DNA of 64,000 bases from Luscinia megarhynchos (taxonomy: Eukaryota > Chordata > Aves > Passeriformes > Turdidae), in assembly GCA_034336665.1 (NCBI GenBank), contig CM067592.1, forward strand, positions 54,364,473 to 54,428,472, in the 5' to 3' direction. A program made the translations under genes and the position numbers. Under the pieces are notes generated by a model. It was not told the DNA's origin and ran no database searches. It was given only the letters and a program-made list of their open reading frames with translations. Shown piece by piece: positions 1-64,000 of the stretch (the stretch's first letter is position 1; every line of letters begins with the position of its first letter).

Positions 1-134
1 GAGAGATGTTTGATGGCCCAAGCCTGGCAGTGTTTAACATGCATTTTTACAATGCCCTTAATAAAACATTTAAATATTTGTCAGCCCAGAAATGGCCAGG
101 CAGTTGGACTAGATTTTTGTCCTTTCCAGATGAA

Positions 135-362
135 CTATTCTATTCTATTCTATTCTATTCTATTCTATTCTATTCTATTCTATTCTATTCTATTCTATTC
201 TATTCTATTCTATTCTATTCTATTCTATTCTATTCTATTCTATTCTATTCTATTCTATTCTATTCTATTCTATTCTATTCTATTCTATTCTATTCTATTC
301 TATTCTATTCTATTCTATTCTATTCTATTCTATTCTATTCTATTCTATTCTATTCTATTCTA
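135..362. repeat. (CTATT)n pentanucleotide microsatellite
   Basis: An uninterrupted pentamer array of about 45 units with no visible sequence error over 228 bases. One strand reads CTATT and the other AATAG. The open frames through it encode only a F-Y-S-I-L repeat and are not genes. The perfect periodicity implies recent expansion, and the copy number in an assembly may be unreliable. Confidence 0.98.
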
Positions 363-1149
363 GTCACAGTCATAATTAATTTCATTTATTTCTGTGGAAT
401 GCTTCTTCATGTTCACAGAAACAGAATAAATACTTTTGGAGGATAAAAATTGTCAAAATCTACATGCTCTGTCAGTTTTTTGTCCTTCAGTGAAATGTCT
501 TGAAAATGGATTTTTGACATTTAATGATCATCCATTTACCTTTGAAATAGGCCAAATCATTTTGCTTCAATAGGTCAGCTGCAGGTCCTAGGTCCTAGCC
601 TAGAAGAAAACCAGCTAGAAAACTAAGGTTCAAATTTCCTTACAAGGATGCTAAAAATCCCAAAAAACAAGGCCATGAAAACAGATGTGGAAGCATACAT
701 GATGACAAGACTGCATGATGTGAGGTGTCTTGGGAAGATATTAGAAGGTTTAATTGGTATGATGCCATTGAACTCATCTCACTTATGTCTCCTTTGATGA
801 GAGACAATAGAAATGCCTAGTTTGGAAGAGATGTTTTTTCTGAGGTTGTACTTCAAAGGAAGAGGTATAACGAGCTTTGAACCAGTGCCTTGCCTCTGGG
901 GTGAGCTATTACAATATTGCACGACACATCTTTCCTGTTGATTGCTGTTAACAGTAATTCTGAGTCAATTACTCAATGAGCATTGATTGCATTGTAAGCA
1001 AGGAGCTATAAATGCATAAACCTGTAGTCTGCAGCATGCATAGGTTGACAGTAGTTAACTCTCTGCTGGCTGAAGGGCTCCTTTTCTATTCAAGCTGGAA
1101 ATGAAGAAAAGAGTTCACAGACTTCTACAGGAAGAATAAACACCATCTG
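363..1149. other. Unassigned AT-rich DNA
   Basis: No gene, mobile element or RNA was recognised. The only local structure is a short direct duplication of ggtccta around 584-598. The last five bases (1145-1149, atctg) are the left target duplication of the following LTR. Confidence 0.6.
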
Positions 1150-1866
1150 TGTCCTGGTTTGAAGAGACAGTTATCTGCCAGTAAAGGCAGAAGCTTCTCT
1201 TTGAAAAGGAGAATGTAAACCCCTTCCCCCCAAATTATTACAAATTTGAAATTAAGGGGCTCTCAGGCAAAGATATGGCAATTAGGAATAACTGTTCTTT
1301 ACTGGGAAAATTAAAATAGAAATACAGTATTACAAAAAAACCAATCCCAACCCTAACAGAGTCAGAATACAATCTGACACCCGTCAGTCAGTAAAGGTGT
1401 TGGTAGAAGTCCCATTAAATGGTGGCTACAGTCCTCCTGCAGTGGCAGATGTGGTTCAGCTGAAGCAGTGCTCCTGTAGAAGGTGCAGTTTTCCTCTAAA
1501 TGTCCAGGGATGATGTGGAAAGGTCCAGTTTTCCTCTGGAATCCAGTGGAAAGAAGGACAACTTGCTGTCCAAAATCTCAGGTTTTATCTAGGTAGGAAA
1601 GGCTGGGCTCTTTCTCTTGGCTGGATCATCTCCCAATGGAATGATGTAATTTTATCAGTCATACAGTGGGATTAATGGCTGAGCAGAAGATGATATCTTC
1701 CTGGAGGGTGGATGGGTTGTGGGAAAGATAAAGATGATTGCCCCACCTGGTTTTAAAGATGGCCCATTAGCAGATGGTATGTGCCACGGAGATAAGGGTC
1801 ACTGCTCCACCTGCCTTCCACACATGGTGATAGAATACACATTTATGGCCACATCAACCCAACACA
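1150..1866 (-). mobile_element. Solo LTR of an endogenous retrovirus (717 bp)
   Basis: Read on the minus strand, the element starts TGTGTTGGGTT and ends AAACCAGGACA, giving the TG...CA termini of a retroviral LTR. It is flanked by a perfect 5-bp target duplication, atctg, at 1145-1149 and 1867-1871, so both boundaries are exact. The minus-strand orientation is inferred from a polyadenylation-type AGTAAA near 1290 and the family-typical stretch ending in AACCAGGACA. A short motif, tccagttttcctct, occurs twice inside it. No internal gag, pol or env remains, so this is the product of LTR-LTR recombination. From songbird repeats generally it looks like an ERVK- or ERVL-group LTR, but I cannot fix the family without a repeat library. 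Confidence 0.88.
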
Positions 1867-2804
1867 ATCTGGAACAGAGTTTACTCTTGCAATACTCTTA
1901 ATGGCTTTTATACCTTTCTCATTTTTCTTTTATTGGAATTTGCTGACTGCCTATCCATCCCATTAAGTAATGCTATTGCTATGACCATGATTTACAGTTA
2001 TTGCTTCTACTATTACAGAGGACTTGAAAAATAAATAAAGACATGGCAACTGATTAATTTACTGATCATGCTCATTGAAAATCAGATGTGAACAGAAACA
2101 TTAGCAAAGAATGAAAGATGATGGTAGGTTATTTCAAAAGTAGGTCTGCTAGCTAATTTTAAAAGATTTCTCTAATAGATTGCTTTAATTACTACTGTAG
2201 AAGCTAATACTATCAGTACTTTGGGTTGTTATATTTTGCCTTTGACTACAATGCTTAAAATTCAAGCATTAAACAGAACTAATTTCAGTTTGGTGTTTCA
2301 ATTTGGTAGCTCAGATACATGATTAATTTCCCAGATTTTGGCTATCACTTAGTCATGTTGATTCTGCTTGTACAATCCAGACATTTTAGTTAAATCAGAC
2401 ATCTTTTAAGATGCCCTACTTCTAAAATATATATGTAGTTACCTTTCACTTTCTATGTCCTATGCTAGAGGACATGTAAATATAAGTGCTAGGTTAATAA
2501 ATGTCTTAATTAGAAGACGTTGCATTAAAGTTTTGCTGTCTCGTAATATTTGCTTCAGGAAAGATTATTTCCACTTATCAGTCATAATGGAGTAGATCAT
2601 GCAGAAATCATAGGGGCAGTATTTGATATATAAATTTCTGTGAATGACACAGTTTTTGTAGAAGGGGTTTGGCTTATCCTCTGCTGAATCAGGGCCAGCT
2701 TGGGAAAAATACATGTATCTTAACCTTTAGCATATGCACCTATAATAACTTGATTTTTAGTATTGAACATATGTTATGAAGAAAAATGGAAGGAGCTTCT
2801 TGAG

Positions 2805-2830
2805 CAATGCATCACTTGAGTGATGCATTG
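2805..2830. repeat. Perfect 26-bp palindrome
   Basis: The arms CAATGCATCACT and AGTGATGCATTG are exact reverse complements separated by two bases. Each arm contains ATGCATCA. It could extrude as a hairpin or bind a dimeric protein; no function is shown by the sequence. Confidence 0.9.
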
Positions 2831-3192
2831 AGTGGATATAGATTTAGGTCCCCTGACCTGGGAAGTTAACTTTCTTTCCATGCTTAAAGCTTCTCCTTCA
2901 GCTAATGCATTCATTAGACCCTTTTTCATGTAGCCCTCAGTTCTCTATCTGAGGAAATGTCTAGAAATAGAAAAGATGAATTAGTTTGAATAACAATAAA
3001 AAATAAATTAAGACTGGCTTTTAAAAAAGTCAAATATGTCTCCTCCTGATTGCTCACTTTTTCTGTCTTTCCATTTATGTACCCATTAACCCAAACAGGT
3101 CTTTTGCACCTATTCCCAGAATTCCTTTTCAGGAAAATTACTAAGCCATTTGAAATCACACCTGCTGTGATTGACTGTGCTTCTTTGTCTAG

Positions 3193-3399
3193 GGGAAAAA
3201 GAATGCAAGGATGCTCCCTGGGGCCCTCCTGACTTTGCTCAGCAGATGGATTTCAGCTTGGGCATTCCTCCTTTGCCTGCTTGTTCCCAGCCTTGTGCCT
3301 TGTACGACTCTTCACAGCCGTGTGGTGAGGACACAAAATTCTGACCCCTCAGCTTCACCTCCCACAGCTGGTCCCACTTCCAGGGTCTTCCCATGCAAG
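3193..3399 (+). other. Candidate signal-peptide exon (speculative)
   Basis: A local GC-richer stretch is bounded on the left by a pyrimidine tract and AG (3191-3192) and on the right by AAG/GTGAGA, a strong-looking splice donor at 3400. An ATG at 3211 opens 63 codons that end exactly at the donor in phase 0. The predicted peptide begins with a hydrophobic stretch (AWAFLLCLLVPSL, about residues 16-28), resembling a signal peptide, followed by a Ser/Thr/Pro-rich segment. I do not recognise the protein and no partner exon is visible nearby. Chance occurrence is quite possible in a window this long. Confidence 0.15.
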
Positions 3400-4290
3400 G
3401 TGAGACCTCCCTGCTTTTTTTCCTAGAGCTCATTCATTGCTACAAGAGACAATTTTGCAAAGTGCATGCAAGCCATAAAAGTTAGGCATTGACAACTCGT
3501 CTCTGATTTTCAATATTCCTCCTTTACTGGAAATTTCCTGTCAACCCATGGTAGAAAAAATTCAGTTATTCCTCAGAAAAATCAGAAGGTCTACTTTGAA
3601 ATGCCCTTGAATTTCTAAAATTACACGTATTTGCTTGACTTTGAAATGTTACTATTAAGTTTTAAGAGATAAGTTGCTAAAAACATTCATTCTATGAGAT
3701 CTGTCATGAACAGATTAGGTGCTTCTCCAAGGGACTGCTGTTCTTTCAACAAAACTTCAGAAGCTCAGATTAAGCTGCGGATCATAAGGAGAGTACTCAA
3801 AAGCTAAGGCTGATGTTTTCTTTTTCTCCTTTCTCCCAGCTGCTTTAGGCTGAACATTTCTCCATTTGTCAGGATAAATATATAGTATTCTGAAAAAACC
3901 TGCGCTTTCCTCAGAGCTGTGAGTTATAAAGAGCTCCTTTGCTTTGTGTTGGTAGAATTGTAGTTTCATCATTTATTAGATACATTTTTTTTTCCAGCTG
4001 CAGACTACAGACATGCTTCTTTGTGTGTAGAGAGCAGATTTCCTTCTAGTGGTTTAAGGCTGATAGGCCAGGAACAAGACACTTTCTAAGTAATTTTTTG
4101 CTCTGCACTTTATTATTACCACACACTAGTAACTTGTGATTTGTGTGTTTTCTCCTTTGTTTGTATATGGCTATAATGTATTCTTAACTGATTTTTGTCT
4201 GCTCTTTAAAATGTCTACAAAACTTCAAATTAAATCTCCTCAAAATGTTGTTTGGTTTTGCTTTTTTTTGGTTTTTTTTTGCTTTTTTTT

Positions 4291-4590
4291 TAATAGATTA
4301 GGTAGATTGAAAGAAATAAATAGAATTAGAAAATACTCTAAATGCAAATTTCTGGCAGAAACACACTTAAGGTATAAAGGTAGCATAAAGGTTGTATAAA
4401 GGTAACAACAATTATTATAAAGATTATTGGAATTCCATGTTTATTGTTTGGTGTTTTTCAAGAAAGCAATGATCTATTAATTCCATTCTTTTTATTGCAA
4501 AGATATCTTTATCAACATAGTTTATGACACTTTTTCTAATTCTATTTATTTCTTTCAATCCACCTACTTTTGAATCTACCTAGTCTATTA
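4291..4590. repeat. 43-bp inverted repeat with a ~200-bp spacer
   Basis: The left arm (4291-4333) reappears inverted at 4532-4590. The arms match at 42 of 43 positions once a 16-base extra piece in the right arm is set aside. That extra piece lies between two near-copies of aggtRgatt, so the left arm may have lost it by deletion between direct repeats. The spacer (4334-4531) is AT-rich and contains three imperfect copies of ataaaggt near 4374-4402. No terminal duplication or transposase is visible. Confidence 0.85.
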
Positions 4591-7500
4591 GTTGATTATT
4601 ACGTATTAATATTTATTCTAAAAAGTAGAAATAACTAGAATTAGAAGAATGCAGAAATTAAGCTGAATTTAAAATATCTTAGTAATTTAATTAACAGGGT
4701 TAAGTCAATTGGTTTTTTTTTTGTTTCACCAGGGGTCTGATTTGGTGAGTTGTTGATAGCCTCTTATGTCCTCAAATTAAATTTATAGCAGCAGGTAGTT
4801 TTTTTGAATGCAGATTGGGAATAAATGTTCTGAAAAATGTGTCTTGGCTGTGAAACATTCTGGTCATTCAGTAGGACTGAAGCACCTACATGTGGGAGCT
4901 ATATTGTGGAAATCAGACCCCAGTGCTCTGGGAAATCTGGCAACTGGATTTTTTGAAATTTTTAGCTTAACCAACTTGCTTCTTCTTGCTGTTTTGATAT
5001 ATATAAATATTTATAATTATTGAATTCCCTAGAAATAGAAAACAGCAACAATAAATAATGTAAAAGTTGTCAGCTACTTCACTTCTGCTTTAAAACCCAC
5101 AAACTCAGTGCTAAATATGGATTAAAAACTATTGTCACCACATTCAGGAAATACTCTGGGTAAAGAACATAAATTCTGTTCTGACCACTTTGAAAAATGC
5201 AGAGAAGGGTGTTTAGAGCTCTACACATAGAAGTGCCAGGGAAGGGAGCTGCTTTGGACTGATGTACAAGCAAGAGTGAACAAATTTGCACATATATTTA
5301 TGTGGAGAGGTTGGTGCCTGTGGAAGACAGACCACGATGAGATCTGTGCATGCAGCAGGGGATCAAGACTGCTTTGCTCTACATGAAGAATAATATCCAT
5401 ACCTCAGGAGATGTGAGGGAAGGAGTAAAAAGAGTGAATCCTTAGCAATGTCTGTGACTGTGGGGGCAAGTGCAGGGCTGGGGAATACAGAATCAGAAGA
5501 GAAGTGTTGAAGGGCATGGAAAAGTTGAAGAAGCCTTAAAGAAGAAAAGGATAAAAGAGGAAAACAAAGTAGTAAGACTAGCATGGATATTTTTTTAAAT
5601 GTAAGACTAAAGAATGTTGCATATATGTTTTAGAGAATGACAAGCATTTGATTAGCACACTTTCTCTGCTTGCTTAATGTAATGCAGTTTTCAAACCATT
5701 GTATTCTAAAGTCTACTAAAATCCATTAAGAAAAAAAATACTATTAAGAAAAACAGTCCTATAAGGATTTTAAGTTCTTTGAACATTCAGGTTTAGGATG
5801 GTGAAATAAAAGTAGGGACTACATGGAACAAGTGATTGAAATTAAGCTCTTGGTGTTCCATTAAGTCCTTTTGCCAAGAAGCTAGTATACCTGAAAAGAA
5901 AAGAAAGTGTTTTAGAATAAGTGTTGGCAGTATAACCCTCAAAACCACAATTCTAATTTAAACTTTGTATGTGCAGGTACATATTAGAAGCAGGAAATAA
6001 GAAAGTAACACAGCAGCTCAGAGGCTCTGCAAGAAGAATATTCCTGTTATTGCCCTTCAGCAAAGGAATACACAATTACCTTCAGGCTGTTTTCACACTG
6101 TGATTTATACATTTTATGTTAATGTAATTTGTTCTGGACTGCCATGGCAATTATAATACTGCCCTTAGACAGAGTTCTTGTGCCTTTTGTTGTAGAGGTC
6201 ATGTGCTGCTCGGTGTCCAGTGTTGAAGCACTGAACTCCCAGACTGCTCCAAGGCATTGCTGGCAACAGAGAGAGCTGTGACTGAGTGCACAGGCTTGAA
6301 AACCTTTACTAGTTGTTGAATACACTTTAAAGGCATCTTAAAATGGGAGACAAAAGCACCCAATTATTTATGAGACAGCTGTGCATTTATCTCTGTAAGT
6401 GTGAATATTACAATTTCCATTACTTTTAATTGCTGTTAAATGCTCAGTACCTCTGAAAATGGGACTTTTGGAGACAAACAGCAGACTGATAATTCTGCTA
6501 TCCTCTCCTTTATCTCCTTCAGTTCACGTTCCCTCAGTGCTGTGCAACTTCTTGGCTGCTTTATTTATGAACTTCCTTCAGTGCCTTTAAAGATGTATAG
6601 CCTAGATGTCAAGGGCAAATGCCCAGTAAGTGGGATTTAAATTTTAAGTTCTTCAGTTTTCCTCTGAGGTATTATATGATAAATAAGGTAAATTTTAATT
6701 GAGGGCTTTATAATGCACATTTACAAAAACAAGCAAACCTAAAGTCCTCAATACATTTTTCCACAATTTAAAAATATACTGTTCTTAAACTGTGAGTAGT
6801 ATGGACATGCAATCAGATACCTGTAATGTCTTGTCCTGCTTGTTTGACAGCAGAGTCAGAATCCTATCTCATTTACCTTTCTTCAGTATCAGGTGACCTG
6901 CTGTGATACCAGAAACAGCTTGGTTTTGTAAAATTGGTAACAACGATGACATAACTTTTTTTTCCTTGGGGTATGCAGCACAATTCAATGTTCTCTCTTC
7001 TTAAAATTTCTAAGCAGTACCAAACAGAAAAAAAGAAGTAGTGTGTGTCACACTAACTACAAACCTTAATTCTAGCTTGGAGATGCTCTTGGGGTTTTTC
7101 TAGTTCATCAGCCAGTGCTGAGTCAGTGAAGCATGTTATTTCTTCTATTGTATTCTTGACACATGCTCATGAATAATGTTAAAAGTTGTCTTCCGATTTT
7201 TAAATAAATAGGGAAACACTATAAAGAGCAAGTGAGCAGATTATAGGATGCATAGTATGATTTTATGTTTGTTTGTGGGAACAACAACATAGACTCATAA
7301 ACAGACATCATTTTTTGACTCATTGTTTCATAACCAGACTTTGGTATTATGCAATCCGGGAAAAAGAAAATCATGGAATTACCCACCAGTGTGCACAAGG
7401 ATAGGAGACACAAGAATCATAGGAGATGAAAAACAAAAAAACCCCCAGGCTATCAAAAGAACTAAACTCCAGTTTATCCCTGTCAGGAAAGAGAGTTGAG

Positions 7501-7670
7501 AGATGAGTGTCAACAGTCCCAGCCCATCACAACCCCATTTTATTCAAGAAAATGTATGCTGAGATTTCTCCTGAATTTGAAGTAAAACAAATGTTTGTGG
7601 GTAAGGGAGATATTAATGATGAAGCACATTTATTAGTCCAGAAAATTGGGAAAAAGCTTGAATAGTTTAT

Positions 7671-7685
7671 CTTCTTCTTCTTCTT
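7671..7685. repeat. Short (TTC)n tract
   Basis: About five CTT/TTC units. It is a minor simple repeat. Confidence 0.85.
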
Positions 7686-8626
7686 GTCTTTATTTGGCGA
7701 ACTCTAAAACAAACAAAAGAACCCCATGAAAATATTATATGATATTTATTATATCAAACATACAAGAGAAAAAAAAGGCACTTGAATTCTTGAAACAATT
7801 AAATTTTTTTCTGCCACATAATAATCCACATAAATAAATATTCTAAAGGTTCTGGAAAGCAATGAAATTAAAGTGGTGAGAATGATTACTAAAAAGGGAC
7901 AAGGAGCACAGATACTGAATGAGGAAGAAAATCTGATGCCAATTAATATTGGCATTGGTATAATTCTATTTTCTTCCCTCGTCTAATATGAAGGGTTTAA
8001 AGTATTTCTCTTTCTTTGGAGCACAAAACTGGTCAAGAGGTGTAAAAGATGTCCAAATCATAAGATGTGCCTAAATTCAATACAGAGAATGCCTACAGGA
8101 CTAGAAAATATTTTTAAGGTTATAATGTGAACATACTGAATGAGGATCCTCATCCTGACAAGACATGAGCTCAATGAAATTTTTCTTACTTTGTATATTT
8201 GTTTAAGAGAATGATAAAAGCACTGATTTTGTTTATCCATTCAATGGTCAGCATGATAGAAGAATGCCATTTATATCTCCTAAGATGCAAGTCAAAGGTA
8301 GACCATAGGAACCAGCAAAAAATTATTTTAATTCTTATTATTCTGACCAGTGAATTATGAAAAATAGATAAGCTGCCTCAATTCCTGCATACAATGCATA
8401 TGAATCTCTCTCAAAAAAATTGTACAGATATTTTTGGATTCATCAGCAGGGTAGCAGAGTGTTGAATCATCCTTTTATTGAGTCCACTGTACATAGACTG
8501 GAAGCTGCTGTCTCACCTATTTATAACAGCCTAGGAAATAAAATGCAAGTTTTAAGTTGGATCCTTTTCTGGCTTTTAGAGCCATTACATTAAAGAAATA
8601 CTCAAAGCATCAGCTAAGTATAAAAG

Positions 8627-8676
8627 CATAAATCAAATTGACATCAATAAGACATGAAAACATAAATCAAACTGAC
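8627..8676. repeat. 16-bp motif repeated twice, 34 bp apart
   Basis: The motif cataaatcaaattgac (8627-8642) recurs at 8661-8676 with a single change (t to c). It may be a local duplication; no function is assigned. Confidence 0.7.
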
Positions 8677-8900
8677 GTGACTTAAATTGCAGTACATATA
8701 CATGAAGCCTTAGACTGATTGTAATTCTGAAATGTTTCTTTTTCTAAATAAAAGAAATTAAGGAGACATGACAATATATAAAATTTCAGTAGGCAGGAGA
8801 CTGAAAGGCACATACAGAATGTATGTCTATATATATTTTCTCTTCACATTAATCTTTTTTTTTTTTCTTCTGTTGGCTCATGGCAGCTCCAAATCTTTGA

Positions 8901-9432
8901 ACCATAGAATGATTAGAATTGGAAGGGATCTTTAGATGTCTAGTCCAGCCCCCTTGCAATGAGCAGGGTCATCTTCAACCTGATCAGGTTGCTCAGAGCC
9001 CTGTCCAACCAGGCCTCGAACATTTCCAGGGAAATGGGGCATCCACCACATCTCTGGGCAACCTGTGCCAGTATTTCACCATCCTCATTGTAAAAAAAAA
9101 ACTACTTCCTTACAGATATGTCTGCATCTACCCCTTTTAGTTCAAAACTATTGTTCCTTGTCCTATCACAACAGGTCCTAAAGACTTTCTACCCATCCTT
9201 CTTTTGAGCCCTTTATAAATCCAATAGGCCACAATAAGGTCTCCCTGGAACTGTCTCATCTCCTGATGAGAAGGCTAACAAATCCCAGATTTCTGACCCT
9301 TTCTACAGGGGTGTCTCACCCCTCTGATTATTTTTGTGGGCCTCCTCTGGACCCGCTGCAACAGATCCATGCCCTCCCTGTGCTGAGGTCTCCGGAGACA
9401 AATACTCCATTTAGGGTCTCACCCTAAATAAT
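8901..9432 (-). mobile_element. CR1 LINE 3' end, 5'-truncated
   Basis: Read left to right, the segment begins with catagaatgattagaattgg and continues through a stretch resembling ggaagggatctttagatgtctagtccagcc. This is the reverse complement of the avian CR1 3' terminal region. Further diagnostic pieces are the segments around 9001-9080 (ccaggcctcgaacatttccaggg) and 9340-9360 (cctcctctggacccgctgcaaca). It carries the C-terminal tail and 3' UTR only, with no intact reading frame. Short 5'-truncated copies of this type are the normal product of CR1 retrotransposition in birds. Confidence 0.93.
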
Positions 9433-11496
9433 AATGTCTGAATAATAAAGGCATCAACAGGCACATAGATTTGATAAATTTTAAAAAGAAAACCTGCCAG
9501 TCACAGTTTATATCATAAGAATCCTTTTTAATTCCCTAGAATTAGAAGTTGTACTTTACCTCTCACTTAAAAAGTGAAAAGTCTGTCAATCACACTACAG
9601 TTACACGTCTTTATAACAGTGATACTAGCTCAAGGAAAAAATTCTCAACAAATCCCCTCCAAAATAAAACCTCCTCTCAGTAAAGGCCCCTTGTGACAAT
9701 TTGTGTTTTTCAGTGGCATAATTTTTTCGATGATTCAACCTAAACAAAACATTGTAAGGAAACATTGATATATCTAAAATTGCAGAGATATATAGAGTCT
9801 TACTAATGTCTTATCATTGGAGTTTTAAATGGTTTTCTCTCGTAATGTATCACTTTAATGTTGGAAGACCTAGTACTTAAAATTATTTTAGACAGTCTGG
9901 TGGGTAAGTCCAAAGGTAAGAGCTCAGAACGCTTGGGTTTCAGTGTAATCTCTGTTCCTCTTTAGAGGTAATTAATTTCTGCTCATTTCACAGTGTTGCT
10001 GCCCTGCTTAGTTATATTATAAAATCTGGTGTGAACATTGTCTCTTAGTAGGCCTAATTTTCTTTGGAGTTATTAAATTATATAGCAAAATCAGGTTTTT
10101 GGCCAGGATATCAATGGGCCAATTTAAATGGATGGTGTGTGAGTACTAGTTAAAATGGGATTTTAGAATAATCATGTGTGCAATGGGACTATGGCCTCAT
10201 TAATTTTGTATGTTTGCATAAATGACATAATCATGCAGGTGTTCTTTTGCTGCAGCTTGTCTCTAGTAAAATTTTCTAAATTCCACTAAGGGTTCATTCA
10301 CTTAATTGAGCAATGTTTTTGTTCTCAAACATGTTTGAAAATGGCATGGTAGAGTGCTTTTGTCAGAATTTGCTTTTTGAACAAGACTATGTATCTTGAA
10401 ACAAGTTTATTTACAAAAGGGGTGATTTTACTAGATTTATGACTATGTATTCTCTTATTCTTTCATTAAATCATCATCTATTCCCCATGCTTTGGTTTTA
10501 GGCAGCCTGCTAAGCTCCAATATCTAGGCAAGCAGATATTGCTAAGAACTGAGGGAAACTGGCAAAATACATGTAAAACAGTATCTCAGGTTGGATTTTT
10601 ATGACAAGGACTTCTCACACTAAAAAATGTCTTCCATTTTAAAACTCAGAATTGGGAAGAGCGTATGTGCAGTAAGGAAGAAATATGACCTAGATAAAGG
10701 TGCACTGCAAGTGTATTTTGTATTATTTTTGTAATGTAGAAATTATAGTGCAGAGAAATAACAAAAACAATCAAAAAGAACATCTGTCATGCACAAAACG
10801 TGAATTATTTTGTGTAGTAGATAATTCATGTACATAATAAATGTGAGGCTTATCTTAATGCTGTGCCATCTGGAATCTAGCCATTTCTATCAGAATGTTT
10901 ATTTCCGCATGCCTTCAGTTTTGCTTCACTTTGCACTCTCCTTCCTGAAAGAAGTTAATCAAAATTACACTCTCTAAACCTCAGAATGCTGAAAATCTGT
11001 CCTGTCTTGCAATATTTGATTGTTGTCCAGATCTACCATGCAACTTAGGTTAAAGTGTTTTGGGCTTTGGTAGAATGTTTACTGGGATAAGGGTGCGGGA
11101 TTGCTGAGAAAAAAGCTGCAGGTACAATATTAAAAGATGCAACTTACTCTGACTTCAAGTTGGTACTTATACAAAGTATCAGTCTGCACATTTCCATAGA
11201 GATTTCTATAAGCTTTGAGTTTTCTGTCACAGAAATTCAGTTTAGCTGTTAGCAGTCATTACGGTCTGTTCTTATTTCCTTGTAGAAACAGGTACTCACA
11301 TAAAACCCAAGCCTTCATGGCATGTTTTTGAAGTGGAAAAGGGGAGAATGTATCTTTAGTGGTGAAAGTATCTTTACACTAAGTTCAACTCTGTCAAATT
11401 CAGTTTACCACATTGCAGTTTTTCTGCACATTAATATTACACTGGCTGAACAATAAATATAAATCAAATTTAAATTAATAACCTTGTGTGAGGAGA
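9433..11496. other. Unassigned AT-rich DNA
   Basis: No gene or mobile element was recognised. The last few bases before the next LTR (11497-11501, ggtag) are its target duplication. Confidence 0.6.
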
Positions 11497-11501
11497 GGTA
11501 G

Positions 11502-12784
11502 TGTGCTGGTTTCACATGTTGGGGAGGAGGGGCGGATTCACCTCAGGGACAGCTCCATGAGGCTGGTGAGTGGGAGGGGCTCTCCCATCTCTGGGAGCTT
11601 CCCCTGTGAGCTGCTGGCACCAATCAGAGAGCTGATTTGGTGATGGACAGCTCGGGAAAACCAATGAAAATTTATTTCGCTTTCACAAATCACAGTGGAT
11701 CGGGTTAGCTGGGGGTCTTTCGGTTTCTGGCTCCCGGGGGGGTGAGGTGGCCTCTGGCTGGGGCATTGGCCCTGGCCCGGCTCCGTGCTCGGCGGGGGGA
11801 GCCCGGCACTGCCCAGCCGCATGGTCCCGGCCCCCCAGCCCCCCCGACCGCATGGCTCCGGGCAGCCCCGGCCCTGGTCTGGTGGCCCCCGGCATTGGCT
11901 GCATGGCCCCCAGCACCGGCTGCGTGGCCCCGGCCCTGCCGGCTCGGCTCGCCTCTCCACGTGGCAGAAAAGGCCTCCAGCTGCCCCTGTTGTTTTCTTC
12001 ACGATCTGGATACAATTTTAACTTATTAATGCCTGGATAAGATTCTTGATCTCCTGAGCTCCCCTGAATAAGAAGAAATGAAGCATGGAGACTACAGAGG
12101 TCAGCAGAATGAAGATAAAGTTTCTGGTGGGAAGGGATTGAAAAGATGCAACTGATAAGTAGCTGAAAACCTAACGGCTAACGGGATTGTGACTACACTA
12201 AAATTCCTTTAAACTGTGAAATATACTTGAGGAGGATGGGTGCTTGAGTAGAAGATTTTGTGCCTCGGGGAAATTGAGCTCTCTCTGTTCTGGGACTGGA
12301 ATATGAGCAGAGACATTTGGTAGAGAAGGAGATGAAGTTGAATTTTGTTTTTCGGCAGCCTGCCTTTAAAAGTGATACCCCAAGCGTGTAACGTAACCCA
12401 TAACACGGCTCTGGAAGGACTGTGAAAAAATGGGAGGAGAGTCATAATCTGCAATTATGGGCGGATGTAGATTGTGAAGGTGAAGACACCCCCTAAGCCA
12501 TAGTTAAAAAAGGAACTTTTCTCCCTTAAGTGAACTGAAATAATTATTTGGGTGGATAACTGACTGAAGTGTTCTCTGTATGTTGTTGGTAAGAAATGTG
12601 GAATGAAGGGAGAAGGAACAATCTAGGAATCTTATTCTGAATTTTTTTTGGTTTTTTTGTTATTAATAAATTTCTTCTTGTACCTTTTTAAGTTTTGAGC
12701 CTGCCTTGTCTCTATTCCTAAATCCTACCTCTAAAAGAAAATTAAATATATTAAAATTGGCAAAACCCAAGTCACACCGTGACA
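11502..12784 (+). mobile_element. Long solo LTR of an endogenous retrovirus (1283 bp)
   Basis: It starts TGTGCTGGTTTCAC and ends CACACCGTGACA. A perfect 5-bp target duplication, ggtag, lies at 11497-11501 and 12785-12789, so both ends are exact. The plus orientation is set by a polyadenylation signal AATAAA at 12665-12670 followed by a T-rich U5-like tail. CCAAT-type motifs occur near 11619 and 11660. A strongly GC-rich core (about 11700-11960) interrupts otherwise AT-rich sequence and holds repeated GGCCCC/GGCATTGGCTGCATGG-like blocks; open frames across it are composition artefacts. No retroviral internal genes remain. It is unusually long for a bird LTR but is bounded cleanly. Confidence 0.87.
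12665..12670 (+). promoter_or_regulatory. LTR polyadenylation signal AATAAA
   Basis: Canonical hexamer about 115 bases before the 3' end of the long solo LTR, followed by T-rich sequence. It fits the R/U5 region of that LTR. Confidence 0.6.
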
Positions 12785-12789
12785 GGTAG

Positions 12790-15700
12790 AAATGTCTGAA
12801 TACTGATTAAGAGACTCTGCTGGAAGACTTCTGGTCCTTCTGAAAGTTAAAATCACAGAATATTAGTGTTAATTCATGTTACTGATATACTGATAATACT
12901 CATTTACTGATATAAATTATCTTCAGAATTTATAATGAAGGAGAGCCATGCTTTGCTTGGCCTTCTTGCTTAACTTTTTATCTATTCTTTCTAAAACTTA
13001 CTCATTCCTTCTGTGAGAAGAATGCTATTCATGTGGTAAGAATATTACTGGATCTCATAATAATGTGGAATTACCTGTATTACTTTTACTGGCCAGATAA
13101 TAGTTAGGCAAAAGTTTTTGTTTTCCAGAATTTTTCAAACCATGATCACTTTTAATATAGGATGCCTCGGTATTTTATATATAGCTTTTATTCTGCTGTC
13201 TGGTAATACAAATATAAAAGAGGAACAAAATAATTTTTAAATGTGTTTTCAATTGAAATCAAGGTCATAATTCGCACTATAAATCATCTGGACTTGTTCA
13301 TCTGTGTTCTGCTTTTCTTTTTAGATGTGTCATATTCCTGACAAATGAACCAGTTTATTTACTCTGAATTTAATTGGTCTGCAAATGAGCAAAGATACAG
13401 CTTCAAAACTCACCTTACAAGGGTTATAAATGACATTGCAATTTTTTTTCTAAAATTACAGAACATTACATTTTTACTTCATACACTTATTTTTTTTAGT
13501 TCACACACTCTTATCCCTTTCCCTTTGGACAAGATGCCAATCAGCAAAATGTGAATTCTTGTTTAATCCTTAATATATTGCCTTTCATGTTGATAATGAG
13601 CTTGATTGATCTCTACCCTCTTCCATATCTTCTTAGTAAGTCCTTCCTGATTAGTCTGGTAGTTATGTTCCATCAATTCATAAAAATGAAGTGCTGGGTC
13701 AAAAGACACCCCTTTTCCATTTTGCACCATTTCTTAGTTCCTCCAAGTTTCTCCACAAATAGCATTATTATTTTCTGTCTCTGGTGGCAGAGACTGGTGG
13801 CTTTAGACAGTGCACTCACCTGTGTATCGCTTCCAGTTGTGGCCAAATCACCTCATGTGTGATGTTTCATCAATAATATGCACTTTGAATTGTAATCCTT
13901 GCTTTTAAATTTAGTCCAAGTGTCCATATAATTTCTCCACAGCACTGTTATCGAGTTTGTCTGTTTCTGAGTGAAAGGGCCTCAGCTGATTCCAAAACAT
14001 GCTCCATCTGCTCTCCTGGAGAAAGCAAATGGCTTCAAACATGAAGCTCAGCTGTGGTCCAGCTGTCAGCTTCTCCTGCTTGCAGTGTCAGTGCACAAGA
14101 GGGTCCTGGCAGATCCATCAGTGTTTGCTGTGATCTCCCTTTCTAACCCATGAATACCAAAATCAATGTGCACTGTGGCCATATTTAGCAAGCCATTAGA
14201 AGGTCAAGCACAAAACTAACAGCAATTTGATTTCCAGTGTTCCAGTGCCTCAGCCAACTGAGTAATTAGGCTTTCTGTTGCCATGGCTAATCTAGTAATG
14301 CCAAAATTCACTTAGATAGCCTTGGCACCAAGATGTTTTCCTCACAGGAGTGACCAAATAGATGAGTACAATCCCAGAAGAGTATGATTGTACATACTCT
14401 GTACCCATACTCACCCATACACCTGGAACATATAGCTGGGATAAACCCAATCTTTGAAAATTTCTGAAGTTCTGTTATGGCTTGGTGACTTCTCCTGTCC
14501 TAGACAAATACTTAAGGGAAGATTGCCATTCTATTCATGATTATAGCTGATATTGACTCTTGACTTGCTGCATATGTCAAGCTTCCTTCTGTCAATGTTA
14601 AAAATAATTTTTATTAAAATAATTATTCCACCATTGTGAGATTAATTACAATTATTTCAGTAGCACAAGGTTCAGCTCTGAATTGCTAAATGAATTATTT
14701 TGCTAACTCTTTGCTTAATTGCATCTATTTATGTTGCAATCAAGTGATAATTTGTCAACATTAATAACTTTCCATTAACTTACATCATCATCAAGCTATA
14801 TTCTTTTTGAAAATGCTAATTATTTGATCTTTATTTTATTTTTTTTAAATTTTATTCTTCCAGTATAAGGACTGGAAACTGAACAAATAAATGAAGAGGT
14901 GGTAAATTGAAAATTACCTAAAGGAGATGATCCTTTGCCGAAAACTTTACCAAGCTGTGAAACCCCTATACTTAACCTCTCTTCTGCTATTGGCAAAGCA
15001 GCCGAAAGTCCAGCAACCTGTTTGGTTAACACTTGGCCCTCCTCTGAACACCTCTCCTTCTTCCCTTCTGGTTTCCAGTCCCCTAAAGAGCTGGTCCTAG
15101 AAGGCAGCATGTGATGTTGCAGTCTTTACTTGGCTTTTTGTGGTAGTTCATTGTGAGGGCACTCGGTGAGCAGATAGGCTTTCTTGGCTGAGGTCATGGC
15201 GAGGATAAAGACACGAGACACCAGGCAGGAAAATGTACTGCTGTGTTGTATGCATATGTTATCTCAGGGACAGACTTAGCACCACAATCAACCTCTTCCT
15301 AATTTTTTTCCTAAACTGTTACAGGTGCTTAGCAATGTTCAGTATAACTTTTCATTTCTGTGTGCTTTGGGCACCTGTATTCAGTCACTGTTAGATCCAC
15401 TTGTCTCAGTTAGAGAAAATGAACTCATGAATTTTCATTCATACAAGCCCATTCCATAGACACGTTTCTGGACAATCTCTGTGAAAGGATATGGGGTTCT
15501 GTGTCCCTTATATGTAAAAGTATTGATTAAGTGCTCTTCTTTTATATCTGTTATGTTTGAAAACATGTTACTGAGAGGATGAAACCAGCTAAAATGCTTT
15601 CTCTATAATATTTTTTTTTTTTTGCTGGGATGGAAATGGAGTATTTAAAAATAATTTTTTTAAGACTCCAAGTTCTGTACAGATGAATATGATTCATAAA

Positions 15701-16684
15701 CGGTGCCTGCTTCTGTTCAGAGGAGCTTGGGCACCCAAGAATAGTCTGAGCTCAGACTACACAATTTACCATGGTAAGTATCTAGAGGGTCTGCAAAACA
15801 ACAGGTCATCACTGACCATCAGCAGTGGGGCCTTGAGAGGGTAAGATCAGTGCAGGAGCTCTGGGGCTTGTGTCCTGTAAAGCCCAGAGACCTCTAATAA
15901 ATATATAATGATGTGCAGATTATTTTGGTGCTACCAAAATTATACTACCAATACGGCTCAGACTTTAGGAGGAAATATTTTTCCTACAGTACTGCTGCTT
16001 AGCTGCTATTTTTAAAGGCCCTTATGCATCTTTTTCCCTCTTCTCAAATATACACACAAGATTTCTAAACCTTCTCATCCTGAACAAGGTCTTTCCTTCT
16101 CTTCATAAAAGTATTCAACAATGATAAAAGTGTTCATAATACAAGTTAAGCAATTTTGCTTATGACTTTCTATCACGAAAGAAAGCTCTGTATATCAACA
16201 ATATTAACTGCTGGCTCATTTAATATAGAAGTCAACTAAACCATCGATTGGAAATGACTGCTTTGTGGAAGTGGTTTTAACAGTCATCTAAATAAAACAG
16301 CATTGCTCTGAGAGTTGTTAATAAAAACCATAATGTTTTATGTGTAGTTTTGTACAGTTATGCTCATCTTTCCGAGTAATGGACTCTTGAGCTAGACTTC
16401 TGCCCCTTAATATTTTGTTATTTTCCAGTTTCTGGACTTTTAGCATTCAGTTTGGAAGTTCTGTATTATTTATGGGAAATAGGCAATTGAATTCCTTCAT
16501 TGGAGAAACAGGCAGTTGAATTTGAGAGTCTCATTTATTACGGCTCTGTTTGTTGCATTGCTAAGCTGAATCTTGAAAGCAAAATTATGCAGTAGAAAGC
16601 TAAAGGTTTTTAAGTGGTTTGGATTAAAATTATATTCATATAAGTAATTAAATGATAGAATTTTTAATTCTTGATGAAGTGAGG
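12790..16684. other. Unassigned AT-rich DNA
   Basis: No gene or mobile element was identified. A T-run lies near 15610 and AT-rich imperfect palindromes near 14600-14660. Confidence 0.55.
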
Positions 16685-16814
16685 AAGGGGGCCTGCCTTG
16701 GATTTCAGGAGTGTGGACTTCGTCTTGTTCAGGACGCTGGTTCAAACAGTCCCCTGAGCTGAACAGGGAGCTTCTACACAAACTCAGGGGAAAAAAACCA
16801 AGTGTTTTTGACCT
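16685..16814 (+). mobile_element. CR1 LINE fragment, left part (split by an LTR)
   Basis: The nucleotide stretch gccttggatttcaggagtgtgg and the frame around LNRELLHKLRGKK match the segment of CR1 ORF2 between the endonuclease and reverse transcriptase domains. The reading frame runs to the LTR insertion point at 16814/16815 and resumes in phase right after 17212. The copy is a dead fragment with stops. Confidence 0.85.
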
Positions 16815-17212
16815 TGTCCTGCTTCTGGCCAGGATAGGGTTAACTTTTGCAGCAGCTGGGAAGGGCAAGGCCAGGACCCTGGGGCTATTCTGTACCCCCT
16901 CAGCCATGTGCAGGGGTTGTGCCTTTCTTCTGGTTTCCCAGTATGTGCAGTTGGGTGGCACCAGTTTCTACATGATGAGCACACTCTTGTGAATTGTTTG
17001 CCTGTCTCATATGCTTTAGTTTTAATATTGTTGTCACTGTTCGTATTCCATTGCTGTTTCCAGTAAACTGTTATTTCACTGTGATCTTTACCTTTTTGTG
17101 ACTCCAATTCTCGTCTCCATCCCACCACAAGGACAGGGGAGGAGTGAGCCAGTGTCTGGGGTGTTTTCAGTGGGAGCACTAAACTGGGGAGTGCCATTCC
17201 TAAACCATGACA
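16815..17212 (+). mobile_element. Solo LTR inserted in a CR1 (398 bp)
   Basis: It starts TGTCCTGCTTCTGGCCAGGATAGGGTTAAC and ends AAACCATGACA. The phrase ggatagggttaac near the start and gggagcactaaactggggagtg near the end are typical of songbird ERV LTRs. The 5-bp flanks gacct (16810-16814) and gaact (17213-17217) differ at one base and fit an aged target duplication. AGTAAA at 17062 may serve as polyadenylation signal. Because it splits the CR1 reading frame cleanly, its boundaries are well supported. Confidence 0.9.
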
Positions 17213-17834
17213 GAACTTTGGAAGAAGGGCAGGCAACTCAAGAATAGTACAAAGATGTTGCTAGATCATGGAAAGAGAATTCAATCTGTCCACTGATATG
17301 AAAGATAATAAAAAATGCTTTTATAAATGGAGTGACAACAAAAGGAGGACCGAGGAAAATCTCTATCCTTTGTTGGATGAAGAAGAGAACATTGTCACCA
17401 ACAAAGAGGGAAAGGCTGAAGTATTAAATGCTTTCTTAGTCTCAGTCTGCAGCACTGGGAATGATTATCATGAGGGCAGCCAGTCCTCTTAGCTGGTAGA
17501 CAGGGACTGGGAGCAGACTAGACCCTGTAATCCAGGAGGAGGTAGGTTTACCTGTTTACACACTCAAAAGTCCCTGGAGTGAATTGGATTCATCCAAAGG
17601 GAGATAGCAGCTGAGCTTGCCTAAGCCACCCTCCATAATTTGTCATCAGTCCTGGGTCACTGGGGAGGTCCCAACAGACTGGAGGTTGGCCAGTGTGACA
17701 CCCATCCACAGAATGGGCAGAAGAGGATCCAGGGAACTAGAGGCCTGACCTCAGGGCCCAGGAAGGTCGTGGAAAAATCATCTTGAGTTTGATCATGCAG
17801 CACATATGGGACAATGAAGGGATCAGGCTCGATT
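17213..17834 (+). mobile_element. CR1 LINE fragment, right part (reverse transcriptase N-terminal region)
   Basis: Continues the CR1 copy interrupted by the LTR. Translated pieces such as NKKCFYKW, NLYPLLDE and GKAEVLNAF match the start of the CR1 reverse transcriptase region. Further on, nucleotide stretches correspond to the 'rel-RT' segment (tggaggttggccagtgtgacacccat, about 17681-17706). The match stops near 17834, in a T-run, so the 3' half of the element is missing. This is atypical for CR1, which usually keeps its 3' end, and suggests a later deletion. Frameshifts and stops make it a pseudogene. Confidence 0.9.
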
Positions 17835-20800
17835 TTTTTTCCTGATATTCTGTAAGTCAATTGAAAAAAATTTTTAAAAAATTCTCATTTAGGATTGTGA
17901 AAATTTGTGAACTATTCAAGTTTTCTATTTTGAGATAAAAAGGCTGTGAGAGGAAGCTGAGTGTAATTATACATGGCCAAGCTCTTCAGTAGGAAACTGC
18001 GCATATGTGTATTTAAAGATTTGATTGCTTTCTGTCAGTTTTTTTTGTGCCTAAACATACTATGTTCAACATGATCTTAAACACTTTTGCAAGAGAGATC
18101 AAATAAAATTTTTGAGCTGTTACCAGGAATTTGAATCCTTCACCAAATGTATTATATTGTGCTACTATTTTCACTTGAACCTAATACTGCTTGTGTCTGT
18201 AGTATATATGTAGCAAGCAGCAGCAATTCTCAGAAAAAACTGAAGTGCTTGCTCTACTCTCTGCCTTCTTCCTCTCTTTTGTACCTCTTTTCTTTCTCCC
18301 CCCCTCCGTTATAAGTAGCCAAAATTCACTAGAAGCAGAGTAGGCTGGAAGAAACTACGAAAAGTGAAGCCATTGACTGTGGTGTTGAGGAAAGAGGTGG
18401 TGGAAGCATCTGGCCCTGAAGTTCCCTCACTTCAGCAGGAAGGAATCTCTAAGGATTCTACAGTGGTCTCCAGGTTTTTGGGGTTTTATTCCTCCTCTCT
18501 GCATGTACCTTGTTCCCTAGGCCCAAAGACTAATCACTAGGTATTTGAACAGTGTGGATAGTCTGGAAAATAAAAACAAAGGAACTAAATTATAAACTTC
18601 TACACTGGCACTAGCAAGTAACTTTCTATTATGCACAATAGGACTGCATGGAAAGTTAAAAAAAAAGCACCTTTATTTCTGGAAGAATATGGGTGGAGAG
18701 ATTTTCGAAGAGACTGGAACTTCTATATTTAGGTGTCGGACTTCAGACAATTCACAGAACCTGACTTTTAGTGGGTATATACCTTATTGTAAAGTCTAAT
18801 TAAGCAGAATATAGTCTTGACTGCCTTAATGGTTAAGCTGACTGGTGTCTGCAGTAACTTTGTCTCAAACCTGTCTTCCAATGTGCACTTCTGTAGAATA
18901 AAAGCACTTTACTTTTGTGAGTACTACTGGTATTAGAAAGACTAGTGGCAAGCTCTCATGTCCAGATGTTTGTTAGACCAGCTTGATATAACTAAAGAGT
19001 ATTTTGGTGAATTTGGTGAAAGACCCGAAGTTTCTTCAGGATTTCAAGACCATATTAAGCCTTCAACATTTATAACTATATTGTATATAGAGGATGTTTC
19101 TCACGAGGAATGTAATGTCTATCACAAGCCCAAGGTTGTCCAACACAGTATTTCTTACCTCCAGAGGGATATGAGTGATCCCTCTAAATGACAAGTGGAG
19201 ATAATGGGTTCAGTATTGGCAAAAAAATGTCTCAGATTTTCTGCTGGACTCTTTGTGACTCTCTGTGTTTCAATTGTACATTTTGGGTTACCTGAAGATG
19301 TTCCTAGTAAGATTGAGACAGTATCACCATTCTCTTCCCCTGAAAGCCTTGATATGAAGTAGTCCTCTCTTTTAACTTGGATATTTAACTTCACTGAGTG
19401 GACAGAAATAAGGAAGGAAGAAAAGTTACCATCTCAGCAGCAAATTTAAAATTATATATGTAAATGAATTTCTGAGAATTAATAACATGAAATACATTAA
19501 GATTTTTTTGTTATCCTTAATGTTATGAAGAGACAAGTAACCATTGAAGGTGAGAATGTCTAGTTCCTCAATAAGAAGTACTATATATTGTAGCTTAGAT
19601 TTGGCATTCCCCTGAAAATTTTTGCCCACAGCAATTGTACTGAGTATAGGATAAAGTGCCTTTTACTCTTCTTTTCGAACCTTATATTTACTGAATCTCT
19701 GGAAAAGCCTATGTGGTATTCTCCTGCCCTTTCAAACAGGTATATGGCAGTTCTATATTAAGCCAATTAAGAAAATATTTGGAATTATTCTCAGGCACAC
19801 AAATCAATTTGAATCAGTTAATATAATTTCCAGCTGATCCTAGGTAAGGCCTTTCTGGCCCAAATGTGATAAAGACTGAAGTAATATTCCTTTAAATGGA
19901 AAGAAAATTTTATGAAGGCAAATTTTCACCACTTAGAAGATCAACAAATTAAGTCAAAATAGCAATGCAATTTATGGTTTAATTAACAAGTAGGTAAAAT
20001 GTGCTAATGAATTAAAATAACAGCTTTTCGTATTGACATACACAGAACAGTCAGTAACTTGTTCCTCTATTTCCTGTGAGAATCCCATTAAAAAAATATA
20101 GATTTTGGTAATCAATTTGCTGAGTGCTAAAATGCGCTTGAAAAAGTTAAATTTATAAAATTAATATACATGTTATATAGATTTTGTATCGGTTAAGAAC
20201 ATTAACTGTGCAATAGGATACCATTGGATGTAATATGATAAGCAGGAAACTTTTCTGGTATTAAAATCTCATTAGAGTGATGCAGTGGCTTCTTTAATTG
20301 GTCTGTTAGGTCAGATACATATTTAGAATTAGCATGGTCCAGAAACTTAAAAGGTATTAGGAATGGTTTGATTTGAATATTATTGTAAATCTGAAAGTCA
20401 TTCATAGCCTTATCTTTAGATTATTGTAATTTGTGTTTTAAGTTTTCAAATAATTCAAAGGAAGTAATCATTTTGTTTGGGAGAATCTGTAAAATGCAGA
20501 TCAACACATATCACAGCATTCTACTATGGACTTTATTTTTTTGCATTTTTTTGTCCTTTTGAATTCAGGTACATATGGAAATGAAAAAAAATCATTTTCA
20601 CATATATCAGTTTGATATCTAGTCATAAAAATGGATGTGTAAGAAAAAGAAGTGGGAATGAGGAACAGAAGCAGGAGGTGCCGTGTGCTGGTTTGAAAAG
20701 CTCAGGAGTCTATGGCCTGAGCTGCAAGACTGCAGTTCAAAATAAAATTTATTCAGTTTTACTTGTATTTTGGCACAACTACTGCTGTGAAGATCTGTGA

Positions 20801-23800
20801 AGAACTTTTTGAAGACTGTAGCAAAAATTTCTATGGAAAATTGATGTTAGGAAGCCGTCTCATAAATTGCAAACTATCTTTTATTGTATTAAAAGAATTA
20901 TAATCACATAATGAAAGAAGAACAGTATCATGTGATGAATATGCAGGTTTTTTTCTTGTCTAACGGCTATTAATGCACTAGTGACCACCATTAAGTAAAA
21001 AACTAAAGAGCTCACAAAGCAGTTTTTTTAACATTTTTGTAAACTAAAAATTATCTTTCAAAATGTTTTGTGCTGTGTCTGCATCTCAGTTTATTTTTAC
21101 TGTTAGAATAGGCTGGAAAAATAGATCTGCAAATTGCTGGATATTGTGCCTGAATGCCTGTCCATCTATTTTGCCTTTTCAACAGGAGACTCTTACTTCC
21201 TTTAAGCTTTAGCAGCTACATTTATTTGCTCAGGGCTTTCTATATAGCATTTTTCAGCAATATCTTCTGTCAATGATAAATTATTGTATAGCTCCAAATT
21301 TTAACACAGAAATAACAAATTCCTTCAGGATCAATTCTATAAAGAAAATACAATTTCTTCCTTCTCTTCCCCATTGGTTTGTGATTATTTTCAATGTTTA
21401 CTTTGAATTGAAAATGCTACTGAAGCTGTCTTCTCAGTCGTGTTTCTAATGACACTGCAAGCTATTGGAAAGCAGAGAAGTGTTTTCAAGCAAGTATCTG
21501 TTGGGAGAAAAAAACTCATTGATATTAACTTAAAGAATAATTGAGAGATCAGCTTGGTTATTGATGTTGGAGAAAAGAATCTGATAGGATCTGAAGGAAA
21601 GATCTGATTCATGAGAAAATTTTTCTTGTGAAAAGGTGTCTCAGTAAGTGGGAAAGGTTTTCAGTAAGGGCCATGAGGTTTGGTGTAAGATTATTATGAA
21701 TGCCTTAGAGGAAAAATAGGACACCTCTGTCAGCTACAAATGTGGACTGTGGTAGGAGCTGATATTTACAAAGGAGTGCATGAAGAGAGATGGAATCTCA
21801 AGAAGAGATTAAACAAGGTTATGCAAATGACTGATAGGCAGCTAGACATGGGATGGTTTCTCTCTGAAACCATATCTTCACAGACTATTGGAGCTTTTTT
21901 AAAAGCACCTCTGATTTAAACACAAATAAAATAACTTTCTTGGGACTTTATATTTTTGTTGTGAGATAGAGTTAAGTCATTATCTGCCTTATACTGAAAT
22001 AACAAATTAAAAATAAATTTTAAAAAAATAGCAAGTAGAGAATCAAGTTTAGAAAGTTGATTATATTTCAGATGCCTTGTAGAAATGGCCTCAGGTTTTT
22101 TAAGTAAAAGTTATAGTCCAACTAGCTGTCTTCTAAAAGTTGTGGCTTGACCCATACCTATTAATTTACGTTTTGTCATATACTGCAAGTAAAATTCACC
22201 ATTTAAATCAGAAGGTTCACATGAGTTCTTCCAGGGATGGAAATATACAAATTAGCGAGATAGAACAAAACAGAATCTCAGCGGGATGCTGGTTTGCACA
22301 ACACATATTAAAACATTTTTATGACGAAGATGTCAACTTTCCGTTAAGAAATAATTTAGATAATCTTTCTCTTTCAGTGTAAGACGGTAATGATTTGTTT
22401 TTAAAATATTTGGTTTTGATAAAAAATTTACACTCTCTGGAGATAATATACTAATTGTAACCCTGTCATGTATGAAGACATTTAATGAGATAAACAGCAT
22501 TCCATAATTTTAATGATGCACTGGGGGTAACGCTGTACATGTACCTTAATGAAATTATGATTCTATAATTAAACCAGGAGAGGAAGAAATTTTCTTCCAA
22601 TATTATGTCAAGGACAGCTGCTCAGTAAGTTGTGACTGCAATGTTACTCCCAAGTTTGGGGTTCTTCACATAGGGGAGTGGTGAACATGGAGTGTCCTGA
22701 AGCTTCTTCTCCTTCAAATAGAAAACCTGTGACTTACCTCTCTTTGAAGAGAGAAGACTCCTGATGACTTTTAAGGGTTTATTCAAGTTTGGTGATGATC
22801 CTAAAGTTCTGCACATAAATGTAAGTTGAATGCTGTGATATTATCCTGAAATATTCTCTGGCAACCTGCTCTGTGCTTGAGATTCTTCCCTTATTCCAGG
22901 GCTGACTGAGCTACATGTAGAGATGATTATGTCACATAGACTGGTTTTGTGCCAAAGATAGTCCTTTAATTTATATATGTGTATAAGAAAAATAAAATAA
23001 TCTTCAGGAAATTTCATAGGCAGCTTTGTGGTTTGTTTTGGATGTTTTTTGAAGGCCAGGTAAAAAAGTGTGAGATAAGTTATGAGAATTTGTGTGTCTC
23101 TGGCTAAATGGCATTTTATTTATTTATGGTTCTCACATAGTCAACATTTGCTTTTGTACACGTAAGCTCTCTTTCTTATTTAGTCTGAAGCTCCTGATAA
23201 TAAAAAAACCAATAGAACTGGCTATTAGGCTAGATGACTGAAAGTAAGTGCTTTGCAGAAGCCAATATTCAACTCACCAGATGGGTACATGAAAACAAAT
23301 ATTGTTTCCCTAGGGGGTCTCCATTTTTCAAATAAGAGATCTCTTTCGGAAGAGTAAAGTAACTTCCAAAAATGAATGCAATTTATCAGGGTAAACATAT
23401 AATTACTTTAAAAACTGTAAAATTATTGCTTCAACATTTGTAATCTCTTCTGATTTTATTCACAGAATATATTGTTCTTTTTTTTTTCCTCAAGGTAAAT
23501 AAGCCATTAAAATATCCTAAATCATTAACTGAGAAAAAAATACCTAGTCTTGATATATTATTTAATACTGTAATAAAGAAGACATTTATCCAATGATTAA
23601 TTTAGTCTATGTATTAGATTGTCTAAAGAATCGTTTTACAGTTGTTCATTAAAACCTATTAATGAATACTTCTCAACTTTTAATACCTTAATTTTCTTTC
23701 TTGAATTTAGACTAAGGGACAAACATGGTTCATTTTACACGTCTCAGTTTTCCAAGACATTACGTGCATTCTTAAGGTACTGTAAAAGTTGTTCAACAAA

Positions 23801-24344
23801 TTTGTAATTATAATCCTTTTTATGGAAAGGGAGAAGTCAGGATTGATTAACATGATGAATATTTCTGCTAGCTAATGTTGCATTCTCAGCTTTAGTTTTA
23901 GTGCTTCTGTAATCTCACATTTAATTCTTGCAACAAGACAAACACTACCTTGCCTCAGAACACTTCTTGATTCTCACATTTTCTCACCTCTTTTCACCAA
24001 TATGTGAAAATTAACCATTGGATTTCAGAATACATGGAACACCTGGAAGCACACAACTTGATAACATACATACATACATACATGTATATAAATATATATG
24101 TCTCTTGTGCACCTCTATGTCCGCTATTCCAGATTCATTGCTTCCTTTACCTGACATTAAACTCTTGGGATCTGGGCTGTTCATATTTAGTGATAATCCA
24201 ATATGTTGCCCATTGTGGTATATGTTGTACAAAGCTGGTTTTTTTTCTATATTTTTGGTATGCAATGGTTTAATCTGTATTGAGGCATGTGTTTAATTTG
24301 CTATACAAATGTTTAAAGATTATTTCAGTTGGAGCCATTTGAGA
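17835..24344. other. Unassigned AT-rich DNA
   Basis: No gene or mobile element was recognised over about 6.5 kb apart from a short (CATA)n tract at 24065-24083. A TGTGCTGG motif near 20686 resembles an LTR start, but nothing following it supports one. Confidence 0.5.
24065..24083. repeat. Short (CATA)n tract
   Basis: Four to five CATA units followed by AT-rich TATATA. It is a minor simple repeat. Confidence 0.85.
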
Positions 24345-25229
24345 CAAAAGCTAGATGGAAAGTGGTATTCCTCAGGAGTTGGTGGCAACCAAGGCTGCTA
24401 AAAATCTTAGTCAGTGGCATAGACAGAGGAGCTGAGGGCACTCTCAGAAAGTTTGCAGATGACATCCAGCTGAATTGTGCAGGTGACATGCTGGAGGGAA
24501 AGGATGGCATCCAGAGGGACCATGACAGGCTGGAGGGGTGGGCCCTATGAAGGTCATGAAGGACAGCCTGGGTGGAGAAAGGATTGAGTGGACTTGTGGG
24601 AGTTTGATAATTGAGAGGCTGGACATAGGTCAGCAGTATGTGCTCAGATCCCAGAAAGCCAGACATGTCCTGGGCTGCATCCAAAGCAGGGTGGCCAGTG
24701 GGGAGGAGATTCTGCACCTCTGCTCTGCTGGGACCTCAGCTGCAGTGCTGTGTTCCCAGTGCAGGAAAGACATCCTCCTGCTGGAGTGACTCCAAAGGAA
24801 GCTTGCGAGGATGAGCAGGGCCAGAGCACCTCTCCAGGTGGAGAGCTGGGGCAGAGGTTGAGTAATTTAGGGTTGGAGAAGTGCATGGGGAAATGACAGT
24901 ACCTGACAGGGTCCCAGAGGAGAGCTGAAGAGGGTTTTTATACAAGGACAGAGATAGGACAAGGAGGAATGACTTCAAATGAAAGAGAGTGGGTTTAAAT
25001 TAAACATAAGAAGTAAACACTTTACGGTGATGGTGGTGAGACCTTGGAACAGGTTGCCCAGAGAAGCTGGATGTCCCACCCCTGGAAGTGTTTGGATGTG
25101 GCTTTGATCATCCTAATTTCAAAGTGATCAAAACCCCATGCAGGTGTCCCTGTCCGTGCAAAGTGGGTTGGACAGGATGGTAGGACAGATGTCCCTTGCA
25201 ACATAAGCCATCCTATGATTTTATGACGT
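24345..25229 (+). mobile_element. CR1 LINE 3' portion
   Basis: A 5'-truncated CR1 in sense orientation. The frame KFADD at about 24449-24463 is the reverse transcriptase catalytic motif (F-A-D-D). It is followed by the thumb-like region, the tail (gggctgcatccaaagcagggtggccag), the 3' UTR (ccttggaacaggttgcccagagaagctgg) and a terminus resembling ATTCTATGA (ccatcctatgattttatgac). The frame is broken by stops and indels. There is no A-tail, as expected for CR1. Confidence 0.94.
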
Positions 25230-28200
25230 TTGAGATTGTGACACCTGTGCCAAGACTGAATGACTATTTATTGAAATACAGCCAGCTACTTTCAGAGTCC
25301 AAATGCCCCAAATAATCTGGATTAGGTCTTTACTTGAAAAATAATAGGATTGATTTTAGAGGTTTTTGAAATAGTTCCCCCTGAATTCAGTGAGCATTGC
25401 TTGTCTGCATCTCAGAATAATTTGTTTACCTGGTCACAGGGTCTCAATCCACTGAAATATGATCCATGGTTTACTTTGATTTTACAATAACTACTTCTTG
25501 AATGGTAGGATTTTTTTTTTTATTTCTAAAATAATTTGTAAAAATAAAATGTCCCAACTTTTGGAGCAATATATGATTAGGAACTCCCTTCACTGCATTC
25601 CACATTTCTTTTGCCTCTGAAGAGTGATCTGCAGTATGGTCACAGAACTCAGCCTTTTGGCAGAGAAAATTGTCTTGCCTTGAATGAGGTGCAATTGTTA
25701 GCATATATTTCCTTTCCTGCAATGTGTTTTCTAAATGATTACATTTAATATATTATATATGAATAGCATATAAATAAAAAACATGGATATAATTTTGAGT
25801 CCTTAATATAGTAAACTCTCTATAACCATTGATTTTTTCTGTAAAGCAGTTTGTTCAGAAGAATTAACATTCTTTTGCCTTTAAAAAATCCCAACAAGAC
25901 AACACTATTGTTAATTGGGTTATTGTGTTGGTTTTCTGTGATATGCATAGTGACTCCATAATATGTAGAGGGCCAGATTTTAGAAGGGTGAAAGAGGACC
26001 ATTTTTAACTCATAGGTGTGTCAAACAGCCAGTTGAATGCATCAGATATCAAAGATGTCAGAACAAATAAAATCAGAGTGATTGTGGAAGCTACAGTCCA
26101 CTTCAGGCATATATGGTTTGAGAAATAGATGGTTATGGTGATTGCTGACTAGGGATAAGATAATTTATCATTTGAAGTCAGAGAAGTAATATGTGATAGC
26201 AAATAAAGCCCTTACACTGCTTCAAAGTGGGGGAAGTAGCATCTTTCTACTGCTACTCTTCTGTTAGAAGAAATGATGGCTTGGATAAAATTTTGGATTC
26301 ATGTGTATAGAGCTCTTTTGCTGATGGGAGAATGAGTCACTTGCGTGAACTGATGGAAAGAATGAAAGCGGAGAAAGGGATCCTCTGGGAAGGCATGGTA
26401 ACAATTAAGTGTTCTGTGATGAACTGGATATTTCTTGATTTTGGTGTAGTTATTAATCTGTTTTGGTTGATGAAACAGTGTCTTAATAAAATCTCACCTA
26501 AAAAAGCTTGCCTTAAACAAAGAGAGCACGGTCTCTGCTGTTTAACTAAGAAGTTGAATTAGACTAATAACTACTGGGCAAACTTTGGGGAAAACATAAG
26601 CCACTCAGATTTCTCAAGTATTTGTAGCCCTTTGGTGGCTTGGTGAACTTCTTGTTGGTGACTGTTCTGTACACCTTTGCTGCTGTGGGGCTTTGCTTCT
26701 CCTCAGAACTTAATTTTTTTATTACAGAAGTATGTACTAAAAGGTGCAGCAGGTGCAGTACAATTGAACAGAAAGAGTCAGATACTGCTTTGTGTTTGGG
26801 GAGAAAAAAAAGGCTGCTTGAAGGCAGAGGTAGAAAGGTGTTCAGAAAACTAAAATTACTCCTGTAAGTGCTCTTTTTCCAGTGAGATGAATGAAAATTA
26901 AGTGGCTTTGGAGATTATCCTTCCCCTCCGGCTCTCCCTCCTGCTTCTCTCTCAAGTATTCCAACTGAGATGCTGGCACAGCAGCTGTTCAAGCTTGACA
27001 TATCAATAATAAAGCCATTTCTGCCCTGCAGAGTAGAAAAGGGTGCAGGAGAGACACACTAGCTCCTTTTGTACTTGATGTGGTGGTGAGGAGGGGTTGG
27101 GCAGCTGTGGCTGCTCTTTTTTCTGTATGCTTCTCTTTGTGAATCAGGGAGTGTTGGTTGGTCTGAGGGACATTTGATGTTGCATTCCAATTGAGCTCAT
27201 GAACCCGAGTTTGTCCACTCCTTTGGCCAGAAAAGGGGTTTTTTTGTAGTTAACTTCTAATCTTATGTATCAAGGTTCTTAGAACATGGTATTATCTAAA
27301 TTTCAACTCCAAGATTTCTCTTAATTTCATTCAAGATATGTGTAACCTAATATAATGTCATGAAAGATAAAGTAAAAGATCCCCTCTCACGTCCCATTTC
27401 TTTATATTTTTAGGCCAATTTAATTCTTTAGGATGAAGTTGTCTCTTAGCTGTTTTGAGATGTGACTAAAACATGAAAATGAAGTAGTATAACTTTGAGT
27501 CAAATGATTGCATTATTCTAGTGGCAACTGAGCAGCTTATAAATAGCCATCTTACTACTTGTTTGATAACTGAGATAGTGGATTATGCTCTTAAACAAGT
27601 GTGGCTGCAAGTCTGCACTGTTCCCAGCCTGTGTTTAATAGTTTAAGCTAACATTCTGTCCTCTGCACTAGCTGGCTGCTGAACTGAAGCTGCTGGGCAT
27701 AGAGATGTGCTCTCCTGTGGCAGTGTGGCTTCAGGCAAACAATAAACTGGAGAGGAAGACAGCTGAGAACTATGCTTTTTTGTACCAGAATATGCTATGA
27801 GCCCACAAAATGCTGTTCTAAATTATTTTTCTGTAATATGGTCGTCTTCTAACAGTATGGAACTTTCCTTGGGTTGCTGTAAGTCTTCCTGGACCCTGCA
27901 AAGAGCTGGCATCCCTCACCAAGGAATGAGTCTGAGAACCTCTGTGATGGAGCTTGGTTGTATGTTGGTCTGTACAGCATACAGACTGCTGTGATGTGCA
28001 GTGGGCTTTTCTCACACACTTGCTAAAAGTCGTGATCTTTAGCGAAAAGAGTTCATTCTACAGAAAAACTTGTTCTGTGTACAGCTTTAGATCTGAAAGG
28101 TATAGTAAAGAACAGCTACCTGTTAAGGTGGAACAAAAGGGTGCTATCATTCCAAGGTGAAGATGTAGAAGTGACAGATTTAAAAAGGGATGATTGAGTT

Positions 28201-28786
28201 TGCAGTGCAGTTTTGCTATACTTTCAAGTTTATAGACAGTTAGATAGACTTTCATAAATAACTGTATCATCAACATCCTGTGTTTTCTTTCATCTGTGTC
28301 TTTCCACTGGATGGTCTAGCCTATATTCGATCCTCTATGTTGATAAATATATAACCATTTTGGGGTGATAGATGCCTTTTCATGTTGCTGCTATATAAAC
28401 GCTCAGCCAGTCCTTTTAGGAGGTGTTTAACACACAGCTTGTTAAACCAATGAACTCAATTAATTAAATATTGTGTCAAAGGAGCCCTTGGCCAGTAATG
28501 CCAGAAAAATATATTGGACTGCAGTACTATAGCCATGTTTATGCATGCCAAAAAGTATTTGGAATGAAAATATTCAGAACTGAAGGCTTCGTTCAAAAAC
28601 TCCTGGAGGACAGAGAAATCATTTTGCCTTCACTGTGTATCACTAGATAAGCACAGAAGATGTAGATTTGGCAGTCATTGGTATTCTTGGCTAGTTAGGA
28701 GACTGGGTAGGGCCCTTCCTACACATGCAGATGTGGGATAATGCTTGTGGTGGGTTGACCTTGCCTGGTGCAATATCTCCCTTTTA
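25230..28786. other. Unassigned AT-rich DNA
   Basis: No gene or mobile element was recognised. Open frames here are short and show no recognisable family. Confidence 0.55.
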
Positions 28787-29150
28787 TCAGTCATCTGGGA
28801 CTTCTCCTGGCTGCCATGACTTCTCAAATATCATTGAGACTGTCTTGGCCACTACCCTCAGCCAATTCCCTTGGGACTCTGGCATGCATCTCATCAGGTC
28901 TTATACACCTGTGTGCATCTGTGATTATCTTTCTGGGCTGCAAGCTCTCATTGCTAGCTCCTGTCCAATTCTTTGGCTTCTAATGACTCTCTGTAGGTCT
29001 GTTCTCAGGATATACACCTTGCAGTCTGTATTGAAACTGGGGATTGACCTGGATAAGGTGCAGGATCCTGCAACTGTTCTTGTTGAACATCTTGAGGTCT
29101 GTAGGGAGCCACTCATCATGTCTATGAAGATCCATTTGAGGCTGTGGGAA
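28787..29150 (-). mobile_element. Old CR1 LINE fragment
   Basis: The stretch from cagtcatctgggacttctcctgg to gcatgcatctcatcagg (28790-28899) is the reverse complement of the CR1 reverse transcriptase segment around the 'GPDGMHPRVLRELAD' motif. A second patch near 29057-29100 resembles another part of CR1 RT (gtgcaggatcctgcaactgttcttgttgaac). The middle is too diverged to align by eye, so this may be one deleted copy or two adjacent pieces. Confidence 0.65.
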
Positions 29151-32100
29151 AGCTTCATGCTCAATATTAATTTTCTACTTTTTTGTTGACAAAAAAAAAT
29201 TATTTATTCACTAATATGATTACAGATTCTTTAGTAATGTAGAATGCAACTGAGTGCATCACTTCCTGTAAGCAGCAAATAAAGGTGGGATATTAATTTT
29301 GTGCTGACTCTGAGGCAAAAATACTGAAACAATTAGTGGTGGTGTTTGAACTTAGAGATTAAATGCACTAGTTTGGATGGAGGAAGAGGTAATAATTATA
29401 TGCCTAGGAAAAGCATGTCAGTGTTCAAAAAACGCTGGAGAACTCCTGAAAAAGTCAAGGGTGGAGAGATGCGTGCAGCCCAAAAAAAATCTCTGCCAAA
29501 ATGCCACTTGGAAAACACTGTTGCCTTTTAGGTAGTGGTAGCTCAAGATAAGGCCAATGACTGTGAAGAGCCCTTTCCAGCATAGTTGCTGTTATACCAA
29601 AACAACAAGCTGTAGCACAAGAAGAGGGCAGGGGTAGTAAAGATTGACAAGTACTATATGGTCTGGAAATGTGATATCTGTGATGGTCTGGTAAATTCAC
29701 ATTGCACTGAAATTCCTTAAACCTATAGTAACACTCAAACCAATGCTGTTGGCAATCCTAATGTTGTCCTGATGATTGTAGGATTTTAAGGATACCCATA
29801 GGAAATCTATGAAGGGATACAGGGCATGTAACCAAAGTCTACCTGCCTTCCTCCTCCAGGTCATTTTATGGCACCTGGGGAGAAAGCTTGTGATTAGAAA
29901 TGTGCCTGTAAGTTTATATTACACTGCAATATTAAGCTATTGCATTTTGGGACAGCAATGATACTAATTTCATAACCTTTAAAACAGGGTATATATAGTG
30001 GGATCCCTAATAGGAATAAGTCATACTCCAATATGACTTTAATTGTCATTCTCTTATCTCATGCTCTTGACAATAATATCCTCAGTATAATAATACAGCT
30101 TCTATGGTAAGAAACAGTCTTTTGATAATAGAAATGTAAAAGGTTCACAGAGACCTTTTGCAGTAATTTATTTTTGTTTTAATTTCTTTGTTTTTTCCTG
30201 TAACTTTTAATTAATCTTGTTATTACCTCTTTTGACCTGTCTACTTTTAAGAGTGCTTTGGGGATGGGCAGAAAACTCATGCATCAAAGATGGCTCGGCA
30301 GTAAAAAGATGGCTTTTATAAACTGGTAATTGGGAATCAATGTGCTTTAAGCTGTGGGCAGAAAATGTAATAAACAATCTGGTCTAGAGGGACAAAGGAT
30401 TATTTGTTAATAGTATAAAAAGGTCAGTGCTACAGTAATTAAATTAAACCTGCAAGGCATTCCAAGCCATACTTCCAAATTGTAATATACCAGAAAGAAA
30501 GAAAGAAGGTGCTTGACAACTATTTTCTGTTGAATCTACCATGGATCATGCCCTATATAAATTAACATGCTTAAATAGCTTTCAGCTGCAACGCTTGATT
30601 TTAAACGTGCAATAATTGATATTATATTATATGATGCTGTAAAGGCCCAACAGCTCAGAAGTGAAGAGTATGTGGCTCTGCACAGACCCGGGTTCAGGGC
30701 AGCCAATATTTCTGCAGCACACACTACATCTACCTGCATCTATGCAGTCTTGCAGCAGTGTGTGCCTGTGAGGTATTGCACCAGAATCTTGGTCTTTTGC
30801 ACACGAAAAAGCAAGGATCATCCCTTTGGTTGAACTGGTGAGTATTAACAGCTGCACCCAGTAGATTTTCAGGATTGTTTTTGGTGGAATTATGCTCTGT
30901 GTGTTGTGTCGTTAAAACCAGAAAATTCAATATGAAATACTACTTCAGCACTTGAAACTACTCTGTTCCTTGGATTTTGTGTTAACTATTGATCTGTCAC
31001 TTAGCAAACTGCAACATGGATAGTTATAAGTGCATGCTTTTTTCTTTCTTTGTCCATTTAATGTAAAGTTTCAGATTTCTGCACCTCATCTCTAGCAGTG
31101 TTTAACTGTAGACCTTCTGTTTTTTTGAATCTTAAAAGAGCACCTCAGGAGGTTGATATAATTAACCTTGGGATAAGGACTGTGTGAGAACACTAATTTA
31201 CTTTTAATTAGTAATATTTTCTTAGTTAACTTCATTACTGCTGACAACTACTTTGTAGTAATGAAGGCTTTAATCAGAAATGGGGATGCGTTATTTGGCC
31301 AGCTGGCCTCAAAAGATGGAAGACTGCTGCATGCATAGAAATATGTTATGTGTGTTGGAATTGTTTTCTGAGTACACTAGGACAGCTCAGTTCTTGGCTA
31401 TATCATGGCTCGGTATGTTTTCTAGATTACTCCATATTTCTGGGAACTTCCCTGATCCAACACCTGTAAAATAACACCAGTTGCTGGGTTTTTTTCCCAG
31501 CACACCTGGATTCATTGATAGGGAAATAGTCTGAGACTGAGTCATATTTAGGCATGGCAAGTGTTCTGAGACTTGGTGGTTAAAGGTCATCTCAAGTTCC
31601 ACACTAAAGAGCTATCATCTCCAGTGATTTGGTTCGGTTTTCTTTATGAACAATAGGGGTAAAAAATATTGCCTCATCTCTTGTTAAGGATCAATGGATA
31701 GAGGACAGTGTGAGGAAAAAAAAATGCTAAGCAGGTGAAAGCTAAGGGCTAAGCTAAGTGAAAAGCATGTGGCTCAGCTATCAAACCTGAGCTCTAATTT
31801 GTTTAATCTGTTTAATTTTTATCAAGAAAATGAGATCTCAATTGGTTGCATATCACTTACGAGTTTTGCAGAATGTTTTTGCACACAATTCAGAAGTTTC
31901 CAGGGCCTGGATTTTAAAGGGGGAAGCTAACATCAAAGTGACTGGCCATTGTAATGAATAAAGTCTTGGGAGCTTTGGAATAAATAACCAGTCTGCTCAG
32001 CATGAACTGTCTGTAACTAGGGAGTGAAGAAATCCTGAGGATGTTGTATATGAGCTGTTTATAAGGATACCAGTCAGGGACAGATTCATAATTGTGGAGA

Positions 32101-33024
32101 AATCTCTTAGAAAATAGACAATGGACGTTGAATTTTTGAAAGTAGACAGGTCTTCTGACTGCTGGGTAACGTTTTATTTTTTCTTTTTTTCCTTTCTATT
32201 TCTCTAGCTGTGTTTATTTGATATGCCTCTTATGATAAAGCCTCAGTGTATTTCTCTGATAAAAGAGCTGTCTATATTCAAATCCATAGACTTCTGAGGG
32301 ACAGGATTGAAGTGTAAGGAGAATAATAACAGAAATACATTGAAATCTTTTCACCTATAAGTTAAGTAGGGTTTAAGTCCAGGAGTACAAAGAGAAATGT
32401 GTGAGTTTAGAACATCAGAAATGTTCCACTTTGAAGTTTTCCTTTTTTCTTGATTCATAATAAGACATTAGTTCTTGAATGTCAAAGCACTATGTAAGTA
32501 TTGTAATCAAATGGGTTCAGTGCTTAGTTCAATTTTTGCTAATTTCTGTTTTTCTTTGTGTAAGGGAAATGTTTATAGATACAGACTTTCACTTCTCTTC
32601 CAGTCTTTGTTGGCATGAACCCATGAAAATTATGGGATTGCATGTTTTCTATTGTTCAAAACAGTGAACAGCAGGCATGACAGAATTGTATGATGCTAGA
32701 ACAATATTTCTGTCTCAGTGCACAGCATGGTTAAAAATAACAGAAGACCAAAAGATAATTAAGATGGTGAATCTTACACATACAGCATTTAGAGCTGCTG
32801 AAATTGAGGATGCAAAGAAATCTGTCCTGTTTGAAGTGTGAGGTACCTGACCTATAAATTACAATAGATTAATTTGCTTGGACAGTGTTTTGAGAGAGGA
32901 CAAAAATGAGGTTTCAGAATAACGTCATGTTTGCAATGCATGTTTGAACAGTAAGTAGGCTGAAGTGGGAGATATTATCAGCACCAACCAAAAGTGTGTG
33001 ACCTTAGGTGTGCAGTAGCATGTG
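29151..33024. other. Unassigned AT-rich DNA
   Basis: No gene or mobile element was recognised. A short (GAAA)n run lies near 30491-30506. Confidence 0.55.
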
Positions 33025-33205
33025 CTTTTGTGGGAGCATGTCATGTGTGAGCTGGCAATGTGCATTTGCAGCCTGGAAATCCATTTGTGCCCTGGTCTGA
33101 GAAGTGTGGCCAGCAGGTTGAGGGAGGTGCTCTTGTGAGATCCCACCTGGAGTGCTGCATCCAGCTTTGGTGCCTCTGGAAATAAGGATATCAAGTGGAC
33201 AAAAA
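33025..33205 (+). mobile_element. Short CR1 LINE fragment
   Basis: The stretch gtgtggccagcaggttgagggaggtgctcttgtgagatcccacctggagtgctgcatccagctttgg (about 33104-33172) matches the C-terminal part of CR1 ORF2 in sense orientation. Both ends are lost, so it is an old internal relic. Confidence 0.85.
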
Positions 33206-35449
33206 TACTTGATCTGGATTCTGCTTTGCTTGGGAAACAATGACAAGTGCAGGCAGTATGATTGTGGTTAGGAAGAGTTCACTGCAGGCACTTCACTGCT
33301 ACACCAGTCTCTGACATGTTATCTCTAGAAGAAATCACTAAGTTAAACTCATAAGAAATTAATCCTTTAATGAGTTGTTTTCCCTGATTATTGTGCCAAG
33401 ACACTGAAGCATGTGATGCATCTATTGAAACTTGATTTTTCATTGTAAGAAATGGAAAGATTATTGCAAATATTGCTGGAAATCATTGTGCAAACTATTG
33501 AACATAAGCAATTGATTTCTAGCTTTATTGGATTTCATTCCTATTTTAGATCTTGTTTTTTAGATTTTTTTTTTATACCGGCTCATTGCCAGTTAAAAGA
33601 CAGGAGGATTGTCTTGAAAAATTGTCTGCTATATCATTGCTGCTTTTACCTTTTCCGTATGAAAATATGTCCTAGGGAGCATGCTAAGTGAAAATGGTTT
33701 TTGAGTCTTTTTCAGGACGTTCTTTGAGAGCTTTGGTTGTAGATTAGTGACTGTTTCTAAAAGGTTTTGCTAGGGAGCAGAAGCTGCTTCCTCTCTCAGC
33801 TCCTCAATAAATAGTGTTTTTCTCTTGTCTCTGAATGCTTGCTTGCAGGTACTCATTCCCTTTTTATTTTTTTGCCTCCGTTTTCTCATCCTATCACAAC
33901 TCTATAGAGGGAGATAATGTGCCATAAATGAAAAACTCTCATGTATTGTGGCTGTGATGAAATTGAGAGAGTGTATTATACTGCATCCAAAGTTAGCCTG
34001 ACTCTGTGCTGATGTGGCAACACTGCACCAGAAGCCACACACAGGTACACTCTGCTCAATATTAAAATTTAAATCAAATATATTCTAAAAAGAAAAAAAA
34101 AAGGTGTTTCTTCTTATTCTTCTTATCCCTGACTTAAAGTGGCAACATGCATCTTATGGCAAATGAAAAACCATGTCCTGTCTCCATAGAAGGTGAGGAA
34201 GAGCTTACAGTGGCTGAGTAGCATCAATCCTTAAATGTGGAGAGAATGTTGGAGCAAACTCCACTTGCCTTTATTTGTGTTTTTTGTAGAGATTGTTTTG
34301 CATATTTTGGTAATGCCCTTCTGGTGATTTTTAATGATTGCTGTGACTTTTATGTGTCCTTTCAGGGGGTCAGTAGGAAGCCTTCTTCTACCACCCCAAA
34401 TTCCTCCTTCCGTGAGGGCTTACTTCACTAACAGAGTCCTGAAATATGCAGATGACCCTTGAAATTTCCCAAGCACATTTGTCTTTGCTGGCAATACACC
34501 ATGCACTATTATGTATTGCCCCAAATCTCTGTTCCTGTTTAATTACATGAACCATTCTAGACACTGACTTGTTTAAAATAGGCCTAGGGTTTTCCATTAC
34601 AAAGTAGCAATTTTCTCTTAAATAAGAAAAGGGTTTTTCTAGCAACAAATCTACATGGCTGGCACTGATTTTTATGGCTGGAGAACCAGGAAACAGCAGG
34701 CATACACCCCAGGCACTCCTAAACAATAAAGATACTGTTACTCATTATTTTGGGGGGACCTGGGGCAGAACTTCTAACACTTGACTTCAATTTCATGTTT
34801 AAATCTCCAGGTGTTTGGTATAGTGAAGACAAAGAGAACTGCAAACAACAATGAACTAAGAAGAAATACAACACAACCAGAAAGAATATTCCACTGCAAT
34901 ATGACTTGTGAGAGTTAAGGTACCATTTGTAGAGAACTCAGGGATGCCTGAAGCAACAAAGCTGTTAATACTTTCAATTTGGCTTATCCACGTATTTGCA
35001 GAGAGTCTGAAAATTTTAATTCAGAGGAAAATTCAAACTTTTGAGCTCAAATAATACCTATTTTTTTCCCAGTTATTGAACTGCTATTATTATCTTCAAC
35101 CTAAAAATTTTTTTTGAAGGGAGCGGGACTACTACAGGACTCCTTAGAGGAATTGAAATCAGATAAAACTCTGATTTAAATGTGGATTTTGTGTGTTCAG
35201 TAGTGAAAATTTTTTATTATTTTTTTATTGAAACAAAAATCTGGGACAGTATTTTTCAAATTACTGAGGTTAGCACAAAGCATAACAAATTGCTTCAAGA
35301 GGCTTTGAAATCATAGGTGAATTAAGAATGTCTCTTGATTTTGTGAAGCTCCACATTGTTTAAAGATATCTTTATGATTGATTGGTACTCTGCCCTTTAT
35401 CTTTATAAGATGTTCTCAGATAAAACAGAATTCAAGGTTGTCCATAATC
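33206..35449. other. Unassigned AT-rich DNA
   Basis: No gene or mobile element was recognised. It ends at the target duplication of the inverted-LTR element (35450-35454). Confidence 0.55.
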
Positions 35450-35454
35450 ACTAG

Positions 35455-36053
35455 TGTCCTGGGTTAGTGTTATGACTACTCCTCTACCTGCCCCCCCCGC
35501 TCTGTCTGCATGGAGCTGCTGCCGCCTCCCCCGCCCGGCGGGCCCGGCTGCTGGGCTGCTGCTGCCTGCTGCTTTAGCTGCTGCTGCTGCTGGCCTGCTG
35601 CTGCTGCTTTTGCTGCTGCTTTTGCCGCTTTGGCTGCCGCTTTTTTCCCCTAGCTTTTGCCCCAGCTTCTCCTGCCCCCAGCTGCTCCCTCTCTCTCTCT
35701 CCCTTCTTCCCTTCATCCCGAAGATCTGCACCGGCTCCGGACAGAGGGATCTGAACATCAGAGACTGCGTCTGGAAGCCTGCCACAGAAGCTTTGCACCC
35801 TTCCCAGCAGGGACTGACTGAGCTCGTCCATCCTCGCTCACCTTGGTGAAAACGTTTTGTGTCATCTGGGGATTGTTCTGTCCTGGTGTTGGGAAGTGTT
35901 TTGTTAAAATAAACAAGTTTTTTCCACTTTTTTCCCTCGGAGGAAGTTCTTCCCGAACCCGGTAGTGGGAGGGGGAAGGAGTTCTGGGGGTTTATTTTCC
36001 TAGGGGGACTCCTTTGTGAGATATCTCCCGTAAATTTGTCCTAAACCAGGACA
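35455..36053 (+). mobile_element. Left LTR of the inverted-LTR element
   Basis: Starts TGTCCTGGGTTAG and ends CTAAACCAGGACA, so its own two termini are near-identical inverted repeats. After a C8 run (35491-35498) comes a GC-rich, CTG/CTTTTG-rich block (about 35515-35640), then CT-rich sequence. The AATAAA signal lies at 35908-35913, with a T-rich and G-rich stretch after it that fits R/U5. It is followed by AATCT, the same 5 bases that separate the right LTR from its primer binding site. Confidence 0.92.
35908..35913 (+). promoter_or_regulatory. Polyadenylation signal in left LTR
   Basis: AATAAA followed by a T-rich stretch, about 140 bases before the LTR 3' end. The mirror copy is at 36798-36803 on the minus strand. 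Confidence 0.65.
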
Positions 36054-36056
36054 AAT

Positions 36057-36653
36057 CTACCATTCAGGACTCTTCACATTTTGCTTTGCTCCTAAATCAG
36101 GAGTTACACCAACCCCTCCAGAAATCTCAGCTCTCATTTTATATAAACTGTAAACAGTGTATAAAAAGCTTGCTAAATTAAACATCAGAAAGATAATCTC
36201 TTTAGTGTTCAGGGAAACCTGCACATTTTCTAATAAAGATGTAAAAAATTCAGAGGAGACAAAGGAAAGCAAAGGCTGAAAAGCCTCCTCCCCCTCTTCT
36301 CCTCTAACAAACTGAGTGCATATCCATAACCAGGATCCAGAAGATATCCCTGGAACCGATTCCAGCATCTTTATAAACCTCTTACAAGCCATCGCAACCA
36401 AGCCCAGTCCGATAAATATTTTGGTCATTATCCCTCTAGTATAAAAACTACAAATAAGGGACAGTACTGGAGCTATTTCCGGATAGGAAAATAACCCCAG
36501 AGACCAGAGAGGTATTAAAACCTCAAAAAACCCTAGTATCCAAAACCACATACCAGCTTCCATCCCAAAAAACATTTTAAATCTATACCAATACACAGTT
36601 ACAAGGTAATAAAGTTTTTTCCACTTCCTCGTGCCCCTAACGTTGGGCGCCAA
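36057..36653 (-). CDS. 198-codon open frame filling the core of the inverted-LTR element; product not recognised
   Basis: The frame is open over the whole core, from the primer binding site to the left junction. It has no ATG at its edge (the listed start would be TTG at 36651-36653); the first in-frame ATG is at 36575, giving 172 codons. Hydrophobic stretches lie at about residues 35-55, 60-71, 77-90 and 153-171, so a multi-pass membrane protein is possible. A basic N-terminal segment (RGTRKWKK) precedes them. The acidic patch GEEGEE lies near residues 118-123. It is not a recognisable Gag, protease, polymerase or envelope protein. The TAG stop is formed by the junction itself: its first two bases are one side and the rest the other, so the original frame may have continued. 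It could equally be an untranslated leader that happens to be open. Confidence 0.4.
   Translation of the reverse strand: MAPNVRGTRKWKKLYYLVTVYWYRFKMFFGMEAGMWFWILGFFEVLIPLWSLGLFSYPEIAPVLSLICSFYTRGIMTKIFIGLGLVAMACKRFIKMLESVPGISSGSWLWICTQFVRGEEGEEAFQPLLSFVSSEFFTSLLENVQVSLNTKEIIFLMFNLASFLYTVYSLYKMRAEISGGVGVTPDLGAKQNVKSPEW
36640..36652 (-). promoter_or_regulatory. Lysine-tRNA-type primer binding site
   Basis: On the minus strand, TGGCGCCCAACGT follows the right LTR after AATCT. This matches the 3' end complement used by lysine-tRNA-primed retroviruses (the Lys-1,2 type). It is where minus-strand DNA synthesis would start, and it marks the right LTR as the functional 5' LTR of the core. Confidence 0.85.
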
Positions 36654-36657
36654 GATT

Positions 36658-37256
36658 TGTCCTGGTTTAGGACAAATTTACGGGAGATATCTCACAAAGG
36701 AGTCCCCCTAGGAAAATAAACCCCCAGAACTCCTTCCCCCTCCCACTACCGGGTTCGGGAAGAACTTCCTCCGAGGGAAAAAAGTGGAAAAAACTTGTTT
36801 ATTTTAACAAAACACTTCCCAACACCAGGAAAGAACAATCCCCAGATGACACAAAACGTTTTCACCAAGGTGAGCGAGGATGGACGAGCTCAGTCAGTCC
36901 CTGCTGGGAAGGGTGCAAAGCTTCTGTGGCAGGCTTCCAGACGCAGTCTCTGATGTTCAGATCCCTCTGTCCGGAGCCGGTGCAGATCTTCGGGATGAAG
37001 GGAAGAAGGGAGAGAGAGAGAGGGAGCAGCTGGGGGCAGGAGAAGCTGGGGCAAAAGCTAGGGGAAAAAAGCGGCAGCCAAAGCGGCAAAAGCAGCAGCA
37101 AAAGCAGCAGCAGCAGGCCAGCAGCAGCAGCAGCTAAAGCAGCAGGCAGCAGCAGCCCAGCAGCCGGGCCCGCCGGGCGGGGGAGGCGGCAGCAGCTCCG
37201 TGCAGACAGAGCGGGGGGGGCAGGTAGAGGAGTAGTCATAACACTAACCCAGGACA
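36658..37256 (-). mobile_element. Right LTR of the inverted-LTR element
   Basis: Reverse complement of the left LTR, 599 bp. Two differences are visible: left T at 35511 versus C (complement of G37200), in a CpG context, and left G at 35880 versus T (complement of A36831). All other sequence I compared agrees, including the C8 run and CTG-rich block. It adjoins a correctly placed primer binding site. Confidence 0.92.
36798..36803 (-). promoter_or_regulatory. Polyadenylation signal in right LTR
   Basis: Mirror image of the left-LTR signal (TTTATT on the plus strand). It is oriented for transcripts moving leftwards. Confidence 0.6.
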
Positions 37257-38416
37257 ACTAGGCAAAGAGATCAGATGAGTGTAGAATATTAATTTGACCG
37301 AAGAGTTAATCCAAATGTTTTTTCAATTTTCCTGATGGTGAGTCTTCTTGGAGACATATTTGTAGGGATGTGTGATGCCAGGTTTTTGTTTTATACTATA
37401 TCACTCAATTGAATTGTATCACAAAAGCTACAAAACGTAGAGGCAAAGCTTCACCTCAAGAAAATAGGGAATATCAAGCATACTAGAATACAGAGATTAA
37501 TTTAGAATATCTATTTGACTGAGGAGTTAAAACAAACCCATGTTCAGAGATCTCTCTCGTCCTGTGTTTGTTTCAGTTCTTGACTAAATTTACAATCCAT
37601 TCTTACTCAATTCCATGGTTATCACTTGGTTTGCTGCTTGATAGTGAAAGGCACTTACAAGATACGCCACCCTTCACCTTTTCTGTTTCTGGATGCTGCA
37701 AATGAAACAACTGAATATTGAAGGCACTAACATAAAGTCAACTTAAATTTTGAAGTTTAGGCAGTCATTCTTCTTCTCCTTTTTTTTTTTCAGCTTTTCA
37801 AATTACTGATGCAATTATTCTCACACTGATCTGACTTTTGAAATTCCTCTCTACAGTTTGACAAGACACTATGACAGCTGGTTTAGTGAAAGGATAATTA
37901 TTTTATAGAGTTGTAATATGAGTTACATGTTCAATCTTTTCTGAGAAGACAACATGACAGATAGATATAGTAGAAGAACGACTAATATGCAGTTATTTAA
38001 GTAGTGGCAAATGTGTAACAACTTTGAAGCTATTTTTCTAGGTTGTTCAGAGAGTGTGAAATTTACTCTTCAGTGCATCAACATAGTTAAGTTATCGATG
38101 TGTCTATCATTTATCAGAGAAAATTCCACAAAGATGACCTGTGGTGATTTTTTCTAGACTTAAAGTCTCACTTTTATTTTACATTAACGTGAAACTTTTT
38201 GCTATTTTATTACTGTATTGCAAGATGTTAGAACTATTTGCTCTAACGTCCTAAGACTTAAAAACTGAATACAGACTTGATTTAGATATCACAGATTAAA
38301 TTTCATCAGGTCAGAGCTAAACTCTGACAAGAGCAAGTCTATTTGCATCCTGGCTGAAAACATGAAAGGTTTAAAATTAAATAGAATATTTCTAAAAATG
38401 GCCTTGTGCCATTTTG

Positions 38417-38436
38417 TGTAAATTTTAAAATTTACA
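38417..38436. repeat. Perfect 20-bp AT palindrome
   Basis: TGTAAATTTTAAAATTTACA is its own reverse complement. In AT-rich DNA this is of modest note. Confidence 0.9.
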
Positions 38437-41400
38437 TCCAAACAGAAAGCTGCATTTAATGATAAACATTATTGATAATGCAGACTTCTTTGAAACATAT
38501 TTGCTCTGATTTTTGAGGCCAGATAGCTGTCTTGTGTAGTGTACCGTAAAACTTGGTAGAATTTCATCACATAAAATCCAACACAAAATCTTCACCTCAA
38601 GTAAACAGGAGGTTATTCAGCATTTCAGGTAGACAGCTTGCTGTACAGTGTTCACCTATAAAACACTTCTCTTGAAATTGGCTAACAGCCTCTTTAATTT
38701 ACAGCATCTGAAACTAAGTAGTTTCTTCTGCACCCTAACCTTTAGCTGATACAATTTGCTTGCATGGAGCACTGATTCTTGGCAAGCAGACTCATTTACC
38801 AGCAGACATTTAGACAGAAATGCATTGACTGAGTTTTTCAGCTACCTTTCTCTTTGTGCATCACCTCATATTTATGCTGCATCATGACATTGCAATATCC
38901 TCCACAAGCAGATGTGGTGAGCAACAGTGGGGAATGAGCAGTGAAGTAGTGGAAGTCTGGACTTCTGGCAGTGCATCATCTTTTACTGAAGCCTGCTTAC
39001 TTTCACTTCAAGTGCTGGCAAAATATATGGCCTGTGAAAAGCATTTCGTTCATGATACACAGGGAAAAAGGGATTTTTGTAAAATTCCATTATCTGAAGA
39101 GTTCATGGGGTAAACTTATCTCAGCTAGCCCTTTGCTGCTGGAAATGAAGCCTGTTCTTGGCCAAAGTTTGTATGGCTTATAAAGATCTCAAAAGCACCG
39201 TGGGTGGTAAGGGAAAAATAGCTCTTTCCTTAGAGGAATTATACAAAACAGCTGGCATGAAAGCTCTTCAGCATTTTGTAGAGTTCTCAATTTCTTTACC
39301 TCTCTGTTTCATTTATCTGTCTTCCTAAAACATTCTGTATTTAATAGTCACAATGACATGAGCAGACAAGACAGATTGAATCCTGGGGCAGATATAATTT
39401 TCATGCAGAAAACTTCATTCAAAACTGGAAAAATTGAGATGAAATTCTTTCACCTTCACTGTTGCAAATGCTACTCAGTGGCCAGCCCTCTCTGTTTTCC
39501 AACATATAACTATTGGGGGAGTTAGCTTTCCAGTAAGGATTAAATTATAGACTCCTAGCACTCTACAGAAATTTTAAAATAAATACTGATTGTAAGTGAT
39601 CATGTGTCAAAATTTAAGTTTACTTTTGGGCAAATTGGGGAATAGTTTCCTTTCAGGTTATACTGCAGGCCTGCCAACTTAAAGAAAGTTGTATCTGTAA
39701 CTTGTTCACCAATTTAAAAATGTCATAGCCATATTAAACTTTGATTGTACCTGAAAGATCTAAGTTTATAAATATTGGAATATGCTCTAAAAACCATTAA
39801 AATTGGTCTCTGATGGGGCAAGGGAAATGTAATTAAAGTGCAAGTGGCAGATTTCATTATTCATGGTTTGGGATTTTTTAAAGCGCCCTCTCTAAACTCT
39901 CCTTGGATTTAATAAGGACATTAATTGATAAACTGCCACAAAGTCTTGGGAAAAGTTAGCAATTTTTCAGGTTGGAACCAACACCCTCAAGTTAACTGGA
40001 CCAGTACAGACTGCACTCTGAGAAATAATGGGCTTTCTTTCTGAAATATTGCTTAATAACTGAGCACCTGCCAACAACCTCTGTAGCACCTTTGGCTTCA
40101 TTAATATATGAAGTGAGACTTCAGACTATGGGCATTCAAAGGACGGAGCAGAGTTCAGTGCTGGCGTGTCAAAAGCATAGAAGGTCATGTCACAAAGGTC
40201 TTTGATGCAGCATAAGCTTTAAAAAATATATTGTTGCCTCTAGAATGAATATCCAACAATGTCATTCAGGGTGATTTTTCACAAAATGTGGCATATGAAT
40301 GCCTCCACAAGTATATATTAACATTCCCTTTTAGAATCTATTTCTGTTTTCTGATTCTTCCTCCAAAAAGTTACACTTATGTGAGCTGAGAATCAACGAG
40401 CTCTTCTCTGTCAGACCTCACCTGTTAGGAATGCAGATTTCTTCATATTATTTTGCCAGCAAACACAGATTACTTTGCCTAATTTGAGGTATGTAAGATT
40501 CACATGCATTTGACACCACCTCCATTTTAAGCATAGCCAAAATTTCTGTTTAGATACAGTGCAAATATCAATGTTACTGCAAACTCTGGTTTTATTCTGA
40601 AGTATTTTCTTCATGAAGCTTCCTTTCTGCTCGAAAGTCAAATGAGTGAACTTCTGTCTGCCTGTAAAATAGCACAAGCATGTCCCCAGGATCTGATTCT
40701 TTAAATAAAATAGTAAACTTTCCTATGAAGTCATGGAAGTGTTCAGATAAACATGCTACTCTAGATTAATGCATAATTTAATGTATAATGTTCTCCTCTT
40801 GTCTTGATCCACTCTACTTTGATTAGTTTGGAGTCTAGGTGCCATGTTTTGAATTAATCTTATTTATCAAATAAAAATAAAAAAAAAGAAAAAATAAGTG
40901 TTTTACTTGGTAATAAAGCTTTTTCCACGACTTGCATCAGTTCTAATGGGCTAGATAAAACACACAACATGAATTATTTATCTTGGTTATCACTTGACAC
41001 ATTCCTATTGCTAGCTTTTGCCACATGTTGTAACTGGACAAAGAGTTATGATGGTTCTAGCTATAGAAGCATAACTGCACTGATGTAGTCTCTCATCATG
41101 CCACAGGACATTCCACTAGTATAAAAATGGCTCTTTACACCAAGCAGAATTTCCTGTCTGTTATCATAATTTAAGAAAAAAAGAATATCTTTATTCTGGA
41201 GTAAATGCTGACAGAAGACTTTAAAAACATTACTACACAGAAGGGGAGTTACTACAAGCTGAAGTGTAGATATGAAATTTTACCTAATATTTTAAATCAT
41301 GGCTATAACTTAACGTGCACAATCATCATTAGGATCACTATTTTTGGAGAGTTACTGTGATACTGTTTGCACAATAATTATGACATTGCTGTTGCCAATA

Positions 41401-41883
41401 CGTAGACACTTACTCTACTTTTTATGAAGAGCAGCTAGTTAAAAATACTGCTGTTACATTACTTGTTACTTTGTGAATACAGAAAAATTCTAATATATTA
41501 TGCAATGTGGGCAATTCCTCCATATCATATAAGAGAATGATTTTTGATACCTCCCCACTGACATCTCTACCCCACAGGTTTCCTGTATGTTCATTAATAT
41601 TTTCATGAAATCTCTTTAGTATTTTGCCACCAAGCACATGACATCACATTTCCCCCTGCTTTCAAAGTCTTAGTGTTCTAACATGTTGGTGAAATCCTAC
41701 TTGATTTTCTTGGGGTAAAATAAGATTTAAATTCATATTTTTAATGCAAATGTAGTGTGGTGCATTGTACTTGCATCCAAAAATGACTTTTGATTTTGCA
41801 GGTGAAGTTTAAAGAGAGAATTGTATGTCTTCTGGTTTTTGCTATAGTCTGTCTATTTAATTAAGTTCTATTTTGTTCCATGC

Positions 41884-41909
41884 AGTTCTTCTTTAAAGTT
41901 CTTCTTTAA
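41884..41909. repeat. 13-bp tandem duplication
   Basis: agttcttctttaa occurs twice in direct succession. It is probably a replication-slippage duplication. Confidence 0.9.
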
Positions 41910-43509
41910 AAGTGTGGAACATTTTGGGTTCTGTAACTCTTGCTTATGCCAGCAATATCCTATAATGCTAAGCATTTAAACTCTAAGCTGTGCACAATAT
42001 TAACAGTATACTAGTTATTTCTAATACAAGGTGAAAGGATGGTTACTTTTCCCTTTCAACCTTCTTTATGACACACATTGTCAAATGAGATGTAGTTAAA
42101 AAACATTTTTTTTTTTGCATTCCATCACAGAAATTTAAAGTGAAAGAAGATGTCTAGGTAAGATTAGTCAAAATATGGAATATGAGACCAGAGCTTAATG
42201 AAGAAATTTACGAAAAGTTGAACCAGAAGAACAGGGTTCTTCAGTGTTCTCCAGAGTTTTTTCTGGCTTATGTTTTAATGCATTCAGTTGTCAAGCCCAG
42301 AAAGAAAACCTTGAAAATCAGCGTAATTATGTAATTTTCTGTCCATTTGAATTTTTATGGAGTTCGGATACTTGTTCCAAAATTGTGAAGACAAAATTAT
42401 TCTTTTATGAGAAATATGGGCAACATGGGTAGAGGTTTGCAACAGTCTGTCTTAACATTTAATGTGAAGTTTAGTTAAGGAACTTTATTTAAAGAAACTG
42501 CTAAAGATATCTTAAATTTTGGAAAACTGTGTATCATTAGTGTCGTGGTGCATCATTTTCACATGGGAAAATCAAGTTGCTTCATGAATCATCCAGACTG
42601 CAATTCTCACTGGGTGAGATGACTACATGTTCTTGGTGACTGTCTCAAAGCCAAATGCTTTCTCGTGCTGGAATTTTTTGTAGTAAGAAGGGGCACTTTT
42701 AGGCAAGTATTCATGGAACATCAGCTTTTTCTGAAAAATATTTTCCAAGAAACTATTTATAAAGTATTAATCATCCTTTTATTTCCAATGGATATTAAGT
42801 TGCATGTCACCAAAATTTGCAAGAAGAGGCTATAATTGAAATTTGTCCTATATCAAAATAAATACACCATTTATCTTTATTTTTAAAAACAGAGAGAGTT
42901 TAAAAGAATATTCTTAGTTTCCATTTAAAATTTTTAGATTCAGGTGCTGTTCTCAATATAGGTAGTATTTAATCTCTAAAAGCTCATTTGATTACAGGAA
43001 AACATTGCAGTCCACAACATGTTGATAATATAAATATACATCAGCATTGAACCATAACGTTTAACCACAGATGCCTGAAGCATACTCATAAAACTTCACT
43101 CATAAAATTTATTAATTTATGCAAATTGCCTGCCTCACTTACCTGTGTACTTTCATAGCATTGCTTTTCTGTTGCAATGTCTTTCTTACTTAAAAGATAA
43201 TTTCATTGCATTGAATCACAGTGTTTTTGTTATTGTCCTCAAAGTACAGCAAAACTGCAACAAAATTTGCTGATAAAGACATAACTAGATGGCTACAGAA
43301 ATAACACAAATAATAAATCAATTATGGAATTATGCGCATGTGACTAAGAAGCACAATTCATCCTGGGTTACTGTCTAAATACTGATAATTCCCAACAGGT
43401 CATTTGAAGCTAGATTCAGGAAATTATTTTTGAAATAAATTTATTACAAATATGCTGATCTTAGCAAGCTACCAGTTGCCCATGAATAAGACTAAATGCT
43501 CCTGAGTTA

Positions 43510-43970
43510 AGGTGAGGGTGGTTGAAAGAAAAGCAAAGCCTGCACATGGAAAAAAAGCAGAGACTCATTCCCTCCATCAACAGGCCAAGACCAGTCATTT
43601 CCTGGGAAGTAGAATCCCAGAATGCATAGGAGTTGCTTCATAAAACAAAGAATAAGTTCTGCCCCCTACTCTCTGCACTCAGGTTTGTGGCTCAGCAAGA
43701 GCCTTGAGGTATGGAACATCCCATCCCTTTGGTCAGTTTGGTTCAGCTGTCCTGGTATGTTCTCTCCCAAATTCCTGCTAATCCCCAGCCCACAGGCCTT
43801 GGGGAAGTTGAAGAGTAGGGGATGATAAAACAGCCTTAATGCTGTGGGAGCATTTCTGGGCAGGACCGCAAACACTGATGTGTTATCAGCTCTGTTCTGG
43901 CCATAAATTCACAGCAGTGCTCTGTGAAGCCTGCCGTGGGGAGAAGTTACCCCTATTCTAGACAGACCAA
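43510..43970 (-). mobile_element. Truncated ERVL-type LTR
   Basis: Read on the minus strand, it begins near TTGGTCTGTCTAGAATAGGGGTAACTTCTCC and continues through gataacacatcagtg, aaggcctgtgggctggggatt and gaccaaagggatgggatgttccatacc. These are landmarks of the abundant avian ERVL LTR; the 63866 LTR shares its opening portion. The 3' part (R/U5) is missing beyond about 43515, and no target duplication was found. Open frames here are antisense noise. Confidence 0.75.
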
Positions 43971-46239
43971 ATAAAATATAGAAAAAAAGTGGAGATAGAT
44001 TTTCTGAAAATTCTAGACTGCATCAGGTCTCAGGCTCAAATATTCCGTTGATTTTATTTACTAATTTTATTAATTTTTAAAAAATGTAAACCACATTTTT
44101 TATCTATTGTGGATTATCCAAGTTTGGTTTTGGAGTTTTAAAGTGCTGTGCATGGAAGCTTTACTCAAGTCTAAAGAGTTCCTGAAGCACTTATTTTTAC
44201 ATTCTGCATTTATAGCTAATTTGTTTAATAAAGTTCACGTCTTGTTTATATTTTGTCATTGCTTTAAATACAAGTAGATTTTTTGTTCTGCGGTTTTCAG
44301 GAATCCATTCAATTATATGTTTTAGGATACAAGTCCTATTTAGGTATTACAGTGTGACTGACTTGTTAATTTTGTTCAAGGAAAATTGAAAAATTTGAGT
44401 TGAAAATTGGAAAAATTTCCTTGAACTTCATAATTTTTAAGAGAAAGTTTTTCTTTCTAGGGATTGAAAATGAATAAACCCAGCAAGAATAATTGTACTG
44501 GAAAGACTGTTTTTGCAGCAAAAAACACTTGAACTTTTTACTTCTGTCTTATTTTGAGAGGTTGCATAGAGAATTGGTCACAGCTATAAACTTACTTTGT
44601 AGCTGCTTTATAGTAGTTTACTGGCTCGTCCTGAGCCACTCAACAATGTGTACATTTGTGGGCCTCTCATCTAGGTCCAATTATTTTTATACTGCCAAAA
44701 GTACAGAGGAAAGTGTTTTGACTTGCTGCTTGATTTGCCTCTGACAGCAATCTAACTGGCTGCAGCAGGTAAGTGTGAAAAGGATTGGCACAGAAGGTGG
44801 AAACAGCAGACTGAAATCTCCTTAACCTTGCTGTGTGGAAAATGTTGACAGTCACAGTGCCAGTAAACTTTGGCACAAAGCAAATGGTGCTCATGCTGCA
44901 GCATTACAGACATAAGAAAGACTGTCTTTGTGGTGTTGTACTTGTGATGTGAGAGTGTGTGTGGCCTGAGTTCAGAATCCTGAAGTTTTTTTTGGCTTTA
45001 TGCTGTATAGCAAAATACTAGTGCCACAGTGAATCCTACTTTACGTTTTGTGTGTTTAAATATCCGTGAGAGATTATATATGCAGCTTAATATAAACAAA
45101 AAATGCTATAAAACTTAAGCAGCTGTTAGCTTTTAGTCATGTGATGTTTTCAAGGCTGTAGATAAAAATCCCTGTGCTGAAAACAAGTGATCTGAACAAT
45201 TAGATGCATCGCCTGATATGCTTTCTTCTCTTGCTAAAGCTTTCATCTTTTAGACAGTACTACGGGCTCTATGTTTCCATATTCTTTCTTTCACATCACT
45301 CAAATTACTTACGAAGTAAACATAGCAATGCTGTCTAATATATCTTGGTTTTTTGGTGTCTGTATTTACTTGGGAGATTGTATTTCAGTCAGCAATTGCT
45401 GACTCAAAAGACTTACTTTCATATCCATGGTTCATTGCATACCTGTAAATCATGCAATAAAAACAGTTCAAGAAATTATTTAGTAAAAATTAATTGAACC
45501 AGCAAAAGGAGAAATGCTACTCCTAGAAAAATTACGTAAAAATGGATAGTATCCTCATGTTGTTGACAGTGGCCCAAAACTTAGGCATGGAAATTAAAAT
45601 CTATTCTGTTATTGGAAAATAGATGTTGCCTTTTATCCTTCTGTCTTCCTCTTTTTGTGTCAGTGACCTTTGGCTTCTAAGTTAAATGAGCTCTCCATTC
45701 ACTGAGAATGCTGTAGTTAAGAGATAATGCATAAACTGTGCATAGCCAGGCTGCTTTGGAAATTCTTTCATAGCACATCTGTGTGGCTCTGCAACTGCAA
45801 AAATTATGGGCTAGAGCTCAGAATATATATGTGCAGAAACAGAGCCACAATGCCTCAAAATTATAGGATGCAAAAGGGAGTGGAATAAGTGGAAAAAATT
45901 AAATATCATGGTGTATGTTGAATTTCACCTGGCATGGAGCATGCTGAATAAACAATTCAGAGAACCTAGAAATACTAGAAAAAGTCTTTTTGAAAATGTT
46001 ATCTTTCCCAGAGAAAATTATTTTAGTGGATTTCAGCCTCTGAAAGTTTTTCTAATAGGTGTACCAGTGACTTGTTTACAGCAATTTGGCTTATCTGAGT
46101 CAGCTTTCAATACTTAGCTATTACCTGCAATGTACCTATGACAACCCACAGCTAATTCTAAATAACAAAATATTAAGGAAAAATATTTAGGGAAGGAAAT
46201 AAATTGTTCTAAAATTAGTGATATGCCTGCAGTAGTCAA
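43971..46239. other. Unassigned AT-rich DNA
   Basis: No gene or mobile element was recognised apart from a 53-base hairpin-capable segment at 44374-44426. Confidence 0.55.
44374..44426. repeat. Hairpin-capable inverted repeat
   Basis: GTTCAAGGAAA (44374-44384) and TTTCCTTGAAC (44416-44426) are exact reverse complements around 31 bases that contain two copies of gaaaattg. TTCAAGGAA within the arms has the TTCNNNGAA form of a STAT site. No evidence of function is visible. Confidence 0.75.
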
Positions 46240-47325
46240 GATACCAAATTTAGTTTGCATCTGTTGAGTGATTTGAGAGTTTTACATAGATGTTGTGACC
46301 ATGGTGAAACCAAGAGAATTTTTGCTGCCAAATTACAGAGGTATAGGTTGGATGAAGAATTTCTGTATGGTTATGTCCAAAGAGCTACAGTAAATTGCTC
46401 AGTGTCCAAGGGGAGAGAGATGAGTGATGTTCTCAGGGTCCTTACAGGAGACATAATGATTAATGTCTTAATCAATGGCACCAACAGTTAGATACAGTGC
46501 ACCTTCAGCAAATTTGGAGATGATATAAAGTGGTGCAGCTGACACACAGTAGGGAAGGGGTGGCATGCAGAGGAGCTTGACTGGCTTGAGGAGTGGGCTC
46601 AAGGGAACCTCATGGACCCAACAAGGCCAAGTACAAAGTTCTGTACCTGGATTGGAGCAATCCCCAGGACTGTGGCAAGCTGGGGGATGAATGGACTGAG
46701 AGCAGCCCCACAGAAAAGGATTTGGAGAGTGGAATCTTCATCCAGTCTATGACTAAACAACTGGCCATTTCTGTATACAGCTCAAAAAGGCAATCACACT
46801 TTGACAGAAACAAAGGAAGCACGACCATGCTGAGGGAGGTGATGGGTCCAGTTCTGGGCTTGGTGATTCAAGGTGTGGCTGGGAAGATCCAGATGAGGGC
46901 ACAAAGATGATGAGACTGGAGCATTTCTCTTGTAAAGGAAGTCTGAGGGATGTAAGCCTGTTAGCCTGGAGAAGAGGCAGCTGATTCCATAAAAACATAC
47001 AAATATCTTAAAGATAGATGTCATGAGACAGGCTCAGACTCTTCTCAGTGAAACCTGGTAACAGTAGAAAGGGCAACAGGCACAAATTGAAACACAGGAA
47101 GATCCACCTGAATATGAGGAGAACGTTCTTTACTGTAGGAGTGACAGAACACTGAAACAGGCTGCTCAGAGAGGTTGTGGAGTCCTCCCTCTGAAGATAT
47201 TCAAAACATACCTGGGCATGATCCTGTGCAACCTGCTGTAGGTGAATCTGCTTTATCAAGGGAATTGGACTAGATGATCTCCAGAGTCCTCTTCCAACCC
47301 AACCATTCTGTGATTCAGTATGTTT
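46240..47325 (+). mobile_element. CR1 LINE 3' portion
   Basis: Sense-orientation, 5'-truncated CR1. Recognisable pieces are KLQRYRLDEEFLYG near 46330 (reverse transcriptase palm), FGDD at about 46510 (altered from the usual FADD), NKAKYKVLYL and LGDEWTESSPTEKDL near 46618-46727, and the 3' end ccaacccaaccattctgtgattc (47295-47316). Multiple frameshifts disable it. Confidence 0.92.
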
Positions 47326-47335
47326 CTGTGTGATT

Positions 47336-47548
47336 CTCCCCCTCTATTCTGTGCTTGCGAGGCTCTAGGTTGAGCAGAGATGTTGTGGTTGACACATCAC
47401 TGGAAGTATTCAGGGCCAGGTTGAATGGGGCTGGGAACAGCCTCATCTGCTGGAAGGTGCCCAGGCCTGTGGCAGAAGGGATGGAAGTAGATGATCTTTG
47501 AAGGTCCCTTCCAATACAAACGTTTCTGTGATTCTATTATTACAATAA
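47336..47548 (+). mobile_element. Second CR1 LINE 3' end, internally deleted
   Basis: It starts with a piece like the CR1 'PLYSAL' region (cccctctattctgtgcttgcgaggctct), then jumps to the 3' UTR (tggaagtattcagggccaggttgaatggggctggg) and ends ttccaatacaaacgtttctgtgattctatt. It lies directly downstream of the previous CR1 in the same orientation, with its own separate 3' end. Confidence 0.88.
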
Positions 47549-50500
47549 AATATTAGTTCTTGGAATAATTTCCCATGCATAACACTGATACATCCTCTCT
47601 AATTTTGAAATTTAGTGCTGTGATCACTAGCTTGCTTTATTTTAACATGATCCTACACTGCGTCATGTCAAACTATATGTTCATTTCAAATACTGCTTTG
47701 GCAAGGAAAGTCCTCCATGTGTAGGCAATTACTTGCTTTACTAAGGACAATTTGCCTTTGCAGTGAGAAAAGAAAATAGCAAGCCTTTTTTTTCTCTTAA
47801 TTACAAATGCTTACATTTGAAGCCGCATGCCAAAACTTGAAAACTGCATGCCAAATCAAGTGAAGTACTAAAATGTAAAACTTCAAGTCAATATATACAA
47901 AGGGAACACAAGCCTCTGTTATTATTTGTCATGAGTTGCAAAATATTGTGTTACTTTGTTTTAAGAAAACTACACAGACTATTAAAAATTCACCAATAGA
48001 AGTTATGAAGCTATGTTTTTCAGTTTATTTCTTTCTGCTCGATTTCTTTCACCACCAGAGCCATACCTGAGTTACAACAAATTATCTATTAACTCTATCA
48101 TCTTAACTTTCCATCATTTACCGTTGAAATTAGCAAGTACAACACCCGCTGCAGCAATCTGTGATGTGATGTGGACTTTCTATTATTACAGTTATGAGCT
48201 GCAGAGCACAAAACGTCTTTGCAGCTGCAAAGAGGCCAATTCTCCTCTCCCTGGGACATAATTTGAAAAATGCAGCAATACAAATCCTAGAGATGCTGGG
48301 AATCTGTTTGGCAGCAACAGTGGCAGCTAATAACAAAATGGAACTAGTTAAGGTGTGCAGGACACCAAAGTAATATGTGACAGGAGCAGAGGGTCTGTTT
48401 TACATATTGACTGGGCAAGCAGGTTAAGCATAACAAGCTGGGCTCTAGCTCAGCTTGTTCTTTAACCTTGACTGATAATTTTCTTTTTGGGAGTCAAATG
48501 AGCTCAGTAAACAAATGAGCTAGTGGGACAGGAGGTGCAGCCCCTATGCAGATAGAGACAAAAGCAAGAAAACCATTTTTCTGAGTTTCAGATCTGATTG
48601 CCCATTGTGACACCTGTTGACTTGAATAGCCTGTCCTAGTAGAAGTTCTGTCTTCATGCACTGTGTAGGCTTCAGGTAATATCCATGAGCTTCACTTTGT
48701 GAAGCACAAATACCCCTTTCCCCACTATATATGTCTGGATGTGCTGAAGGATCTCATGTTTCTCCCCTGGTCATTTCTTCTGTTTATTCCCCCGGAAAGT
48801 TTTTTTACCTTTCCACTTAATTGAAAATGAACCTTATTTCCCTTGTCTATGCATTTAAAACACATCGCAGTTTGAGGCAATGTTTGTAAGTAAATGCAAT
48901 TCCTTTTTAATAGGAAAACGCTATAGCTAGAAAAATCATGCACTCTTTTGGGCACATAGACCCTTTTCTAACGTCTAAGTTTATTTTTCTGCATTTGACT
49001 TGTTATTGATATTTTTTAATCTCAACCAGCATAAAACTGTCCATATCCAACTATTCTTAAGTTGTTTATTTAATGTCTCAAAAAACCCCTCATGGTGTTA
49101 TGCTTTTATTCTTCATTTACCTGTGGGTTTTCATAGAAATTAATACACCTTATTATTGACAATTTTTAAAGATAATCCCTAGGCATAAACCTGACTGGAG
49201 CTATTATTTTAAGGTGACATCTCTTCTAAATTGTTCTGCAGGAATTAAGGGAATCCATCTGTGCTTAATCTACTGAGCCCAAAATATTTTGCTCTACTGG
49301 TTGTAGATATAGTTTCCTGCATGTCTATCACTCCATGGGTATATTTTCTGTCTATTAGCATATGATTTTGTAGAGGAATTGGCAAGATTAAGTTTATTTT
49401 TCATTCTATAATAAATACTTATCTGCCGAAATATGGAAACAATACCAATTTTCACATTTTCTAGTGGTGAGTTGTGTTTGCTTGCATAATTTTCTCTGAT
49501 GCAATTATAGAAATGATTTACTGATCTTGTTCCATATTCTACAAAGTGCTGGTCATCTTGCTTGTGCTTTTGTCTGGATTTTCTGGGCTGATAATGCACC
49601 TAATGGTATCTTTTGGAATTTATGTGCTTCGTAGGAGGAATGAAGTTGAATATATAGCCTGTATCTGAAAAGTAACATGCTGGCATGGAATTTAAAATAG
49701 AATTATTTTAGTGAACTTGATGCTGTTATCCTCTGGCTGTTGTGTACCAATGTACTGCCTGGTCGCACTGAAAATACTGAAGAAACACCAGAGGGAAGGT
49801 GACACTATTTAATTTTTCTGTGCTTCATCTAATAGACATTCTGTCTGCAAGAACAGGATAGAATTCTCCTTAGACCCAAAGGAAATAGAAATTTAGATTG
49901 TTCAATATAGATATAAACTATGCTGGGTCTAAATCCCTGAAATGGGCATTTGTCATCTCTCTGAGAAGCTGGATCAATTTTCCACTGCTCGTGGTTTTAT
50001 TGCCAGACTGACTACTGGTTAATAATTCTAAAATTTATCTGATTAATCTGAGATTTGCAGGTTTATTTCATAAATTATGTTTGTGAATGAAGTCTATGTT
50101 ATTGTTCTCAGTTCACCACATAAAAGAAGCCTATTTTCTTACTGGAGTATTTATATTTCCAGGAGCCACAAAGAACAAGATGGATTATTTTATTTATAGA
50201 TTAAATACAATAATTTTTTATTGGTTATATAAAATGGTCACACTACAGGTTAAAACTATGTTCATACTGTGTATACAATATAAATTCTTGTGTTGAGGAT
50301 GCATTTGGAAAGAATTTAATACATAATTTAGAGATTCTACATATAATATATACTATGAAGTGCTTGAAGGAAAAATTTATTTGAGTAGGTGCAGTTATAC
50401 ATATAGTAATGTAATATTTCTAAAGATTATTTATTATTTATTTAGTTACTTTATTTAAAAATTAATTGAGCATTCATATTCTTACCTTGTTTCATAAACA

Positions 50501-53500
50501 CTTGTGGACATATCTCTAATGCTCATCAATAATGACTAAAAAAATCAGTTGGTTTTGTATTAGTATTATTTTTTCACAGATAAATAAAATAAATGTCATT
50601 CTGTGGATGCAAGGCAAAAGTGAAGTGTGAGATGGATTGAATATCTGTCAAACTTGCTGACAGATTACTGACAAAACTGAACTGTAAGCATTCTCAATAT
50701 GACTGGTTGCATGAAAACAAAGCTATTTAAACAAATGAAACATTATGATTGATTTGACAAATATGTTGAATTTTCAAATTCATAAAAGAAAATACATGAC
50801 TGAGAATGCAGTGAAGATGGATGAATTAAACTCTTTAAGCTTGCCCCACTTGTATGACAAGATTCTCTGAAGGGAACTGGCAATGTCATAATCTACCAAA
50901 ATGTCTAGTCTCTATTTTGGTACAAAACATAATGTCAGGTGTAAAATACAGTCTGGATATATCCTGAACAGGAAACCAATTAAAAGCTTCATCATGGGTC
51001 AAACTATCTAGAAATACAAAGAACAAAATGTGAATTCCTAAATTCTATCTTTCTGTGTATGAGACAATAATTTATACCAATATGAAAGACAGTAAGAATG
51101 TAAAGTGTCCTTAAAACATTTTTGTAATAGGTAACCCAGAGAGCATACTTTAATTCTGCAATATATTATGTATTTCTTACTGTGAACTGGTTCTGTAAAA
51201 AAGCAGTAGGCAAAACATAGGTTATATTATACATGCTAAATACAAATTGCATGACTATTGATAGATTTTTGTGGAGAACACGTATCTGGTCTGATCAGAA
51301 TGCATGCATCTGGGGGTCTGGGGAAAGACCTCACATCTTCTGATAGTCCGGAATTAAAACTGGACAGACAAATTAGAATTTGCTGGGCTGGGTTGTTAGA
51401 TTAATGCTGGTTGTCTCTGGTTTGGAAAACTAGCTACACATGATGAATGGTGTCTGCAGGTAATTACAGAGAAACAGAGCAGACTTGAAAACAAGCTGGA
51501 ATAAAAGGTATTGTGGATAACGCTGTTTGGAAACAAATTGCGATGTTATGGAAGCTGGGTAAATGTAGAGGTGTGCATCATTTAAATTTGGGTTGATATT
51601 GACTAAATCAAAATAAAAACATGTAGCAGCCTAGACCTGTTGCTCCAACTGTGGAAGTGTTAGCCTGTCCAAGAAAGCTGTTTGCAATGAACAGCTGTAG
51701 ATTGCAGCAGAGCAATTTTCAGCAGGTTTAAGTGCTCTTGTAGCTTGCATGTGGAGAAAAAAAGAACCAAAGTCCTTGGACTAGGCTGAGAGAGAGTGAG
51801 AAAGAGAGAGAGAGAGAGAGAGAGAGATAGATGAAGGAAGCGGATCTTTGGCAGCTAAGATTCTGGAAATTTGCAATGTCCTCACAGCCCCAACCACTTG
51901 GGTTTCTGCCTGGAGCTTCTGCTGCTTTTCTTGATACTGTTTGCTGTGGTCAGCTTCCTCACTCACAAGGATGTATTCCTGTCACATGCAGCAGTGGCAA
52001 TCAGCAGTTTGTCTTTGGGCCTCCATTTTCAATCCCTTTTATATTTTCAATGCCTTTGCTACTATGTGCTGGACTCCACATCACAGGAAGATGTATTGGG
52101 TACCAAGGTACATGTTGACCAAGTTCTCAAGATAAGTTGATAACGAGCAAGGACTGGGGAGGACAAATTTAGAAGATGGCAAAGCCTAAGGCCTGTGGCA
52201 TGTTTCTACTATTAACATCATTGTTAATATGAAAAGCCACTCTCTGTTTTTTTTGGTGGCTAATTAAATAGAGTATTAAGCTTCTATCAATTTCCTCACT
52301 ATCAGCATTAAAGGTAAACCAAGGTCCTTATGCATCCCAGGTTTCAAATTCTATAGACTAAACTATCAAATTCTTCCATTCTACTTCCATAAAATTTTCA
52401 AGGGCTATTTCATATTCAAATCTGTTTTTCCAAGTAATTAGTTGTTGAGAATTTTTTGAGATAATGTGTTGACACTTCACTGCACTCAGTTTATGTAAAG
52501 TATGGCTTGGAGATGTTGTACTTCCATTTTGGATTGATGATGGTTGAATAAAATCTCATAGAATAAGTCAGCTTTTATTTTAACATTTAACTTTATTGGA
52601 TATATTTCAGGCTGGTGTGCAAAAAAAGGCCGAGACAGCTTATTTTCACATATGCATTAAATTGTTTTTAATCTATTTACAACAACTGTGAGTATGAACA
52701 CAATATACTCATATTGGTAAATGAAATAACTCTCTCCAAAGACCAAGAGATCCAGCCTTTTAAAGTGGCTAGCACTTTTCTCTAAAACATTGCCTTCTTT
52801 CAGTTTTAACCAAGTAAGGACCATGTGTGTGGATGATTGTGTATGATATAGTATGTATTCTGTTACAGAAGAAGTCCAAAATGATAACTCAGTAATTTTT
52901 TAAATTTAGTTTTTTTATGGTTTTGTTTGATTTATTTGGTTTAATTTTACTTCACTCTGCTTCATTTATTTTATTTATTTTTCCATTTTGTTTTAATTTT
53001 TATTGTTGAATCTTGTTGCTGAGTTATAGTCAAAATATTACTTGTTCTGCAACATGGGGATAAGGGAATCACTATGTGGGTGCAGAAACTAGATTATCAA
53101 TGTTATGATGCTCAATAAGCACAGTTGTTTCTTTTTGTGAGAAAATATGAAGCCTTCTCATTCAACATTTTTGTGGTATCTACAACACTTAAACACATCA
53201 AAATAGCTATCTGCAGTCTTAGTGAAATGAAATCTCAAACAAACAGTCCATTAGTGATAAATGATAGGGCATTCCACTGCACAAGAAATAGCATTTTCTG
53301 TTCATCTCCTTACATGAGGAATGGTTACTATCTTTGTTTAAAGAAGAAACTATTCCTATGGAAAAATTTTGCAAACACCGAAGTTATAAAAAGGGGGATA
53401 CTCATTTAAGAGTGTTTTTATTCATTGATAATGAATAAAATGTGTCTCTTATGTCAGATGATACCTGTAACTTAATATTTTATGAAGGGATAAAGCTGAA

Positions 53501-56500
53501 TTATTCACTGCTTTGAGTAAGTCAGGTCCTAACAGTTTTTTTTAAAGTGTTTCTGTTGAAGATTAATTATATAAACAGGTTGTTTCTTTCCAGCTGCTAT
53601 TAAAACTGTTCATCAGTCACAAAGCAAAACCAAATTAGCATTAGTGTTATTGGTGTGTCCATTGAAGAATTATTAAAATTTCTGTCTTATAAAACACGTT
53701 TATAAATTCGTATGTCTGATGTTGTGGAAGTATAATGTTCTTCACTGTTTGTTAATCTGAAAAGTGAAATGTGTGTGTCAAAAATACCACAAGTCTGAGG
53801 ATGGGGATTTCATCATTGCTGCTAAGTACCATCAAGGAAATTTTTTAAATATGATTTTCGTTTTGTTGAAGTGGAACAAGTCGAAGGGGCTTGAGGGAGA
53901 GATGTGCTCCTTTCTTTCCTTCATACAAGGTATTTCACAATAGTTTTATTTTACATGTGTTGGTAGGTCTGAATAGTTTGAAATCAGAACTGTTCTCACA
54001 CATGTCTTTGTAGGACAGCTGCCTTGATAGCTAGCATCCAGCAGTAAAGTTAATGGTCATGGTCTTTTAATTCTAAAGCTCTTCGAAAGAATTAGTTGAA
54101 GGCAGAAGTACTTGAAGGATCTGACACAGAAAGGGTGGAGGGGCCAAGCACAGTGATCTGAGAATTGGTTGTGGATTAACTCTGTGATAGCGTCTGACCT
54201 GAGCAGAATAAAAAGGGCAACTTGAATGGGGCTGTTTTCTGCATATGAATAGACCTGAATATTTACTAATAGCACTATTAAAATGTGCAGCATTTTTTGT
54301 TGTGTATCCTGACTCTCCAATTCCCCTGCTTCTGTTACTCTATCTTCTTTCTTTGTTCCTCCCACTGCGCCATTCTTCTTATTCTTTACTTGCAGACATC
54401 TAATTTCGGTGTCATCCCACCCCATTCCTCTCCTCCCTTTTGTTTCAGTGTAAGGAACAAATTTTGCTAATTTTGTGGGAATTTTGAACAAAGAGATATG
54501 GAAACATCAAATATGAAATTTCATTTGATAGCTGCACACTTTTGAAAATTTGGAACTCAGCTGATTTGGAGCACAGTAATCACAAGCCAACTGGTCGACT
54601 TCACCATTAGTTTCTTCTTACTGATGATGCTTGCACCCTGAATGGGAGTTTGATTTGAAATTACATAAGCTTTTGGTGACTTTGTTTCACTACACAGTGA
54701 GAAGTACACCAGGCTAGGGCAGCATCACTTTTATATGCAATCCAGGAGTAGCATGCAGTTTGCTTCTGAGGACAGCTCCCAATCAATTTTAAGTTGCACT
54801 AAAAAAGTTATAATAGTAGGTTCTCACAATAATTTGATAATAGAAGTAGATACTTAAATAAATTGCAAGACAGTGCAAATTCAGTTAATCTTTTCTCATT
54901 TCCAATATTTCCTGAAGGAACTTTCATCTGTAAGAGCTTTTGTTATCTGAAAATTCAAACCCATAATTTTCTTTTCAAGTAATGAATACATTTAATATTA
55001 ACTCATTATGAATTCATAAATGCAGCGGTATTTCAAAGATTGCAAAACTAAAGTAACTTTTTTGCATAATTATATAAAAAAAATCTCTGATAAATATGAT
55101 TATGGCTTCTGTATGGTTGCGCAAAACCATTTAGAGAGGACAACAATCTTACCACTTCAAATTTAGGCAAAGCAAGACAGCTACTCCATGATATTTAATT
55201 TTTTTATCTTTTTATCATGATGATACAGACTTTCATGCATTTATGAATAGTTAAACAATTTGCATTAAAACTTTACCTGAAATTCAGCTGAAATAGATAA
55301 TTTCTGTGAAAAGCTGTGCCATACAGGCTGGAGTATTAACTTAGAATAATAATATTCAACTGAAAATATCTTCTTCAAATAAAAAATACTTCATAGGTTA
55401 TTGACAAATCGTGTTGAAGTCTTTATTGGTAACAACTTCACTCTTTGTTGGCTTCAAATATAGGTCTTGGAAAAAGGGTCCTGCAGAGGGAGTCAGACCC
55501 TAGATAAGCATCTCAAGTAGTTCTACAACCATGGAGATAAGAGCTGTGGCTTGAAGGGCAAAACAAAGCTGTCCACAGTCAAGAGACCAAAATCAAGTAA
55601 GATTAAATGGTATTAAAATGCTCAGTCTCTAGTGACAGAAATATCTATGGATTTAGAATTTGAAGGCTTCATAGGTAAATTAACCTCCACCAAGAACTTG
55701 TGCCCACTTAAGAAATGCTGTTGAAAAGCACCATTTCCACTTCTACTGTGTTTAAGCTGTGCAAAGATGAATGAAGAAATGAAGAAGACATTCCAAAACA
55801 TTCTTATTTTCTCCTGATTCTTCTTCCTTAAAAAAAATATGTACCAAAAAAAAAAAAAAATTTTAAAAACCCGATTTTGTGGATAGAAGACATTTTCGTA
55901 TTAAAAAAAAAAATAGGTATCACATTTTTTCTTATCCTTCTATTTTCAGCAGAATTCATAGGAGACCTTGTGACACTAATGCCTTGAGAAACTATTTTTA
56001 CTTCAGGCTGGATGTTTCCAAGCAATGGAAACATATGTCAGTGAGTTGAAGCACAGATTCCCAAAGATATTTAGAAACTTAATGATGGTTGATACCAGCT
56101 CAAGGTAGGTATTTCAATACCATTAGCAATCTCTGTTTCAAAAGACTCTTTGCTTTAATGAAGCCATAATTATTGTAGCAGAAGTGTTTATTTAGATGCA
56201 CACAGACATTGCATTACACATATCACATTCAGACTAGCTGAAATCAGGTTTCATAATTCCTGTAGTTAAATAATCTTTCTTCCTATTTTCCCTTTTATTT
56301 CCTCCAGAGATGTTAGAACCGATGTTTAATCTCTTTGTTCAAGGTTCTTAATTATGTGAATGTAGGTAATATTTCTCACAACAAATAGAAAAATGAAAGA
56401 TGGAAGTGAAAGCTAAAACCATTTGACACAAAACTAGTTTAACTAATTCAGCCAGAATATCTAAAATAATTAAGATAAATGGATGTTTTGTGCAAATATA

Positions 56501-57084
56501 ACAGCAATTAAAAATTAGGATATGTACTAAGTAGGACATCTCAGCACATACATGTAAGCTTTATTGCAGCTGTATTGAAGAAGGATACTGATACAATTAA
56601 TGGTCAACAAATTTCTGTGCAACACAGTGAAATTAACAGAATGTTGACGTTCATATTCCATTTTTTGAAAATTTTAGTGTAAATACTGACTGGTTGGTTG
56701 AGCTGGTGTCTTTATGGACAATTACACAAGTCCTTTAATCATGAAACTTGGTAAGCAAGGAGCATATTAATGTAACAGAAATAAGTTGAGTTTATTGAAT
56801 GCTGTTTTACTGTTCTTTGGTTAATAGGTACCAAGACTGGTTCTTTATCAGGAAATGTAAGATCTGACTATTGGTTCTGACAATTCTTGTAAAAAAACCC
56901 TCTTTTGGACACGGAGATAGTACTGGCAGAGCTGCCAGATCTGAACTACAAAAGACAGTGTGTCTAGGATCAATGGCTAATGGCCACAACAGTAAGAGAG
57001 AAGGAAAGACCTGAAAGAAGGTGGTGGCTGGCCAGAAAACCTTTCTTACCTGATCTTCTAGCTTCCAGCAAAGTACTTGTGGTA
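47549..57084. other. Unassigned AT-rich DNA, about 9.5 kb
   Basis: No gene or mobile element was recognised. The only clear structures are a (GA)n tract at 51787-51828 and A-runs near 55846-55910. Confidence 0.5.
51787..51828. repeat. (GA)n microsatellite
   Basis: About 20 GA units with two interruptions (gtga, gaaa) at the left. It is polypurine on the plus strand. Confidence 0.95.
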
Positions 57085-57276
57085 TTTTCTCTTCATTCCT
57101 CTCCCAGACCCACGTGCAGAAGCTATCACCTGGCTTTGTTGAACTTCATGAGGTACACATGGGCTCATTCCACAGGCCTGTCCAGGATGCTCCAGGGGCA
57201 CATTCCTTTCCTACAGTGTGTCAGCTGCACTAGTCAGCTTCACATCATCTTCAGGCTTGCTGAAGTGCACTTGATC
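57085..57276 (-). mobile_element. CR1 LINE, outer copy, part nearer the 3' end
   Basis: Reverse complement of the CR1 region around the FADD motif and the following helix. Matching text includes ttgttgaacttcatgaggtacacatgggctcattcc and gtgtgtcagctgcactagtcagcttcacatcatcttcaggcttgctgaagtgcac. It stops abruptly at 57276 where another CR1 begins, and resumes at 57721. Confidence 0.85.
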
Positions 57277-57720
57277 ATGGAATTTTGGCATGGGTGGAAG
57301 CAACCTAAAGGCCATGTTTTCAACCATGCTGCCATGGGCAGGAACCCTTTTCAGAGGACCAAATTGCTTAGAGCACCATTGAATTTGGCCTTGAACACTT
57401 CCTAGGTTGGGGCATTCACAACTTTTCTGGACAATCTGTCCCCTTGCCTCACTACTCATGCAGAAAAGAACTTCATCCTAATATCTAATCTAAATCTACT
57501 CTTTTTTAGTTTTAATCCATTCTCCCTTGTCTGGCCACTACATGCTCTTGTAAATAGGCTCTCTGTCCTTCCTGGAGGTTCCCTTCAGGTACTGTAAAGC
57601 TGCAATTAGGTCACTTCAAAGTCTTTTTTTTTCCCAGACAGAGTAAAACCAATTCTCTCCGCCTTTCGTTGTATGAGAGGTACTCCATTTCTCTAAATCC
57701 TACAAAATCTAAATCTGGAA
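57277..57720 (-). mobile_element. CR1 LINE 3' end inserted in an older CR1
   Basis: It begins atggaattttggcatgggtggaagcaacctaaagg, the reverse complement of a CR1 3' terminus. It continues through the 3' UTR (catgctgccatgggcaggaaccc, ggccttgaacacttcctaggttggggcattcacaacttttctgg) and the ORF2 tail (cagaaaagaacttcatcctaatatctaatctaaatctactc). It is truncated at its 5' end near 57720. Confidence 0.85.
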
Positions 57721-58287
57721 CCTGTTATCTATCCTACTTATGAAGAAATAAAATAGCAATTGTCCCACTCCTGAGAGACAGCAATTTTTACTGGTTTCCA
57801 TTTGGAATCTGAGCCATTGACTTTATTTCTCAGAACAAGGTCATCCACCCAGTTCCTTATTCATCTAACAGTGCATCTGTCAAGCCCATATCCCTCCAAG
57901 ACATGGCCACAAAGTTGTGGACAGCCATAACCAAGGGCCTTGTGAGATGAAATAAGTGGCAAGTTCCTCTTCTCTGCTGATGCAGTCACTCCACTGCAGA
58001 AGATCACTGGGTTGGGTGGACACAATTTGCCATTGTTGAAGTCCTGTTGGCCATCCCTAATTTCCTCCCTGTCTTCCATATTCTTCAACACAACTCTCAG
58101 GAAGATCTTCTTTGTCGCTGTACCAGACACACAACTGAGGCCGACTGGTCAGTAGCTTTCAAGGCCCTCTTTTCCAACTCTTTAAAAGTGGAAGGAGTGA
58201 CTCTCTTCTTGGTCATTGGGGACTTCTCCTGAGTGCCAAAACTTTTGAAGTATGACTGAGAGTGGCTTTGCAAGCACACCAGCCTAT
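57721..58287 (-). mobile_element. CR1 LINE, outer copy, part nearer the 5' end
   Basis: Continues the outer copy. The sequence from cctgttatctatcctacttatgaag corresponds to the bases expected immediately beyond 57276. Further landmarks are tttactggtttccatttggaatctgagccattga, cacccagttccttattcatctaacagtgcatctgtcaagccca and tgatgcagtcactcc, all reverse transcriptase domain in reverse. The match fades near 58287 (gagtggctttgcaagcac). Confidence 0.85.
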
Positions 58288-61200
58288 TAACAGGATTTCT
58301 GTCTATGCACCCATAAATTTTGCAGCAATTTTGTAGTAATGCAATTATATGTATAGCTTTCTTACAGTGCTTAATTTGGTTAGATTTATCAGGAGACCCA
58401 AAGGTGAAGTACATTTATACAGGCACCAGAAAGACACTAAGTGCATAAGCCTGTTTTTCATAAGAATCCAGGTTAAAAATGCATTGTAAGAGGTTCATGG
58501 TGAAAGTATGCACAGAATCTTCCTGAGCCAAAAAGAATAGATTTTACTCTACTGTTTTTCCCCCACTCCTTTTTACTTTGGAGCAGAAACATGCATTCCT
58601 TTTTTACTTTTTCACTTTTCAGGCAAATATGGACAACTTTTATCGACCAGTATAATTTATCCAAATTCCATGTTAAACTTATTTGTAAAACTGCCAATAA
58701 GAGCATTAAAATATGGACAAATGTAGTTCTTCCTGTTCCCCATTCAAACCAATGTTTTGGTATAAAATGAATTTTGAAAGAGTCAAATATGATCTGAATT
58801 ATTTTCTCAATTAGGTGGAATTGGCTAACATTGATAGAGTATTAGATCATAGCTTTTGTTCCAATAATGTATGCTCAAATTCATCCAAAATATAAAGTAT
58901 ACCAAAACATGGAAGGTTAATATAGTGCATTTAACTGGGTTTACTTATCAGTGAAATTGCATATATGTCTTTTCTCTGCATCTGTGTAATTCATGTTTCA
59001 TTTCACCTGTCTTCTTCAAAGCAGGTATCTACAAAGCAGATAACAATTAGATGCCAATAGAAATTAATTATTACCATGGTAAGGTGACAGAACTTTCTGA
59101 TGTGATTGTTTCCCAAATCATTCTGTCTATCTACTATATTGTAGAATTGCTGGACTTTAAAGATGTAGTTTTTTCACTAACTTTTCAAAGATGAGCCTGG
59201 TAGGCTTAAAACATACTTAGCTTGTTATGTTTTACATAATTTGTCTCTGCAAATGTGGAAGTACTTATTTGCACTCTGATGAGGGTATCTGCCCAGCCCA
59301 GACACATTTGGGATGATGCTGCTCTCTTAGACAATTGCTTCACGAAGAGGAAGTAGAAAGCCTCTAGGAATGAATAACCTATCTGACAACTCAGCTGGTG
59401 CAAGATTTTGTGGGTGCAAAATTTTGCCTCTGTCATCTGCCTGCCAAAATGTCCACGGGTGAGAGGCATGACTACATTTTGTCAGTTTTGGCCTCATTTG
59501 GATGTTAAGTACAGCAGAGTCTCTTCTCACTGACTTTTGTTTGGAACACCTTTCTGGAAATATGACACGATTCATTGTTAAAAAGTTCCCACATGAAATA
59601 TGTCTGCACCAAAACTGAGTAATCATCTGGGCAGGCTTTATGGCAAGAGCTTAGAGGTAATGTCACAGCAATGGAAAATTTACTGTGCTTCTGGTTTTGT
59701 GTGAGTCTTGAGATGGATTTTGTCAGTGATTTTTTTATTTGGCTTCAGTGCCAATCTACTTCATTTGCTCCTCCTTGCCTGTGTCTGTGTCTGTGGGTGT
59801 TATTCTCTTATTCCTAAACACCTGGAAAACAGTGGTGTTTAATTTGTTGACAGAGGCCACTAATCCATCCCATTACTATGAGCTATGTTAAATTAATTAC
59901 TAGGATGCCATTACATCAATCCTGTAATCACTGTTGTACCTACTATTGTTGTATACTTCAATAGCTTCTATGGCAGCCAATATTTCTTGCTCATTGGTGC
60001 CATACTGGAATTATCTTTTATCTTGACATGTTTGGCAGTATACACTTAACAATAACTTCCTTATTTTTGAGCTGTAATAATTTGTATATGAACAGTGATT
60101 TTCCATTTCTCAGTTTACTCCATTAGAGTATGAAAACTGTGGAGGATGACTAATAATAATGTAATCATTGATAATTTATGTAGTCAATTTTTAGTCTTTG
60201 GCTTTTAGTCAGGGTCTTCAGTAATCAAACTGTGGCCTCAGTGTTAAGATCTAATACCATATTTAACTTCTTTTCTCCTCTGCAATTTATTTCCTGTCTT
60301 CAATTTCACCTCTTAGAATTTCTGTGTGTATTTCTACTTTGACTGCATGGCTGTAAATTTGTCCTGTTACAAACCATCAGGTTCCTTCTTTGGGTGCTGT
60401 CACCCCTCTCTGTCTCCAGGCTTGCAAATTCTCATGAGGCTTTATGTGCAAATTTAAAGGCCCTGCCAGAGATTCTCTGCCACTGTTTTCTAAACTCTCC
60501 CTGCATACAATATGATCTGAACACTTCAAATGCAGCAAACTAAATAATGCCCATGAGAAAGTATTAATATTTTAAGAGTACATTCTCATAGGTAAGAGTC
60601 GATAGCATTAGAGTATGAAAACATTTATTTTTTGTTTTTACTAGTTTTTCTTGGAAGGAAAGGTTACTGCAGACTAAATTTGTGATTGGGACTTGCATTT
60701 AGTTAACTTTGCTTAATGCAGCTGTATAAATATTGATCCCCTCTTCCTATTAATTATGCAAGCAGTGGATAACATAAATAATGGTTCTTGAAATAGGGAT
60801 AGCTGATTACCACTCCTCACAGCTGTAGGAGTAGAGTTTTAAGCTAAATAGAAGCAAGTACTGCAAATTAAACAACACATTCTCATGGTAGTAGAAATCT
60901 GGAGTGGCAAAAAGTTAACCATTAACCCTTTATATATACATAAACACAATATATTTTAAAATAAATGTATATTAATTAATCACAGTGTGAAAAGATGATT
61001 AAAATAGTTCATAAAATTCTACATTTCAACAGTAAATGCTGCTTATCAGTAGAAAGTTCGCTCAGTCAAAGAATGAAAAGTTAATAAATGTAGACGTAAT
61101 CACAAAATGTGAATTTTAGACACACTTCAAAAAAACTGGCAGTGGCAAGATGAATACTAGAACAGGGTAAATTTATCCAATCAAGCAGCATATTTGTCAT

Positions 61201-62026
61201 GCTAAGAAAAAAGGGGCATGATCCCATCATCAATGTGTTTGTAGTAAAGTGAGAAAAGCTTTTAATTAAAAAAAAAAAGTGCAAAATTGGTATTTTGAAA
61301 TAGGAATCTGGTGCATGTCAGCATATGTTACCTCATTTTTCATTGCACATTTCCACAGCAGAGTGGGTTAAGAAATGCTGATGGTGTCCTACCCTTTGTT
61401 TTGCTCTCCTTCATCTGATTAAGGTAATTTTGACTTGTTTTGAACCGTCACAGGAGTTTGTCATTCAGTGGGCTTAATGGGCTTTTCAACCTGTTACATT
61501 CTTTGCTTTTGATTGCAATATGTAGTTCAAACAACACCAAATCATGACATACAAGCTGACAAAAATTTTGCTTGATGGTTGAATTTTGCAGTGTTTTAGC
61601 ACTTCTGCAATAACTTCTACAATGAAATAAAGGAGATAGCTGCTCTTATCCAATAGCCTCCTGTTCCTCAATACAGGCTCTGGTTATCAGAGTTGTTCTG
61701 TTTGGCACCTGACAACTGATTTCATAGATCAGACACCAAAAATCACCAAGTAACAGAGAAAGTCAGGGAGAGGAGCTCTAATTAAAGACAAATACAGAAG
61801 TCAGGATTTGCTGTAGATAAGAATTGTCATTGTAAAAGTCTTTTTGCAGATGAGCTGGAAGTTTACAAAGGCAAATAGTTTTACATATCTCTTCTGCATG
61901 GGCAGAGAAGGCATATGTTACATCAAGGAAAGGTAGGCTGGCAGTACCAGAGAATTCCCTCTTGTTACAACTCACCCCTAAGGGTAAGGGTAACTCAGGC
62001 TCTTCTTTCCATATAAAAAAACAAAC
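58288..62026. other. Unassigned AT-rich DNA
   Basis: No gene or mobile element was recognised. Confidence 0.55.
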
Positions 62027-62107
62027 AAACAAACAAACAAACAAACAAATAAATAAACACATGCACACACACACACAGACACACAGGTATACACACATGT
62101 GTGTGTA
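62027..62107. repeat. (AAAC)n / (CA)n compound microsatellite
   Basis: About six to seven AAAC units give way to AAAT units, then CA repeats with interruptions, ending in the palindromic acacacatgtgtgtgt (62091-62106). It is adjacent to the large GAAA array. Confidence 0.92.
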
Positions 62108-62211
62108 GGGTTAATTTTAGAACAATTTGGTTGTGGTGGAAAGGATGTATGTAGTGGGTTGGGTTATTATCTGTAGAAATATAGCAATATAAAAGCATAA
62201 AAAACACTTAA

Positions 62212-62546
<335 letters not shown>

Positions 62547-63865
62547 CCACGTTTGTTACATATTTGATGTCCTCTAGTGAAAGTGATGCTTTTGCAGACC
62601 TGATCCCCTGAGGGCAAGGGAAGCCCGAGAAACACAGAGTTCAGTGGATCAATGTACACTGATTTCTATGTGAGGATTCCCAGGTACCTCCTCTGAGAGG
62701 GGAGTTTCACACTTGCACTCAGAGATTAGTCTGGGGGCACTTCAGGAGCCTTTGATGGTTTGTGATCCCTCCTATGACATGACTGCCTCCCATATCAGCG
62801 TGGTAGAGCAGTTCTGCTCTGTCAGAAGGGATGAAAACCCTGAGGCCCACGTGTGAATGTCCTGCTCCTCTGGAGGGGAGTTTTCACACGAGCCAGTTGA
62901 GTAAAGTAGGACTTTGGCATGATAAAAAGCACAATCCCACCTCATGGAATCTGCTTCTTACCTATCTCTTCCCTTATCTGTCTCAAACCCAGCCTCTGGG
63001 GATGAGTGCTCAACTCCTCTGCACCCATCTGTACACTCAGATGTGTACATCTTCAGCAAAGCACCTGCTGCTTTTGCAAAAGGCTAGTTGATTTGAGTCA
63101 TTAATCATTTACATTTCAGTTCCCCACACTTCTATAACAATGGATATAATACAAACTTTCCCAACCTTCGACAACTGGTATCATCAGTATCACTTAAGGA
63201 GCATAGGAATGGTGCCTACAAAAACAAGAAATAGTGTTAAATAAAAAGAGGTGGCATGAAAGGTGAAAAAAATGGGCAGTTTGTGAAATTGGACTTTGAT
63301 TACTTGCCAGAGAGTAGTTTTATTTTCAGGGCGCTTCCAGGTAATTTCAGAAACAATAAGGTACCTACAACCTTCAGGAATATCCAATTAGGCATTATGT
63401 GCATCCTGAGGATCCCCTCTAGTGGGTGTTGCTGCCAAGTCTGCTTTGCCAGCAAAGTAGAGGATACACAAAATTTTTAATTCTGTCACTCAAGCTCCAA
63501 ATGCTTTTCTGTGGTAGTGCTCAGACATGCCAAGTGAATGAGTCAAAAATACAAAGACCATGTAGCCAGGTTTTTATAGTTTGTTTGGATCTCTTGGGTA
63601 CCTAAAATTAGCATTTAAATTCTGTTTTAGACACATAAGCACATGGACTTATTTTCAATCCTGCTGTGTTCTCATATGTTCATTTAAATTCTCTCTGTGT
63701 TAAAAAGGCTTAAAAATAATCTGTAACGTACTTAGATAAACAAATGCATACTAATTTATGGGATTTTAAAATAAGTATATCACACCAATTCTCTTATTTT
63801 GCTTCTAATCTTCATAATTGTTTTTGCATAATGTTTTGTAATTTTTATTCCCTCTCTTTTTGCTA
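62547..63865. other. Unassigned DNA between the GAAA array and the terminal LTR
   Basis: No gene or mobile element was recognised. The first ~500 bases are less AT-rich than most of the window. Confidence 0.5.
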
Positions 63866-64000
63866 TGTTCTGACTTTGGCTGGGATAGAGATAATTTTCT
63901 TCAGCGTTTCTATTATAATTCTGTGTTTTGGATTTGTGACGGAAATACTGTAAATAATTCAGGGGTGTTTTCCTTATTTTTGAGCAGTGTTTACACAGAG
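63866..64000 (+). mobile_element. Start of an ERVL-type LTR, cut by the window edge
   Basis: It begins TGTTCTGACTTTGGCTGGGATAGAGATAATTTTCTTC and continues gtgttttggatttgtgacggaaatac and tttttgagcagtgtttacacagag. This is the U3 start of the abundant avian ERVL LTR. The five bases before it are tgcta; a matching duplication would lie beyond the window. Whether it is a solo LTR or a full provirus cannot be seen. Confidence 0.88.

Follow-up and report, generated by a model that had tools for sequence, protein, structure and literature searches.

An element with inverted long terminal repeats around a gag-like fragment in a songbird genome, probably inserted in one step through two U3 ends

Results

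Layout of the element

The window (the whole 64-kb stretch of DNA that was analysed) contains a composite element in which two LTRs in inverted orientation, each with the same short spacer at its inner side, surround a PBS-like sequence and a truncated gag-like frame, and which is flanked by a direct repeat of 5 bp. The features of the element are the following:

35450..35454, no strand: left target duplication ACTAG, 5/5 match with 37257-37261
35455..36053, plus strand: left LTR, 599 bp, U3 start outermost and U5 end inward
36054..36058, plus strand: spacer AATCT, the predicted unprocessed U5 cDNA end, with no PBS after it
36058..36059, no strand: non-homologous junction between the U5 end and the gag-like frame, apparently with neither overlap nor filler, as judged from the residues of protein relatives only
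36057..36575, minus strand: truncated gag-like ORF, from the first in-frame ATG to a stop codon TAG made by the junction
36576..36634, minus strand: leader, from the PBS-like site to the first in-frame ATG
36635..36652, minus strand: PBS-like sequence TGGCGCCCAACG..., directly after the spacer
36653..36657, minus strand: spacer AATCT between the right LTR and the PBS-like site
36658..37256, minus strand: right LTR, 599 bp, U3 start outermost
37257..37261, no strand: right target duplication ACTAG, read from the sequence

An ungapped search of the 64-kb window for inverted repeats of at least 100 nt yielded a single pair, with arms of 604 nt each at 35455-36058 and 36653-37256. The arms, which comprise the LTR and the shared 5-nt spacer, differ at 2 of 604 positions (99.7% identity), namely 35511/37200, where TG is opposed to CG, and 35880/36831 (G versus T). 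The original prediction had described two 599-bp inverted LTRs around a core of about 600 bp, and the same arrangement was recovered here: both LTRs are 599 bp long and have the form TGTCCT...AGGACA (TG...CA), with 604 bp between the LTRs and 594 bp between the arms. The extra 5 nt common to both arms are AATCT; on the right, in minus-strand reading, they lie between the LTR and the PBS-like sequence TGGCGCCCAACGTTAGGG, which we take to be of the lysine-tRNA type. The identity of the arms ends at the spacer/PBS border, where AATCT is followed by ACCATTC on the left and by TGGCGCC on the right. Since the PBS-like sequence lies inward of the right LTR, the outer end of each LTR is the start of U3, as had been proposed for both outer ends. 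The two ends of the LTR are themselves alike in inverted register (12 of the first 13 bases), so that both are plausible ends for integrase. Neither exact 16-mers nor a BLAST self-comparison revealed a second copy of the LTR or of the core within the window.

Assembly is difficult across inverted repeats of this length (604 nt) and identity (99.7%), and the layout is known from the assembly alone, so the possibility of a fold-back or of mis-joined repeat copies deserves consideration. Such an artefact appears very unlikely, however, given that the arms differ at two sites, that the outer 5-mers match at 0 of 5 positions in inverted register, that the host flanks look unrelated rather than like inverted copies, and that the BLAST match of the arms extends merely 4-5 nt beyond them, into the palindromic CTAG; the target duplication is also consistent with a real insertion.

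Several other repeats are present in the window, including a perfect (CTATT) array at 135-362 (45.6 copies, 100% matches), an AAGA array at 62216-62546 (83 copies, 98% matches) and a 35-bp inverted repeat (4299-4333 and 4532-4566, 97%). Beside the element, 37341-37468 and 38482-38609 are linked by two short similar stretches with the same spacing of 1141 (71% and 88%); this pair may be an old tandem duplication and is absent from the BLAST self-comparison. The latter comparison, which was gapped, also gave two weak inverted matches, 8899-9064/47367-47534 and 46496-46650/57110-57271 (170 and 163 bp, 69-70%), perhaps old dispersed repeats.

A single target duplication

Among the four 5-mers that flank the LTRs, the outermost pair alone matches as a direct repeat (ACTAG, 5/5), which bears out the perfect flanking repeat noticed earlier at 35450-35454 and 37257-37261. 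The remaining five direct pairings match at 1-2 of 5 positions, and the inner pair matches 5/5 as an inverted repeat, this being the spacer itself. In the window, 100 of 62188 position pairs at the same spacing share a 5-mer (0.16%), so that a duplication of this kind would be found by chance about once in 600 cases. Solo LTRs are a very common remnant of ERVs in birds, and two independent solo-LTR or nested insertions might be envisaged on this ground, but the flanks of each LTR taken on its own match at 2/5 and 1/5, and only the outer pair matches. The probability of an origin by two insertions is accordingly negligible in our estimation; nested insertions were rejected on the same pairings.

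Because both outermost ends are U3, the locus is most simply read as the product of one concerted integration. We consider it quite probable that a DNA with U3 at both ends, by whatever route it was formed, was inserted in a single step. The integration of one linear DNA with two U3 ends, as originally suggested, is also the best reading of the present data, to which the unprocessed U5 end of the left LTR (see below) adds an independent argument. Concerted integration in vitro has been achieved with U3-only oligonucleotides by the RSV integrase (excerpt of PMC10209032) and with U5-only oligonucleotides by the Rev-A integrase (excerpt of PMC3790719), so substrates with like ends can work; those substrates were short separate oligonucleotides, whereas the element would have been one linear DNA. 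One model proposed for PFV has integrase trim the U5 end only, an asymmetry against which the accessible part of PMC1180852 argues; the present reading does not depend on it. No precedent for the layout was found in the open-access literature that was searched; within this literature, inverted LTRs are treated in work on DIRS-1 and in a yeast chromosome study (PMC5065131), the available portions of which do not include this layout.

The gag-like core and the parent virus

Read on the minus strand, the core runs from the PBS-like site through the leader into the part that encodes the N-terminus of a Gag-like protein, and its frame stays open over this whole distance, up to the junction. A first search retrieved four relatives of this protein and a second one, in which up to 8000 candidates were scored, at least 60; the best among the listed matches, P0005 of Oenanthe melanoleuca, aligns with 87% of the query at 83% identity. 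Eleven of the at least 60 relatives were aligned, among which P0003 and P0004 stop short of the break and all nine that reach it extend beyond it, P0014 (a gene prediction) for a few residues and then into integrase. The organisms named in the aligned relatives (Prinia, Poecile, Oenanthe, Serinus, Onychostruthus, Haemorhous, Agelaius and Taeniopygia) are presumably all songbirds.

The ORF is probably Gag-like, as suggested by its position after the PBS, by the pieces of pol in the predicted proteins of some relatives and by the UniRef names of P0035 and P0036. Pfam searches returned no family for the ORF and no Gag family for 20 relatives; among the latter, pol domains were detected in P0014, P0018, P0019, P0052 and P0060, some of them below the cut-off, together with weak unrelated matches, also below the cut-off. 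The PDB search with the ORF gave three weak matches (best E 0.084), which we regard as chance. In IMG/VR, no relatives were found with the gag-like protein, the aligned family or the LTR pattern (2 and 66 pattern matches were unconfirmed), and there were no exact LTR matches; scans of the window against Rfam (gathering threshold) and for tRNAs were likewise negative. Two further properties of the fragment may be mentioned: a 22-nt run of pure purines, AGAGGAGAAGAGGGGGAGGAGG, at 36284-36305 on the minus strand, which is PPT-like and lies away from the LTR; and, by eye, an N-terminus of the Gag-like product (36057-36575, minus strand) that is rich in hydrophobic stretches, which is unusual for a Gag start and is common to the songbird relatives.

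The element itself contains no pol, and its likeness to spuma/ERVL is read from predicted proteins of its relatives that fuse gag-like and pol pieces. The integrase pieces of P0014 and P0018 have their best matches in prototype foamy virus integrase structures. For the reverse transcriptase (RT) piece of P0052, the top structure entries, which we take to be foamy-virus protease-RT, reach 2.8e-11, a modest margin over other retroviral RTs (8.7e-9 and 1.2e-7); P0019 has no PDB match. As in an ERVL/ERV3-type element, a 5-bp target duplication and TG...CA LTRs are present and a PBS-like site adjoins an LTR, here on the right side only, while the direct LTR order of such a provirus is replaced by an inverted one. 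The 5-bp duplication fits songbird ERVL/ERV3, which have been assigned by this very property (accessible part of PMC6523648). PFV makes 4-bp duplications (excerpt of PMC3790719), so that likeness to the foamy integrase alone does not predict 5 bp. The best explanation is that the element is a defective, rearranged derivative of a spuma/ERVL-like family of songbird endogenous retroviruses.

The inner junction

On its inner side, the left LTR is followed by AATCT but not by a PBS. In an integrated provirus, the 5' LTR is followed by the PBS, and the 3' LTR is followed directly after CA by host DNA (the target duplication) and not by AATCT. AATCT alone is the predicted U5 terminus of viral DNA that has not integrated and has lost its tRNA primer. 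Since the left LTR keeps the spacer and lacks the PBS, the joining most likely preceded integration and was not the work of integrase. Autointegration, an established retroviral mechanism in which integrase joins viral DNA at ...CA, was rejected as the source, the junction keeping the spacer AATCT instead of the processed ...CA.

On the other side of the joint, the residue that follows a conserved W at the break is Cys (codon TGY) in 6 of the 9 relatives that reach it, and Arg, Gly and Ser once each. The last T of the core fits gag, and the next base is A where G is expected, so that, as judged from the residues of protein relatives only, the joint seems to have been made without overlap. Such a joint agrees better with end joining than with a jump of reverse transcriptase, which usually uses a few bases of overlap.

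These borders also bear on a rearrangement after integration, in which two adjacent proviruses of opposite orientation would have been fused via a deletion or template-switch repair. All parts of the element are ordinary proviral sequence and ERVs are numerous in bird genomes, in keeping with this scenario, but it needs a chance match of ACTAG (100/62188 at this spacing) and a breakpoint that falls on the spacer/PBS border, and it has to accommodate arms that differ at just 2 of 604 positions. We therefore view it as unlikely.

Discussion

Comparison with known systems

DIRS-like retrotransposons are not known to produce a target duplication, and the assignment of the element to this group was rejected on account of its duplication and of the single long frame of the core, which is gag-like. 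Inverted LTRs around a coding sequence are, indeed, a common trait of the element and of DIRS-1-like tyrosine recombinase retrotransposons, but the latter, according to the accessible part of PMC5633606, have a tyrosine recombinase and an internal complementary region, unlike the element with its TG...CA LTRs, PBS-like site, target duplication and retroviral gag-like frame. Passerine ERVL/spuma-like ERVs resemble the element in the gag-like core (up to 83% identity, P0005), the 5-bp duplication and the TG...CA LTRs; the element differs in that its LTRs are inverted, only an N-terminal gag-like piece is present, and both pol and an LTR-adjacent PPT are absent. Among rearranged insertions, the template-switching complex LTR retrotransposons of grasses (Sabot and Schulman 2007, PMC1950507) are likewise composite, with one 5-bp target duplication and near-identical outer LTRs, and are likewise explained by an event before integration, but they comprise three direct LTRs and two complete cores, in contrast to two inverted LTRs and a gag fragment. 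The junctions of 2-LTR circles, as described in an excerpt of PMC1180852, also involve an LTR DNA end that is covalently joined, a process thought to be blunt-end ligation and in part NHEJ; in the element, the U5 end is joined inside the gag of another DNA and the product is integrated. Finally, the aberrant HIV/RSV integrations covered by the available text of PMC5041404 are also rearranged insertions of proviruses, with host enzymes acting on an end of the viral DNA; there, large host duplications, deletions or inversions take the place of the short repeat, unlike in the element, both ends of which are clean and carry the 5-bp duplication.

Possible routes to a DNA with two U3 ends

We infer a pathway in which joining preceded integration and two U3 ends were used. 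The first step, either in the course of reverse transcription or after it, would be a joint between two viral DNAs: the U5 end of one, complete and unprocessed (AATCT, with the tRNA primer gone), would be attached without visible overlap to a broken end that lay within gag of the other, oppositely oriented one, yielding a product with U3 ends on both outsides. Integrase would treat these two ends like the usual pair of U3 and U5 and insert the molecule in one concerted step, which would generate the 5-bp duplication. The left partner may have been no more than an LTR, such as plus-strand strong-stop DNA would be in the absence of the tRNA copy, or it may have begun as a full provirus and lost all but one LTR later, through LTR-LTR recombination. 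Within the reading of a U3-U3 integration, host end joining, to which we give about an even chance, is the likelier route.

The same U3-U3 product could have been formed by an error of reverse transcriptase, with plus-strand strong-stop DNA priming minus-strand synthesis on gag RNA. The primer would be U3-R-U5-AATCT, the tRNA not having been copied, and the template would be gag of the genomic RNA; after a normal R transfer, the PPT-primed plus strand would run off the far end, leaving U3 at both ends. This route accounts together for both borders of the left arm (the PPT/U3 start and the U5 cDNA end), for the near-identity of the arms and for the lack of all sequence past the gag piece, and plant complexes with a single target duplication have been attributed to template switching (PMC1950507), although the LTRs are direct there. 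At the same time, it requires the loss of the tRNA copy, and its jump site would lack overlap; we regard an error of reverse transcriptase as possible but somewhat doubtful.

Propagation, age and significance

The element holds only a 5' piece of a provirus (PBS-like site, leader and broken gag-like frame), with neither pol nor a PPT beside an LTR. Lacking an LTR-adjacent PPT and a second LTR in the same sense, the unit is presumably unable to copy itself and should not propagate on its own, which does not in itself argue that such accidents are rare. The original suggestion that the layout may define a repeat family gains no support from a core of this composition. It is probably a rare accident rather than a new kind of element. 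The opposite view, that it is one of many copies, would imply that palindromic U3-ended viral DNAs are formed regularly in the ERVL-like family and inserted by integrase in trans, as a non-autonomous retroviral class resembling TIR transposons with a fixed U5/gag junction; as a joint claim, this seems very improbable. The difference between the arms (2/604, i.e. 0.33%, one of the two being TG versus CG) indicates a young insertion. Taking bird substitution rates of 2-5 per 10^9 per year, its age can be placed, very roughly, between a few hundred thousand and about a million years.

A transcript started in either LTR would enter the other LTR in antisense and could give a long hairpin RNA. If the proposed reading is true, the inner border, which keeps the spacer and loses the PBS, would provide a sequence rule by which similar inserts may be found in genomes. 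The element would then be a natural and inherited example of a reaction that, to our knowledge, is otherwise known only from test-tube substrates, namely the insertion of a DNA with like (U3) ends by a retroviral integrase, here in a living animal.
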